DNA of 40,329 bases from Bacteroidales bacterium (GTDB taxonomy: Bacteria > Bacteroidota > Bacteroidia > Bacteroidales > Paludibacteraceae), in contig JALFGC010000052.1 in NCBI GenBank assembly GCA_022777485.1, positions 1-40,329 of the forward strand. The letters are read 5' to 3'. The first letter of the stretch is position 1; every line of letters starts with the position of its first letter. The notes under the pieces were generated by a model that was not told the origin of the DNA, made no database searches, and saw nothing but the letters and a program-made list of their open reading frames with translations. Positions 1 through 40,329 of the stretch are shown piece after piece. The position numbers and the translations under genes were made by a program.

Positions 1-1227
1 CAGAATAACCGCGGGATGTCGGGCGAGGAGAACCTGAACGCCAGTATCGAGAACCTTGAGTATGCCTTTGCAGAGGCAATACACCAAGTGCAGCAGACGG
101 AAGTGCCGCGGGTGGCGTTCTTGGAAGGGCATGGCGAGTTACCGGAGCAGAATGTGTATGATATCTGTCTGGCACTGAGCAAGTATTTCCAGGTAGACCG
201 CGGGGCATTGGGCAACGACCCGAGTGTGCTGGACGGCTATCAAGCAGTGGTGGTGGCAGACCCGCAAACACCTTTCTCGGAGACGGATAAATATATCCTT
301 GACCATTACATTCAGCAGGGCGGCAATGTGCTGTGGGTGCTGAACGGCGTGCGTTTCTCGGAGGATGTGTTGGCGCAGTCGGGTTTCACAACGGTGTTGG
401 CGCTGGACTTGAACTTGACGGATATGCTGTTTCGCTATGGCGTGCGGGTGAACCCTACGCTGCTACAAGATGTGCAGTGTCTGCCTGTGCCGGTGAATGT
501 GTCTTCCGACCCGCAGCAACCTAACTTGCAGCCCGTACCATGGTACTATGCGCCGCTGTTGCTCACCTCACAGGCGTCGCCTATTACGCGCAATATCGGG
601 CAGGTGAGCAGTATGTTTGCTTCGCCCGTGGATGTGGTAGGCGGCGAGGACGGAATCCGCAAAGAGGTGTTGCTTGCAACTTCTACCGCTACGCGCTTGA
701 TTCCTACGCCCGCGGAGGTGGACCTTGGCGACCTTAATCCCGATATGAGCACATTTCGTTATCAGTATGTGCCCGTGGCGGTGGCACTGGAAGGGCGTTT
801 CCCATCGGTGTTTGCGCACCGCATGGCGCCGGAGGGGATAGAACTTGCTGCGGCAGGAGGGGCTATCGGGGGAGATTCGGAAGTTTCCCGACAAGTGGTG
901 GTGGCGTCAGGGAGCGTGATACGAAACGAGATTCAGCAGGGGAAGGCATTGCCAGCGGGGTATGACCGTTACTCGGGCATGCAGTTTGCCAACCGTGATT
1001 TCCTTGTGAATGCAGTGCTGTACCTCACTGACGAGCAGGGACTGATTCCGCTTCGGCAGAAAACTATTGCGCTGCGTCTGCTCAACGACCGAAGGGCACA
1101 CGAGCAACGCACACAGATGCAACTATTCTCCACCATCACGCCTGTTGCCTTGCTTGCCTTTATCGGACTGATTGTTTTCTTGATACGGAGATATAAATAC
1201 ACGAGAGCATATGCCGCGAGAAGTTGA
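1..1227 (+). CDS. gldG: GldG-like gliding/secretion ABC-type protein, 5' truncated by window edge
   Basis: The reading frame is open from base 1 (QNNRG precedes the ORF-track ATG at 16), so the N-terminus lies outside the window and 16 is an internal methionine. The visible 408 residues match the C-terminal part of GldG: an ABC_transp_aux-type domain with a GHGE motif near the start (VAFLEGHGEL), the phrase GGNVLWVLNGV, and a single C-terminal membrane helix (ITPVALLAFIGLIVFLI) followed by a basic tail. Known family: GldF and GldG are the integral-membrane and auxiliary subunits of an ABC transporter linked to gliding or type IX secretion in Bacteroidetes, and they are also kept in non-motile species. 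gldF is probably upstream, outside the window. The helix-plus-RRYKY end fits membrane anchoring with the domain facing the periplasm. The family call is good; the role in this organism is inferred. Confidence 0.85.
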   Translation, partial: QNNRGMSGEENLNASIENLEYAFAEAIHQVQQTEVPRVAFLEGHGELPEQNVYDICLALSKYFQVDRGALGNDPSVLDGYQAVVVADPQTPFSETDKYILDHYIQQGGNVLWVLNGVRFSEDVLAQSGFTTVLALDLNLTDMLFRYGVRVNPTLLQDVQCLPVPVNVSSDPQQPNLQPVPWYYAPLLLTSQASPITRNIGQVSSMFASPVDVVGGEDGIRKEVLLATSTATRLIPTPAEVDLGDLNPDMSTFRYQYVPVAVALEGRFPSVFAHRMAPEGIELAAAGGAIGGDSEVSRQVVVASGSVIRNEIQQGKALPAGYDRYSGMQFANRDFLVNAVLYLTDEQGLIPLRQKTIALRLLNDRRAHEQRTQMQLFSTITPVALLAFIGLIVFLIRRYKYTRAYAARS

Positions 1228-1312
1228 CAGTGAGAGGTTGACTGGCTCTGAATAATCGGAATATTCCGAATAATCTGAATAATCTGCTAATTTTGGATAT
1301 CAATAATACTAT

Positions 1313-2500
1313 ATGAAAAAGACTATTTTTATACTTCTTGCTGCGGTGGTAGTAGCTGGTTGTACACGGACAAGCGAGCCGATGGCTACAGATTATCTTG
1401 TTAAGACAGTGCGCATAGCACAGTCGGAGATAGTGCATAACCCCGAGTTGTGGATGGCAGACTTCTTGAAAGCCCCCAAATGGGACTACACACAGGGACT
1501 AATTGCCAAGGCTATGCTGGAGACCTATCTCGCTACGGGCGACAGTGCGTATCTGAACTATGTGCAGGCGTTTGCAGACTACTTCATACAACCCGATGGT
1601 AGCATTAAGACCTACAAGTTAGAAACCTATAATATTGACCGCGTGAACGGCGGTAATTTCCTCTTCCTGCTTGATTCGCTCAATCCGCAGCCGCAGTACA
1701 AAGAGGCGATTCGTCTGCTTCGCTCACAGTTAGCAACTCAACCGCGCACCTCGGAAGGCGGGTTCTGGCACAAGAAAGTGTATCCATGGCAGATGTGGCT
1801 CGACGGTTTGTATATGGGTGAGCCTTTCTATGCGCACTATGCCGTATGGGCAGACGAGGACACGATTTTCAATGACGTGGTGCGTCAGTTCCGTGTGGTG
1901 GACAAGCACACGCTGGACGCGGAGACGAATCTGAACTTCCATGGTTGGGATGAGAGTCGCCAACAGGCTTGGGCAGACTCGCTGACGGGATGCAGTCCGC
2001 ACACATGGGGGCGCGCCGAGGGCTGGTACGTGATGGCTATATGCGATGTGCTGGATTATCTGCCTGCCGATCACGAGGGACGCGCAGAACTGATAGGCAT
2101 CCTCAACCGCGTGTGCGAGGCGTTGCTGCCGCTGCAAGACGCAGAGACCAAAATGTGGTACCAAGTGCCTGACCTGCCCGAAGCGGAAGGTAACTACACC
2201 GAATCCACCTGCTCGGCGATGTTCTGCTACGCGATGGCGAAAGGGGCGCGCATGGGTTACTTGCCTGCGAAGTTCCGCACCATTGCCCAGGAGACATACG
2301 ACGGGATATGGAAGAGCGCCGTGGTGGAGAACGAAGACGGCACGATTAGCCTGACACGCTGCTGCGCCGTGGCCGGGTTAGGAGGCAACCCCTACCGTAG
2401 CGGAGAATACGACTATTACATCCATGAACAGATACGCGACAACGACCCGAAAGGTATAGGACCATTTATATTGGCAGGACTGGAGTTGAGCAGAGAATAA
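1313..2500 (+). CDS. GH105 unsaturated rhamnogalacturonyl/glucuronyl hydrolase, lipoprotein
   Basis: The N-terminus MKKTIFILLAAVVVAGC is a lipoprotein signal peptide with a lipobox, so the enzyme is probably anchored in the cell envelope. The rest has the layout of the GH88/GH105 (YteR/RhiN) alpha/alpha barrel: WLDGLYMGEPFYAHYA around residue 165, containing the conserved Asp, and HGWDESRQQAWAD then WGRAEGWYVMAICDVL around residues 215-245. Members hydrolyse the unsaturated uronyl residue left by polysaccharide lyases on pectin or rhamnogalacturonan fragments, releasing 4-deoxy-5-keto uronate. That product is the substrate of KduI, encoded about 2.4 kb downstream, which supports a uronate role. 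Length (395 aa) is normal. The ATG at 1313 is favoured by the signal peptide. The exact substrate (rhamnogalacturonyl, galacturonyl or glucuronyl) cannot be read from sequence. Confidence 0.88.
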   Translation: MKKTIFILLAAVVVAGCTRTSEPMATDYLVKTVRIAQSEIVHNPELWMADFLKAPKWDYTQGLIAKAMLETYLATGDSAYLNYVQAFADYFIQPDGSIKTYKLETYNIDRVNGGNFLFLLDSLNPQPQYKEAIRLLRSQLATQPRTSEGGFWHKKVYPWQMWLDGLYMGEPFYAHYAVWADEDTIFNDVVRQFRVVDKHTLDAETNLNFHGWDESRQQAWADSLTGCSPHTWGRAEGWYVMAICDVLDYLPADHEGRAELIGILNRVCEALLPLQDAETKMWYQVPDLPEAEGNYTESTCSAMFCYAMAKGARMGYLPAKFRTIAQETYDGIWKSAVVENEDGTISLTRCCAVAGLGGNPYRSGEYDYYIHEQIRDNDPKGIGPFILAGLELSRE

Positions 2501-2501
2501 T

Positions 2502-2610
2502 GACCGTTCGCTCACTGAAAGATAAAAGACTTATTACCTTCGTCTTTGAGATTCCATGGTCATAACTATTTAATCGTTAATCTTGTGTCTTGAATCCTTT
2601 ATCCTATACA
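2502..2610. repeat. Palindromic interspersed element, copy A
   Basis: Left arm GACCGTTCGCTCACTGAAAG then ATAAAAGACTTATTACC; right arm ATCTTGTGTCTTGAATCC, TTTATCC. It starts directly after the GH105 stop and ends about 8 bp before the LysM gene start. Confidence 0.75.
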
Positions 2611-2618
2611 AAAAGATT

Positions 2619-4115
2619 ATGCAGATAAGAAAACTTTTCATATTTTGTTTTGTGTGGCTGGCATTGCTGCCTTTGATGGCGCAGGATGCGGCTGTTGACA
2701 GTATTGTGGCTAGATGCCCGATAGATACCATACATGGGCAACCGATGTACCGCTACACCGTGGAGAAAAGCGTGGGACTCTACCGCGTGAGCAAGAATTT
2801 CGGCGTATCGCAAGACGCGATCATAGAGGCTAATCCTGAGTTGCGCACGCGTGGTCTGCGCTTCGGGGAGGTGATTTATATCCCTGTGCCCGAGGGCAGG
2901 CGTGTCAAGGTAGCTTCAGCCGATGCTGCCGCTCCTGCCCCCACCCCAACAGCAGACAGGCGCAAGCCTGCACAGCCCCGCGAGTTGTCTCGAAGAGACA
3001 CCATCTCTCGCCGCCTGCACGACCCTCGCATAGAGGCACCCCGCGAGGTGGAGACAGTTGCGGACAGCCTGCCGAGCGTAGTAGATACGACAGCAGTAGC
3101 CGATTCCATTCCTGCGCTATGGGAGTGGAACGACTCGACAACCATACGACTCTCGCTGCTATTGCCTTTCCAAGCCCGCAACGACAAACGAGACCAGCAT
3201 GCGGAGCGCTTCATGGAGTTCTATGAGGGTTGCCTGCTTGCCGCATACGACCTGCAAGCCGAAGGGCAGCCGCTGGTGCTGGATGTGTATGACACGGAGA
3301 AGAACACCGCGATTGTTCGCCAACTGATAGACAGCAACAGTCTCGCAGAGACGCAGGCGGTGATCGGTTTGGCATATCCGTTGCAACTGATGCAAGTGAT
3401 GCCGTGGGCGATGGAGCACGAAGTGCCTGTGCTGGCGCCTTTCATCGACTATATGGAAGGCATAGAGACTAACCCATATCTATACCTCTTCAACTCCTCT
3501 GCCGAGCAAGAGGCACGTGTGCTGGGACAGTGGTTGGAGGAGCATCGCGACAGCGTCAACTGCGTGCTGGTGGAGGCTAAAGACGCGGATATACCTTCGT
3601 CTGTCCGCTTAGTACACAAGGAAATCACAGCACGGCAAATACCATACACCAAGACTTCCATACGCCAGATATTGGATGATTCTATCCAATTGGCACTGCG
3701 GGACAGCGTGGAGAATATCTTGATTTTCAACACGGAGAAGTACAGCAATGTGCAAGTGCTTATTCCGCGTATTCTCAATAGCAAGGGTTCGCATGCCGTT
3801 ACGCTTCGCGCACAATACTCGTGGACGCGCGAGAATATCGCTCTACCGCTACTCTACACCTCTATCTTCTCGACCGACCAACCTACGGCGCGCGATGCCT
3901 ATGAGATGCACTACGAGCGCTACTTCGGGCACGAGCATGTTTCCACGACTCCTCGCTACGACCTGTTAGGTTACGACTTGACACGCACAATAGCGGCTAT
4001 TTTGAAAGATACCACCTACACCGGTTTGCAGTCGGATATACGATTCGAGCAAGTGAACCCCGAGGGAGGGTATATCAATACGAATGTACACGTGATACAC
4101 ACAAAAGCGGAATAA
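2619..4115 (+). CDS. LysM domain plus periplasmic-binding-fold lipid/peptidoglycan-associated protein
   Basis: The ORF track starts at 2583, but the first 12 codons lie in an interspersed repeat. The ATG at 2619 gives a proper signal peptide (MQIRKLFIFCFVWLALLPLMAQ), so I place the start there (498 aa). Residues about 35-85 form one LysM module (YTVEKSVGLYRVSKNFGV to FGEVIYIPVPEG), which binds peptidoglycan glycan chains. A Pro/Ala/Arg-rich linker follows. From about residue 175 the chain resembles a type 1 periplasmic binding protein (IRLSLLLPFQARN, then FYEGCLLAAYDLQAEG and VIGLAYPLQLMQVMP). Proteins with this LysM-receptor combination are common in Bacteroidetes and their ligand is not established. 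It is followed by a small outer-membrane barrel gene, so a joint envelope role is possible. No catalytic motif is seen. Confidence 0.75.
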   Translation: MQIRKLFIFCFVWLALLPLMAQDAAVDSIVARCPIDTIHGQPMYRYTVEKSVGLYRVSKNFGVSQDAIIEANPELRTRGLRFGEVIYIPVPEGRRVKVASADAAAPAPTPTADRRKPAQPRELSRRDTISRRLHDPRIEAPREVETVADSLPSVVDTTAVADSIPALWEWNDSTTIRLSLLLPFQARNDKRDQHAERFMEFYEGCLLAAYDLQAEGQPLVLDVYDTEKNTAIVRQLIDSNSLAETQAVIGLAYPLQLMQVMPWAMEHEVPVLAPFIDYMEGIETNPYLYLFNSSAEQEARVLGQWLEEHRDSVNCVLVEAKDADIPSSVRLVHKEITARQIPYTKTSIRQILDDSIQLALRDSVENILIFNTEKYSNVQVLIPRILNSKGSHAVTLRAQYSWTRENIALPLLYTSIFSTDQPTARDAYEMHYERYFGHEHVSTTPRYDLLGYDLTRTIAAILKDTTYTGLQSDIRFEQVNPEGGYINTNVHVIHTKAE

Positions 4116-4179
4116 ACCCTATATAATATCAGCACTTACGCATACTGTTCATCGTCATATTGTCTTCTGTGCCTTTTGG

Positions 4180-4806
4180 TTGGCGGCTGTCTGTGTGGCG
4201 GCGCAACCTCGGCTACGCAAGCCGGAGGTGTATTTTGGGGTACATGGGGGAGTTACTGCTTCTACGGTGCAGTTTTCGCCTACGGTGCCTAACATGTCGC
4301 CGATTACTGACGCGGTAGTCTTAGGCGGGAATAGCGGACTGGTCTTCCGCTGGAGCGGGCAGAAATGCTGTGCGGTGCAAGTGGAGCTCAACTACCTGCA
4401 ACGCGGCTGGCGTGAGGCGAACGAAGCGGGAGCCTACACGCGCGCGCTACACTATATAGAATTGCCGTTTCTGATGCATATCTATTTTGGCAGTTCGACT
4501 GTTCGAGGGTTTGTTAATTTGGGTCCACAGATAGGTTACTGCGTGTACGACAATGGCGGCAGCGGCACGAAACAAACGAGCGAGGTGCACCAATATAGCC
4601 CCATAGAGAAGCCTTTTGACTGGGGAATAGCGGGCAGTTTGGGTTTCTATGTCCGTAGCCGCAAGGCAGGATTGTACCAATTGGAAGTACGCTATAACTA
4701 TAGTCTTGGCACGCTTTTTGACGACTCTTTATCAGCGCATTTCCGCAACTCGAACCCTATGGAGCTGTCTGTCAATCTGGCATGGCTATGGGAGTTTAAG
4801 CGGTAA
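4180..4806 (+). CDS. Small outer-membrane beta-barrel protein (PorT-like), start uncertain
   Basis: The body is a typical small Bacteroidetes outer-membrane barrel: alternating hydrophobic strands (VYFGVHGGVTAST, AVQVELNYLQRGW, ALHYIELPFLMHIYFG, GFVNLGPQIGYCVY) and a C-terminal strand ending in LWEFKR. About 200 residues fits the PorT/OMP_b-brl_2 class. The start is odd. The track uses a TTG at 4180, giving only LAAVCVAAQ as leader, which is too short for a signal peptide. There is no ATG upstream in frame, although the frame stays open back into the previous gene. In another frame just upstream the DNA reads RILFIVILSSVPF, an excellent hydrophobic signal core, so a one-base indel or an unusual start is likely. 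It lies 64 bp after the LysM/receptor gene and is probably cotranscribed with it. Function is unknown. Confidence 0.65.
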   Translation: MAAVCVAAQPRLRKPEVYFGVHGGVTASTVQFSPTVPNMSPITDAVVLGGNSGLVFRWSGQKCCAVQVELNYLQRGWREANEAGAYTRALHYIELPFLMHIYFGSSTVRGFVNLGPQIGYCVYDNGGSGTKQTSEVHQYSPIEKPFDWGIAGSLGFYVRSRKAGLYQLEVRYNYSLGTLFDDSLSAHFRNSNPMELSVNLAWLWEFKR

Positions 4807-4887
4807 ATTATAAATTATGGAGGGCATTGCTACTCCATGCAACGCAAATTATGAAACATACGAAAACAACAACTAATACTAACAGAC

Positions 4888-5733
4888 ATGAAGACAAATT
4901 ATGAGATTCGCTATGCGTCGAACCCTGTTGACGCAAAGAGTTACGACACGACACGTCTGCGTAACGATTTCCTGATTGAAAAGGTTTTCACCCCCAATGA
5001 GGTAAACATGGTGTATTCGATGTACGACCGCATGATTGTGGGCGGTGCTATGCCTGTGGGCGAGGTGCTCGCGCTGGAGGCTATCGACCCGCTGAAGGCA
5101 CCGCATTTCCTGACCCGCCGCGAGATAGGTATCTTCAATGTAGGTGCAGGGAAGGGTATCGTGAAGGTGGACGGCACGGCTTTTGAGTTGGACTACAAAG
5201 AGGCGCTCTATTTAGGCAAAGGCGACCGCGAGGTTACTTTCGAGTCGTGCGATGCTGAGCACCCCGCATTGTTCTACTTCCTCTCCGCAAACGCACACAC
5301 TACTTATCCAGACAAGAAAGTTACAAAAGCAGACGCCGTAGTAGCGCACATGGGCAGCCTTGAGATGTCCAACGAGCGTGATATCAACAAGATGATTGTC
5401 AATCAAGTGCTGCCTACCTGCCAGTTGCAGATGGGTATGACGGAATTGGCTCCCGGCAGCGTATGGAACACGATGCCAGCGCATGTTCACTCACGCCGTA
5501 TGGAGGCATATTTCTACTTTGAACTGCCCGAAGACCAGTCTATCTGTCACTTCATGGGTGAGGTGAACGAGACACGCCACATCTGGATGCACAACAACCA
5601 AGCCGTGCTCTCGCCGGAGTGGTCTATCCATAGCGCAGCCGCTACCCACAACTACACTTTCATCTGGGGTATGGGCGGCGAGAACCTCGACTACGGAGAC
5701 CAAGATTTCAGCCTGATTACGGATTTGAAGTAA
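4888..5733 (+). CDS. kduI: 4-deoxy-L-threo-5-hexosulose-uronate ketol-isomerase
   Basis: The full length (281 aa) matches KduI. It isomerises 5-keto-4-deoxyuronate to 3-deoxy-D-glycero-2,5-hexodiulosonate in the cytoplasm, the step after unsaturated uronates are released from pectin or glycosaminoglycans. The start MKTNYEIRYASNPVD is characteristic. The cupin metal site is visible in PAHVHSRRMEAYFYFEL (HxH and Glu) and in the later His of WSIHSAAATHNYTFIWGMGGEN. It lies between a barrel protein gene and kduD and, with GH105 and KduD, forms a consistent uronate route. A palindromic interspersed element separates it from kduD, so the pair may be transcribed with attenuation or separately. Confidence 0.95.
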   Translation: MKTNYEIRYASNPVDAKSYDTTRLRNDFLIEKVFTPNEVNMVYSMYDRMIVGGAMPVGEVLALEAIDPLKAPHFLTRREIGIFNVGAGKGIVKVDGTAFELDYKEALYLGKGDREVTFESCDAEHPALFYFLSANAHTTYPDKKVTKADAVVAHMGSLEMSNERDINKMIVNQVLPTCQLQMGMTELAPGSVWNTMPAHVHSRRMEAYFYFELPEDQSICHFMGEVNETRHIWMHNNQAVLSPEWSIHSAAATHNYTFIWGMGGENLDYGDQDFSLITDLK

Positions 5734-5770
5734 GGACTGCCGGCGGGCGTCCGACCGCGCTCCGCGCTGA

Positions 5771-5892
5771 AGGACCGCTTCGCTGAAAGATAAAGGATAA
5801 AAGACTTAATAGTTTTGACTATGGAAGGTTTTCTACCGCGGGCGAGACGCGCGCATCCGGTAATAAATCCTTCATCCTTTATCCTTCATCCT
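5771..5892. repeat. Palindromic interspersed element, copy B
   Basis: GGACCGCTTCGCTGAAAGAT then AAAGGATAAAAGACTTAATA; right side GGTAATAAATCCTTCATCC and TTTATCCTTCATCC. It lies between kduI and kduD. Confidence 0.8.
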
Positions 5893-5933
5893 AAAACAAA
5901 AACAATTATCAACCCTTTTAATAACTAACTATC

Positions 5934-6734
5934 ATGAATCCTTTTTCTTTGGAAGGTAAGAACGCCCTCATCACCGGTGCGTCTTACGGCATTGGCTTCA
6001 ACATCGCACGCGCGTTCGTTGCAGCAGGTATCAAAAACATTATCTTCAACGACATCAACGAGGAGTTCCTTGCCCGCGGTCTGAAGAACTATGCTGACGC
6101 AGGTATCACCAATGTGCACGGCTATGTTTGCGATGTTACGAAAGAAGACCAAGTGAAAGAGATGGTCGAGAAAATCCACGCCGAAGTGGGCAACATTGAC
6201 ATCCTTGTGAACAATGCCGGCATCATCAAACGTATCCCTATGCACGAGATGAAACGCGCAGAGTTCCAGCAAGTTATCGACATCGACTTGGTAGGTCCGT
6301 TCATCGTTTCTTCCGCTGTATTGCCCGAGATGATGGAGCGTCGTGAGGGTAAGATTATCAACATCTGCTCGATGATGTCTGAGTTGGGTCGCGAGACCGT
6401 GAGCGCTTATGCTGCTGCCAAAGGCGGTCTGAAGATGCTCACACGCAACATCTGCTCGGAGTACGGTGCTTACAACATCCAGTGCAACGGCCTTGGCCCA
6501 GGCTATATCGCTACCCCGCAAACGGCTCCGTTGCGCGAGTTGCAACCTGATGGCAGCCGCCATCCGTTCGACCAGTTCATCTGCGCGAAGACTCCTGCCG
6601 GCCGTTGGCTCGACCCGTCGGAACTGGGTGGTCCCGCAGTGTTCCTCGCTTCGCACGCTTCGGACGCTGTGAACGGACACATCCTCTATGTGGACGGCGG
6701 TATCTTGGCTTACATTGGCAAACAACCCGAATAA
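5934..6734 (+). CDS. kduD: SDR-family 2-dehydro-3-deoxy-gluconate / gluconate 5-dehydrogenase (KduD)
   Basis: A classical short-chain dehydrogenase of 266 aa. The dinucleotide-binding motif is TGASYGIG (residues 15-22), followed by NNAG, and the active-site Ser/Tyr-x3-Lys lies in CSMMSELGRE and YAAAKGGL. KduD reduces the KduI product to 2-keto-3-deoxygluconate with NAD(P)H. The adjacent kduI decides between this role and the closely related gluconate 5-dehydrogenase. The ATG at 5934 follows an A-rich leader after the palindromic element. The next gene, a DUF4861 lipoprotein, begins 3 bp after the stop, which points to one transcript. No KDG kinase or aldolase is in the window, so the pathway must be completed elsewhere. 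Confidence 0.9.
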   Translation: MNPFSLEGKNALITGASYGIGFNIARAFVAAGIKNIIFNDINEEFLARGLKNYADAGITNVHGYVCDVTKEDQVKEMVEKIHAEVGNIDILVNNAGIIKRIPMHEMKRAEFQQVIDIDLVGPFIVSSAVLPEMMERREGKIINICSMMSELGRETVSAYAAAKGGLKMLTRNICSEYGAYNIQCNGLGPGYIATPQTAPLRELQPDGSRHPFDQFICAKTPAGRWLDPSELGGPAVFLASHASDAVNGHILYVDGGILAYIGKQPE

Positions 6735-6737
6735 GCC

Positions 6738-7652
6738 ATGAAGAAAGTACTTTTCATGGCTTCTCTTGCGCTCGCGCTCATAGCGTGCCAGCCCGCTGCC
6801 GAACAAGCAGCAAAGGTCTATGGTCGCTATGTACCCGAGCGAAAAGACGACTTCGCGTGGGAGAACGAGTATGCGGCTTTCCGTCTCTACGGACCGGCTC
6901 TGCTGCCCGAGAACCCCTCTAACGGGGTAGACTTGTGGTTGAAGAATAGTCCCGAACTGCGTATCGACTCTATGTACTACCACGAGTTAGTGTTGGGCGA
7001 GCCTTACCATATCAACTACGGCAAGGGGCTTGACTGCTACAAGGTAGCGCACACGGTAGGCTGCGGCGGACTTGCTGTGGTGGCTGAAGACGTGCTCTAC
7101 GTGGGTGGTCCGTACAGCCGCTGGGAGGTATTGGAACAGACGCCCGACCGTTTCTCATTCCGCCTTCAATACGACAGTCTGCTGGTCTGCAACCAAGTGA
7201 TGCAGGCGTCGCTCACCATCACCGCTGAGGCTGGCAAACTGCTGAACCGTGCTGACATCGTCATCACCAACCGCACACGTATTCTCCTGCCGCAACTCTA
7301 TGTCGGCGGCGGTATCTACCTGCACGACACGGTGGATAACATCATGCAGTGCCAATGCGGCGCGGTGGCATACGCGGAAGACGCACTCTCTGACAAGGGG
7401 GCTGCGAAGATGAACTTCGACTACAACGGTTCCACCTCACAAGGGCGCAACTATGTGGCAGTCATCACCCCGAACGCTACCCGTCAGGAGATTATCGACG
7501 GCTCGCTACTGTCGCTCAAGGAGTATCAGTTAGGCGACACGCTCACCTACTACTTCGGCGGTTGCTGGAGCGAGTGGAGCAACGGCGAGCAGACGATGGC
7601 AACCGATGAGGACTGGTTCAACGCCGTTCGCGCGTTTGCCGAGACGCTGTAG
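6738..7652 (+). CDS. DUF4861 lipoprotein of the uronate gene set
   Basis: MKKVLFMASLALALIAC is a lipoprotein signal peptide, so the protein is probably envelope-anchored. The body has the conserved pattern of DUF4861 proteins: FAWENEYAAFRLYGPAL, then NGVDLWLKNSPELRIDSMYY, YHINYGKGLDCYKVAHTVGCGG and YGGPYSRW-like text (YVGGPYSRWEVL). Such proteins are frequent in Bacteroidetes polysaccharide-utilisation clusters beside GH105 and Kdu genes. An uncharacterised carbohydrate-active or binding role is usually assumed. Here it starts 3 bp after kduD and is surely translationally close to it. Length (304 aa) suggests a single domain. Nothing marks a catalytic residue with confidence. Confidence 0.85.
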   Translation: MKKVLFMASLALALIACQPAAEQAAKVYGRYVPERKDDFAWENEYAAFRLYGPALLPENPSNGVDLWLKNSPELRIDSMYYHELVLGEPYHINYGKGLDCYKVAHTVGCGGLAVVAEDVLYVGGPYSRWEVLEQTPDRFSFRLQYDSLLVCNQVMQASLTITAEAGKLLNRADIVITNRTRILLPQLYVGGGIYLHDTVDNIMQCQCGAVAYAEDALSDKGAAKMNFDYNGSTSQGRNYVAVITPNATRQEIIDGSLLSLKEYQLGDTLTYYFGGCWSEWSNGEQTMATDEDWFNAVRAFAETL

Positions 7653-7666
7653 ATTAGATAAGTATA

Positions 7667-7748
7667 AAGTTTCAGGTTTCAAGTATCAGGTAATTTTACA
7701 TTTTGAAATGAATCTTTCTTGAAGCTTGAGACCCGAAACTTGAAACCT
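7667..7748. repeat. Inverted repeat of a second type between DUF4861 and glycosyltransferase genes
   Basis: Left arm GTTTCAGGTTTCAAGTATCA and right arm CTTGAGACCCGAAACTTGAA with AC are imperfect complements around a 32-nt A/T spacer. The layout mimics the palindromic element with different arms. Confidence 0.65.
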
Positions 7749-7764
7749 TTTACATTCAACCTTT

Positions 7765-8757
7765 ATGACCTGTTTGATACTTCGGTTAGCTACGCTCGGC
7801 AATGTGGCGATGACGGTGCCCGTCATTGCTTCGCTGAGTGCGCGCTACCCGGAGCATCAGTGGGTAGTGGTGTCGCAGAAACCGCTTGCCGCGATGTTCC
7901 ATGGTATGCCCAATGTGCACTACCACGAAATCCAACTGAAAAATTTCGCGGGTCTATCGCGGGTCTATCGCGGGTTGACCGCGTATCGTCCGGACATGGT
8001 ATTCGACCTGCATGGTGTTCTTGCCACCCGCATCCTTTGCGGGTTATTTCGTTCGCAGGGGGTGCCCGTTTACTCCATAGACAACGAGCGAGCCGCCAAG
8101 CGGATGCTCACCCTGCGGGGCGCGAAGAAAGGCGCGGCGTTACCCTCTGAGTTTCAACGCTATGCCGACACGTTTCGGCTTGCGGGCTTCGACACCGATG
8201 ACCACTTCACTGCTTTGCCTGTCAATACCCAAGCCGCCGAAGCCGTGCAACAACACTTCGGCACCAAGATAGGGCGCTGGATAGGCATTGCACCTTTTGC
8301 TAAATCCAAATCGAACATGCTACCTTACCGCGTGATGAAAGAGGTGATACAAGCCCTCTCCGCGCGCGAAGACACCCGCCTTTTCCTATTCGGTGCAGGA
8401 AAAGTGGAATGCGAGATGCTCCGCCAGTGGGCGAGCGTTTTTCCCCGCACCGAAAGCGTGGCAGGCTGTCTGCCGCTGGAACAGGAATTGGAACTGATGC
8501 GTCAGCTTGACCTCATGCTCTGCATGGATTCCGCCAACCAGCACCTCTCTTCGCTCGTCCGCCTGCGTGCCGTGAGCGTTTGGTGCGCCACCCACCCATG
8601 CATCGGGTTCATGGGCTGGAAGCAGTCGCCCGATGACATCATCCAACACACAGACTTGAGTTGCCGACCCTGCACATGCCACGGAACCAACCATTGTAGG
8701 TACCGCAACTTTGCCTGCAAACAATTCAACGCCAACGATATAATACAAAGAATATGA
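7765..8757 (+). CDS. Glycosyltransferase family 9 (heptosyltransferase-like)
   Basis: A GT-B glycosyltransferase of family 9, 330 aa. The start MTCLILRLATLGNVAMTVPVI matches the N-terminal donor-fold entry of heptosyltransferases (RLSAIGDVVLA-like). FDLHG follows at about residue 75, and the C-terminal donor-binding half has IGIAPFAKSKSNMLPY and LCMDSANQHLSSL. The family adds heptose or other sugars to LPS core at the inner membrane. Residues 63-72 (AGLSRVYRGL) are encoded by three 11-bp tandem repeats that together keep frame (see findings). The gene overlaps parA by 4 bp (ATGA), so the two are translationally coupled. The acceptor is unknown. Confidence 0.88.
   Translation: MTCLILRLATLGNVAMTVPVIASLSARYPEHQWVVVSQKPLAAMFHGMPNVHYHEIQLKNFAGLSRVYRGLTAYRPDMVFDLHGVLATRILCGLFRSQGVPVYSIDNERAAKRMLTLRGAKKGAALPSEFQRYADTFRLAGFDTDDHFTALPVNTQAAEAVQQHFGTKIGRWIGIAPFAKSKSNMLPYRVMKEVIQALSAREDTRLFLFGAGKVECEMLRQWASVFPRTESVAGCLPLEQELELMRQLDLMLCMDSANQHLSSLVRLRAVSVWCATHPCIGFMGWKQSPDDIIQHTDLSCRPCTCHGTNHCRYRNFACKQFNANDIIQRI
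7948..7981. repeat. 11-bp tandem repeat inside the glycosyltransferase gene
   Basis: Two exact copies of GCGGGTCTATC and a third GCGGGTTGACC. The unit is the reverse complement of GATAGACCCGC at 24082 and 28297. Confidence 0.85.
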
Positions 8758-9515
8758 GTAAAATAATCGCATTAGCCAACCAAAAAGGCGGTGTAGGAAA
8801 GACCACCACCGCCATCAATCTCGCTGCCGCCTTGGCACAACAGCAACAACGCGTGTTGCTCGTGGATGCCGACCCGCAAGCGAATGCCTCATCGGGCTTG
8901 GGAATAGAGATTCGCGACCTAAACAATACTATCTACGAATGCCTGGTCAACAACAACGACCCGCATGCAGCGGTGATAGAGACCTCCGTCAAGAACCTCT
9001 TCCTCATCCCGAGCCATATTGACTTGGTTGGCGCGGAGATAGAGATGCTGAATATCGACAACCGCGAGACCCTGCTCAAGCGTGTGCTGGCACAGGTACA
9101 CAACGAGTACGACTATATCCTTATTGACTGCTCGCCTTCGTTGGGACTTATCACGGTCAATGCGCTCACCGCAGCCGACAGCGTCATCATCCCCGTGCAG
9201 TGCGAGTTCTTCGCGCTGGAAGGTATTGCCAAGCTGCTGAATACCATCAAGATAATCAAGTCGAAACTCAATCCTTCGCTGAAGATTGAGGGTTTCCTGC
9301 TCACGATGTACGACAACCGTCTGCGCTTGAGCAATCAGGTCTATGAGGAGGTGAAGCGCCACTTCGGCGACCTGGTGTTCAACGCGGTGATTGCCCGCAA
9401 TGTGCGCCTTTCGGAAGCACCGAGCCACGGTATGTCGGTGCTCGAATACGACCCCTCCAGCAAAGGCGCGAAGAACTACACCGCACTGGCGAAAGAACTG
9501 ATTAAAAGACAATAA
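8754..9515 (+). CDS. parA: ParA/Soj chromosome-partitioning ATPase
   Basis: The deviant Walker A motif KGGVGKTTTAINLA is at residues 10-23, with VDADPQANASSG next and the Walker B-like YILIDCSPSLGLITVNAL at about residue 120. At 253 aa it is a short chromosomal ParA of the Soj type, without the N-terminal HTH of plasmid ParA proteins. With ParB it segregates the replication-origin region by ATP-dependent binding to the nucleoid. It overlaps the upstream glycosyltransferase by 4 bp and precedes parB across a palindromic repeat element. I saw no clear parS-like palindrome (GTTTCACGTGAAAC or similar) near it by eye. Confidence 0.95.
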   Translation: MSKIIALANQKGGVGKTTTAINLAAALAQQQQRVLLVDADPQANASSGLGIEIRDLNNTIYECLVNNNDPHAAVIETSVKNLFLIPSHIDLVGAEIEMLNIDNRETLLKRVLAQVHNEYDYILIDCSPSLGLITVNALTAADSVIIPVQCEFFALEGIAKLLNTIKIIKSKLNPSLKIEGFLLTMYDNRLRLSNQVYEEVKRHFGDLVFNAVIARNVRLSEAPSHGMSVLEYDPSSKGAKNYTALAKELIKRQ

Positions 9516-9627
9516 GAAAGGATAAAGGATTAAGGACACAGGAGAAAGGACTAATTACCTTTGTCATTGAATTTTCAGAGTCGGAACTATTACGTCTTTC
9601 ATCCTTCATCCTTTATCTTTCATCCAT
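9516..9627. repeat. Palindromic interspersed element, copy C
   Basis: Left GAAAGGATAAAGGATTAAGG, then ACTAATTACC; right GTCTTTCATCCTTCATCC and TTTATCTTTCATCC. It begins at the parA stop and ends just before the parB start. Confidence 0.8.
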
Positions 9628-9635
9628 ACAAGATT

Positions 9636-10499
9636 ATGAAGAAACTTACAGGACTCGGGCGTGGATTGGACGCCCTGATTGATACCACGCATGTGGACAC
9701 CAACGGCGGCAGCAGTATCAACGAGGTGGAACTCCGCCTCATCGTTGCCAACCCCGACCAGCCGCGCCGCAACTTCGACGAAGAAGCCTTGCAAGAGTTG
9801 GCAGACTCTATCCGCGAACACGGCGTTATCTCCCCCATCACCCTCCGCAAGAACGAAGACGACACCTATATGATTATCGCAGGTGAGCGTCGATTCCGCG
9901 CAGCGAAGATGGCAGGACTGGACACTATCCCCGCCTATATCCGCACCGCCAAAGATGAGCAGGTGATGGAATGGGCACTCATCGAGAACATACAGCGCGA
10001 GGACTTGGATGCTATAGAGATTGCGCTTGCCTACCAACGCCTCATGGACGACTATCAACTCACCCAAGAGCGCATGTCCGAGCGCGTGGGCAAGAAGCGT
10101 GCCACGGTTGCCAACTACCTGCGATTGCTCAAGTTACCCGCTGAAATTCAGATGGGTATCAAGGAGAAGAAGATTGACATGGGGCACGCCCGCGCCATCT
10201 TGGGCTCTCCTTCCACCGAGCAGCAACTCAGCCTCTACCAGCGCATTCTCGCCGAAGGGCTCTCTGTCCGCCGCGTGGAGGAACTGGTGAACGAGGCGAA
10301 AGGCGAAGAGCAACCGAAAGCGCCCAAAGCCGCAAAGTCGCCCGTGAAAGCAGAGTTGGCGGCATTGGCTGAGCAAATCTCAACAGCATTGCAAACCCGC
10401 GTGAAAGTAACCGACGGCAAACTCACCATCGCCTTCCGAAGCGAAGAGGAGTTGCACGCTATCGCTGACCGCCTAACAGCTGAAAGACCGCTTCGCTAA
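9636..10499 (+). CDS. parB: ParB chromosome-partitioning protein
   Basis: The ORF track begins at 9561, but its first 25 codons are translated interspersed repeat. The real start is the ATG at 9636 (MKKLTGLGRGLDALI), typical of ParB and preceded by the repeat arm plus ACAAGATT. The ParB/Srx CTPase domain is plain: NPDQPRRNFDEEALQELA, then GERRFRAAKMAG (the CTP-binding box). A helix-turn-helix follows (MSERVGKKRATVANYLRLL) with a C-terminal dimer domain. The product is 287 aa. The last residues (ERPLR) and the stop are encoded by the beginning of another palindromic element, so the natural C-terminus may have been altered. It loads on parS and works with ParA. Confidence 0.95.
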   Translation: MKKLTGLGRGLDALIDTTHVDTNGGSSINEVELRLIVANPDQPRRNFDEEALQELADSIREHGVISPITLRKNEDDTYMIIAGERRFRAAKMAGLDTIPAYIRTAKDEQVMEWALIENIQREDLDAIEIALAYQRLMDDYQLTQERMSERVGKKRATVANYLRLLKLPAEIQMGIKEKKIDMGHARAILGSPSTEQQLSLYQRILAEGLSVRRVEELVNEAKGEEQPKAPKAAKSPVKAELAALAEQISTALQTRVKVTDGKLTIAFRSEEELHAIADRLTAERPLR

Positions 10500-10610
10500 A
10501 AGATAAAGGATAAAAGACTGATTACCTTCTTCTATTAATGTGCGGCATAGAAATCGTACCTTCATTATTCTAATTTGTCTTTCATCCTTCATCCTTTATC
10601 TTTCATCCTT
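10486..10610. repeat. Palindromic interspersed element, copy D
   Basis: Left GACCGCTTCGCTAAAAGATA, then AAGGATAAAAGACTGATTACC; right GTCTTTCATCCTTCATCC and TTTATCTTTCATCC. It overlaps the last codons of parB and ends at the GTG start of the DUF5683 gene. Confidence 0.85.
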
Positions 10611-11270
10611 GTGAAACCATACGCATTCATATTGCTCATCTTCCTGTTGTTGCCCTGCGCCCTCAAAGCGCAGAGCGACCAAATCTACTATGTCCACACG
10701 GAAGACACCACGCACACCGACGACAAAGAGGAGTACAAATACTACATCGACCTCCGTCGTCAGCCCATCGCGGCGCGGGCAGTGTGGCTCGGCGCTATCG
10801 TCCCCGGACTCGGGCAGATATACAACGGAAGTTACTGGAAACTGCCTATCGTCTATGGTGGTTTCATGGGCTGTGGCTATGCCATTTCGCTCAATCAGAC
10901 GCGCTACGAGTCGTACAAACAAGCCTATCGCGACCTCTACAACGACGCACAGGCAGGATTGGTAAACGACGACCCGAGCAAGTCCTACAACGCCATCTTG
11001 CCCGAAGGCTACACGATAGACCGCATGGGGGGCGTCAGCAACTACACCACCACACTCAACAACTGGCAGAGTACCTATCGCCGCTACCGCGACTACAGCA
11101 TTGTCGCGACCATACTCGTCTATGCCCTCTCGTTGGTGGACGCGTATGTTGACGCCTCGCTCTTTGACTTCGACATCTCCCCTGACCTCACCCTGAATGT
11201 AGAACCGCAGTTGTACTACGACTTGCAGCAGCAGCGTAGTGCCGAACTAAAACTCGCCATCAAGTTTTGA
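10611..11270 (+). CDS. DUF5683 membrane/envelope protein
   Basis: The track start at 10575 lies in repeat sequence. The GTG at 10611 gives a signal-like N-terminus (KPYAFILLIFLLLPCALKAQ), so I use it (219 aa). The DUF5683 core is recognisable: RAVWLGAIVPGLGQIYNGSYWKLP near residue 50, a YGGFMGCGYAISLN hydrophobic segment, and a later helix IVATILVYALSLVDAYVDA. The family is confined mainly to Bacteroidetes and sits between parB and a lytic transglycosylase in many genomes. Its function is unknown; two or three membrane segments suggest an envelope role. It overlaps mltD by 3-4 bp (TTGA), so the two genes are translationally coupled. Confidence 0.85.
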   Translation: MKPYAFILLIFLLLPCALKAQSDQIYYVHTEDTTHTDDKEEYKYYIDLRRQPIAARAVWLGAIVPGLGQIYNGSYWKLPIVYGGFMGCGYAISLNQTRYESYKQAYRDLYNDAQAGLVNDDPSKSYNAILPEGYTIDRMGGVSNYTTTLNNWQSTYRRYRDYSIVATILVYALSLVDAYVDASLFDFDISPDLTLNVEPQLYYDLQQQRSAELKLAIKF

Positions 11271-12616
11271 AAAAGATAATCATACTCTTTTCGATTGCCC
11301 TTGCGCTACCGCTGTTCGCCGAAGACCTTCTCTCCGAACAGCCCGTGCAACCGCAAGACTCTCTCCTCTCCGAGTCGCTCTCTGCCGACTCCGTCCTCCT
11401 CGATTCCATCGACCAAGCCATTGAGGCGATGGCAGACACCATCACGGACTCTCCGTTCTTTCCCCAATCGCCCGATTCGGCGCTCTCCGACCTCGACTAT
11501 CGTCTGTTGGAGTGGTCAATAGGCTGGCTCGACACTGCGCAGTGCGTTGTCTCTCCCGACACCACCACACTGCCCGACTCCCTCTATAAGGCGCGTTTGC
11601 AGGCGTTGCCATGCGTCATCGAACTACCCTACAACAGCATAGTCCGTGCGTTCATACTCCGCTATGTCAAGCGCAACCCCAAGCAGGTGGCGCGGCTGAA
11701 ACGCATGTCGGAGTACTACTTCCCCATCTTCGAGGAAGCACTCTGCCGCCACAACTTACCCTACGAGTTGGCGCTGCTGCCCGTCATCGAATCCGCACTT
11801 AACCCTTCCGCACACTCACACGCCGGCGCTGCGGGACTATGGCAGTTCATGCCTGCCACGGGCAAACGCTATGGACTGGAAATCAACTCGTTAGTCGACG
11901 AGCGACTCGACCCCGTCAAGTCCACCGACGCGGCTTGCCGCTTCCTCAGCGACCTCTACAACATCTTCCACGACTGGAATCTCGTCATCGCCGCCTACAA
12001 CTGCGGCGGAGGAAATGTAAACAAAGCCATTGCCCGAGCAGGAGGAAAGCGCGACTTCTGGTCAATCTACCCCTACCTCCCCCGCGAGACCCGCTCCTAC
12101 CTGCCCATCTTCATTGCCGCCAACTATGCGATGAACTACCACGATGAGCACGGTATCTGCCCCGCACCCTTGGACAAAATCATGCTCACCGACACCATCA
12201 TCACCAAGCGGCGCATGCACCTCGAGCAGGTGGCGGATAAACTGCATATCCCCATCGCCGAACTGCGACGCCTCAACCCCCAATACACCCGCGACATCCT
12301 CCCCGGAGGCACACCTTACGCCCTATGCCTGCCGCAGGAGAAGACCACCGCGTTCCTGCAACAAGAGGACTCTATCTACGCCCACCGAGCCGACCAACTC
12401 ATCAACAACCGACGCGCGGAAATAGACCTTGCCAAGGTAACATCCATCTCCGGCGCATACCGTGTCAACGGCGTTACCTACTACACCATCAAGAATGGAG
12501 ACACCCTCGGCGGCATCGCCAAGAAGTTCCACTGCACCGTCAAGCAACTGAAAGCATGGAACAACCTCTCATCAGACAATATCCGAGCGGGGAAGAAACT
12601 GAAAATCTGCAAATAA
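11267..12616 (+). CDS. mltD: MltD-like membrane-bound lytic transglycosylase with LysM domains
   Basis: The start is TTG at 11267, overlapping the previous stop; KKIIILFSIALALPLFA is a signal peptide. After a Ser/Asp-rich linker, the SLT catalytic domain occupies about residues 130-290: LPVIESALNPSAHSHAGAAG holds the catalytic Glu (ES), followed by LWQFMPATGKRYGL and YNCGGGNVNKAIARAGG. A weak LysM-like stretch at about 310-350 (LEQVADKLHIPIAELRRLNP) and a clear C-terminal LysM (YYTIKNGDTLGGIAKKF) bind peptidoglycan. It cleaves the MurNAc-GlcNAc bond with 1,6-anhydro product formation in the periplasm. The gene follows DUF5683 and is followed by a merR gene 3 bp later, forming one operon. Length and domain order are normal. 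Confidence 0.9.
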   Translation: MKKIIILFSIALALPLFAEDLLSEQPVQPQDSLLSESLSADSVLLDSIDQAIEAMADTITDSPFFPQSPDSALSDLDYRLLEWSIGWLDTAQCVVSPDTTTLPDSLYKARLQALPCVIELPYNSIVRAFILRYVKRNPKQVARLKRMSEYYFPIFEEALCRHNLPYELALLPVIESALNPSAHSHAGAAGLWQFMPATGKRYGLEINSLVDERLDPVKSTDAACRFLSDLYNIFHDWNLVIAAYNCGGGNVNKAIARAGGKRDFWSIYPYLPRETRSYLPIFIAANYAMNYHDEHGICPAPLDKIMLTDTIITKRRMHLEQVADKLHIPIAELRRLNPQYTRDILPGGTPYALCLPQEKTTAFLQQEDSIYAHRADQLINNRRAEIDLAKVTSISGAYRVNGVTYYTIKNGDTLGGIAKKFHCTVKQLKAWNNLSSDNIRAGKKLKICK

Positions 12617-12619
12617 GCC

Positions 12620-12958
12620 ATGCAAGAAGACAAAATTTATTACAGCATGCGTGAGGTCTGCCGACAGACGGGAGTTACCCCCGCCGCTCTGCGCTTTTGG
12701 GAAAAGTCGTTTGATCAACTCTCACCCCGCAAGGACGGACATGGAAACCGCTATTACACCTCGCAGGAAATCGCCCTCATCGCCCGTATCAAGTACATAC
12801 GCGACGAACTGAAAATCACACGCATAGAGGCTATCCGACGCGAACTGCAAACCGACAAGAAGCAGTCCGCGCTCAAACATTCCGTTGCAGACATCTTGCG
12901 CAATGTCCGCGCAGAATTGGTCGAACTGCGGGCAATGGTAAACCCAAACGCGGACTGA
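12620..12958 (+). CDS. MerR-family transcriptional regulator (short form)
   Basis: A winged-helix MerR DNA-binding domain fills almost the whole 112 aa: YYSMREVCRQTGVTPAALRFWEKSF is the helix-turn-helix, and NRYYTSQEIALIARIKYIRDE is the wing and following helix. There is no cysteine-containing effector domain; a short helical tail (ADILRNVRAELVELR) probably dimerises. This short form is common in Bacteroidetes beside mltD. It starts 3 bp after mltD, so it belongs to the parAB-DUF5683-mltD transcript. The target is unknown. Confidence 0.88.
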   Translation: MQEDKIYYSMREVCRQTGVTPAALRFWEKSFDQLSPRKDGHGNRYYTSQEIALIARIKYIRDELKITRIEAIRRELQTDKKQSALKHSVADILRNVRAELVELRAMVNPNAD

Positions 12959-12991
12959 CTCGATTTCTCCCACAGTCCTTATGCGGTCAAT

Positions 12992-13035
12992 TACGTAGGA
13001 TATACGTAGGATATACGTAGGATATACGTAAGATA
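12992..13035. repeat. 11-bp tandem repeat, TACGTAGGATA
   Basis: Three exact units and one with a single change (TACGTAAGATA), without interruption, about 60 bp upstream of the DUF4886 start. TACGTA is self-complementary. Confidence 0.95.
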
Positions 13036-13096
13036 AAGGCAGGTATATGCAGACTTTACCCTTATCTTGCATACGAACAACAACACCTTCCCTACA

Positions 13097-13939
13097 ATGA
13101 TGAAATATTTGTGTAAATACTTTCTGCTACCGGCATTCCTTCTAATGCAGGCAGGAACATTGCTGTCAGAAGACACCATCCGTCTGCTTTGTATCGGCAA
13201 TAGTTTTTCTTGGGACGCGGTGGAGCAGGAGTTGGTGCCGCTCTGCAATGCCGCTGAGCAACCCATCGTGATTGGCAACTTGTACTATGGCGGCTGCTCG
13301 TTGGAGCAGCACCATGCGTTTCTGCTGAAAGACACCGCCGCCTACGAGTTCCGCTTCCTCACCAACGACACAACCATCCGCCACCAATCCTACTCCCTGC
13401 GCCAAGCGCTAACCAACTATCATTGGGACTATATCTCGCTCCAACAGGCATCCCACGACAGCGGAATTACCTCCACCTACGAGCCCTTCCTCACTGCACT
13501 CATCGACAGCGTTATCCACCATCAACCACATGCCACCCTCTGCTGGATGCAGACTTGGTCCTATGCACGCAACGCCAAACACCCCGCCTTCCCACGCTAC
13601 CAAAGCAGTCAATGCGTGATGGACGACTCCATACAACTCGCCACGCACTATGTCCTGCTGCAGCACCCCGACCTGCACCTCGTACCCTGTGGAGAAGCGA
13701 TCCAACTCGCCCGAAAGCGCCTCGGAGACACACTCTGCCGCGACGGATACCACCTCAACTACACCTACGGACGATACCTCGCTTCCTGCGTGTGGTTCGA
13801 GTTTCTTCGGAAAGAAGAAATGCAAAAGAACGGAACAACACGCCTCCGAGACATCCGCCGCAACCCATACCGCAACCCCGCCATGACCCGCCGCCAGCAG
13901 CGTATCACACAGCGGATCGCACACCACCTATTGCCCTAA
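13097..13939 (+). CDS. DUF4886 secreted SGNH-hydrolase-like protein
   Basis: The start is better placed at 13097 than at 13067, because MMKYLCKYFLLPAFLLMQAGTLLS is a signal peptide and the earlier codons are upstream leader. The body matches DUF4886: IRLLCIGNSFSWDAVEQEL carries the GNSFS block that corresponds to the SGNH Ser motif. DYISLQQASHDSG follows, and DGYHLNYTYGRYLASCVWFE gives the C-terminal Asp-x2-His block. By family knowledge these are esterase-fold proteins, probably acting on carbohydrate esters. That is an inference. It is preceded by a tandem array of an 11-bp unit and followed by an A/T hairpin terminator. Confidence 0.85.
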   Translation: MMKYLCKYFLLPAFLLMQAGTLLSEDTIRLLCIGNSFSWDAVEQELVPLCNAAEQPIVIGNLYYGGCSLEQHHAFLLKDTAAYEFRFLTNDTTIRHQSYSLRQALTNYHWDYISLQQASHDSGITSTYEPFLTALIDSVIHHQPHATLCWMQTWSYARNAKHPAFPRYQSSQCVMDDSIQLATHYVLLQHPDLHLVPCGEAIQLARKRLGDTLCRDGYHLNYTYGRYLASCVWFEFLRKEEMQKNGTTRLRDIRRNPYRNPAMTRRQQRITQRIAHHLLP

Positions 13940-13987
13940 TAGGGCGCTTTCACCCCTCTCGAAGGAGGCTCGAACGCCTAAGCAAAC

Positions 13988-14014
13988 AAAAAATGCACTT
14001 TTTTTGCATTTTTT
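13988..14014 (+). terminator. Hairpin terminator after the DUF4886 gene
   Basis: Arms AAAAAATGCA and TGCATTTTTT enclose a 7-nt loop (CTTTTTT) and end in a T-run. Both arms are A/T-rich, so stability is modest. It sits about 50 bp after the stop and before the tRNA promoter. Confidence 0.55.
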
Positions 14015-14024
14015 CCTTAAAAAA

Positions 14025-14056
14025 TTTGGTCATGTCAAAAAAAAGCAGTACCTTTG
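14025..14056 (+). promoter_or_regulatory. Bacteroidetes-type promoter for the tRNA pair
   Basis: A TTTG with its G at 14028 is followed 21 nt later by TACCTTTG at 14049, the -33/-7 pair of Bacteroidetes housekeeping promoters. Transcription would begin just downstream and run through tRNA-Asp and tRNA-Arg. Confidence 0.75.
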
Positions 14057-14106
14057 CACTCGCTTTTGAAAAGGAGCCTATCGGTTGAACCAAGCACAAA
14101 AGAAAT

Positions 14107-14180
14107 GGTGCGGTAGTTCAGTTGGTTAGAATACCGGCCTGTCACGCCGTAGGTCGCGAGTTCGAGTCTCGTCCGCACCG
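14107..14180 (+). tRNA. tRNA-Asp (GTC)
   Basis: Acceptor strands GGTGCGG and CCGCACC pair fully, with discriminator G at 14180. The D-arm is AGTTCAGTTGGTTAGA. The anticodon arm CGGCCTGTCACGCCG gives anticodon GTC, and the T-arm is CGCGAGTTCGAGTCTCG. CCA is not encoded. It is 74 nt long. Confidence 0.97.
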
Positions 14181-14240
14181 CCTAACTCAACCGATAGCGC
14201 TTTTCCTCGCTCAAACTGGAAAAGAATTATCATAAAAGGG

Positions 14241-14313
14241 GTCCGTTAGCTCAACTGAATAGAGTACCACACTACGGATGTGGGGGTTGCAGGTTTGAAT
14301 CCTGCACGGATCA
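14241..14313 (+). tRNA. tRNA-Arg (ACG)
   Basis: Acceptor strands GGTCCGT and ACGGATC pair with one G-T wobble; the discriminator is A. The anticodon stem CCACA/TGTGG holds loop CTACGGA, so the anticodon is ACG, read as ICG after deamination. The T-arm is TGCAGGTTTGAATCCTGCA. It lies 60 nt after tRNA-Asp, on the same transcript. Confidence 0.96.
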
Positions 14314-14317
14314 CGAA

Positions 14318-14350
14318 AAAAAGAAGACACCTCGTAAGGTGTCTTTCTTT
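14318..14350. terminator. Bidirectional terminator between tRNAs and the minus-strand operon
   Basis: The hairpin AAAGAAGACACCT-CGTA-AGGTGTCTTTCTTT has a T-run on both strands. It ends the tRNA transcript on the plus strand and the nhaD-to-secreted-protein operon on the minus strand. Confidence 0.85.
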
Positions 14351-14367
14351 ATTTTATCTCCTGCACT

Positions 14368-15321
14368 CTACCTCCCGAGGCGCTTTCCCAAGAGATTGTA
14401 GCGCATACCTTCGCGCAGAATTACCACTTGATTTCCATCCAGCAGTTTCTGCGGCTTATCCGACGATACACTTGGCTGAACATCAACAGCAGAGGGAGTA
14501 TCTGCCTTCGGGCAAACCATTGAATAATCGGAGTAAACCATATCCATATCCTGCTTCACACGATACAACTGAATGAAATACGGATTTATCTCGCTCTTTA
14601 CATAAGCCTTATAACTTTTCTCGGTTGATGAACTATAGCCTAACACTCTATCATTCAGTCCGATAATGTTCCAACAAGTATCCGTATAGACTACTCGAAA
14701 ATAGGTTGTTTTATAGTTCGATAAATCCAAATCAGTCTTATCTGCATACTTGTGCCTCAAATACTGTTCGCTATTCGCTGATTGCAGATAGTAACCCCTC
14801 ACCGCCCCTTTCGCGTCAACACTCGCTACAAATCGCCACAAATATTCCTCCGTTCCCGTTAATTCCGCAGTTTTGTAGTTCGCCGTAGTGTATAGTTTCT
14901 TATTATCTGACAAGTTCCTTGCCACGGCACCCTGCTGCTCTATCATGTAGAGTCCGCCGTCTTCCAACTCGCTCTCAGAAGTGATTAAACCAGCCGAATA
15001 AGTAGCCCTTGGAATGAGCGTTTCTTGCGCAAAGACCGCATAGAAAGCAGTATCAGCCTGTGCTGCTCCAAAGTCCGCTACGGGTACAAAATCACTGCCG
15101 TCTTCCGCCACCGTGCTTGCCGCAGACCAGCCTACAAAAGCAAGGCTGTCGCACTCAGGCGTGAAAGGCGGCACTATCTCCTCGCCCGCCGACACAAACA
15201 CTACTTGCTCCTCGCCCGACACAAACCAAGAAACGGCATACTCCTGTGCAAGCAGTTGCACCGCGCCGACAATCTGCATTGCCACCAGCAAGACAGACCA
15301 TTGCCACAAGCGTTTCATCAT
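14368..15321 (-). CDS. Secreted protein of unknown function with T9SS-like C-terminal tail
   Basis: The protein (317 aa) starts with a signal peptide (MKRLWQWSVLLVAMQIVGAVQLLAQ). Residues about 30-75 hold a Gly/Trp repeat-type segment (PPFTPECDSLAFVGWSAA). The middle (SELEDGGLYMIEQQG, EEYLWRFVASVDAKG, GYYLQSANSEQYLRH) resembles the GYYLxxxNxxYL pattern of beta-trefoil or lipocalin-like domains often seen in secreted Bacteroidales proteins. The end (KLLDGNQVVILREGMRYNLLGKRL) resembles the short C-terminal sorting tails of type IX secretion cargo. The start overlaps the yqeY stop by 4 bp (ATGA). I recognise no named family. Cell-surface location is the best inference, and its coupling to yqeY looks fortuitous. 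Confidence 0.7.
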   Translation of the reverse strand: MMKRLWQWSVLLVAMQIVGAVQLLAQEYAVSWFVSGEEQVVFVSAGEEIVPPFTPECDSLAFVGWSAASTVAEDGSDFVPVADFGAAQADTAFYAVFAQETLIPRATYSAGLITSESELEDGGLYMIEQQGAVARNLSDNKKLYTTANYKTAELTGTEEYLWRFVASVDAKGAVRGYYLQSANSEQYLRHKYADKTDLDLSNYKTTYFRVVYTDTCWNIIGLNDRVLGYSSSTEKSYKAYVKSEINPYFIQLYRVKQDMDMVYSDYSMVCPKADTPSAVDVQPSVSSDKPQKLLDGNQVVILREGMRYNLLGKRLGR

Positions 15322-15767
15322 TTTGCCAACAATTCGCGAACTTTCAGGTTGATGGCTTTGCCTTCGGCGCGCCCTGCCAGTTGCTTCGTCGCCACGCCCA
15401 TCACTTTGCCCATGTCTTGCGGGCTTGTCGCACCCACTTGGGCAATAATTTCCGTCAGGGCTGCCGTCAACTCCTCCTCCGTCATCATTGCGGGCAGGTA
15501 GCGCTCAATAACCTTGCATTGCGCCAACTCGTCGTCAGCCAATTCGGGACGGTTAGCGTCAAGGAACATCTGCGCCGACTCTTTGCGTTGCTTCACCATC
15601 TTTTGCAGAATCTGCAACGCCTTGTCGTCATGCAACTCCCCATCGCCGCCTTTGGCGGTCTTTGCCTCCAAGAACTCTTTCTTGATACCGCGTAGCGCGT
15701 CCAGCGCCACTTTATCCTTTGCGAGCATCGCTTTCTTGATGTCCTCGCTGATTTGGTCGAATAACAT
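15318..15767 (-). CDS. yqeY: YqeY/GatB-tail domain protein
   Basis: The 149 aa match the stand-alone YqeY family: an N-terminal helical bundle (ISEDIKKAMLAKDKVALDALRGIKKEF) and the C-terminal GatB/YqeY domain (QMVKQRKESAQMF-like text, IERYLPAMMTEEEL, DMGKVMGVATKQLAGRAEGK). The C-terminal domain is related to the tRNA-binding tail of GatB, but the stand-alone protein has no established biochemical role. It sits 11 bp after the alpha/beta hydrolase gene and overlaps the next gene by 4 bp, so it belongs to the minus-strand operon that starts with nhaD or upstream of it. Confidence 0.93.
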   Translation of the reverse strand: MLFDQISEDIKKAMLAKDKVALDALRGIKKEFLEAKTAKGGDGELHDDKALQILQKMVKQRKESAQMFLDANRPELADDELAQCKVIERYLPAMMTEEELTAALTEIIAQVGATSPQDMGKVMGVATKQLAGRAEGKAINLKVRELLAK

Positions 15768-15778
15768 AATGTATTTGT

Positions 15779-16606
15779 TTATTGGTGATTAACTATTGAT
15801 TGAATAAATTGTTGAATCTGTTTGTTTACAAACTCGGGATTGTCTTCATTGGAGTTATGGCGCGCATTCGGCACTATCACCAGTGGCAACTCCTCAGCGT
15901 GCGCCCAATCGCCACAAAGGCGTTGGCAGGCTCCTACCCTATCCTCGTCCCCAATAAGCAAAAGCATAGGACATTTCGGAAGGGGAGTAGTCTGTTCTTC
16001 TTCTGCTTCTGCTAAGATACGAAAGCCAAATCCTGCCAGTTTGCAATACTCCCTCCAAGTGTAGGCTGACAACATCTTGTAAATAGATTCTCGTGCGGAA
16101 ACAGTTTTAGCACATGCACTCGCAAGGGACTTTTTGAGCACGCTCCACGGGTACAAATAGAAGAACGACTCTACATGTTTCAGCAACCACAACTCGGTTT
16201 TACGGAGGTACTTCCCCTCTAATGGAGTAGAATCCACAGACACTATGCCCCCTACATGCGATGGGTAGAGAGTTAGGTATTTCTGGGCTAACATCCCGCC
16301 CTTGGATTGACCTATCATTATCGGCGCAGAGGCTTCTCCGGCATACTGGCATACTATCCCTCGTAGCCATTGTGCCTCTTGCTCCAAAGAGAAATCTAAC
16401 ACAAAGGGTCTCGATTGCGCGTGACCGGGTGCGTCCCACACAAGGACATTGTACTTTGCACCAAACTCTGCTATCTGTTCATCAAAGAGCGTATGGTCTG
16501 CCGTCAATCCGGGCAGGAATACCAAAGTTGGGCGAGTGGCATCATACGCATTCACCCAATAACGGATAACTCCTTGCGCAATCGAATATGTTCTTTCGCT
16601 AAGCAT
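15779..16606 (-). CDS. Alpha/beta hydrolase
   Basis: A single alpha/beta-hydrolase fold of 275 aa. The strand and oxyanion region LVFLPGLTADHTLFDEQI comes first, followed by WDAPGHAQSRPF. The nucleophile elbow is IGQSKGGMLAQKYL (Ser), the acid lies in LLLIGDEDRVG, and the catalytic His is in VPNARHNSNEDNPEF. This is the pattern of small esterases and C-C hydrolases of the MenH/BioH-like kind, but the substrate cannot be deduced. There is no signal peptide, so it is cytoplasmic. It begins 3 bp after the nhaD stop and is followed 11 bp later by yqeY. Confidence 0.88.
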   Translation of the reverse strand: MLSERTYSIAQGVIRYWVNAYDATRPTLVFLPGLTADHTLFDEQIAEFGAKYNVLVWDAPGHAQSRPFVLDFSLEQEAQWLRGIVCQYAGEASAPIMIGQSKGGMLAQKYLTLYPSHVGGIVSVDSTPLEGKYLRKTELWLLKHVESFFYLYPWSVLKKSLASACAKTVSARESIYKMLSAYTWREYCKLAGFGFRILAEAEEEQTTPLPKCPMLLLIGDEDRVGACQRLCGDWAHAEELPLVIVPNARHNSNEDNPEFVNKQIQQFIQSIVNHQ

Positions 16607-16609
16607 TGA

Positions 16610-17959
16610 CTATAGTAGAAATATCAGTTGCACAATGATATACACGGGCAACAGGATGATGAGAGAAAACTTAATCATATAGCCAAAGAACGACGGCATC
16701 TTGATATTGTTCTCTTCTGCAATCGCCTTCACCATGAAGTTTGGACCATTACCGATATAGGTCATTGCGCCGAACATCACAGCACCAAGCGAGATGGCTT
16801 TGAGCAACACCTCAGGGATGCCTGCTACAAACGATGTCCCCTCTACCACGCCGTCCACGATACCTGCGCTGGCAGCCGCCAAGGACTCAGGCAGACCGCT
16901 TGCCACGCCATGGAAGGCTACGGCGGTAGGCGTGTTGTCTAGGAAGGAGGAGAGCAAACCGGTAGCGTAGTAGAACTGCCACGGGGCAGTGAGTCCCAAT
17001 TCTCCGGCGTGGGCTTTCAGGAATGCCAACGCGGGAGTCATGGTGGTGAAGATACCGAGGAAGAGGACTGCTACCTCAATAATAGGCTCCCATGTGAACT
17101 TATTCGCCTCGTAGCGCACACTCTTTTTGGTGGTGTAGAGGCTGAGCAACAGGAGCGAGAGGAGCACGATCTCGCGTAGGAACTTCAGCCAAATCGGAGC
17201 GTCTTCGGTTCCCATCTGCGGGATGGTTCCCTCGTTGATGAATGCCACGCTCAGCACCACGCCTATCAGGAAGAGGAAGTTGATATTCCCCTGCAGCCGC
17301 AGCGGTTGTTTCTCGCGCGCATCGGCGGAAAGCGCCGTCCAGTGCTCCTTCTTATAGAAGTAGGTATCCATGGCGAAATAGATAGCCAATAGAATCAAGC
17401 CCGTTACTGCCCACTCAGGTGCCAAGTGCATGAACCAAGAGAACGACGCCCCGCGCAGGAAGAGCATGAACAACGGCGGGTCTCCCAGCGGGGTTAAAAG
17501 TCCACCGCAGTTCGCTACCAGTGCGATGAAGAAGAGAATCGTGTGCGTGGTGTACTTGCGTTGCTGATTGGTAGCAATCACGGGGCGTATCAGCAGCATA
17601 GCCGCGCCCGTTGTACCCATGATACTCGCCATAAGCCACCCTGCTCCGAGGAAAGCGGTATTAATCCACGGCTTGGCTTTGATATCACCACTCAGGTGAA
17701 TGCCGCCTGTAATAACATAGAGCGCCAATAGCAGGATGATGAACGGCACATAGTCGTACAGCAATTGATGCTCCAACTCGTGCATCATGCCGCCGATAAT
17801 CAGGCACACCGCAGTGGGCACGCCCAGCAACAGCGATACAATCAACTTGTTCAAGTTCTTTTCCCAGAACTTCTCTGCCACCAGCGGTCCGATGGCAATC
17901 ATCAGGAGCATTATCCCAAAGGGAATCATGCTCCACGCAGAATGTACAAACTCTTCCAT
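16610..17959 (-). CDS. nhaD: NhaD-type sodium:proton antiporter
   Basis: An ion-transporter-superfamily membrane protein of 449 aa with about 12 hydrophobic segments (first: WSMIPFGIMLLMIAIGPLVAE). Family marks are NCGGLLTPLGDPPLFMLFLRG, which resembles the conserved GxxTPxGDPP motif of NhaD, and DNTPTAVAFHGVASG. It exchanges Na+ for H+ across the inner membrane and helps with pH and sodium balance. It is followed by the alpha/beta hydrolase after 3 bp. Upstream, about 110 bp separate it from lepA, including a palindromic repeat. Start ATG at 17959 gives a normal length. Confidence 0.92.
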   Translation of the reverse strand: MEEFVHSAWSMIPFGIMLLMIAIGPLVAEKFWEKNLNKLIVSLLLGVPTAVCLIIGGMMHELEHQLLYDYVPFIILLLALYVITGGIHLSGDIKAKPWINTAFLGAGWLMASIMGTTGAAMLLIRPVIATNQQRKYTTHTILFFIALVANCGGLLTPLGDPPLFMLFLRGASFSWFMHLAPEWAVTGLILLAIYFAMDTYFYKKEHWTALSADAREKQPLRLQGNINFLFLIGVVLSVAFINEGTIPQMGTEDAPIWLKFLREIVLLSLLLLSLYTTKKSVRYEANKFTWEPIIEVAVLFLGIFTTMTPALAFLKAHAGELGLTAPWQFYYATGLLSSFLDNTPTAVAFHGVASGLPESLAAASAGIVDGVVEGTSFVAGIPEVLLKAISLGAVMFGAMTYIGNGPNFMVKAIAEENNIKMPSFFGYMIKFSLIILLPVYIIVQLIFLL

Positions 17960-18037
17960 ATAATAATTAACAATTTACATACCTCTGCTCCTATATCTCT
18001 TCCGCACGGCAATTTTCGAAATATCCATCCTCCTTTC

Positions 18038-18070
18038 TCCCTCCCTTTAAGGGAGGGCAGGGGTGGGTCT
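18038..18070. repeat. CTCCCTTTAAGGGAG palindromic repeat abutting the lepA stop
   Basis: CCCTCCCTTTAAGGGAGGG, then CAGGGGTGGGTC, ends at the base before the lepA stop codon. A near-copy lies upstream of lepA at 19938-19972 in the same orientation. Similar motifs are widespread in Bacteroidetes intergenic DNA. Confidence 0.75.
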
Positions 18071-19846
18071 CTAATCCAACTTCAACACTGCCAAGAACGC
18101 TTTCTGCGGCACTTCCACATTGCCTATCTGCTTCATGCGCTTCTTGCCTTTCTTCTGCTTCTCAAGCAGTTTGCGCTTACGGCTCACATCGCCACCATAG
18201 CACTTTGCCAACACATCCTTGCGCACCTGCTTCACCGTCTCGCGGGCGATAATCTTCGCACCTATCGCTGCCTGAATAGCAATATCAAACTGCTGGCGGG
18301 GCAGCAACTCTTTCAGTTTCTCGCACATGCGCCGCCCGAAGTCCACGGCGTTGTCTCTGTGCGTCAGCGTGGAGAGGGCATCCACCTGCTCGCCGTTGAG
18401 CAGGATATCCAGTTTCACGAGGTTCGACGGGCGGAAGCCGTTGGCATGCCAGTCGAAGGACGCATAGCCCTTCGAGATGGATTTCAGTTTGTCGTAGAAG
18501 TCAATCACTATCTCGCCCAGCGGCATGTCGAAAAGCAGTTCCATGCGGTCGCCGGAGATATACTCTTGCTTCACCAACTCGCCGCGTTTGCCGAGGCAGA
18601 GCGTCATGATAGGGCCGATGAAGTTGCTCGTTGTGATGACCGACGCACGGATATATGGCTCCTCAATGCGGTCTATCTCCGTCAGGTCGGGCATGCCCGC
18701 GGGGTTGTGCACCTCCCTCATGCCACCGTCTTTGGTATAGACATTGTAACTCACGTTGGGCACGGTGGTTATCACATCCATGTTGAACTCCCTATCCAAT
18801 CGCTCCTGCACAATCTCCATGTGCAGCAGTCCGAGGAAGCCGCAGCGGAAGCCGAAGCCGAGGGCAATAGACGACTCCGGCGTGAAAGTCAGCGAGGCAT
18901 CGTTGAGTTGCAGTTTCTCCAACGACGAACGCAGGTCTTCGTAGTCCTCCGCCTCAATGGGATAAACGCCGGCAAACACCATCGACTTCACTTCCTCAAA
19001 GCCCTCAATGGCTTTCTCGCAGGGGCGCGCCACGTGGGTAATGGTATCGCCCACGCGCACCTCCGACGAGGTCTTGATACCCGAGATGATATACCCCACA
19101 TTGCCTGCCCCAATCACCTGCCGCGGCTGCATGTCCAGTTTCAGCACGCCTATCTCATCCGCGTCGTACTCCTTGCCGGTGTTCACGAAGCGCACCCTAT
19201 CGCCCGCATGCAGCGTACCGTTCACCACCTTGAAGTAAGCAATGATACCGCGGAAACTGTTGAATATCGAGTCAAAGACCAAACACTGCAAGGGTGCCTC
19301 AGGGTCGCCCTCAGGCGCAGGAATCCGCTCCACAATAGCGTCCAATATGGCATCCACGCCCTCGCCCGTCTTCGCCGAGCAGCGCAGTATCTCCTCGCGC
19401 TTGCAACCCAGCAGGTCGATAATCTCGTCTTCCACGCGCTCCGGCATGGCGGAGTCCATATCGCACTTGTTCATCACAGGGATGATTTCCAAGTCATGCT
19501 CCAGCGCCATGTAGAGGTTGCTGATGGTCTGCGCCTGCACGCCCTGCGATGCGTCCACCACCAGCAGCGCGCCCTCGCACGCGGCTATCGAACGGCTCAC
19601 CTCATAGGAGAAATCCACATGCCCCGGAGTGTCTATCAAGTTCAGCGTGTAGCCCTTGTATTGCATTTGGATAGCGTGGCTCTTGATGGTAATGCCGCGC
19701 TCTTTCTCCAGGTCCATGTCGTCCAGCACTTGGTTCTCCATGTCTTTCTTATCCACCGTGCCGGTCATCTCCAGCATACGGTCTGCCAAGGTGCTCTTCC
19801 CGTGGTCAATATGGGCAATAATACAAAAGTTGCGTATATTCTTCAT
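18071..19846 (-). CDS. lepA: Elongation factor 4 (LepA)
   Basis: The track start at 19924 adds 26 codons that lie in repeat [22 protein letters not shown] at 19846 is the standard LepA start (591 aa). G-motifs are complete: [10 protein letters not shown] (G1), [12 protein letters not shown] (G3) and NKCDMDSA (G4). Domain II, the EF-G-like domains and the LepA-specific C-terminal domain ([33 protein letters not shown]) follow. EF-4 is a ribosome-dependent GTPase that affects translocation and ribosome assembly. It is preceded by a palindromic repeat arm and, about 150 bp upstream, a strong minus-strand promoter. Both ends of the gene are marked by the same 30-bp G/C palindrome. Confidence 0.97.
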
Positions 19847-19863
19847 AATCTTTATGTTGGACA

Positions 19864-19912
19864 AAGGATTAAGGACATAGGATAAAAGACGAAATAGTAT
19901 TAACTCTGAAAA
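19864..19912 (-). repeat. Palindromic interspersed element, arm copy upstream of lepA
   Basis: Plus-strand text GGATTAAGGACATAGGATAAAAGACG is the reverse complement of the right arm found before parB and DUF5683. In the lepA direction it ends about 15 nt before the start codon, the same placement as at the other loci. Confidence 0.7.
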
Positions 19913-19937
19913 CTTAACATACAAAAGGTATTAATCA

Positions 19938-19972
19938 CCCCCTCCCTTTGAGGGAGGGTCGGGGTGGGTCCT
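19938..19972. repeat. Second CTCCCTTTGAGGGAG palindromic repeat upstream of lepA
   Basis: CCCTCCCTTTGAGGGAGGG followed by TCGGGGTGGGTC matches the copy at 18038-18070 with three or so changes. The two copies bracket lepA as direct repeats about 1.9 kb apart. Confidence 0.75.
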
Positions 19973-19996
19973 CTCCTTTATCCTTAAAAATCGCCG

Positions 19997-20028
19997 CAAA
20001 GTTACAAAAAAAAATCCATTTTTGCAAA
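19997..20028 (-). promoter_or_regulatory. Bacteroidetes-type promoter for lepA
   Basis: On the minus strand TTTG (G at 20025) is followed 21 nt later by TAACTTTG (20004 to 19997). The leader to the lepA ATG is about 150 nt and includes two repeats. The rest of the 580-bp gap up to korA holds an 11-bp tandem array, the korA promoter and a duplicated leader. Confidence 0.7.
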
Positions 20029-20127
20029 TCTTTTACGATTTTTCAACAAATTCCCCAAAATGTTTGCATTCTCTGTTTTCCATTTCCAAACCTCTTCGTT
20101 TTTCCACCGAAATCGTCCCCTGTCAAT

Positions 20128-20171
20128 CTTGGGTGATTCTTGGGTGATTCTTGGGTGATTCTTGGGTGATT
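20128..20171. repeat. 11-bp tandem repeat, four exact copies of CTTGGGTGATT
   Basis: Four uninterrupted identical units lie between the lepA promoter and the korA promoter. The period is 11 bp, as in four other arrays of this window with other unit sequences. Confidence 0.95.
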
Positions 20172-20267
20172 ACCGAGAGGATACACTGACTTTGCATGCA
20201 GGTTACGCGGGCACTATGCCGCACCCCTGCGTACAGTATGCGAAAAATAGCAAAAAAAAGAAGATTA

Positions 20268-20299
20268 TTTGCTCATATTAAAAAAAAGCAGTATCTTTG
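20268..20299 (+). promoter_or_regulatory. Bacteroidetes-type promoter for korAB-rnhA
   Basis: TTTG (G at 20271) is followed 21 nt later by TATCTTTG at 20292. The leader to the korA ATG is about 120 nt and consists largely of a 40-bp direct repeat. Confidence 0.75.
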
Positions 20300-20321
20300 T
20301 CCGCGAATTATGAACTAAAAA

Positions 20322-20425
20322 ACACGGAGTGAAGCGGAGTTCCCAACACGAAGTTATAAACAAAAATGCCAAACACGGAGCGAAGCGGAGTTCCCAACAC
20401 GAAGTTATAAACACGAAGTTATATA
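20322..20425 (+). repeat. 40-bp direct repeat in the korA leader
   Basis: ACACGGAGTGAAGCGGAG with its continuation to ...TTATAAAC (20322-20361) recurs at 20373-20412 with one change (T to C). A third partial copy, ACACGAAGTTATA, ends just before the korA ATG at 20430. The unit spacing is 51 bp. It lies downstream of the promoter, so it is in the mRNA leader. Confidence 0.85.
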
Positions 20426-20429
20426 TATC

Positions 20430-22313
20430 ATGGAAAAAACAAATGTAGTAGTGCGCTTCTGCGGAGACTCGGGCGACGGCATGCAGTTGACTGGCAACAT
20501 GTTCTCCTCGCTGAGCGCTATCCTCGGCAACGAGATTTCTACGCTGCCGGACTTCCCCGCAGAGATTCGTGCCCCGCAGGGCACATTAGGTGGTGTGTCG
20601 GGCTTCCAAGTGAACCTCGGCAAGCAAGTCTTCACACCGGGAGACAAGGCCGACGTCATCGTGGCGATGAATGCTGCCGCGCTGAAAGTCTGCACCTTAG
20701 GCTCACAGTTCAACCAAACCGCTGCGCAGTACAACGACGAGCATGCAATGTACACGCGCCATGCCGTAGTCATCGTGGACATGGACGCTTTCGCAGCCAA
20801 AGACCTGGAGAAGGCGCTCTACAAGACCGACAACCCTTTCACCGAACTCGGCATACCCGAGACCGTGCAGATAGTGCCTGTTAGGCTGACGCAACTCACC
20901 AAAGACTCGCTCAAAGAGTCGGGATTGGACAACAAATCTATCCTCAAGTCGCGCAACATGTTCGCACTCGGACTCGTCTGCTGGCTCTTCGACCGCCCTG
21001 TGGATAAAGCCATCCATTTCCTCGAAGGCAAGTTCAAGAAGAAACCCGCCCTCATCGCCCCCAACACCAAGGTGCTCGTGGACGGCTACAACTACGGTCA
21101 GAACCTTGCCTTGAATGTGAATCAGATTCATGTGGTCAGTGCTTCGGAGACGGAGGTTGCAAGTCCTTCATCTTGTGTCCTTCATCCTTCATCCACATAC
21201 ACCTCCATCGCGGGCAACCGCGCAACGGCGTTCGGTTTGATTGCCGCTGCCCACAAGACAAGTAAGCGCCTCTTCCTCGGCTCCTACCCCATCACCCCCG
21301 CCACCGATATCATGCACGAGTTGGCAGCCCGCAAGGACATGGGCGTCATGGTGGTGCAGGCGGAGGACGAGATAGGCGGCGTATGTACCGCCATCGGCGC
21401 TGCCTTCGCAGGCGACTTAGCCTGCACCTCCACCTCCGGTCCCGGGCTCTCGCTCAAGTCGGAGGCTATCGGGCTCGCCGTCATGGCAGAGTTGCCGCTT
21501 GTGGTCATTGACGTGCAACGCGGTGGTCCCAGCACAGGACTCCCCACCAAGACCGAACAGACCGACCTCCTGCAAGCCGTCTTCGGACGCAACGGAGAGT
21601 GCCCCGCCGTAGTCATCGCGGCGTCGAATAGTGCCAACTGCTTCGACTACGCCTATGAGGCTTGCCGACTGGCGTTGGAGAACATGCTCCCCGTCATCCT
21701 GCTCACCGACACCTACCTCGCCAACGGCACCGCTCTCTGGCAACTGCCAACGCTCGAGTCGCTACCCGCTATCCATCCGCAGACTGTACCCGAGTCGCTC
21801 AAGGGGCATTACAACCCCGCCTTGCGCGATGAGAATGGTATCCGCTACTGGGCTTTCCCGGGCATGGAAGGCTACGAGCACCGCAATATAGGACTGGAGC
21901 GCGACAGCGAGAAAGGCACCATCTCCACCAACCCCGAGAACCACGAGGTGATGGTCAAGGCGCGCCAACATAAGTTAGACCATGTGGCGCAGCAGATTCC
22001 CGCCTTGCAGGTGCAGGGCAACGCCGCGAGCGACACCCTGCTCGTAGGCTGGGGAAGCACAGAGGGACACCTCCGCGCCGCTGCCTTAGAACTCGACTGC
22101 GCACTCGCACACTTCAACTATATCAACCCGCTGCCGCTCAACACCCGCGAGGTGCTGGCAAAGTACAAGCGAATAGTAGTGTGCGAACTGAACAATGGGC
22201 AGTTCGCCACCATCCTCCGCGCCAAGTTCCCCGACATCACATTGGAGCAATACAACGAAATCATGGGGCAACCCTTCGCCGTAGAAAGAATCGTAAAATC
22301 AATTAGGAATTAG
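20430..22313 (+). CDS. korA: 2-oxoacid:ferredoxin oxidoreductase alpha (fused gamma-alpha), KorA
   Basis: The 627 aa carry an N-terminal gamma-type domain (VVVRFCGDSGDGMQLTGNMFS, TLPDFPAEIRAPQGTLGGVSG) fused to an alpha pyrimidine-binding domain (GNRATAFGLIAAAHK, GSYPITPATDIMHELA, TSTSGPGLSLKSEA, RGGPSTGLPTKTEQTDLL). With KorB it oxidatively decarboxylates 2-oxoglutarate (or a related 2-oxoacid) to the acyl-CoA, reducing ferredoxin, in the cytoplasm. The linker between the two domains contains ASPSSCVLHPSST, encoded by DNA matching a palindromic interspersed repeat; this looks like an in-frame capture (see findings). korB starts 2 bp after the stop. The start ATG at 20430 is preceded by A/T-rich repeat leader. 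Confidence 0.93.
   Translation: MEKTNVVVRFCGDSGDGMQLTGNMFSSLSAILGNEISTLPDFPAEIRAPQGTLGGVSGFQVNLGKQVFTPGDKADVIVAMNAAALKVCTLGSQFNQTAAQYNDEHAMYTRHAVVIVDMDAFAAKDLEKALYKTDNPFTELGIPETVQIVPVRLTQLTKDSLKESGLDNKSILKSRNMFALGLVCWLFDRPVDKAIHFLEGKFKKKPALIAPNTKVLVDGYNYGQNLALNVNQIHVVSASETEVASPSSCVLHPSSTYTSIAGNRATAFGLIAAAHKTSKRLFLGSYPITPATDIMHELAARKDMGVMVVQAEDEIGGVCTAIGAAFAGDLACTSTSGPGLSLKSEAIGLAVMAELPLVVIDVQRGGPSTGLPTKTEQTDLLQAVFGRNGECPAVVIAASNSANCFDYAYEACRLALENMLPVILLTDTYLANGTALWQLPTLESLPAIHPQTVPESLKGHYNPALRDENGIRYWAFPGMEGYEHRNIGLERDSEKGTISTNPENHEVMVKARQHKLDHVAQQIPALQVQGNAASDTLLVGWGSTEGHLRAAALELDCALAHFNYINPLPLNTREVLAKYKRIVVCELNNGQFATILRAKFPDITLEQYNEIMGQPFAVERIVKSIRN
21162..21195 (+). repeat. Palindromic element arm inside korA, in frame
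   Basis: AGTCCTTCATCTTGTGTCCT and the following TCATCCTTCATCC match the right arm of the intergenic element (compare ATCTTGTGTCTTGAATCC before the LysM gene). It encodes SPSSCVLHPSS in the KorA interdomain linker and introduces no stop. Confidence 0.75.
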
Positions 22314-22315
22314 TT

Positions 22316-23350
22316 ATGGAAGCAAGTCAATTCAAATCCGACCAATATGTTCGTTTCTGCCCGGGCTGCGGCGACCACGCTATCTGCATGGCGTTGCAGA
22401 AAGCCATGGCGCAGATAGGAGTACCCACCCACGAGACCGTGGTCATCTCGGGTATCGGCTGCTCCAGCCGCATGCCGCACTACCTCAACACCTACGGCTT
22501 CAACACCATCCACGGGCGCGGGGCTGCCATCGCCACAGGCGTGAAGACCGCGCACCCCGAACTGACCGTTTGGCAGATGACGGGCGACGGCGACTGCCTC
22601 GCCATCGGCGGCAACCATTTCATCCACTCCCTCCGACGCAATGTGGACCTGAACATCTGCCTCTTCAACAACCGTATCTACGGTCTCACCAAGGGGCAGT
22701 ACTCGCCCACCTCGCCACGGGGCTTCGTCTCGAAGTCCAGCCCCTTCGGCACCGTGGAGCGTCCCTTCGTGCCTGCCGAGTTGGTGATGGGTGCACGGGG
22801 CACCTTCTTCGCCCGCACGCTGGATGTGGACATGCCCACCACCGTGGACTGCATGGTGCAAGCGCAGCAACACAAGGGCGCGAGCGTGATAGAGTGCCTC
22901 GTCAACTGCGTGATTTTCAACAACGGCACACACGACTGGATAGCCAATCGCGACACGCGCGCCGAGCGCACCATCATCCTCCGCCACGGCGAGAAAATGC
23001 TCTTCGGCAAGGACCTCGACAAGGGGCTTGCACTCGTTACGGATGAAGGCGCTTTGCTGCCGCACCTCGCCGTAGTGCCTGCCGACGACCCGCGGGTACT
23101 CACCCACAATGCCACCCTTGCTGACCCCACGCTCCATCGCATGCTCGCCCTCATGGGGCAAGACCAATACATGGAGGTCGGTGGCGCAGAGACAGAATCG
23201 GAGTTGCCCATCGCCCTCGGCGTGATACGCAATGTGGCAGAAGAGACCTACGACCACGCGGTGAATCAGCAGATTGCGGATGTGCAAGCCAAATCGAAGA
23301 TACACACCTTCGACGAACTCCTCGGCACACTGGAGCAATGGGAAGCGTAA
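22316..23350 (+). CDS. korB: 2-oxoacid:ferredoxin oxidoreductase beta subunit, KorB
   Basis: The TPP-binding subunit, 344 aa. RFCPGCGDHAICMALQKAM at the N-terminus holds the CxxC pair, followed by SGIGCSSRMPHYLNTYGF and HGRGAAIATGVK. The TPP/Mg site is GDGDCLAIGGNHFIHSLRRN (GDG...N). FNNRIYGLTKGQYSPTS follows, as is usual for the family. It partners KorA, 2 bp upstream, and its stop overlaps the RNase H gene by 13 bp. Length is normal. Confidence 0.95.
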   Translation: MEASQFKSDQYVRFCPGCGDHAICMALQKAMAQIGVPTHETVVISGIGCSSRMPHYLNTYGFNTIHGRGAAIATGVKTAHPELTVWQMTGDGDCLAIGGNHFIHSLRRNVDLNICLFNNRIYGLTKGQYSPTSPRGFVSKSSPFGTVERPFVPAELVMGARGTFFARTLDVDMPTTVDCMVQAQQHKGASVIECLVNCVIFNNGTHDWIANRDTRAERTIILRHGEKMLFGKDLDKGLALVTDEGALLPHLAVVPADDPRVLTHNATLADPTLHRMLALMGQDQYMEVGGAETESELPIALGVIRNVAEETYDHAVNQQIADVQAKSKIHTFDELLGTLEQWEA

Positions 23351-24009
23351 AGCAGAAATTCTATGTCGTTTGGCAGGGAAAGCAAACGGGTGTCTTCACC
23401 TCGTGGGCGGAATGTGAAGCCCAAGTGAAAGGGGTGGAGGGCGCTAAATACAAATCCTTCCCCACGCGCGCCGAAGCAGAGGCGGCTCTCGCAGGAGAGC
23501 CGCCCGTTTGGCGCAAGAGAGGCAATGGCGGAGGGGCAATTATATTGCAAAAGAATGATGATGGCGGGGATTTGCTGAGCCGATTGGCGGGGTGCAAAGT
23601 GAAACCTGTATTGCCGGCGTTGGCGGTGGACGCAGCCTGCTCGGGCAACCCCGGGATGATGGAGTTCAGAGGCGTGATAGCCGACACAGGCACGGAGGTC
23701 TTCCACCGCGGACCATTTACGGAGGGAACGAACAACATCGGGGAGTTCCTCGCTATCGTTTTGGGGCTTGCCTACCTCAAGCAGCACAACCTGCCGTGGG
23801 TGCTCTATTCCGACAGCCGCACCGCCTTAGCATGGTTGAAGAAGAAGCACGCGCAGACGAAACTCGTGTGCACCCCCGCCAATCAGCCGCTCTTTGAGAT
23901 GTTGCGCAAGGCGGAGCAGTGGCTCCACGACAACACCTACACCACCACCGTCCTCAAATGGGACACCGACCACTGGGGGGAGATTCCCGCCGACTTCGGC
24001 AGGAAATAA
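23338..24009 (+). CDS. Ribonuclease H with N-terminal viroplasmin (HBD) domain
   Basis: Residues 5-50 (KQKFYVVWQGKQTGVFTSWAE, KGVEGAKYKSFPTRAEAEAA) are the viroplasmin/hybrid-binding domain found at the N-terminus of many RNases HI. From about residue 95 comes the catalytic fold: VDAACSGNPGMMEFRGV (first Asp), NNIGEFLAIVLGLAYL (Glu) and LYSDSRTALAWLKKKH (Asp). It cleaves RNA in RNA-DNA hybrids. At 223 aa the length is typical. The start ATG at 23338 overlaps the end of korB, so it is translated from the korAB transcript. Confidence 0.92.
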   Translation: MGSVKQKFYVVWQGKQTGVFTSWAECEAQVKGVEGAKYKSFPTRAEAEAALAGEPPVWRKRGNGGGAIILQKNDDGGDLLSRLAGCKVKPVLPALAVDAACSGNPGMMEFRGVIADTGTEVFHRGPFTEGTNNIGEFLAIVLGLAYLKQHNLPWVLYSDSRTALAWLKKKHAQTKLVCTPANQPLFEMLRKAEQWLHDNTYTTTVLKWDTDHWGEIPADFGRK

Positions 24010-24030
24010 GTGCAACAAAAAGTGCCCGCC

Positions 24031-24103
24031 GACCTGCGGACGACCTGCGGACGACCCGCGGACGACCCGCGGTAATGTTACGATAGACCCGCGATAGACC
24101 CAC
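24031..24103. repeat. 11-bp tandem arrays (GACCTGCGGAC and GATAGACCCGC)
   Basis: Four units of GACCTGCGGAC/GACCCGCGGAC run from 24031 to 24074. After ATGTTAC come two units of GATAGACCCGC (24082-24103). A 31-bp piece of this composite is identical to one at 28279. Confidence 0.9.
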
Positions 24104-24151
24104 GGCGAACATTTGCGCTTATTCAGCCCCCTCTTACAAGCAAATCGGGAA

Positions 24152-24185
24152 TAAAAAAATAGGGAACCACCTTGCAGGTAGTCCC
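24152..24185 (-). terminator. Terminator of rpsT
   Basis: On the minus strand GGGACTACCTGCAAGGTGGT followed by TCCC folds into a 10-bp stem with one bulged T, then a run of T (plus-strand AAAAAAA at 24153). It lies just after the rpsT stop. Confidence 0.8.
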
Positions 24186-24213
24186 CTCTCGGAAATATCT
24201 CGGTTATGAAAAC

Positions 24214-24468
24214 TTACGCGAGTTTGTTCACATAGACAGCCAATTTCGATTTCAAGTTAGCAGCCTTGTTCTTGTGGATAATGTTGCGTTTAGCCAACTT
24301 ATCCAACATCGAACTTACCTTGGGCAGAGCTGCCTGTGCAGCGGCCTTGTCAGTAGTAGCACGCAGGTCGCGAACGGCGTTGCGAGCGGTTTTTGCGTAG
24401 TAGTGGTTGCGAGCCTTGCGAGTAATCGTTTGGCGAATTCTCTTTAATGAAGATTTGTGGTTTGCCAT
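24214..24468 (-). CDS. rpsT: 30S ribosomal protein S20
   Basis: A small basic protein of 84 aa starting [20 protein letters not shown], the standard S20 opening, with [14 protein letters not shown] and a C-terminal helical hairpin ([27 protein letters not shown]). S20 binds 16S rRNA early in 30S assembly. It lies downstream of tRNA-Glu on the minus strand and is probably cotranscribed with it. A terminator follows the stop. Confidence 0.97.
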
Positions 24469-24541
24469 CTTTAATAAGGCGTTAAGTAGTTAGACAAATG
24501 ATTTACCTTTGAGGAAGGTTTTCTTTGCGCTTATTCGTTTG

Positions 24542-24613
24542 TAGTCCATAGCAGAGTCGAACTGCTCTTTAGAGAATGAAAATCTCTCGTCCTAACCGAT
24601 AGACGAATGGACC
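24542..24613 (-). tRNA. tRNA-Glu (TTC)
   Basis: On the minus strand the acceptor GGTCCAT pairs with ATGGACT (terminal G-T), discriminator A. The anticodon arm GAGAGATTTTCATTCTCT gives TTC, and the T-arm is AGCAGTTCGACTCTGCT. CCA is not encoded. The promoter lies about 90 bp upstream at 24736-24705. Confidence 0.95.
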
Positions 24614-24704
24614 AAATTAATTATGAAATTTGAATTATGAGAGCGTTGGCACTCTAAACGCTCAACGCTCAACTCTCAACAAGCCTTTTGGTCGAAAGCG
24701 GGTG

Positions 24705-24736
24705 CAAAGGTACTGCTTTTTTTTCAAACACGCAAA
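24705..24736 (-). promoter_or_regulatory. Promoter for tRNA-Glu and rpsT
   Basis: Minus-strand TTTG (G at 24733) and TACCTTTG (24712 to 24705), spaced 21 nt. It is back to back with the plus-strand promoter at 24772-24803. Confidence 0.75.
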
Positions 24737-24771
24737 TTTTTTGGTAAAAAAAGTTATTTTTCACGCTTTTT

Positions 24772-24803
24772 TTTGCATAATTCGGGAAAAAGCAGTACCT
24801 TTG
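24772..24803 (+). promoter_or_regulatory. Promoter for the outer-membrane barrel gene at 24873
   Basis: TTTG (G at 24775) and TACCTTTG at 24796, spaced 21 nt. It is followed by a single arm of the palindromic element (GGATAAAGGAAGCAGGATAA at 24814) and then the gene. Confidence 0.75.
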
Positions 24804-24872
24804 CACAAGATTAAGGATAAAGGAAGCAGGATAAAAGACTCATAACCTCCGACTGACCTTTTAGGGTATACA

Positions 24873-25643
24873 ATGAAAAAAATCCTATATATATTTATTG
24901 TGTGTTGTGCGGCGGTGGCCGTACAGGCGCAAGAGGTGCGTCGTCAGCCCGACTTGCAGACGGCGGACAACACCTTCTTCGACCCCACGCGGAAAGAGAC
25001 CAAGAAACAGGAGTACCACTTCGGCGTGGAGTATCGTCTGGAGGTGGGCTACACGCAGCCTCAACAGCGCACGGACAACTATACCTACCCCGATATGTAC
25101 TTGCACGGGGCTCGTATCGGTGCTACCTTTACCTTCCTGCTTCCGCTCCATTTCAGCATGCAGACGGGACTGCTCTACTCACTCTCTTTGGGGAACAACG
25201 ACCAGCATTGGCGTTCGCAGACTGCTGCCACGGTGCAAGAGGAGTATATCCACCACCGCGTGCTGCAGCATAACCTCACCATCCCCGTGCGGTGTTTCTA
25301 CACCATCCCGCTGTGGAAGGAACTGAACATGTTCTTCTACGCCGGTCCGCAACTGCATATCGGAATGGGGGAGGTGGATTACCTGCAACTCCACCTGAGC
25401 GAGGGCACGCTGCAATGGCTTCAAAATCAGGGGATTCCTACCGAGAAATACGACCGTCTGCGCACGGATGAACTGTTCCGCACCAACATTCAGATGGGCT
25501 TGGGCGGCGGCTTTGAATGGGATAAGTATCGCCTGCAAGCAGGCTACGACTTCGGGCTGAACAACCGCGTGAAGAGCAAGACTATCGCCGAGCAGCAGAT
25601 GTGGGAATGGGGCTGGTATGTGGCGTTCTCGTATAGATTTTAG
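24873..25643 (+). CDS. Outer-membrane beta-barrel protein
   Basis: The N-terminus MKKILYIFIVCCAAVAVQAQ is a signal peptide. Amphipathic strands follow (EYHFGVEYRLEVGYTQPQ, GARIGATFTFLLPLHFSMQ, NLTIPVRCFYTIPLW, ELNMFFYAGPQLHIGMG, RLQAGYDFGLNN) and the chain ends in a strand WGWYVAFSYRF with terminal Phe, as outer-membrane barrels do. At 256 aa it fits the OMP_b-brl or PorT-like group of Bacteroidetes. The function is unknown. It is expressed from its own promoter. A 7-bp repeat array begins exactly at its stop codon, followed by the TPP riboswitch of the next gene. Confidence 0.8.
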   Translation: MKKILYIFIVCCAAVAVQAQEVRRQPDLQTADNTFFDPTRKETKKQEYHFGVEYRLEVGYTQPQQRTDNYTYPDMYLHGARIGATFTFLLPLHFSMQTGLLYSLSLGNNDQHWRSQTAATVQEEYIHHRVLQHNLTIPVRCFYTIPLWKELNMFFYAGPQLHIGMGEVDYLQLHLSEGTLQWLQNQGIPTEKYDRLRTDELFRTNIQMGLGGGFEWDKYRLQAGYDFGLNNRVKSKTIAEQQMWEWGWYVAFSYRF

Positions 25644-25684
25644 TGGTCAGTGATTAGTGGTTAGTGGTTAGTGGTTAGTGGTCA
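25642..25684. repeat. 7-bp tandem repeat (GTGGTTA) starting at the stop codon
   Basis: TTAGTGGTTAGTGGTTAGTG and its variants run from the TAG stop of the barrel gene. The perfect core has about three units, with degenerate units (GTGGTCA) at both ends. Confidence 0.85.
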
Positions 25685-25746
25685 GAGAAAGCAAAATAAT
25701 CTGAGTACTCAGAGTGCTCTGAATAAAATCAATAAAATACTAACTT

Positions 25747-25818
25747 TTCGGGGGTGCTAAATTCCGATTTGGCTGAGAAAACACCCTTTGAACCTGCACA
25801 GGTAATTCTGTAGAGGGA
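25747..25818 (+). promoter_or_regulatory. TPP riboswitch (THI box)
   Basis: The conserved parts of the thiamin pyrophosphate aptamer are present in order: GGGGTGCTAAA (P1/P2 start), GGCTGAGA, ACACCCTTTGAACCTG, then CAGGTAATTCTGTAGAGGGA. The aptamer ends 2-3 bp before the ATG of the TonB receptor at 25821, so ligand binding would probably control translation by covering the ribosome site. Repression at high TPP is the expected behaviour. Confidence 0.93.
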
Positions 25819-25820
25819 GT

Positions 25821-28178
25821 ATGAAAAAACAATCATTTCTTTCTGTGTGCTGCCTATCGGCAGCCGTTGCGGTCAGCGGTATACGTGCGTATGCCGCAGA
25901 TGACACGCTGACTGTTGTGATGAACCAAATGCAAGATGTGCAAGTGGTCGCACAACGCGTACAACAAACCACTATCAACCACGATGTGGTCGGCAATGAC
26001 CGTCTGAACCGTGAGAACACGGGTCAGAACTTGCCGTACCTGCTGAGCACTATCCCTGCGTTGCAGGTAACGAGCGACGACGGTTTAGGTGTGGGCTACA
26101 CCTATTTCCGCGTGCGCGGTACGGACCACACCCGTATCAATATGACAGTGAACGATGTGCCTCTCAACGACCAAGAGAGCCAGACCGTTTTCTGGGTGAA
26201 CATGACGGATATGGCGGCTTCGATGTCGAGCATTGATGTGCAACGCGGCGTGGGCACCTCGACCAACGGTAGTGCTTCGTTCGGTGCGTCGCTGAACATG
26301 TACACAGGGAACACCGACACGGCGAACCACTTCACGCTGGCATTCAACGGGGGTATGTACAACACCTTCCGTGAGATGGTGAGCGGGCACGTGGTGCTGC
26401 CGGGCAACTGGCGCGTGAATGCGCGTTTCAGTAAGGTGAACTCCGATGGTTTCCTCTATCGCACGAACTCCGACCTGTATTCGTACTACGGCGACCTCGG
26501 CTGGTACGGGAACAAGACGCAGGTGGTGGCGCGTTTCTTCGGCGGCAAGGAGAAGACAGGCATGGGATGGGACGGCGTGGACTACAACACAGCCTACGGC
26601 ATTGACGGTGCTGACCGACGCTACAACCCCGCGGGGGAATACGAGGATGCAGAGGGCAACACCAAGTACTATGATAATCAGACGGATAACTACGCGCAGC
26701 AGCATGCGCAGTTGCAGGTTACGCACCGCTTCACGCCCAACTGGAGCCTGAACGCGACGCTGCACTACACCCACGGCGGGGGCTACTACGAGCAGTATAA
26801 ACGCAAGAGCTTCGAATACTGGGGGCTGGAGCGCTACACCGATGTGAACGGGGAGAAAGTGAAGAAAGCCTACGGCATGTATCGCAAGAGCCTCGACAAC
26901 CACTTCGCGGGGGCGATAGTGAGTGCAAAATATGTGAACGAGCATGTGGATGTGCAGTTCGGTGCAGCGGGGAACGACTATATCGGCGCGCACTTCGGCA
27001 CGCTAAACTACATCCAAGACAGCGTCTATGGCGGGAGCCTGCCCATTAACTACGAGTACTATCGCAACAACGCCAACAAGGTGGACGCGAACACCTACGG
27101 CAAAGTCAATTGGCGTGTGCTCAACCGCGGGCAGGAGCGTCTCAGCCTCTATGCCGACCTGCAATACCGCTATGTGCGTTACCACCGCGACGGTATCAAC
27201 GACGAGGACATGACCGACCTGCCGCTGACCGTCAACTACCATTTCTTCAACCCCAAGGCGGGTCTCACCTATCAGAATCGCGGGCACCTGCTCTACGGTT
27301 CCTTCGCCATAGCTAACCGCGAGCCGAGTCGCAACAACTACAAGGAGAACGTGCTCTGGGACGCAGAGACGCAGACCTATACGGGCCTGCCGAAAGCCGA
27401 GACGCTGTACGACTACGAGTTGGGCTACCAATACAGCCACCCGCGTTTCGCCGTTGGCGCGAACCTCTACTTCATGGACTATGACAACCAGTTGGTGCTA
27501 ACGGGTCGCGTGAACGATGTGGGTAAGCAATCGACTGTCAACGTGAAAGATAGTTACCGCATGGGTGTTGAACTGACGGCGGGCGTGAAGATAACCGACT
27601 GGTTCCGTTGGGACGGGAACTTCGTGCTCAGTCGCAACAAGATACTCGGCTACGACGAGACTGTAACGCGCTACGATGCCAACTGGGTGGAGAACGAATA
27701 CGGACAGACCGTGCATTTCGATGAGACCGACATCGCCTATTCGCCGATGATTACTGCGATGTCGCTCTTTACATTTGACATCGCGGGCTTCGTGGCGACC
27801 GTACAGACGAATGTGGTGTCGAAGCAGTATCTGGACAACACCCACGGCAACGGTATCGTAATGGAGAACATCGCATGGTACGGCGAGACGGAGCCGATTC
27901 ACCCCGAGCAAATTGGGCAGCCGGCAAAAATCGCCACCGCCTTCATCAAGGCATACACCACCACCAATGTTAACCTGCAATACACACTACCTTTGCAGAA
28001 GTACAAACGCTGCCCCGAGATTAAGTTGCTGTGCCAAATCAACAACATCTTCGACCACAAATACGCAAGCAACGGCGGCAGCGACTGTTCGTACTACCAA
28101 GACGGCACTGCCTGCTGGCCGTGGTACTACGCGCAGGCGGGTATCAATGTGCATGCCGGCTTCGTGGTGAACTGGTAA
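25821..28178 (+). CDS. TonB-dependent outer-membrane receptor, probable thiamin uptake
   Basis: The 785 aa begin with a signal peptide (MKKQSFLSVCCLSAAVAVSGIRAYA). No CarboxypepD-like domain is present. The plug follows at about residues 45-150 (LPYLLSTIPALQVTSDDGLG, YFRVRGTDHTRINMTVNDVP, IDVQRGVGTSTNGSASFGAS). The rest is a 22-strand barrel ending VNVHAGFVVNW-like (GINVHAGFVVNW). The TPP riboswitch directly upstream argues for thiamin or a thiamin precursor as cargo, as described for TPP-regulated receptors in Bacteroidetes. The usual partner genes (PnuT-like permease, thiamin pyrophosphokinase) are not next to it here. A hairpin terminator follows. Confidence 0.92.
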   Translation: MKKQSFLSVCCLSAAVAVSGIRAYAADDTLTVVMNQMQDVQVVAQRVQQTTINHDVVGNDRLNRENTGQNLPYLLSTIPALQVTSDDGLGVGYTYFRVRGTDHTRINMTVNDVPLNDQESQTVFWVNMTDMAASMSSIDVQRGVGTSTNGSASFGASLNMYTGNTDTANHFTLAFNGGMYNTFREMVSGHVVLPGNWRVNARFSKVNSDGFLYRTNSDLYSYYGDLGWYGNKTQVVARFFGGKEKTGMGWDGVDYNTAYGIDGADRRYNPAGEYEDAEGNTKYYDNQTDNYAQQHAQLQVTHRFTPNWSLNATLHYTHGGGYYEQYKRKSFEYWGLERYTDVNGEKVKKAYGMYRKSLDNHFAGAIVSAKYVNEHVDVQFGAAGNDYIGAHFGTLNYIQDSVYGGSLPINYEYYRNNANKVDANTYGKVNWRVLNRGQERLSLYADLQYRYVRYHRDGINDEDMTDLPLTVNYHFFNPKAGLTYQNRGHLLYGSFAIANREPSRNNYKENVLWDAETQTYTGLPKAETLYDYELGYQYSHPRFAVGANLYFMDYDNQLVLTGRVNDVGKQSTVNVKDSYRMGVELTAGVKITDWFRWDGNFVLSRNKILGYDETVTRYDANWVENEYGQTVHFDETDIAYSPMITAMSLFTFDIAGFVATVQTNVVSKQYLDNTHGNGIVMENIAWYGETEPIHPEQIGQPAKIATAFIKAYTTTNVNLQYTLPLQKYKRCPEIKLLCQINNIFDHKYASNGGSDCSYYQDGTACWPWYYAQAGINVHAGFVVNW

Positions 28179-28201
28179 GTTTCCCTCATTCGCCAAACGA
28201 C

Positions 28202-28231
28202 ACACTGCCTGCCCCCTTGGGTTGGGCAGTG
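28202..28231 (+). terminator. Terminator of the TonB receptor gene
   Basis: ACACTGCCTGCCC and GGGCAGTGT pair around a loop and are followed by TTGTGTTTTG. It begins about 23 bp after the stop. Confidence 0.7.
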
Positions 28232-28256
28232 TTTGTGTTTTGAGACCTATCTTGGA

Positions 28257-28308
28257 GACCTGCGGACGACCCACGGGAGACCCGCGGTAATGTTACGATA
28301 GACCCGCG
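28257..28308. repeat. Composite 11-bp repeat, second copy
   Basis: Units GACCTGCGGAC, GACCCACGGGA, GACCCGCGGTA, then ATGTTAC and GATAGACCCGC. From 28279 it is identical over 31 bp to 24064. It runs directly into a gene remnant. Confidence 0.85.
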
Positions 28309-28406
28309 AAGAAAAGCCCAATGTGCTCCGCAAAGTATTTCGCGACGGGCAAGTGCTCATCATCCGTAGGGATAAAGTCTATACTATCTTGGGTGAAGAA
28401 CGATAA
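28308..28406 (+). pseudogene. Orphan C-terminal tail of a T9SS-type secreted protein
   Basis: The frame from 28308 reads EEKPNVLRKVFRDGQVLII, then RRDKVYTILGEER and stop. KVFRDGQVLIIRRDKVYTILG has the pattern of the short C-terminal sorting tails of Bacteroidales secreted proteins; compare KLLDGNQVVILREGMRYNLLG in the gene ending at 14368. There is no start codon or body, and the 11-bp repeat composite joins it directly. It is most likely the residue of a deleted gene. Confidence 0.65.
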
Positions 28407-28454
28407 GGTAGGTTGAGCAAAGAAACAAAAAAACATTTCTATTCATAAAAAAAG

Positions 28455-28486
28455 AGCGAGGCTGTCAGTAATTTGACAGCCTCGCT
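28455..28486 (-). terminator. Terminator of the adenosyltransferase operon
   Basis: AGCGAGGCTGTCA and TGACAGCCTCGCT form a perfect 13-bp stem with a 6-nt loop. The minus strand continues into a T-run (plus-strand AAAAAAAG at 28447). Confidence 0.9.
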
Positions 28487-28505
28487 TGGTGGTGGAGGGT
28501 ATGGC

Positions 28506-29045
28506 TTATTTCTCCCAAGGGGTATCGGGTATATGGTTCAGGAAAGCCAGATAGCGAGACAGCACAAAGAAATAGTCGCTCAGACGATTGACGAAGCGCA
28601 AGAGTTCCGCTTCTGCCTGTGTGTCCTGCAAAACGGACTCTGTTGCTTGCAGACGGACGATGTCGCGCTCAAGGCGTCGGGTGGTAGTGCGGCAAATATG
28701 CGCTAATGCCACTTGTTGATTTCCCGCAGGCAAGATAAAACAGCGTTGGGAAGGCAGTTTGTTCTGCATTTCGTCAATCCAGTGCTCTATCTGCGCTACA
28801 TCATCGGCTTCTATCCACATGCCTGAGGCAAGGCTCAAAGCGGCACCAACATTGAAGAGTTTATGCTGTATCCATAGCAGCCTGCTATCAACAGTCGGCA
28901 CATTCAATGCTCGGAGGGCGCCCACAAAAGCATTCAACTCATCGGCAGTGCCATAGGCTTCTAAGCGGAGTGAAGACTTGGAGACGCGCTCCATATTGGC
29001 AAGCGAAGTGTCGCCTTTATCTCCTGTTTTCGTGTATATTGACAT
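28506..29045 (-). CDS. PduO-type ATP:cob(I)alamin adenosyltransferase
   Basis: The 179 aa open with MSIYTKTGDKGDTSLANMERVSK. The adenosyltransferase marks follow: RLEAYGTADELNAFVG near residue 28, and the ATP-contact helix HICRTTTRRLERDIVRL near residue 125. The enzyme transfers the adenosyl group of ATP to cob(I)alamin, giving coenzyme B12, in the cytoplasm. The methyltransferase gene ends one base upstream of its start, so the two share a transcript. Many Bacteroidetes use this enzyme to make cofactor for methylmalonyl-CoA mutase; none is in the window. Confidence 0.93.
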   Translation of the reverse strand: MSIYTKTGDKGDTSLANMERVSKSSLRLEAYGTADELNAFVGALRALNVPTVDSRLLWIQHKLFNVGAALSLASGMWIEADDVAQIEHWIDEMQNKLPSQRCFILPAGNQQVALAHICRTTTRRLERDIVRLQATESVLQDTQAEAELLRFVNRLSDYFFVLSRYLAFLNHIPDTPWEK

Positions 29046-29046
29046 A

Positions 29047-29883
29047 TCAGATGAGAGGGTGTTTTTTTAGTTTTATGCGGTAACTCTTCTGTATGTAGTG
29101 GGGGTCAAAGAAAAGGACACCTACATGCAAGAAATCAATGGTGGTTGTTACTTGCGGCAACTGCTGGAGTTCATACCACGCTTGCTCCATCTCTTCGGAG
29201 TAGTGGATATCGTCTATTGCAATAATAGTCTTGGGGTGAATATGCTTTAGCAATTGGTGCACATAGCGCATGGTAGCATCGTAGGTATGATTGGCATCTA
29301 CAAAGGCGAAATCGACTTTGTTGCCCGATAAGGCACCTGAAAGCGTGGAGTCGATGTTTCCGATTTTCAACTCAATGTTGTCTATACCTAATCGTTGCCA
29401 GAGTTGCAGTGCTTGGTGCGCAATCTCCTTACTACCCTCAAAGGTGATGACACGATTACGGGAATGCGGTTTCGCTAAATAGGAGGTGGTAATTCCCAAG
29501 GAAGTGCCTAACTCAAAAATTGTGAGGGGTTTCTGCGCTTGTTGAGAAAGAAAGACTAACCAACGAAAGAACAATTGCGCTACCTCCGGCTTTTCAAGGC
29601 TGGTATTTGCTATGTCGCATACTCTGCGAATATCGACCTCTTTACCTAAATTTCCTGTTCCATAATCTTTTACCTTCAACTCTTGGGTGTTGGATTGAAA
29701 TAAAGCGCGCTGTTGCTCTATCGCCTTCCAACAATAGAAGGCATTATCATCCCACAACAAACTATTCGTCAAATAAAACAAATACGGAGAATGTATTCCT
29801 TCGCCTCTTGTATTCCATGCTCCAAAGAGATGTCGGATATAAGCCCGAAGACGCAACCACAGTATTTGGAAATTTATCTGCAT
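29047..29883 (-). CDS. Class I SAM-dependent methyltransferase (O-methyltransferase-like)
   Basis: A 278-aa protein. The N-terminal part (GIHSPYLFYLTNSLLWDD) precedes a Rossmann methyltransferase core from about residue 110: IFELGTSLGITTSYLA carries the glycine motif I, VITFEGSKEIAHQAL follows as the acidic strand 2, and FAFVDANHTYDATMRYV and IIAIDDIHYSEEMEQAW are later motifs of methyltransferases of the catechol-O-methyltransferase type. The substrate is unknown. It is the first gene of the pair with the adenosyltransferase and has a strong promoter 20 bp upstream. Confidence 0.82.
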   Translation of the reverse strand: MQINFQILWLRLRAYIRHLFGAWNTRGEGIHSPYLFYLTNSLLWDDNAFYCWKAIEQQRALFQSNTQELKVKDYGTGNLGKEVDIRRVCDIANTSLEKPEVAQLFFRWLVFLSQQAQKPLTIFELGTSLGITTSYLAKPHSRNRVITFEGSKEIAHQALQLWQRLGIDNIELKIGNIDSTLSGALSGNKVDFAFVDANHTYDATMRYVHQLLKHIHPKTIIAIDDIHYSEEMEQAWYELQQLPQVTTTIDFLHVGVLFFDPHYIQKSYRIKLKKHPLI

Positions 29884-29903
29884 AGTTTATCCAATAGACG
29901 GTG

Positions 29904-29935
29904 CAAAGATAGTATATTTTTTTGATATATGCAAA
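29904..29935 (-). promoter_or_regulatory. Promoter for methyltransferase and adenosyltransferase
   Basis: Minus-strand TTTG (G at 29932) and TATCTTTG (29911 to 29904), spaced 21 nt, about 20 bp upstream of the ATG at 29883. Confidence 0.75.
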
Positions 29936-29963
29936 TAAAAGTAATGGCAGCAGAAGTTTTCGC

Positions 29964-29999
29964 AGAAACAAAGAGCCCGAAGATTTCTCTTCGGGCTCT
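29964..29999 (-). terminator. Terminator of the minus-strand 5S-like unit
   Basis: AGAGCCCGAAGA and TCTTCGGGCTCT pair over 12 bp with a GAAA-type loop. On the minus strand TTTGTTT follows. It starts 3 nt after the 5S-like 3' end. Confidence 0.9.
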
Positions 30000-30002
30000 G
30001 AA

Positions 30003-30048
30003 AGTGGCGGCTACCTACTCTCCCACAACAAGTGCAGTACCATCGGCG
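30003..30048 (-). rRNA. 5S rRNA-like 3' domain, minus-strand copy (divergent/partial)
   Basis: The minus strand reads CGCCGATGGTACTGCACTTG, then TTGTGGGAGAGTAGG and TAGCCGCCACT: helices IV and V, loop E and the 3' strand of helix I of bacterial 5S rRNA. The 5' two-thirds of 5S (the CACCT...CCCAT...CGAAC region) is not found upstream. A GC-rich, low-complexity segment of about 110 nt stands there instead. AGTGGCG at about 30160 could pair with the 3' CGCCACT as helix I. A strong terminator follows. It may be an expanded or decayed 5S gene, or a 5S-derived RNA. Confidence 0.6.
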
Positions 30049-30193
30049 TGGCTGGGTGTGGGGCGGCTCTGCCGCCTCTCTGCCCCCTCCAGCGCGCCCG
30101 CGCGCATACCGCCGCCCGCCCTGCGCCTCTGATGCATTGCGAGAGGGGTACGGCGCCACTCACTCATGGGACATAAAAGATATGGGCTCTCTC
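30003..30193 (-). repeat. Inverted-repeat unit M containing the 5S-like domain
   Basis: Read on the minus strand, the unit shares ordered blocks with 31121-31391: CCATATCTTTTATG near the start (CCATAGATTTTATG in the other copy), ATGCATCAGAGGCGC with GGTATGCGCGCGGGCGCG in the middle, and the 5S-like end. Between the blocks the copies diverge. The two units face each other about 0.93 kb apart. They enclose the MmcQ/HARE-HTH pair. Confidence 0.75.
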
Positions 30194-30239
30194 AAAAAAG
30201 TCTCTCTCTCTTTTTCGAGCGATCATTGGGCGCACGAGG

Positions 30240-30584
30240 TTATAGTAGAGCTTGTCGCGTCTTGGGAAGTTTAGAGGTTATGAGCTGATAAGATGAGGTG
30301 ATTAGTTCTTGAACAAGGGTGTCGGGAAGTTTGTTCAGATAGAGATCGTTCCAATGCGTTTTGTTCATATGGTAGGCTGGACGAATACCATCATACCGGG
30401 CACGCAGTTCTGCACTCATTTCGGGTAGCAGTTTAACCGCTACGCGTGGTTCGGGTGCATCGAGTTGCATAAGCAAAAACCACTTGCCGAATATTCTCCA
30501 AGAAATCCAATTCTCCGCAAATAGTTCTTCCGTCACTTGGGTATTGATACCCAATGCAAATTCTCTGACTTGTTCTACATTCAT
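30240..30584 (-). CDS. MmcQ/YjbR-family protein
   Basis: The start is placed at 30584, where ATG overlaps the stop of the upstream gene (ATGA), rather than at 30596; this gives MNVEQVREFALGINTQVTEE. The MmcQ/YjbR fold is recognised by FAENWISWRIFGKWFLLMQL, VAVKLLPEMSAELRARY and GIRPAYHMNKTHWNDLYL. The family has a CyaY-like fold and is often annotated as DNA-binding, but its role is not settled. At 114 aa it is full length. It is translationally coupled to the HTH protein upstream, and both lie between the two 5S-like units. Confidence 0.85.
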   Translation of the reverse strand: MNVEQVREFALGINTQVTEELFAENWISWRIFGKWFLLMQLDAPEPRVAVKLLPEMSAELRARYDGIRPAYHMNKTHWNDLYLNKLPDTLVQELITSSYQLITSKLPKTRQALL

Positions 30585-30787
30585 ACCATTACACAAATCC
30601 GTCCGGCTTCCTTAGTAAAGATTGAGGGATAGCGGCAAATTACCACATAGACTTGGGCACTGGTAACAGGCTTTCCGTCCTTGCGGATATGCCAACCGTT
30701 GCGGTTAATTGCATCTGCTATTTGGTCGGTTGTCTTCCCATGACCATCCGACATAATGGCATATGTTATCGCTTCCTCTATTCGCAT
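30581..30787 (-). CDS. Small HARE-HTH-like DNA-binding protein
   Basis: A 68-aa protein, MRIEEAITYAIMSDGHGKT, with TDQIADAINRNGWHIRKDG and VTSAQVYVVICRYPSIF. This is the winged-helix HARE-HTH pattern found in restriction-associated and regulatory proteins, here as a stand-alone domain. It precedes MmcQ with a 4-bp overlap. A TACCTTTG motif lies 27 bp upstream on the minus strand, with no clear -33 partner. A hairpin (TTGTGT...ACACAA) lies further upstream. It may act as a small regulator of this pair. Confidence 0.75.
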   Translation of the reverse strand: MRIEEAITYAIMSDGHGKTTDQIADAINRNGWHIRKDGKPVTSAQVYVVICRYPSIFTKEAGRICVMV

Positions 30788-30813
30788 TTGTCATTGTTGT
30801 GCGTTTGCGAGTG

Positions 30814-30821
30814 CAAAGGTA
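30814..30821 (-). promoter_or_regulatory. -7 promoter element for the HARE-HTH/MmcQ pair
   Basis: TACCTTTG on the minus strand (30821 to 30814), 27 bp upstream of the ATG. No TTG is seen at the usual 20-21 nt upstream, so this is a weaker call than the other promoters. Confidence 0.5.
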
Positions 30822-30848
30822 GTAAAAAATCTGACATAGGTAAATTGA

Positions 30849-30880
30849 TTGTGTAGCCGTTTCGATTTTCGGCGACACAA
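30849..30880. promoter_or_regulatory. Hairpin/palindrome upstream of the HARE-HTH gene
   Basis: TTGTGT-A-GCCG, a 10-nt T-rich loop, CGGC-G-ACACAA: two stacked stems with a 1x1 mismatch. It could be an operator or the end of an upstream RNA. The rest of the 860-bp gap (30788-31646) holds AT-rich DNA, the plus-strand 5S-like unit and direct repeats; no gene is seen. Confidence 0.45.
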
Positions 30881-31290
30881 CGGGACGTAAACATAAAAAT
30901 CGTTTGCCTTATGCGTACACGCGCGAGGGGGCGCGCGTATATACCTTATTATAATATATAAGAAGGAAATGAAAGTTAGAGAGTTAGGGGTTAGAGAGAT
31001 GTATAAAAAAGGATCAAGTGAAACAATACAAGTGAAGCAAAATATACACAAGCATGTAAGCAAAGCGAACTCCTTATTAAAGAGAGACCAATAAAACAGA
31101 CGTACGATAGTACACCTTATTAGAGAGACCATAGATTTTATGTATTCATGAGGGAGGGGCGGTCGTTGGATTAAGAAAAATGCATCAGAGGCGCGGGGCG
31201 GGCGTCGGTATGCGCGCGGGCGCGAGAGAGAGCGAGGCGGGAGACAGCGGAGCGGAGAGGGGCGAGGGCAGCCGAGAGAGGGCACAGGGT

Positions 31291-31352
31291 CGTTAAGCTC
31301 AGCATCGCCGATGGTACTGCACTTGTTGTGGGAGAGTAGGTAGCCGCCACTT
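31291..31352 (+). rRNA. 5S rRNA-like 3' domain, plus-strand copy (divergent/partial)
   Basis: From CGTTAAGCTCAGCATCGCCG onward the text follows 5S rRNA, including the GTTAAGC block that the minus copy lacks, then GATGGTACTGCACTTGTTG and GGGAGAGTAGGTAGCCGCC. Upstream, GTTGGATT at about 31160 could pair with the AAGCTCAGC strand as helix II, and GGGGCGGT with the 3' end as helix I. The helix III/loop C part is replaced by about 120 nt of GC- and purine-rich sequence. Confidence 0.6.
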
Positions 31353-31354
31353 TG

Positions 31355-31390
31355 AGAACCTCTGAGATTCGTCTTGGGGGTTCTTTCTTT
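31355..31390 (+). terminator. Terminator of the plus-strand 5S-like unit
   Basis: AGAACCTCTGAGA and TCTTGGGGGTTCT pair over 13 positions with several G-T pairs around a TTCG tetraloop, followed by TTCTTT. The sequence differs from the terminator of the minus copy, while position and architecture are the same. Confidence 0.85.
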
Positions 31391-31610
31391 GTATAGCATG
31401 TCCTGCAATGCAAGCGGAAAGCCGACCCCATCCTATAAAGAAATTTTGCGGATCAAAGACAAATCCGTGAGCGAAGCGAACACCTTATTAAAGGGGGAAA
31501 GAAAAAATCGTTAAAACAGAAGTGAGTGAAACGAACTCCTTATTGACATACCTCGAACGAAGTGAGATAAGTTTCCTTGTGAAGAAAGGAAAAAGTGAGT
31601 ATAAATAGAT

Positions 31611-31638
31611 AAAGAAAAATAGTGCCAACTGAGGCACT
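31611..31638 (-). terminator. Terminator of the DUF4365 operon
   Basis: On the minus strand AGTGCC-TCAGTT-GGCACT is followed by ATTTTTC. It lies 9 bp after the stop of the 373-aa gene. Confidence 0.75.
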
Positions 31639-31646
31639 TGATATTA

Positions 31647-32768
31647 TTAAGAAAGTCTATTTAACGAAGCATTTTCTAATCGTACAGATGTGGCTTTTAG
31701 AGTTTGCAATCCTTCAACTCGGACATCAGCACCTTGATTAAAAGCTTCGGTGACTAATTGTGAATACTGTGCATTATCCAATTCTACTTTTACAGTAATT
31801 TTTTGTCCCTCATCTCCAATCGCTGCCACTGATATCATTAATTTATCCCGACTTTCTACTTCTGCAGCACCTGCAATATTTGTAATTTTCCCGTAATAGG
31901 CCTTAGTAATATTTTGTTCAGCCTTCGGCATGTATTTCTCTGCTATATATGTTACTTTATCAATATAACGAGGCTCTAGTTTAATCGCTGTAATCGGATT
32001 AGGAATTGGATTAGGAACATCCACATTCCAAGAGGCACTTATGTTTACATCCGTATTAGAATTTTCCTCGTACAATCTTGTTAGGGCATTAAGAAAGTTG
32101 ACACTTATATTGCCTGCTGCCACTTTCTCGTCCGCCAAGGAACTATTATCCTTTATTGATTGTTGAATAGTGTCTATATTTTCAAATATTCTGAGGTTAA
32201 TTTTCCTACTTAGCGGTAATTCTTCAGCATTCGGATCAAATAACGTATGTTGATAATATCCCAATGGACATATGATATTTAAGATATAGCTACCTATTTC
32301 GGTTTGACCGAATTTATAGGTTTCCATTTGTTTCACAACAGCTTGTGTCTGAATTTTCTTATGGTATGTTAATGGACTAATTATATCCACACATGTCGCA
32401 GACAATAATTCTTTGATATAGTCTATATTTGCCTGCATAGCATTAAAGGAGATTTCCCCTCTCGAAGTGAGATCATCTGCTATGCGCCATCTTAACAAAT
32501 CACTCGATGGATTGATTAATTTACTATAAACCGCCTGGATTGAGGACTTTTCTACAATGGATAATATCTTCAACGAATCCTTAATAACATCGTAATAATC
32601 GGAGAAATCTTTAGTTAGGGGTATATATACCACATCCTCACTCTCAGGATAGATAAACTGCTTGACCTTACCTCCAGCGAGATCAGACAACTGTCGCCAA
32701 TTTCTTTTCTCAAGATATTGGCATAACATTTGCATGTTAATTCGATCTATTTGTTGCTTATTATCCAT
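31647..32768 (-). CDS. Uncharacterised partner protein of the DUF4365 gene
   Basis: The protein has 373 aa and no signal peptide. I recognise the pattern of a widespread unnamed family seen also in Actinobacteria: YIPLTKDFSDYYDVIKDSLK (about 48-67), SSDLLRWRIADD (108-119), ISFNAMQANIDYIKELLSA, and the hallmark FGQTEIGSYILNIICPLG (173-190). The last 90 residues are beta-rich (YYGKITNIAG, KLMISVAAIGDEGQKITVKV, GADVRVEGLQTL) and may be a small nucleic-acid-binding barrel. It starts at the stop of the DUF4365 gene (TAATG overlap), so the two proteins are made together. No catalytic motif is evident. A role as sensor or regulator of a nuclease is a guess. Confidence 0.65.
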   Translation of the reverse strand: MDNKQQIDRINMQMLCQYLEKRNWRQLSDLAGGKVKQFIYPESEDVVYIPLTKDFSDYYDVIKDSLKILSIVEKSSIQAVYSKLINPSSDLLRWRIADDLTSRGEISFNAMQANIDYIKELLSATCVDIISPLTYHKKIQTQAVVKQMETYKFGQTEIGSYILNIICPLGYYQHTLFDPNAEELPLSRKINLRIFENIDTIQQSIKDNSSLADEKVAAGNISVNFLNALTRLYEENSNTDVNISASWNVDVPNPIPNPITAIKLEPRYIDKVTYIAEKYMPKAEQNITKAYYGKITNIAGAAEVESRDKLMISVAAIGDEGQKITVKVELDNAQYSQLVTEAFNQGADVRVEGLQTLKATSVRLENASLNRLS

Positions 32769-33286
32769 TACAACGGTTGTTCGTTGGCAACTTTAATCAT
32801 TATATCTTTCAGTGTCTCTGCTGTTAACAAATCAGCAGCAGAAAAATGTATACTAATAGTTTCTTGGTTGTCTGTAGGAGCCTGTCCCGCTAAACATTTC
32901 CAATACGCACACTTCGTTATTTTAAGGTAATCTGTAGTTTGTTCTATCCATTGATTTACATCTTCATGCATTTGAAGAACAATTAGGATAAGAGGTTTAA
33001 AACGATTCTCATCGATAAGCGATCTATAATTATCAACCTCTAATGCATATGATATTGTTCCGTCATTATTACTATGAATTTTGGCATATGAAGATTTTAA
33101 CTGCACTTGTATAGAAGGAGAATGTTTCTTGCAATTATCAGTAGGGCATCCGCTACAATTAATAGTTATATCGTATCCATCATTATCATGCTCAACACTC
33201 CCTATACTATAGCCATTGACAGCACACAGAGCGCGCACGTAAGCCACACTCATATCCTCCATTCGTAATTGTTGTGTATTGGGCAT
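32768..33286 (-). CDS. DUF4365 PD-(D/E)XK nuclease-like protein
   Basis: The 172 aa match DUF4365. A leading helix (MEDMSVAYVRALCAVNGYSI) is followed by the Asp strand NDGYDITINCSG and the QVQLKSS strand, which together give the D...QxK active-site pattern of the PD-(D/E)XK fold. Between the two strands lies CSGCPTDNCKKH, a Cys/His cluster (C-x2-C-x4-C-x3-H) that could bind zinc. The C-terminal half (ITKCAYWKCLAG, ISIHFSAADLLT) is typical of the domain. Such proteins are common in defence islands. It overlaps the 373-aa gene by one base and is driven by a clear promoter at 33390-33359. Confidence 0.75.
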   Translation of the reverse strand: MPNTQQLRMEDMSVAYVRALCAVNGYSIGSVEHDNDGYDITINCSGCPTDNCKKHSPSIQVQLKSSYAKIHSNNDGTISYALEVDNYRSLIDENRFKPLILIVLQMHEDVNQWIEQTTDYLKITKCAYWKCLAGQAPTDNQETISIHFSAADLLTAETLKDIMIKVANEQPL

Positions 33287-33358
33287 ATTGATATCTATAA
33301 TCTTTCGTTCGCAATACCACCACTTGGAATGATATTGTTTTCATTTACAAATTTGCTG

Positions 33359-33390
33359 CAAAGATAATGCATTTCTTTCAAATATACAAA
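33359..33390 (-). promoter_or_regulatory. Promoter for the DUF4365 operon
   Basis: Minus-strand TTTG (G at 33387) and TATCTTTG (33366 to 33359), spaced 21 nt. It is divergent from the abi promoter at 33499-33530. Confidence 0.75.
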
Positions 33391-33498
33391 TAAATTTACA
33401 TTTTGTGGCGATTTGAGAGGGTTATGATGTATAAAAATGAAAAATAATCACATTATAAACAAAAACTACACCTTTTTACTGACAAATTTGATGAAAAG

Positions 33499-33530
33499 TT
33501 TGCACATATCAGAGTTTTTAAGTATCTTTG
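33499..33530 (+). promoter_or_regulatory. Promoter for the Abi gene
   Basis: TTTG (G at 33502) and TATCTTTG at 33523, spaced 21 nt. The leader before the ATG at 33559 is about 20-25 nt. Confidence 0.75.
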
Positions 33531-33558
33531 CAACCTAATTTGAAAAAAGTTAACAAGA

Positions 33559-34446
33559 ATGCCTAAGAAAGCGACATATCTTCATGAACAGATCGCCCTG
33601 CTGCGCTCACGCGGAATGGTTATTACCGATGAGCAGAAAGCAGAGGAGATTTTATTGGATGTGGGTTACTACCGTTTGGGCTTCTACGCCTACCCTTTTG
33701 AAATCAACCCACAGCAACAACCGCGAGACCACACATATAAACCAGATACAGACTTCAACCAGATTGTTGATCTTTACTACTTTGACCATGATTTGCGTCA
33801 TATACTTATGCGTTATATCAGCCGAATAGAAGTCAACATCCGTACGTTCATCACTTACACGGTTAGTAACTATTATAAGAATGATCCAACATGGTTTGTT
33901 AACTCCAAAGTAGTTAAGGCTGATTTCCGCAACAACTTTGAGCAGAAGATATACAGTACATTGCGTCAGAACCCGTGCATTGCCAACCATCATCATCGCT
34001 ATCATAATGATCGCTATGCTCCGGCATGGAAGACGTTGGAGTTCATGACACTTGGCAGTATTATCACATTATACGAAAGCCTATTGGATCAGAACCTCAA
34101 GCTACAAATCGCGAAACATTATGGTTTGAATACGATTCCTTTGTTTGAAAACTATTTGCAAACGCTAAAAGTTATCCGCAATGCATGCGCTCACGGAAAC
34201 CATATATTTGATTTGCGGTTAATAAAAGCGGTTAAGAAAGGACCTCTTCAGCACTTCGAAGCTGAACATCGTCACGATATCTATGCAGTGCTTTTAGTAC
34301 TCTTGTATTTCTTGCATCATATATCGGAAAATCGTGAGCAAGAACTACGAATTGCACTAGAAAAACACCTAAAACAGCCAAAAAACAAAGAAAATGTAAT
34401 TATTTTGAACGATTTTTTGCAAAAAGTTTTGCTATATCAAAAATAA
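33559..34446 (+). CDS. Abi_2 family (AbiD/AbiF-type) HEPN abortive-infection protein
   Basis: The 295 aa match the Abi_2 (AbiD/AbiF) family: LLRSRGMVITDEQKAEEILLD and GYYRLGFYAYPFE at the start, then IVDLYYFDHDLRHILMRYIS and RIEVNIRTFITYTVSNYY. LEFMTLGSIITLYESL precedes the HEPN RNase motif VIRNACAHGNHIF (R-x4-H, about residues 213-218). HEPN proteins of this class cleave RNA and act as toxins in abortive infection. The promoter is good and the gene stands alone between minus-strand operons, with no protein antitoxin next to it. A promoter inside its 3' end starts a structured small RNA. The sequence is AT-rich compared with the first 28 kb. Confidence 0.9.
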   Translation: MPKKATYLHEQIALLRSRGMVITDEQKAEEILLDVGYYRLGFYAYPFEINPQQQPRDHTYKPDTDFNQIVDLYYFDHDLRHILMRYISRIEVNIRTFITYTVSNYYKNDPTWFVNSKVVKADFRNNFEQKIYSTLRQNPCIANHHHRYHNDRYAPAWKTLEFMTLGSIITLYESLLDQNLKLQIAKHYGLNTIPLFENYLQTLKVIRNACAHGNHIFDLRLIKAVKKGPLQHFEAEHRHDIYAVLLVLLYFLHHISENREQELRIALEKHLKQPKNKENVIILNDFLQKVLLYQK

Positions 34447-34458
34447 TTACTACCTTTG
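34428..34458 (+). promoter_or_regulatory. Promoter of the abi-associated small RNA
   Basis: TTTG (G at 34431, inside the last codons of the abi gene) and TACCTTTG at 34451, spaced 20 nt. The -7 box begins 5 bp after the stop codon. Confidence 0.8.
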
Positions 34459-34464
34459 CACCGT

Positions 34465-34557
34465 CAATTGAGACAGTGTCCGTATTGGCAGGTCCAATAT
34501 CTACACTTAAAAAGGTGAAAGACAACGCTCCGCGAGATAGAGCGTTGTCGCTTTTTT
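34465..34557 (+). ncRNA. Structured small RNA immediately downstream of the Abi gene
   Basis: The promoter at 34428-34458 predicts a start near 34465 and the terminator predicts an end near 34557, giving about 93 nt with no plausible ORF. The first structure is a two-part hairpin: AGTGT (34475) pairs with ACACT (34503), and GTATTGG (34482) with CCAATAT (34494), separated by a 2x2 internal loop. The terminator stem follows. Published work has linked AbiF-type HEPN proteins to neighbouring conserved RNAs acting as antitoxins; this RNA is a candidate of that kind. The boundaries are predictions. Confidence 0.7.
34521..34557 (+). terminator. Terminator of the abi-associated small RNA
   Basis: GACAACGCTC and GAGCGTTGTC form a perfect 10-bp stem with a 9-nt loop, followed by GCTTTTTT. 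Confidence 0.92.
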
Positions 34558-34670
34558 ATACTTTTAAGTCATCCGAAAAAGGAATTCCTGATTTTGAAAA
34601 AAGCAATTATTGCAGCAGAATCGCCACACCAGATTCCTCCATTATAGCATTTACTTTCGCCTTTATTCCA

Positions 34671-35675
34671 TTAGACTATGCTGTCCCCTTTTTTGAGAAC
34701 ATCTGGTATTAAATTTTCCAACTGGAGCGTTTGCATATATTCAACATATGATATTACTTCTTTATTTTCCCTTTTCTCTTTTTCCGCTACATTTTTTGCT
34801 GCATTTATCATTTTGTTGTCACCACTAACTAATACAATTCTCTCTCCGTCTATACTTTTTCCTGCTGCAAATAATATTAAAGTGTCCCATATCGTATTTA
34901 GTCGAGAACCTTTTTGAGGTATAGCACTTCTTTCTTTTAATCCTATAATCATTGATCTAAATTGTTCTGTGGGAATTTTATTCTGAGACACAATAAGTTC
35001 ATACATTTCAATTGTAGGTTTAAGTAGTATCTGACAATCTCTATATAGTGCTTGTTGAAGAGCCATTATTATTACAGAAGCCATAAAAATATCTAATGCA
35101 TATTCATTTTCAACATACTCTTTCAACAATGCCTTATTTATCTTATTTTGCTCCTTCGATATTGATTTATTTTTCCTTAGCCAAGTGTCGTGGATATACT
35201 GTAAAAGGATTCCAAACTGCTGTTCAGTCTCCTGTATTGTATAATATATATTATTAATGTTATGTTTGAATTCATTATTTAGAGTTGTCATTTGCTCTAT
35301 TGATGATAACTGAGAAAGTTGGAAAAGCATTCGTCCAACATATATTTGATTATTTATAAGACGAGAATAATCAAAATCTACTAATTCTTTTGCAAGTTGT
35401 ACCCAAATTTGTGGTAGTAATCCATAATTTTTTTTGTCTCCACAATGAAAATACATTGCTTGAGACGCACAAAAACGAGATTTATCATCTGCTGACATCG
35501 GCTCCTTTAAGTGCGATAAGAGTTCTTGTGCTACTGTATCACATATCAATGCATGAATAGGCTCTGAATATTTAGTCTCCGCTGAACGAAGAAGATTCAC
35601 ACGTTGCCTTATTGTTTCATTATCTTTATTATCCGCTAAATAAAGATATGCATTTGTGTCAAATATAACAATCAT
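34671..35675 (-). CDS. PIN-domain protein with helical insertion
   Basis: The 334 aa start with MIVIFDTNAYLYLADN, strand 1 of a PIN nuclease with its first Asp. A conserved Glu follows in CDTVAQELLSHL. The last acidic residues lie far downstream in NTIWDTLILFAAG and IVLVSGDNKMINAAK. The roughly 200 residues between are mostly helical (LINNQIYVGRMLFQLSQL, YTIQETEQQFGILLQYI), much longer than in VapC toxins (about 130 aa total). PIN domains cleave RNA, so an RNase role is likely. No small antitoxin gene is adjacent. A 231-bp AT-rich gap without a recognised promoter separates it from the PIN_8 operon upstream. Confidence 0.75.
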   Translation of the reverse strand: MIVIFDTNAYLYLADNKDNETIRQRVNLLRSAETKYSEPIHALICDTVAQELLSHLKEPMSADDKSRFCASQAMYFHCGDKKNYGLLPQIWVQLAKELVDFDYSRLINNQIYVGRMLFQLSQLSSIEQMTTLNNEFKHNINNIYYTIQETEQQFGILLQYIHDTWLRKNKSISKEQNKINKALLKEYVENEYALDIFMASVIIMALQQALYRDCQILLKPTIEMYELIVSQNKIPTEQFRSMIIGLKERSAIPQKGSRLNTIWDTLILFAAGKSIDGERIVLVSGDNKMINAAKNVAEKEKRENKEVISYVEYMQTLQLENLIPDVLKKGDSIV

Positions 35676-35906
35676 AATAAAATTATAAAAAAATATTTTC
35701 TAAATTAATATATTTATAATCTCAGTGCACATTTCATTTAGATTCTTCTATGTTAAGAGTTGATAACATTCCCTTATATATTACGACTTATAATCTTTTC
35801 GGGGGCATAGTTACTATTTTTTGAGACATACATATTCATTTGAAAATTGCTCATAGCGTTGCAGTTTTAACAACCTCGACCGTCAAAGATTTTTAAGCTG
35901 TCATAC

Positions 35907-36953
35907 TTATTTATCTTCTTTAGGAGAGACAGACACATCCGGAGTCTTTTTTTCAGGATTTCTCTCTTGAAGAGATTGAGACAAATCAAATTTAACATTC
36001 CCAAAATCTATATCTTTGAGCGCATCAAAATTTATATATCGTTGCCATAATTCCACATGTTTAGATATATCTGGCAAACGTATCTCTTGTATCGTATCTA
36101 TTTCCTCTTTATTAAATACTTTTCCTGTTTCATTAGCATAATTAATAAAATCTTGTAATGGATACATAAGGATATGCCCATTAGAAATAGCTTGAAATTC
36201 TTTTAGCAAATGAGGATGAAGCCCACATTTTCTTCCATGCAAAATCCATTGCCAATCTCCCTTGTTGAGATCACGTGAAACAAATACTATAGAACTTTCT
36301 GGGTGTGCAGCAGCAAATTTTAAAATTTCTTTCCATATAATCAAATCGCCATACTTATTTCCATTGGTTTTATTACTATCTTCATGTCCAGGAGGTTCTT
36401 TCAATCCAAATCTTCTTGCTCCTTCTTCTTCAATTTGTCTTATTTCATCTTCTGAAAATTGTTCTAAAACTTTATCTCCCAAAAAGTCTGCAAGTTCGTC
36501 TGGCAACTCCCATGTTTCTAATTGTTGCGATATAAAATTTTTCTCCTGGGTTATTTTATTTCGAAATACTCTGAGTGCTTTCGTAATATGCTTCTTAAGC
36601 ATTTTTGCTAAATGTTCATATTTAAACAAATCTTTAGAATTATCCTCTATCAGTTTGATTATATAATCTGCTGTGATTTTTTCAAATAATGTAGAATATA
36701 GGCTATCACATTCTATCATTATATCGTACACATGTTCATGATATTCTTCTGCTACATGATAGGGTATCTTTATTTGATTTTCATATTTCTTAAATAACCT
36801 TATTACTTTATTTGATACGGTTTTTCCCAGTCTATAAATATCAAGTAAAGCATTTGTATCAAAAATAAAATAAGTGTCTGGACTATTAAATATAGCCTTC
36901 TTTTGTTCCTGTTTTAGAGGGTAATATGCTTTAAATTTTGTTTTCATACTCAA
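35907..36953 (-). CDS. PIN_8-type (PIN-like) protein
   Basis: The N-terminus (FKAYYPLKQEQKKAIFNSPD, then TYFIFDTNALLDIYRLGK) is the PIN_8 opening with the first Asp. IPYHVAEEYHEHVYDIM holds the Glu. A coiled helical middle of about 130 residues follows (LAKMLKKHITKALRVFRNK, FSEDEIRQIEEEGARRFG). The end of the nuclease fold is KYGDLIIWKEILKFAA and IVFVSRDLNKGDWQWI. At 348 aa it is normal for PIN_8, a family found in restriction and defence islands. Its start overlaps the small upstream gene by 4 bp (ATGA), so they are coupled. The tail is charged and probably disordered. Confidence 0.82.
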   Translation of the reverse strand: MSMKTKFKAYYPLKQEQKKAIFNSPDTYFIFDTNALLDIYRLGKTVSNKVIRLFKKYENQIKIPYHVAEEYHEHVYDIMIECDSLYSTLFEKITADYIIKLIEDNSKDLFKYEHLAKMLKKHITKALRVFRNKITQEKNFISQQLETWELPDELADFLGDKVLEQFSEDEIRQIEEEGARRFGLKEPPGHEDSNKTNGNKYGDLIIWKEILKFAAAHPESSIVFVSRDLNKGDWQWILHGRKCGLHPHLLKEFQAISNGHILMYPLQDFINYANETGKVFNKEEIDTIQEIRLPDISKHVELWQRYINFDALKDIDFGNVKFDLSQSLQERNPEKKTPDVSVSPKEDK

Positions 36954-37285
36954 ATGGAATCATATTTAGTGGGCATTGATGTAAGATTTACTTCTACGAT
37001 GTCGGCATCAAAAGTGTTAAGAAGGAATTCTGCAAATTTGCAATGGTATACTGTATATGTTTCTTTTGTCATACGCTCGTCCTTCCGTCCATATATAGCA
37101 AAAATAAGTTCATTTTCTAGTTCTATAACAGCGTGCAACCATGCCCTATCTTCGTATTGAGAGGACGTTTGGGTAAAATCACCATCTGCATCATATTTCC
37201 AGTCCATACATTCTCCATTTATTATCTTCGATCTTATACGAGATAATAATGTTTTGGAAGAACTAGTATGTATTATTATCGCCAT
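36950..37285 (-). CDS. Small uncharacterised protein coupled to PIN_8
   Basis: The 111 aa (MAIIIHTSSSKTLLSRIRSK) include MDWKYDADGDFTQTSSQYED and AWLHAVIELENELIFAIYG, then TVYHCKFAEFLLNTFDADI. I know this arrangement (WxYDxDGDFT ... AWL ... Y..YHGRF...LL) from unnamed Bacteroidetes and Proteobacteria proteins, without a function. As the first gene of an operon whose second gene is a nuclease, with a 4-bp overlap, it has the position of an antitoxin or specificity factor. That is inference only. A strong promoter lies about 90 bp upstream. Confidence 0.65.
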   Translation of the reverse strand: MAIIIHTSSSKTLLSRIRSKIINGECMDWKYDADGDFTQTSSQYEDRAWLHAVIELENELIFAIYGRKDERMTKETYTVYHCKFAEFLLNTFDADIVEVNLTSMPTKYDSI

Positions 37286-37376
37286 TGTAACTTATATTAT
37301 TTGAAACATAAAATATTATTTGCTCCTATTTTCTGGCACGATTTAAGGTTAACGACATGTTTTTCTATTTCGGGTG

Positions 37377-37408
37377 CAAAGGTACAAAAAAATTTTGACA
37401 TAAACAAA
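37377..37408 (-). promoter_or_regulatory. Promoter for the PIN_8 operon
   Basis: Minus-strand TTTG (G at 37405) and TACCTTTG (37384 to 37377), spaced 21 nt. Confidence 0.75.
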
Positions 37409-37539
37409 TAAATCTTTAGATTTGGAAGAGAATGCAAATGAGCAACGCGGAAAACAAAACAAAGCGGGAAACAAAACAAATATCAACACATTCCCCTATC
37501 AAAATCAAAATTTTATTAGCATATCTCGAAAAAATATTG

Positions 37540-37547
37540 TACCTTTG
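37540..37547 (+). promoter_or_regulatory. -7 promoter element for the sigma-factor operon
   Basis: TACCTTTG at 37540; no TTG at the usual distance. A leader of about 100 nt follows. It contains TATCGGT (37588) and ACCGATA (37634), which can pair around the intervening region, and AGTGAGAGCGCACT, a small hairpin. The 370-bp gap 37286-37654 holds nothing else recognised. Confidence 0.5.
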
Positions 37548-37654
37548 TGGTATATTTTTTGCTGTAAAAAAATGAACGATTTGCGTTTATCGGTGTATGC
37601 AGTAGTGAGAGCGCACTCGAAAACTGAATATTAACCGATAAAATTTCAACCAAA

Positions 37655-38869
37655 ATGGATAAAAAGTATTTGATTATTGCAGTAGCAGTATTAGCACTGG
37701 GCTGCATCGGGACTCTCCAAGCGTTTACACATTTGGAAACGCAAGAACCCCAAGAAATCCGCGGTATTGTTGTAGATGAGCACGATGCCGCATGGTACGA
37801 ACAACAGCAAACATTGTGGCTCAAGAAGGCACAAGCCACCCCGACAGACGATCACGTATGGGAACAGTGTTTCAGCGCAGCACGATACGCGGATATGCTC
37901 AACGAGCAGTATGGGATGACCGACCGCAAAAAGGTTGTATTGGACGAAATGGCAAAGCACATTCCCAATTCGTTCACATATAACCTCGCCATGTACCAAA
38001 CAAAACGTGATATGTACGGCGAGGACGCAAGTCCGTGGGCAGAAAAGGCATTGCAACAGATTCCGGAAAACATCGGTCGTCAAGATGCATCCATACTTAT
38101 CGCTTATCTGGAGAGGAGCGGCAAATGCTTCAGCGATAAAAAGACACAAGAGACCAGCCATGAACTCATCGAGTTGCTGTACAAAAACAACGTTTACCCA
38201 AGTTATTTGCTCCGTTATGCCGACAATTGTATGCGCGGCATGGAGGGAAACGCACTATACTTCATTAACGGCGATGTGCCTTGGTATGGATCACGTATTC
38301 TGCAAGAAGCCTTGGATTTGCACAAAGACAAGAAAGTAATTCCTATTTCGTTCCTTGCCATCCCTGCCTATCGGGACGCTCTCTGTAAATCGCTTGGTAT
38401 CAAGCTATTTGAAGCCAAAGAGAATTACGATTCCATAGATAATTTTTACCATGAGGTGTTGGAATATATCATCAACAAGAGCAAGCGTCCGGCATACTTC
38501 TCGCCGCACGACAATTTCTCTAATGCAGATGATTTTCCGTTAAAGCTCTATAACGAGGGGTTGGTGTTCCGTTATTCGGCAAAGCGCTATGACAATATGG
38601 CTGTCGCTCAGCGGAATGTAGAAGAGAAATATCACTTGGAGTATCTTTTGGAGCCGCAGTATGTCAATGAGGAGCAGTGGCAAGGCAGCGAACGTATCCA
38701 ACTCAACTATATGGTCATGCTTGCGCCGGTTGTCAAGAGTTACAGGCAGGCAGGTGATACATTGCACGCCAACCGCCTGACACGATACCTGAGTGCAGCC
38801 GTTGCGAGGACATCGCTGTCAAACGAAGAAAAGCAAAAATATATCAACCTGTTAAGCGACAAAAAATGA
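37655..38869 (+). CDS. Uncharacterised envelope protein in an ECF sigma-factor operon
   Basis: The 404 aa begin with a hydrophobic segment, MDKKYLIIAVAVLALGCIG, which is either a membrane anchor or a relaxed lipobox around Cys17. The rest is soluble and helical, with regular pairs of helices (TDDHVWEQCFSAARYADML, YNLAMYQTKRDMYGEDASPW, QDASILIAYLERSGKCF, ELIELLYKNNVYPSYLLRYAD) that suggest TPR-like repeats without a clear consensus. The C-terminus overlaps the sigma factor gene (ATGATAA), so expression is coupled. I do not recognise a family. A periplasmic sensor or effector of the sigma system is plausible. Confidence 0.6.
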   Translation: MDKKYLIIAVAVLALGCIGTLQAFTHLETQEPQEIRGIVVDEHDAAWYEQQQTLWLKKAQATPTDDHVWEQCFSAARYADMLNEQYGMTDRKKVVLDEMAKHIPNSFTYNLAMYQTKRDMYGEDASPWAEKALQQIPENIGRQDASILIAYLERSGKCFSDKKTQETSHELIELLYKNNVYPSYLLRYADNCMRGMEGNALYFINGDVPWYGSRILQEALDLHKDKKVIPISFLAIPAYRDALCKSLGIKLFEAKENYDSIDNFYHEVLEYIINKSKRPAYFSPHDNFSNADDFPLKLYNEGLVFRYSAKRYDNMAVAQRNVEEKYHLEYLLEPQYVNEEQWQGSERIQLNYMVMLAPVVKSYRQAGDTLHANRLTRYLSAAVARTSLSNEEKQKYINLLSDKK

Positions 38870-39438
38870 TAACCCTGTTTGTGAACTACAAGTCTCTTTC
38901 CGACGGGCAACTCATGGAGCGTGTTCGTCGGAAAGACGATGAACAGGCATTCGCGGAAATTTATCGCCGCTATGCCCGATTGCTGCAAGGTTTCTTCTTC
39001 CGCAGGTTAGGTAGCGACGATGAATCAGCCTCGGATCACATGCAAGACACATTCTTGAAAGTATGGTCTTCGCGGTGGAATTATTCAGACGGACAACCGT
39101 TCCGTGCATGGATTTTCACCATTGCCTACAATCTTTGCAAGAACACATATCGGCAAAATCAGCATGAGCAAGAATATCTTGATTCGCTTCCGACGGATGA
39201 GCCCATTGCAGAAGATAGCACTCCGCTGAAATTGGACGCGGCTACATTTGATAGTGCTTTGAAACAGGAACTCGCCCGTCTCAATGAGGCACAACAAATG
39301 TTGTTTGAACTTCGATTTACGCAGGAGTTAACCGTACCGGAAATAGCCGCAATTATTGATATTCCGGAAGGCACTGTCAAATCGCGCCTCAATACATTAA
39401 CTAATTATCTACGACTAAAATTGAAAGATTATGAATAA
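38866..39438 (+). CDS. ECF-type RNA polymerase sigma factor
   Basis: A complete ECF sigma factor of 190 aa. Region 2 is FAEIYRRYARLLQGFFFRRL, HMQDTFLKVWSSRWNY and PFRAWIFTIAYNLCKNTYRQ (the sigma-2 signature with PFxAWLxxIAxN). Region 4 is LNEAQQMLFELRFTQELTV and PEIAAIIDIPEGTVKSRL, the helix-turn-helix that reads the -35 region. It recognises its own target promoters in complex with core RNA polymerase. It overlaps the gene before it and the small membrane protein after it, which is typical of sigma/anti-sigma units. Confidence 0.92.
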   Translation: MITLFVNYKSLSDGQLMERVRRKDDEQAFAEIYRRYARLLQGFFFRRLGSDDESASDHMQDTFLKVWSSRWNYSDGQPFRAWIFTIAYNLCKNTYRQNQHEQEYLDSLPTDEPIAEDSTPLKLDAATFDSALKQELARLNEAQQMLFELRFTQELTVPEIAAIIDIPEGTVKSRLNTLTNYLRLKLKDYE

Positions 39439-39724
39439 GACTTTTGAATCCCAACTATCTGCTTCTGCGCGTCGTATACGCAAGCAATCGGAAAGCAATC
39501 TCTCTGTTCCCGAGACGATTGTTATTCCACAAAAATACACCCGTTATTGGGGCTGGATAGCGACACCAACCGCCGCTGCCATCGGCCTGCTGGTCGGGCT
39601 TTTCATTCATCGCCCGGCAGAGCGTCAAGACAAATTCTCTGTACCCGTTGTAGTTGCTTCCGACAATTCCGGTCATAGCATTGTAGAAGACGGTACGGAT
39701 TATAGTTTGTTAGTATCGCTATAA
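39431..39724 (+). CDS. Small single-pass membrane protein, possible anti-sigma factor
   Basis: The 97 aa (MNKTFESQLSASARRIRKQS) have an N-terminal charged cytoplasmic stretch, one helix (GWIATPTAAAIGLLVGLFI) and a C-terminal segment of about 35 residues. This topology and the 8-bp overlap with the sigma gene are those of membrane-bound anti-sigma factors, though no zinc-binding (ZAS) motif or known anti-sigma domain is visible. The identity is inferred from context. A long perfect inverted repeat follows the stop. Confidence 0.6.
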   Translation: MNKTFESQLSASARRIRKQSESNLSVPETIVIPQKYTRYWGWIATPTAAAIGLLVGLFIHRPAERQDKFSVPVVVASDNSGHSIVEDGTDYSLLVSL

Positions 39725-39750
39725 AATATAGTGTCCATTTAGAAACGCAA

Positions 39751-39817
39751 TTTTTCCTCCCCCCTGTTAGCCCTGTTTCGGTACCCTCCACAGGGCTAAC
39801 AGGGGGAGGAGGAAAAA
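39751..39817. terminator. Long inverted repeat after the sigma-factor operon
   Basis: TTTTCCTCCCCCCTGTTAGC with CCTGT pairs almost perfectly with ACAGGGCTAACAGGGGGAGG and AGGAAAA, about 25 bp of stem around a 13-nt loop. It is longer than an ordinary terminator. Confidence 0.7.
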
Positions 39818-39956
39818 GACAAAATACAAAATGGAGGCCTAAAGTAAATGCAATGCAAAAAAACAGGAAAGGATTTGCTCCTTTCCCGGAAAATAGTTAA
39901 TTTTGCATTTGCTAATAGACAGTACAGATTGTATAGTATTTTTTTTCAATAATTAC

Positions 39957-39979
39957 GCCTCTATCGAGGCTGTTTTTTT
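39957..39979 (+). terminator. Small terminator GCCTC-TATC-GAGGC
   Basis: A 5-bp G/C stem with a 4-nt loop followed by TGTTTTTTT, on the plus strand. Confidence 0.6.
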
Positions 39980-39990
39980 GATGACGTAGA

Positions 39991-40122
39991 CTATTTATAA
40001 GTGGGCGAAAGTTGGTGTTTTTTGTTACTTTTCGCCCATCTATAAGTATCTTTATTCAGCAAACAAATCATCCATGGTGACAACCGCCTGTACCATGCTG
40101 CTTTGCGACCAATGATGTTCAT
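39991..40122 (-). CDS. Possible 43-codon ORF or small RNA from a strong promoter
   Basis: The minus-strand frame from ATG at 40122 reads MNIIGRKAAWYRRLSPWMIC and ends TYK-stop inside the inverted repeat. It is basic and has no known domain. A promoter lies just upstream (40178-40148). An alternative frame here reads QYEHHWSQSSMVQAVV without a start, so the DNA may be a gene remnant or a noncoding transcript. Confidence 0.3.
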   Translation of the reverse strand: MNIIGRKAAWYRRLSPWMICLLNKDTYRWAKSNKKHQLSPTYK

Positions 40123-40194
40123 ATTGTTGGTTTTTAGAATTTGAGTACAAAGTTACGAAAAATTTTTCAAATATGCAAGAATAAGTGGGCGAAA
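39996..40194. repeat. ATAAGTGGGCGAAA motif, two direct and one inverted copy
   Basis: TATAAGTGGGCGAAA at 39996 pairs as an inverted repeat with TTTTCGCCCATCTATAAGT at 40029-40047. A third copy ATAAGTGGGCGAAA lies at 40181-40194. Confidence 0.8.
40148..40178 (-). promoter_or_regulatory. Bacteroidetes-type promoter near the window end
   Basis: Minus-strand TTG (G at 40176) and TAACTTTG (40155 to 40148), spaced 21 nt, pointing towards the short ORF. From 40200 to 40329 I see nothing recognisable. Confidence 0.6.
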
Positions 40195-40329
40195 TTTGCA
40201 TTTTTTTGGCGTATAGGTCATTTTGCAGGCTGGTAGAGACATACCTCTAAAAACCTCTTCGTTTGGGATTGCGTAGTATGCGGCTTGGGGAGCCGCGTAG
40301 TAGACCTTAAATCATCCGATAGAGCATAT

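Follow-up and report, generated by a model that had tools for sequence, protein, structure and literature searches.

Within the window, by which we mean the whole stretch of 40,329 nucleotides from a Paludibacteraceae contig, two units that face outward lie at 29973-30193 (-) and 31121-31390 (+), with a gene of the YjbR family and a second small open reading frame between them (Table 1). Each unit consists, from the inside outward, of an inner block (GAGAGA..CCATA..TTTT), a GC-rich stretch that begins at ATGCATCAGAGGCGC, a copy of the 3' end of 5S rRNA (the tip, X) and a terminator; in the right unit a purine-rich stretch is interposed between the GC-rich stretch and the 5S part. A 48-nt 5S-like tail, CGCCGATGG...GCCGCCACTTT, is identical in both units (30001-30048 (-) and 31306-31353 (+)), and the similarity to 5S extends further in the right unit, from about 31284 (CAGGGTCGTTAAGCTCAGCATCGCC...), such that positions 31284-31360 (query 161-237) match the genuine 5S genes of the genus by up to 97%. 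A preliminary description of this DNA had reported the two oppositely oriented 5S-like units, terminators that differ in sequence and match in position, and shared upstream blocks; each of these was recovered here, the terminators both folding strongly and the blocks being present in both units by alignment. The helix I that had been suggested to close the unit was not confirmed: the whole right unit folds no better than shuffled sequences (z -0.32). The left unit does fold better than its shuffles (z -2.98), but the folded stretch includes the terminator.

Table 1. Features of the cassette in the window and the basis on which each was assigned.
Feature	Position	Strand	Basis
Terminator hairpin beyond left 5S-like tip	29973..30000	-	Folding -22.5 kcal/mol, z -7.05
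Left tip X', 5S rRNA 3' end copy	30001..30048	-	Identical to right tip; sub-cut-off Rfam 5S match
Left arm, GC-rich, ATGCATCAGAGGCGC outward to tip, long terminal inverted repeat	30049..30137	-	Alignment with right arm
Left inner block GAGAGAGCCCATATCTTTT	30175..30193	-	Pattern match common to other cassettes
Cargo gene, YjbR family	30240..30596	-	PF04237, E 1.2e-22
Second small cargo ORF, 68 aa	30581..30787	-	No Pfam match; also in L070 and L078 cassettes
Dispersed motif GARCWCCTTATTR, 4 copies (31067, 31110, 31478, 31533)	31067..31545	+	Inside and outside right end; 0.26 copies expected
Right inner block TAGAGAGACCATAGATTTT	31121..31139	+	Pattern match; left and right blocks unlike, which also holds for the majority of pairs elsewhere
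Right arm, GC-rich then purine-rich terminal inverted repeat	31180..31283	+	Aligns with left arm; purine-rich outward strand
Right tip X, 5S rRNA 3' end copy, ~70 nt	31284..31353	+	Up to 97% match to genuine 5S genes
Terminator beyond right tip	31354..31390	+	Folding -17.5 kcal/mol, z -3.3; same terminator and downstream text at genuine 5S in L037 and arms in L064, L077, L080

Relation to 5S rRNA

The two units resemble the Rfam 5S family (RF00001) in the sequence of the 3' domain and differ from it in that they are without the 5' half and score 22.7 and 20.8 bits, against a gathering cut-off of 38. A match of a whole unit to an ordinary 5S model, which the preliminary description had named as telling against it, was obtained above the cut-off for neither. 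A search of the window's genome for normal 5S genes returned none above the Rfam cut-off, which we take to be an assembly gap, ordinary 5S genes being present in relatives. Of the 20 types of arm 5S tail, about half are changed at positions that are invariant in 16 types of genuine 5S tail, so that the universally kept positions of RF00001 are not conserved across the arm tails, and no known Rfam family matches the arms. On the sub-cut-off scores, the ordinary 5S genes of relatives and the changed invariant positions, the reading as an expanded or degenerate 5S gene was rejected.

The preliminary description had proposed either 5S genes expanded by an insertion or 5S-derived RNAs with another use. 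Its view of the units as paired and 5S-derived, with conserved 3' ends and terminators of which the 3' end matters, stands. Expanded 5S genes are not supported, given the ordinary 5S genes of relatives and the replacement of the 5S tip elsewhere by the 3' ends of rpoC, aspS, nqrF and PFOR; nor is a 5S-like RNA function, given that about half of the arm tail types break 5S-invariant positions. Furthermore, as the tips are exchangeable between host genes, the 5S text is not there to make a 5S-like RNA. The two units are the outward-facing ends of one small gene cassette of a kind that moves among rumen bacteria, and not odd 5S genes.

Modules of a related kind were also observed behind intact genes. 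Tandem modules of about 190 nt follow genuine 5S genes (L018:930-1520 (-), also L017, L029, L045, L050 and L058), each ending in a short 5S tail with its own terminator, and no Rfam family matches these modules; those of L018 begin with an inverted copy of the 5S tail, giving long hairpins around the terminators. A module of similar make stands behind nqrF at L271:8680-9154 (G139:C35), ending in a second nqrF 3' end with a different terminator.

Recurrence and structure of the cassettes

The comparison set comprised 150 genomes of the same genus, and the pattern scan covered 151. The inner-block pattern was found in about 50 arms in 26 of the 151 genomes (2 matches for the reversed control), and all 18 of the 18 arm pairs lying within 2 kb face outward. 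Across 393 genomes from the rest of the order, the arm pattern gave only single matches at chance level, and on these scans the arms appear essentially confined to one genus; in a separate pattern scan of public genomes, the matches fell in bins of Bacteroidales and Paludibacteraceae that several assembly projects had produced, with a single match in another group. Searching other genomes with a shared block, as the preliminary description had advised, thus places the unit in dozens of locations, and chance is thereby excluded for it.

The cassettes carry terminal inverted repeats, as transposons and MITEs do, although in some arms no X can be recognised at the end (L177, L178). In the 80 nt that directly precede the 5S part, the outward strand of the arms is purine-rich, with a mean of 0.73 (34 arms); a purine content of at least 0.75 is reached by only 0.14% of random 80-mers from the window. 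At loci other than the window, the arms of one cassette are more alike than the arms of different cassettes. When scored over the 110 nt adjoining the 5S part, whole-arm ranking being confounded by the shared inner blocks, 10 of 14 cassettes had the partner arm as the best match, and the partner similarity, summed over cassettes, stood above all of 20,000 permutations (0/20,000 as high). This likeness could stem from gene conversion or template switching. The motif GARCWCCTTATTR of the right end in Table 1 is also present beside other cassettes, and the dispersed motif (C)GTGAGCGAAGCGAACACCTTATTA recurs within and just outside many of them. To the right of the window cassette, the region 31647-36953 contains DUF4365, Abi_2 and PIN-like genes and resembles a defence island.

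None of the cassettes was found to encode a recombinase, transposase or reverse transcriptase, and no integrase was seen near the arms, whose repeats are inverted where an ICE or IME would have an integrase and direct repeats. Neither a target-site duplication nor a clean empty site was established; the terminators and flanks differ between copies, and the outer boundary is not definable. Carriage by phage or plasmid was considered and rejected: arms were absent from viral contigs and nitroreductase cargo from plasmids, and the only matches were short and weak, resembling 5S tails or low-complexity sequence. A small circle integrated beside an rRNA operon was likewise set aside, as inspection of up to about 10 kb of flanking DNA showed no complete 5S except in one scaffold-gap case (L113, L183).

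Cargo and horizontal spread

The DNA between the arms holds YjbR and an HTH-like open reading frame (as in the window), a nitroreductase, a 172-aa protein that matches no Pfam family, or no clear gene. Two further contents, a cation efflux protein and a pair of aldehyde dehydrogenase and short-chain dehydrogenase, have an arm or a 5S-like tail on one side and another tail on the other. Between species, cargo identity is 93-97% where that of the core methyltransferase, the one core gene used as yardstick for divergence, is 42-73%. The nitroreductase cargo is 93.3-94.6% identical in amino acid sequence among G045, G142 and G153 (methyltransferase 52.5-73.3%), and the YjbR cargo of G000 and G047 is 96.5% identical (methyltransferase 52.5%). 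The YjbR of the window is found at 88-97% amino acid identity in 6 other genomes, all 6 of which have arms. At least one arm accompanies 10/10 near-identical nitroreductases and 0/15 diverged ones, and the corresponding counts for YjbR are 7/7 and 0/3. Some of these genomes also agree at about 95-98% in the non-coding DNA that adjoins the inner blocks. Both the status of these units as a cassette and the horizontal spread of the cargo together with the arms are well supported.

Two further observations concern the vicinity of the cassettes. G050, G042 and G142 have a 2.5-kb stretch beside a cassette (L098, L100, L245, L249) in common at 100% identity, of which G157 shares 0.66 kb; this may reflect either very recent transfer or cross-binning. 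At L116:1-930 (G142:C33), a transposase, IS110-like by eye, stands in place of the left end of the nitroreductase cassette.

Tip exchange and neighbouring DNA

The usual tip is the 3' end of 5S rRNA, and elsewhere it is that of rpoC, aspS, nqrF or PFOR (pyruvate oxidoreductase), gene identities that were checked with NCBIfam on intact or longer copies. Both tips are the aspS 3' end in the nitroreductase cassette of G139, the nqrF 3' end in the YjbR cassette of G151 and the rpoC 3' end in a cargo-less pair of G117; one aspS-tipped arm is left in G142, and one arm of G084 has a PFOR end. X is exchangeable between different host genes.

The DNA beyond the tips is informative in several genomes. 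One (the left) aspS tip of G139 adjoins efp, the place of intact aspS in G151, and the intact aspS of G139 lies on another contig, with downstream text in common with the other aspS tip. Behind one rpoC tip of G117 come the DNA and the next gene that follow intact rpoC in G050; G117 also has an intact rpoC, which carries the terminator of the other rpoC tip. Intact aspS and rpoC are thus present in addition to the tips, as with ICE/IME insertion at gene 3' ends that keeps the gene intact. For 1.5 kb beyond a 5S tip, the DNA of G142 matches at 86-90% identity the DNA behind complete 5S in G050 and G076, and the 5S-tipped arms of G048/G078 and of G051 give similar matches to DNA behind complete 5S genes in relatives. 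G048 and G051 have their cassette type and left flank (about 90%) in common, and their right flanks match the DNA behind genuine 5S of different relatives. Last, G048 and G078 agree at 97.3% across 1.9 kb that takes in the terminator, the tip and about 160 nt of arm, after which the cassettes are different. In the rpoC, the aspS and several 5S cases, X is attached to the native downstream neighbour of its gene, and in G048/G078 a single site is occupied by different cassettes, one having replaced the other, and the sequences part within the arm. These neighbour patterns fit homologous recombination at X or in the arm, and inversions between X copies would predict them equally. All of the genomes appear to be metagenome bins in which contigs often end in arms and repeats can be misjoined, and as such the neighbour swaps at X are to be read with caution. 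A comparison with the DNA behind 30 genuine 5S genes did not find the genes that flank the window cassette, and it is the other loci that support docking.

Discussion

It is likely, in our estimation, that these are non-autonomous mobile cassettes that carry copies of a host-gene 3' end at both tips and use them as homology for recombination, and docking probably proceeds by homologous recombination at gene 3' ends. The layout is terminator'-X'-arm'-cargo-arm-X-terminator, in which the arms are long terminal inverted repeats and the outer tip X is a copy of a host gene 3' end, 5S rRNA in the case of the window. X, being homologous to the end of the host gene, would serve as the stretch over which the two recombine, and an exchange at X would join the cassette to whatever DNA is downstream, such that terminators and neighbours would come to differ between copies. 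The host gene would be left intact because X extends past the stop codon or the end of the rRNA and has a terminator with it. The two arms of one cassette may be kept alike by gene conversion or inverted duplication, and any cell's own recombination system could suffice.

A classical transposon-type element without a transposase, moved in trans and having captured gene ends by chance into its long inverted repeats, would account for the distinct left and right inner blocks, the long terminal inverted repeats, the varied cargo and the purine- and GC-rich arms. We nonetheless regard it as unlikely, as no target-site duplication has been established and X is always an outward gene 3' end, several copies of which sit on the native neighbour of the gene, a situation that transposition does not predict. 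A larger site-specific integrative element of the ICE/IME type, replacing gene 3' ends and having the arms as its attachment region, is very improbable. ICEs do integrate at the 3' ends of housekeeping genes, including that of a tRNA synthetase (PMC4701971), and the intact rpoC and aspS carry the second terminator of the tip; however, ICE insertion yields direct and not inverted copies of the gene end, there is no integrase near the arms, and five different target genes would have to serve one family of ends. That each arm is transcribed outward into a 5S-derived regulatory RNA is scarcely credible: the conserved positions of terminator and 5S domain in both units speak for it, whereas 5S can be replaced by mRNA 3' ends, 5S-invariant positions are changed in about half of the arm tail types, and the right unit has no extra folding stability.

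Known systems share some of these properties. ICE/IME sites in Streptococcus lie at gene 3' ends, e.g. those of rpsI, lysS and guaA, and the likeness to the present cassettes is in the use of housekeeping-gene 3' ends with the gene spared (PMC4701971); the present cassettes differ in their inverted copies at both ends, their size of about 1-2 kb, the lack of an integrase and the use of many different genes by one cassette family. Non-autonomous inverted-repeat elements with passenger genes, such as MITEs and the Tn3-derived TIMEs (PMC4133298), likewise have inverted ends around cargo and no transposase of their own, whereas the ends described here are long, resemble one another in each cassette and bear exchangeable fragments of host genes as tips. 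We found no description of cassettes of the present kind among open-licence papers. Pack-MULE and foldback elements of eukaryotes capture host gene fragments near long inverted repeats; unlike these, the present cassettes are bacterial, and the captured part is always an outward gene 3' end, from the same gene at both tips.

Tentatively, and with somewhat less than even confidence, we propose that these cassettes may constitute a new kind of bacterial mobile unit, one that would spread without a recombinase of its own by means of inverted, exchangeable host-gene 3'-end tips, each with a terminator, and that host recombination would dock, swap and re-dock at rRNA operons and essential genes while leaving these unbroken, the chromosome being rearranged as a by-product. 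If true, this would represent a route of gene exchange, either recombinase-free or with the recombinase supplied in trans, in an uncultured rumen lineage, with an evident way to insert into essential genes harmlessly, and it would account for the rearranged neighbourhoods of the rRNA operon, rpoC and aspS in the genus. It would also offer a signature by which such units may be sought in other bacteria, namely outward pairs of truncated gene 3' ends flanking cargo.
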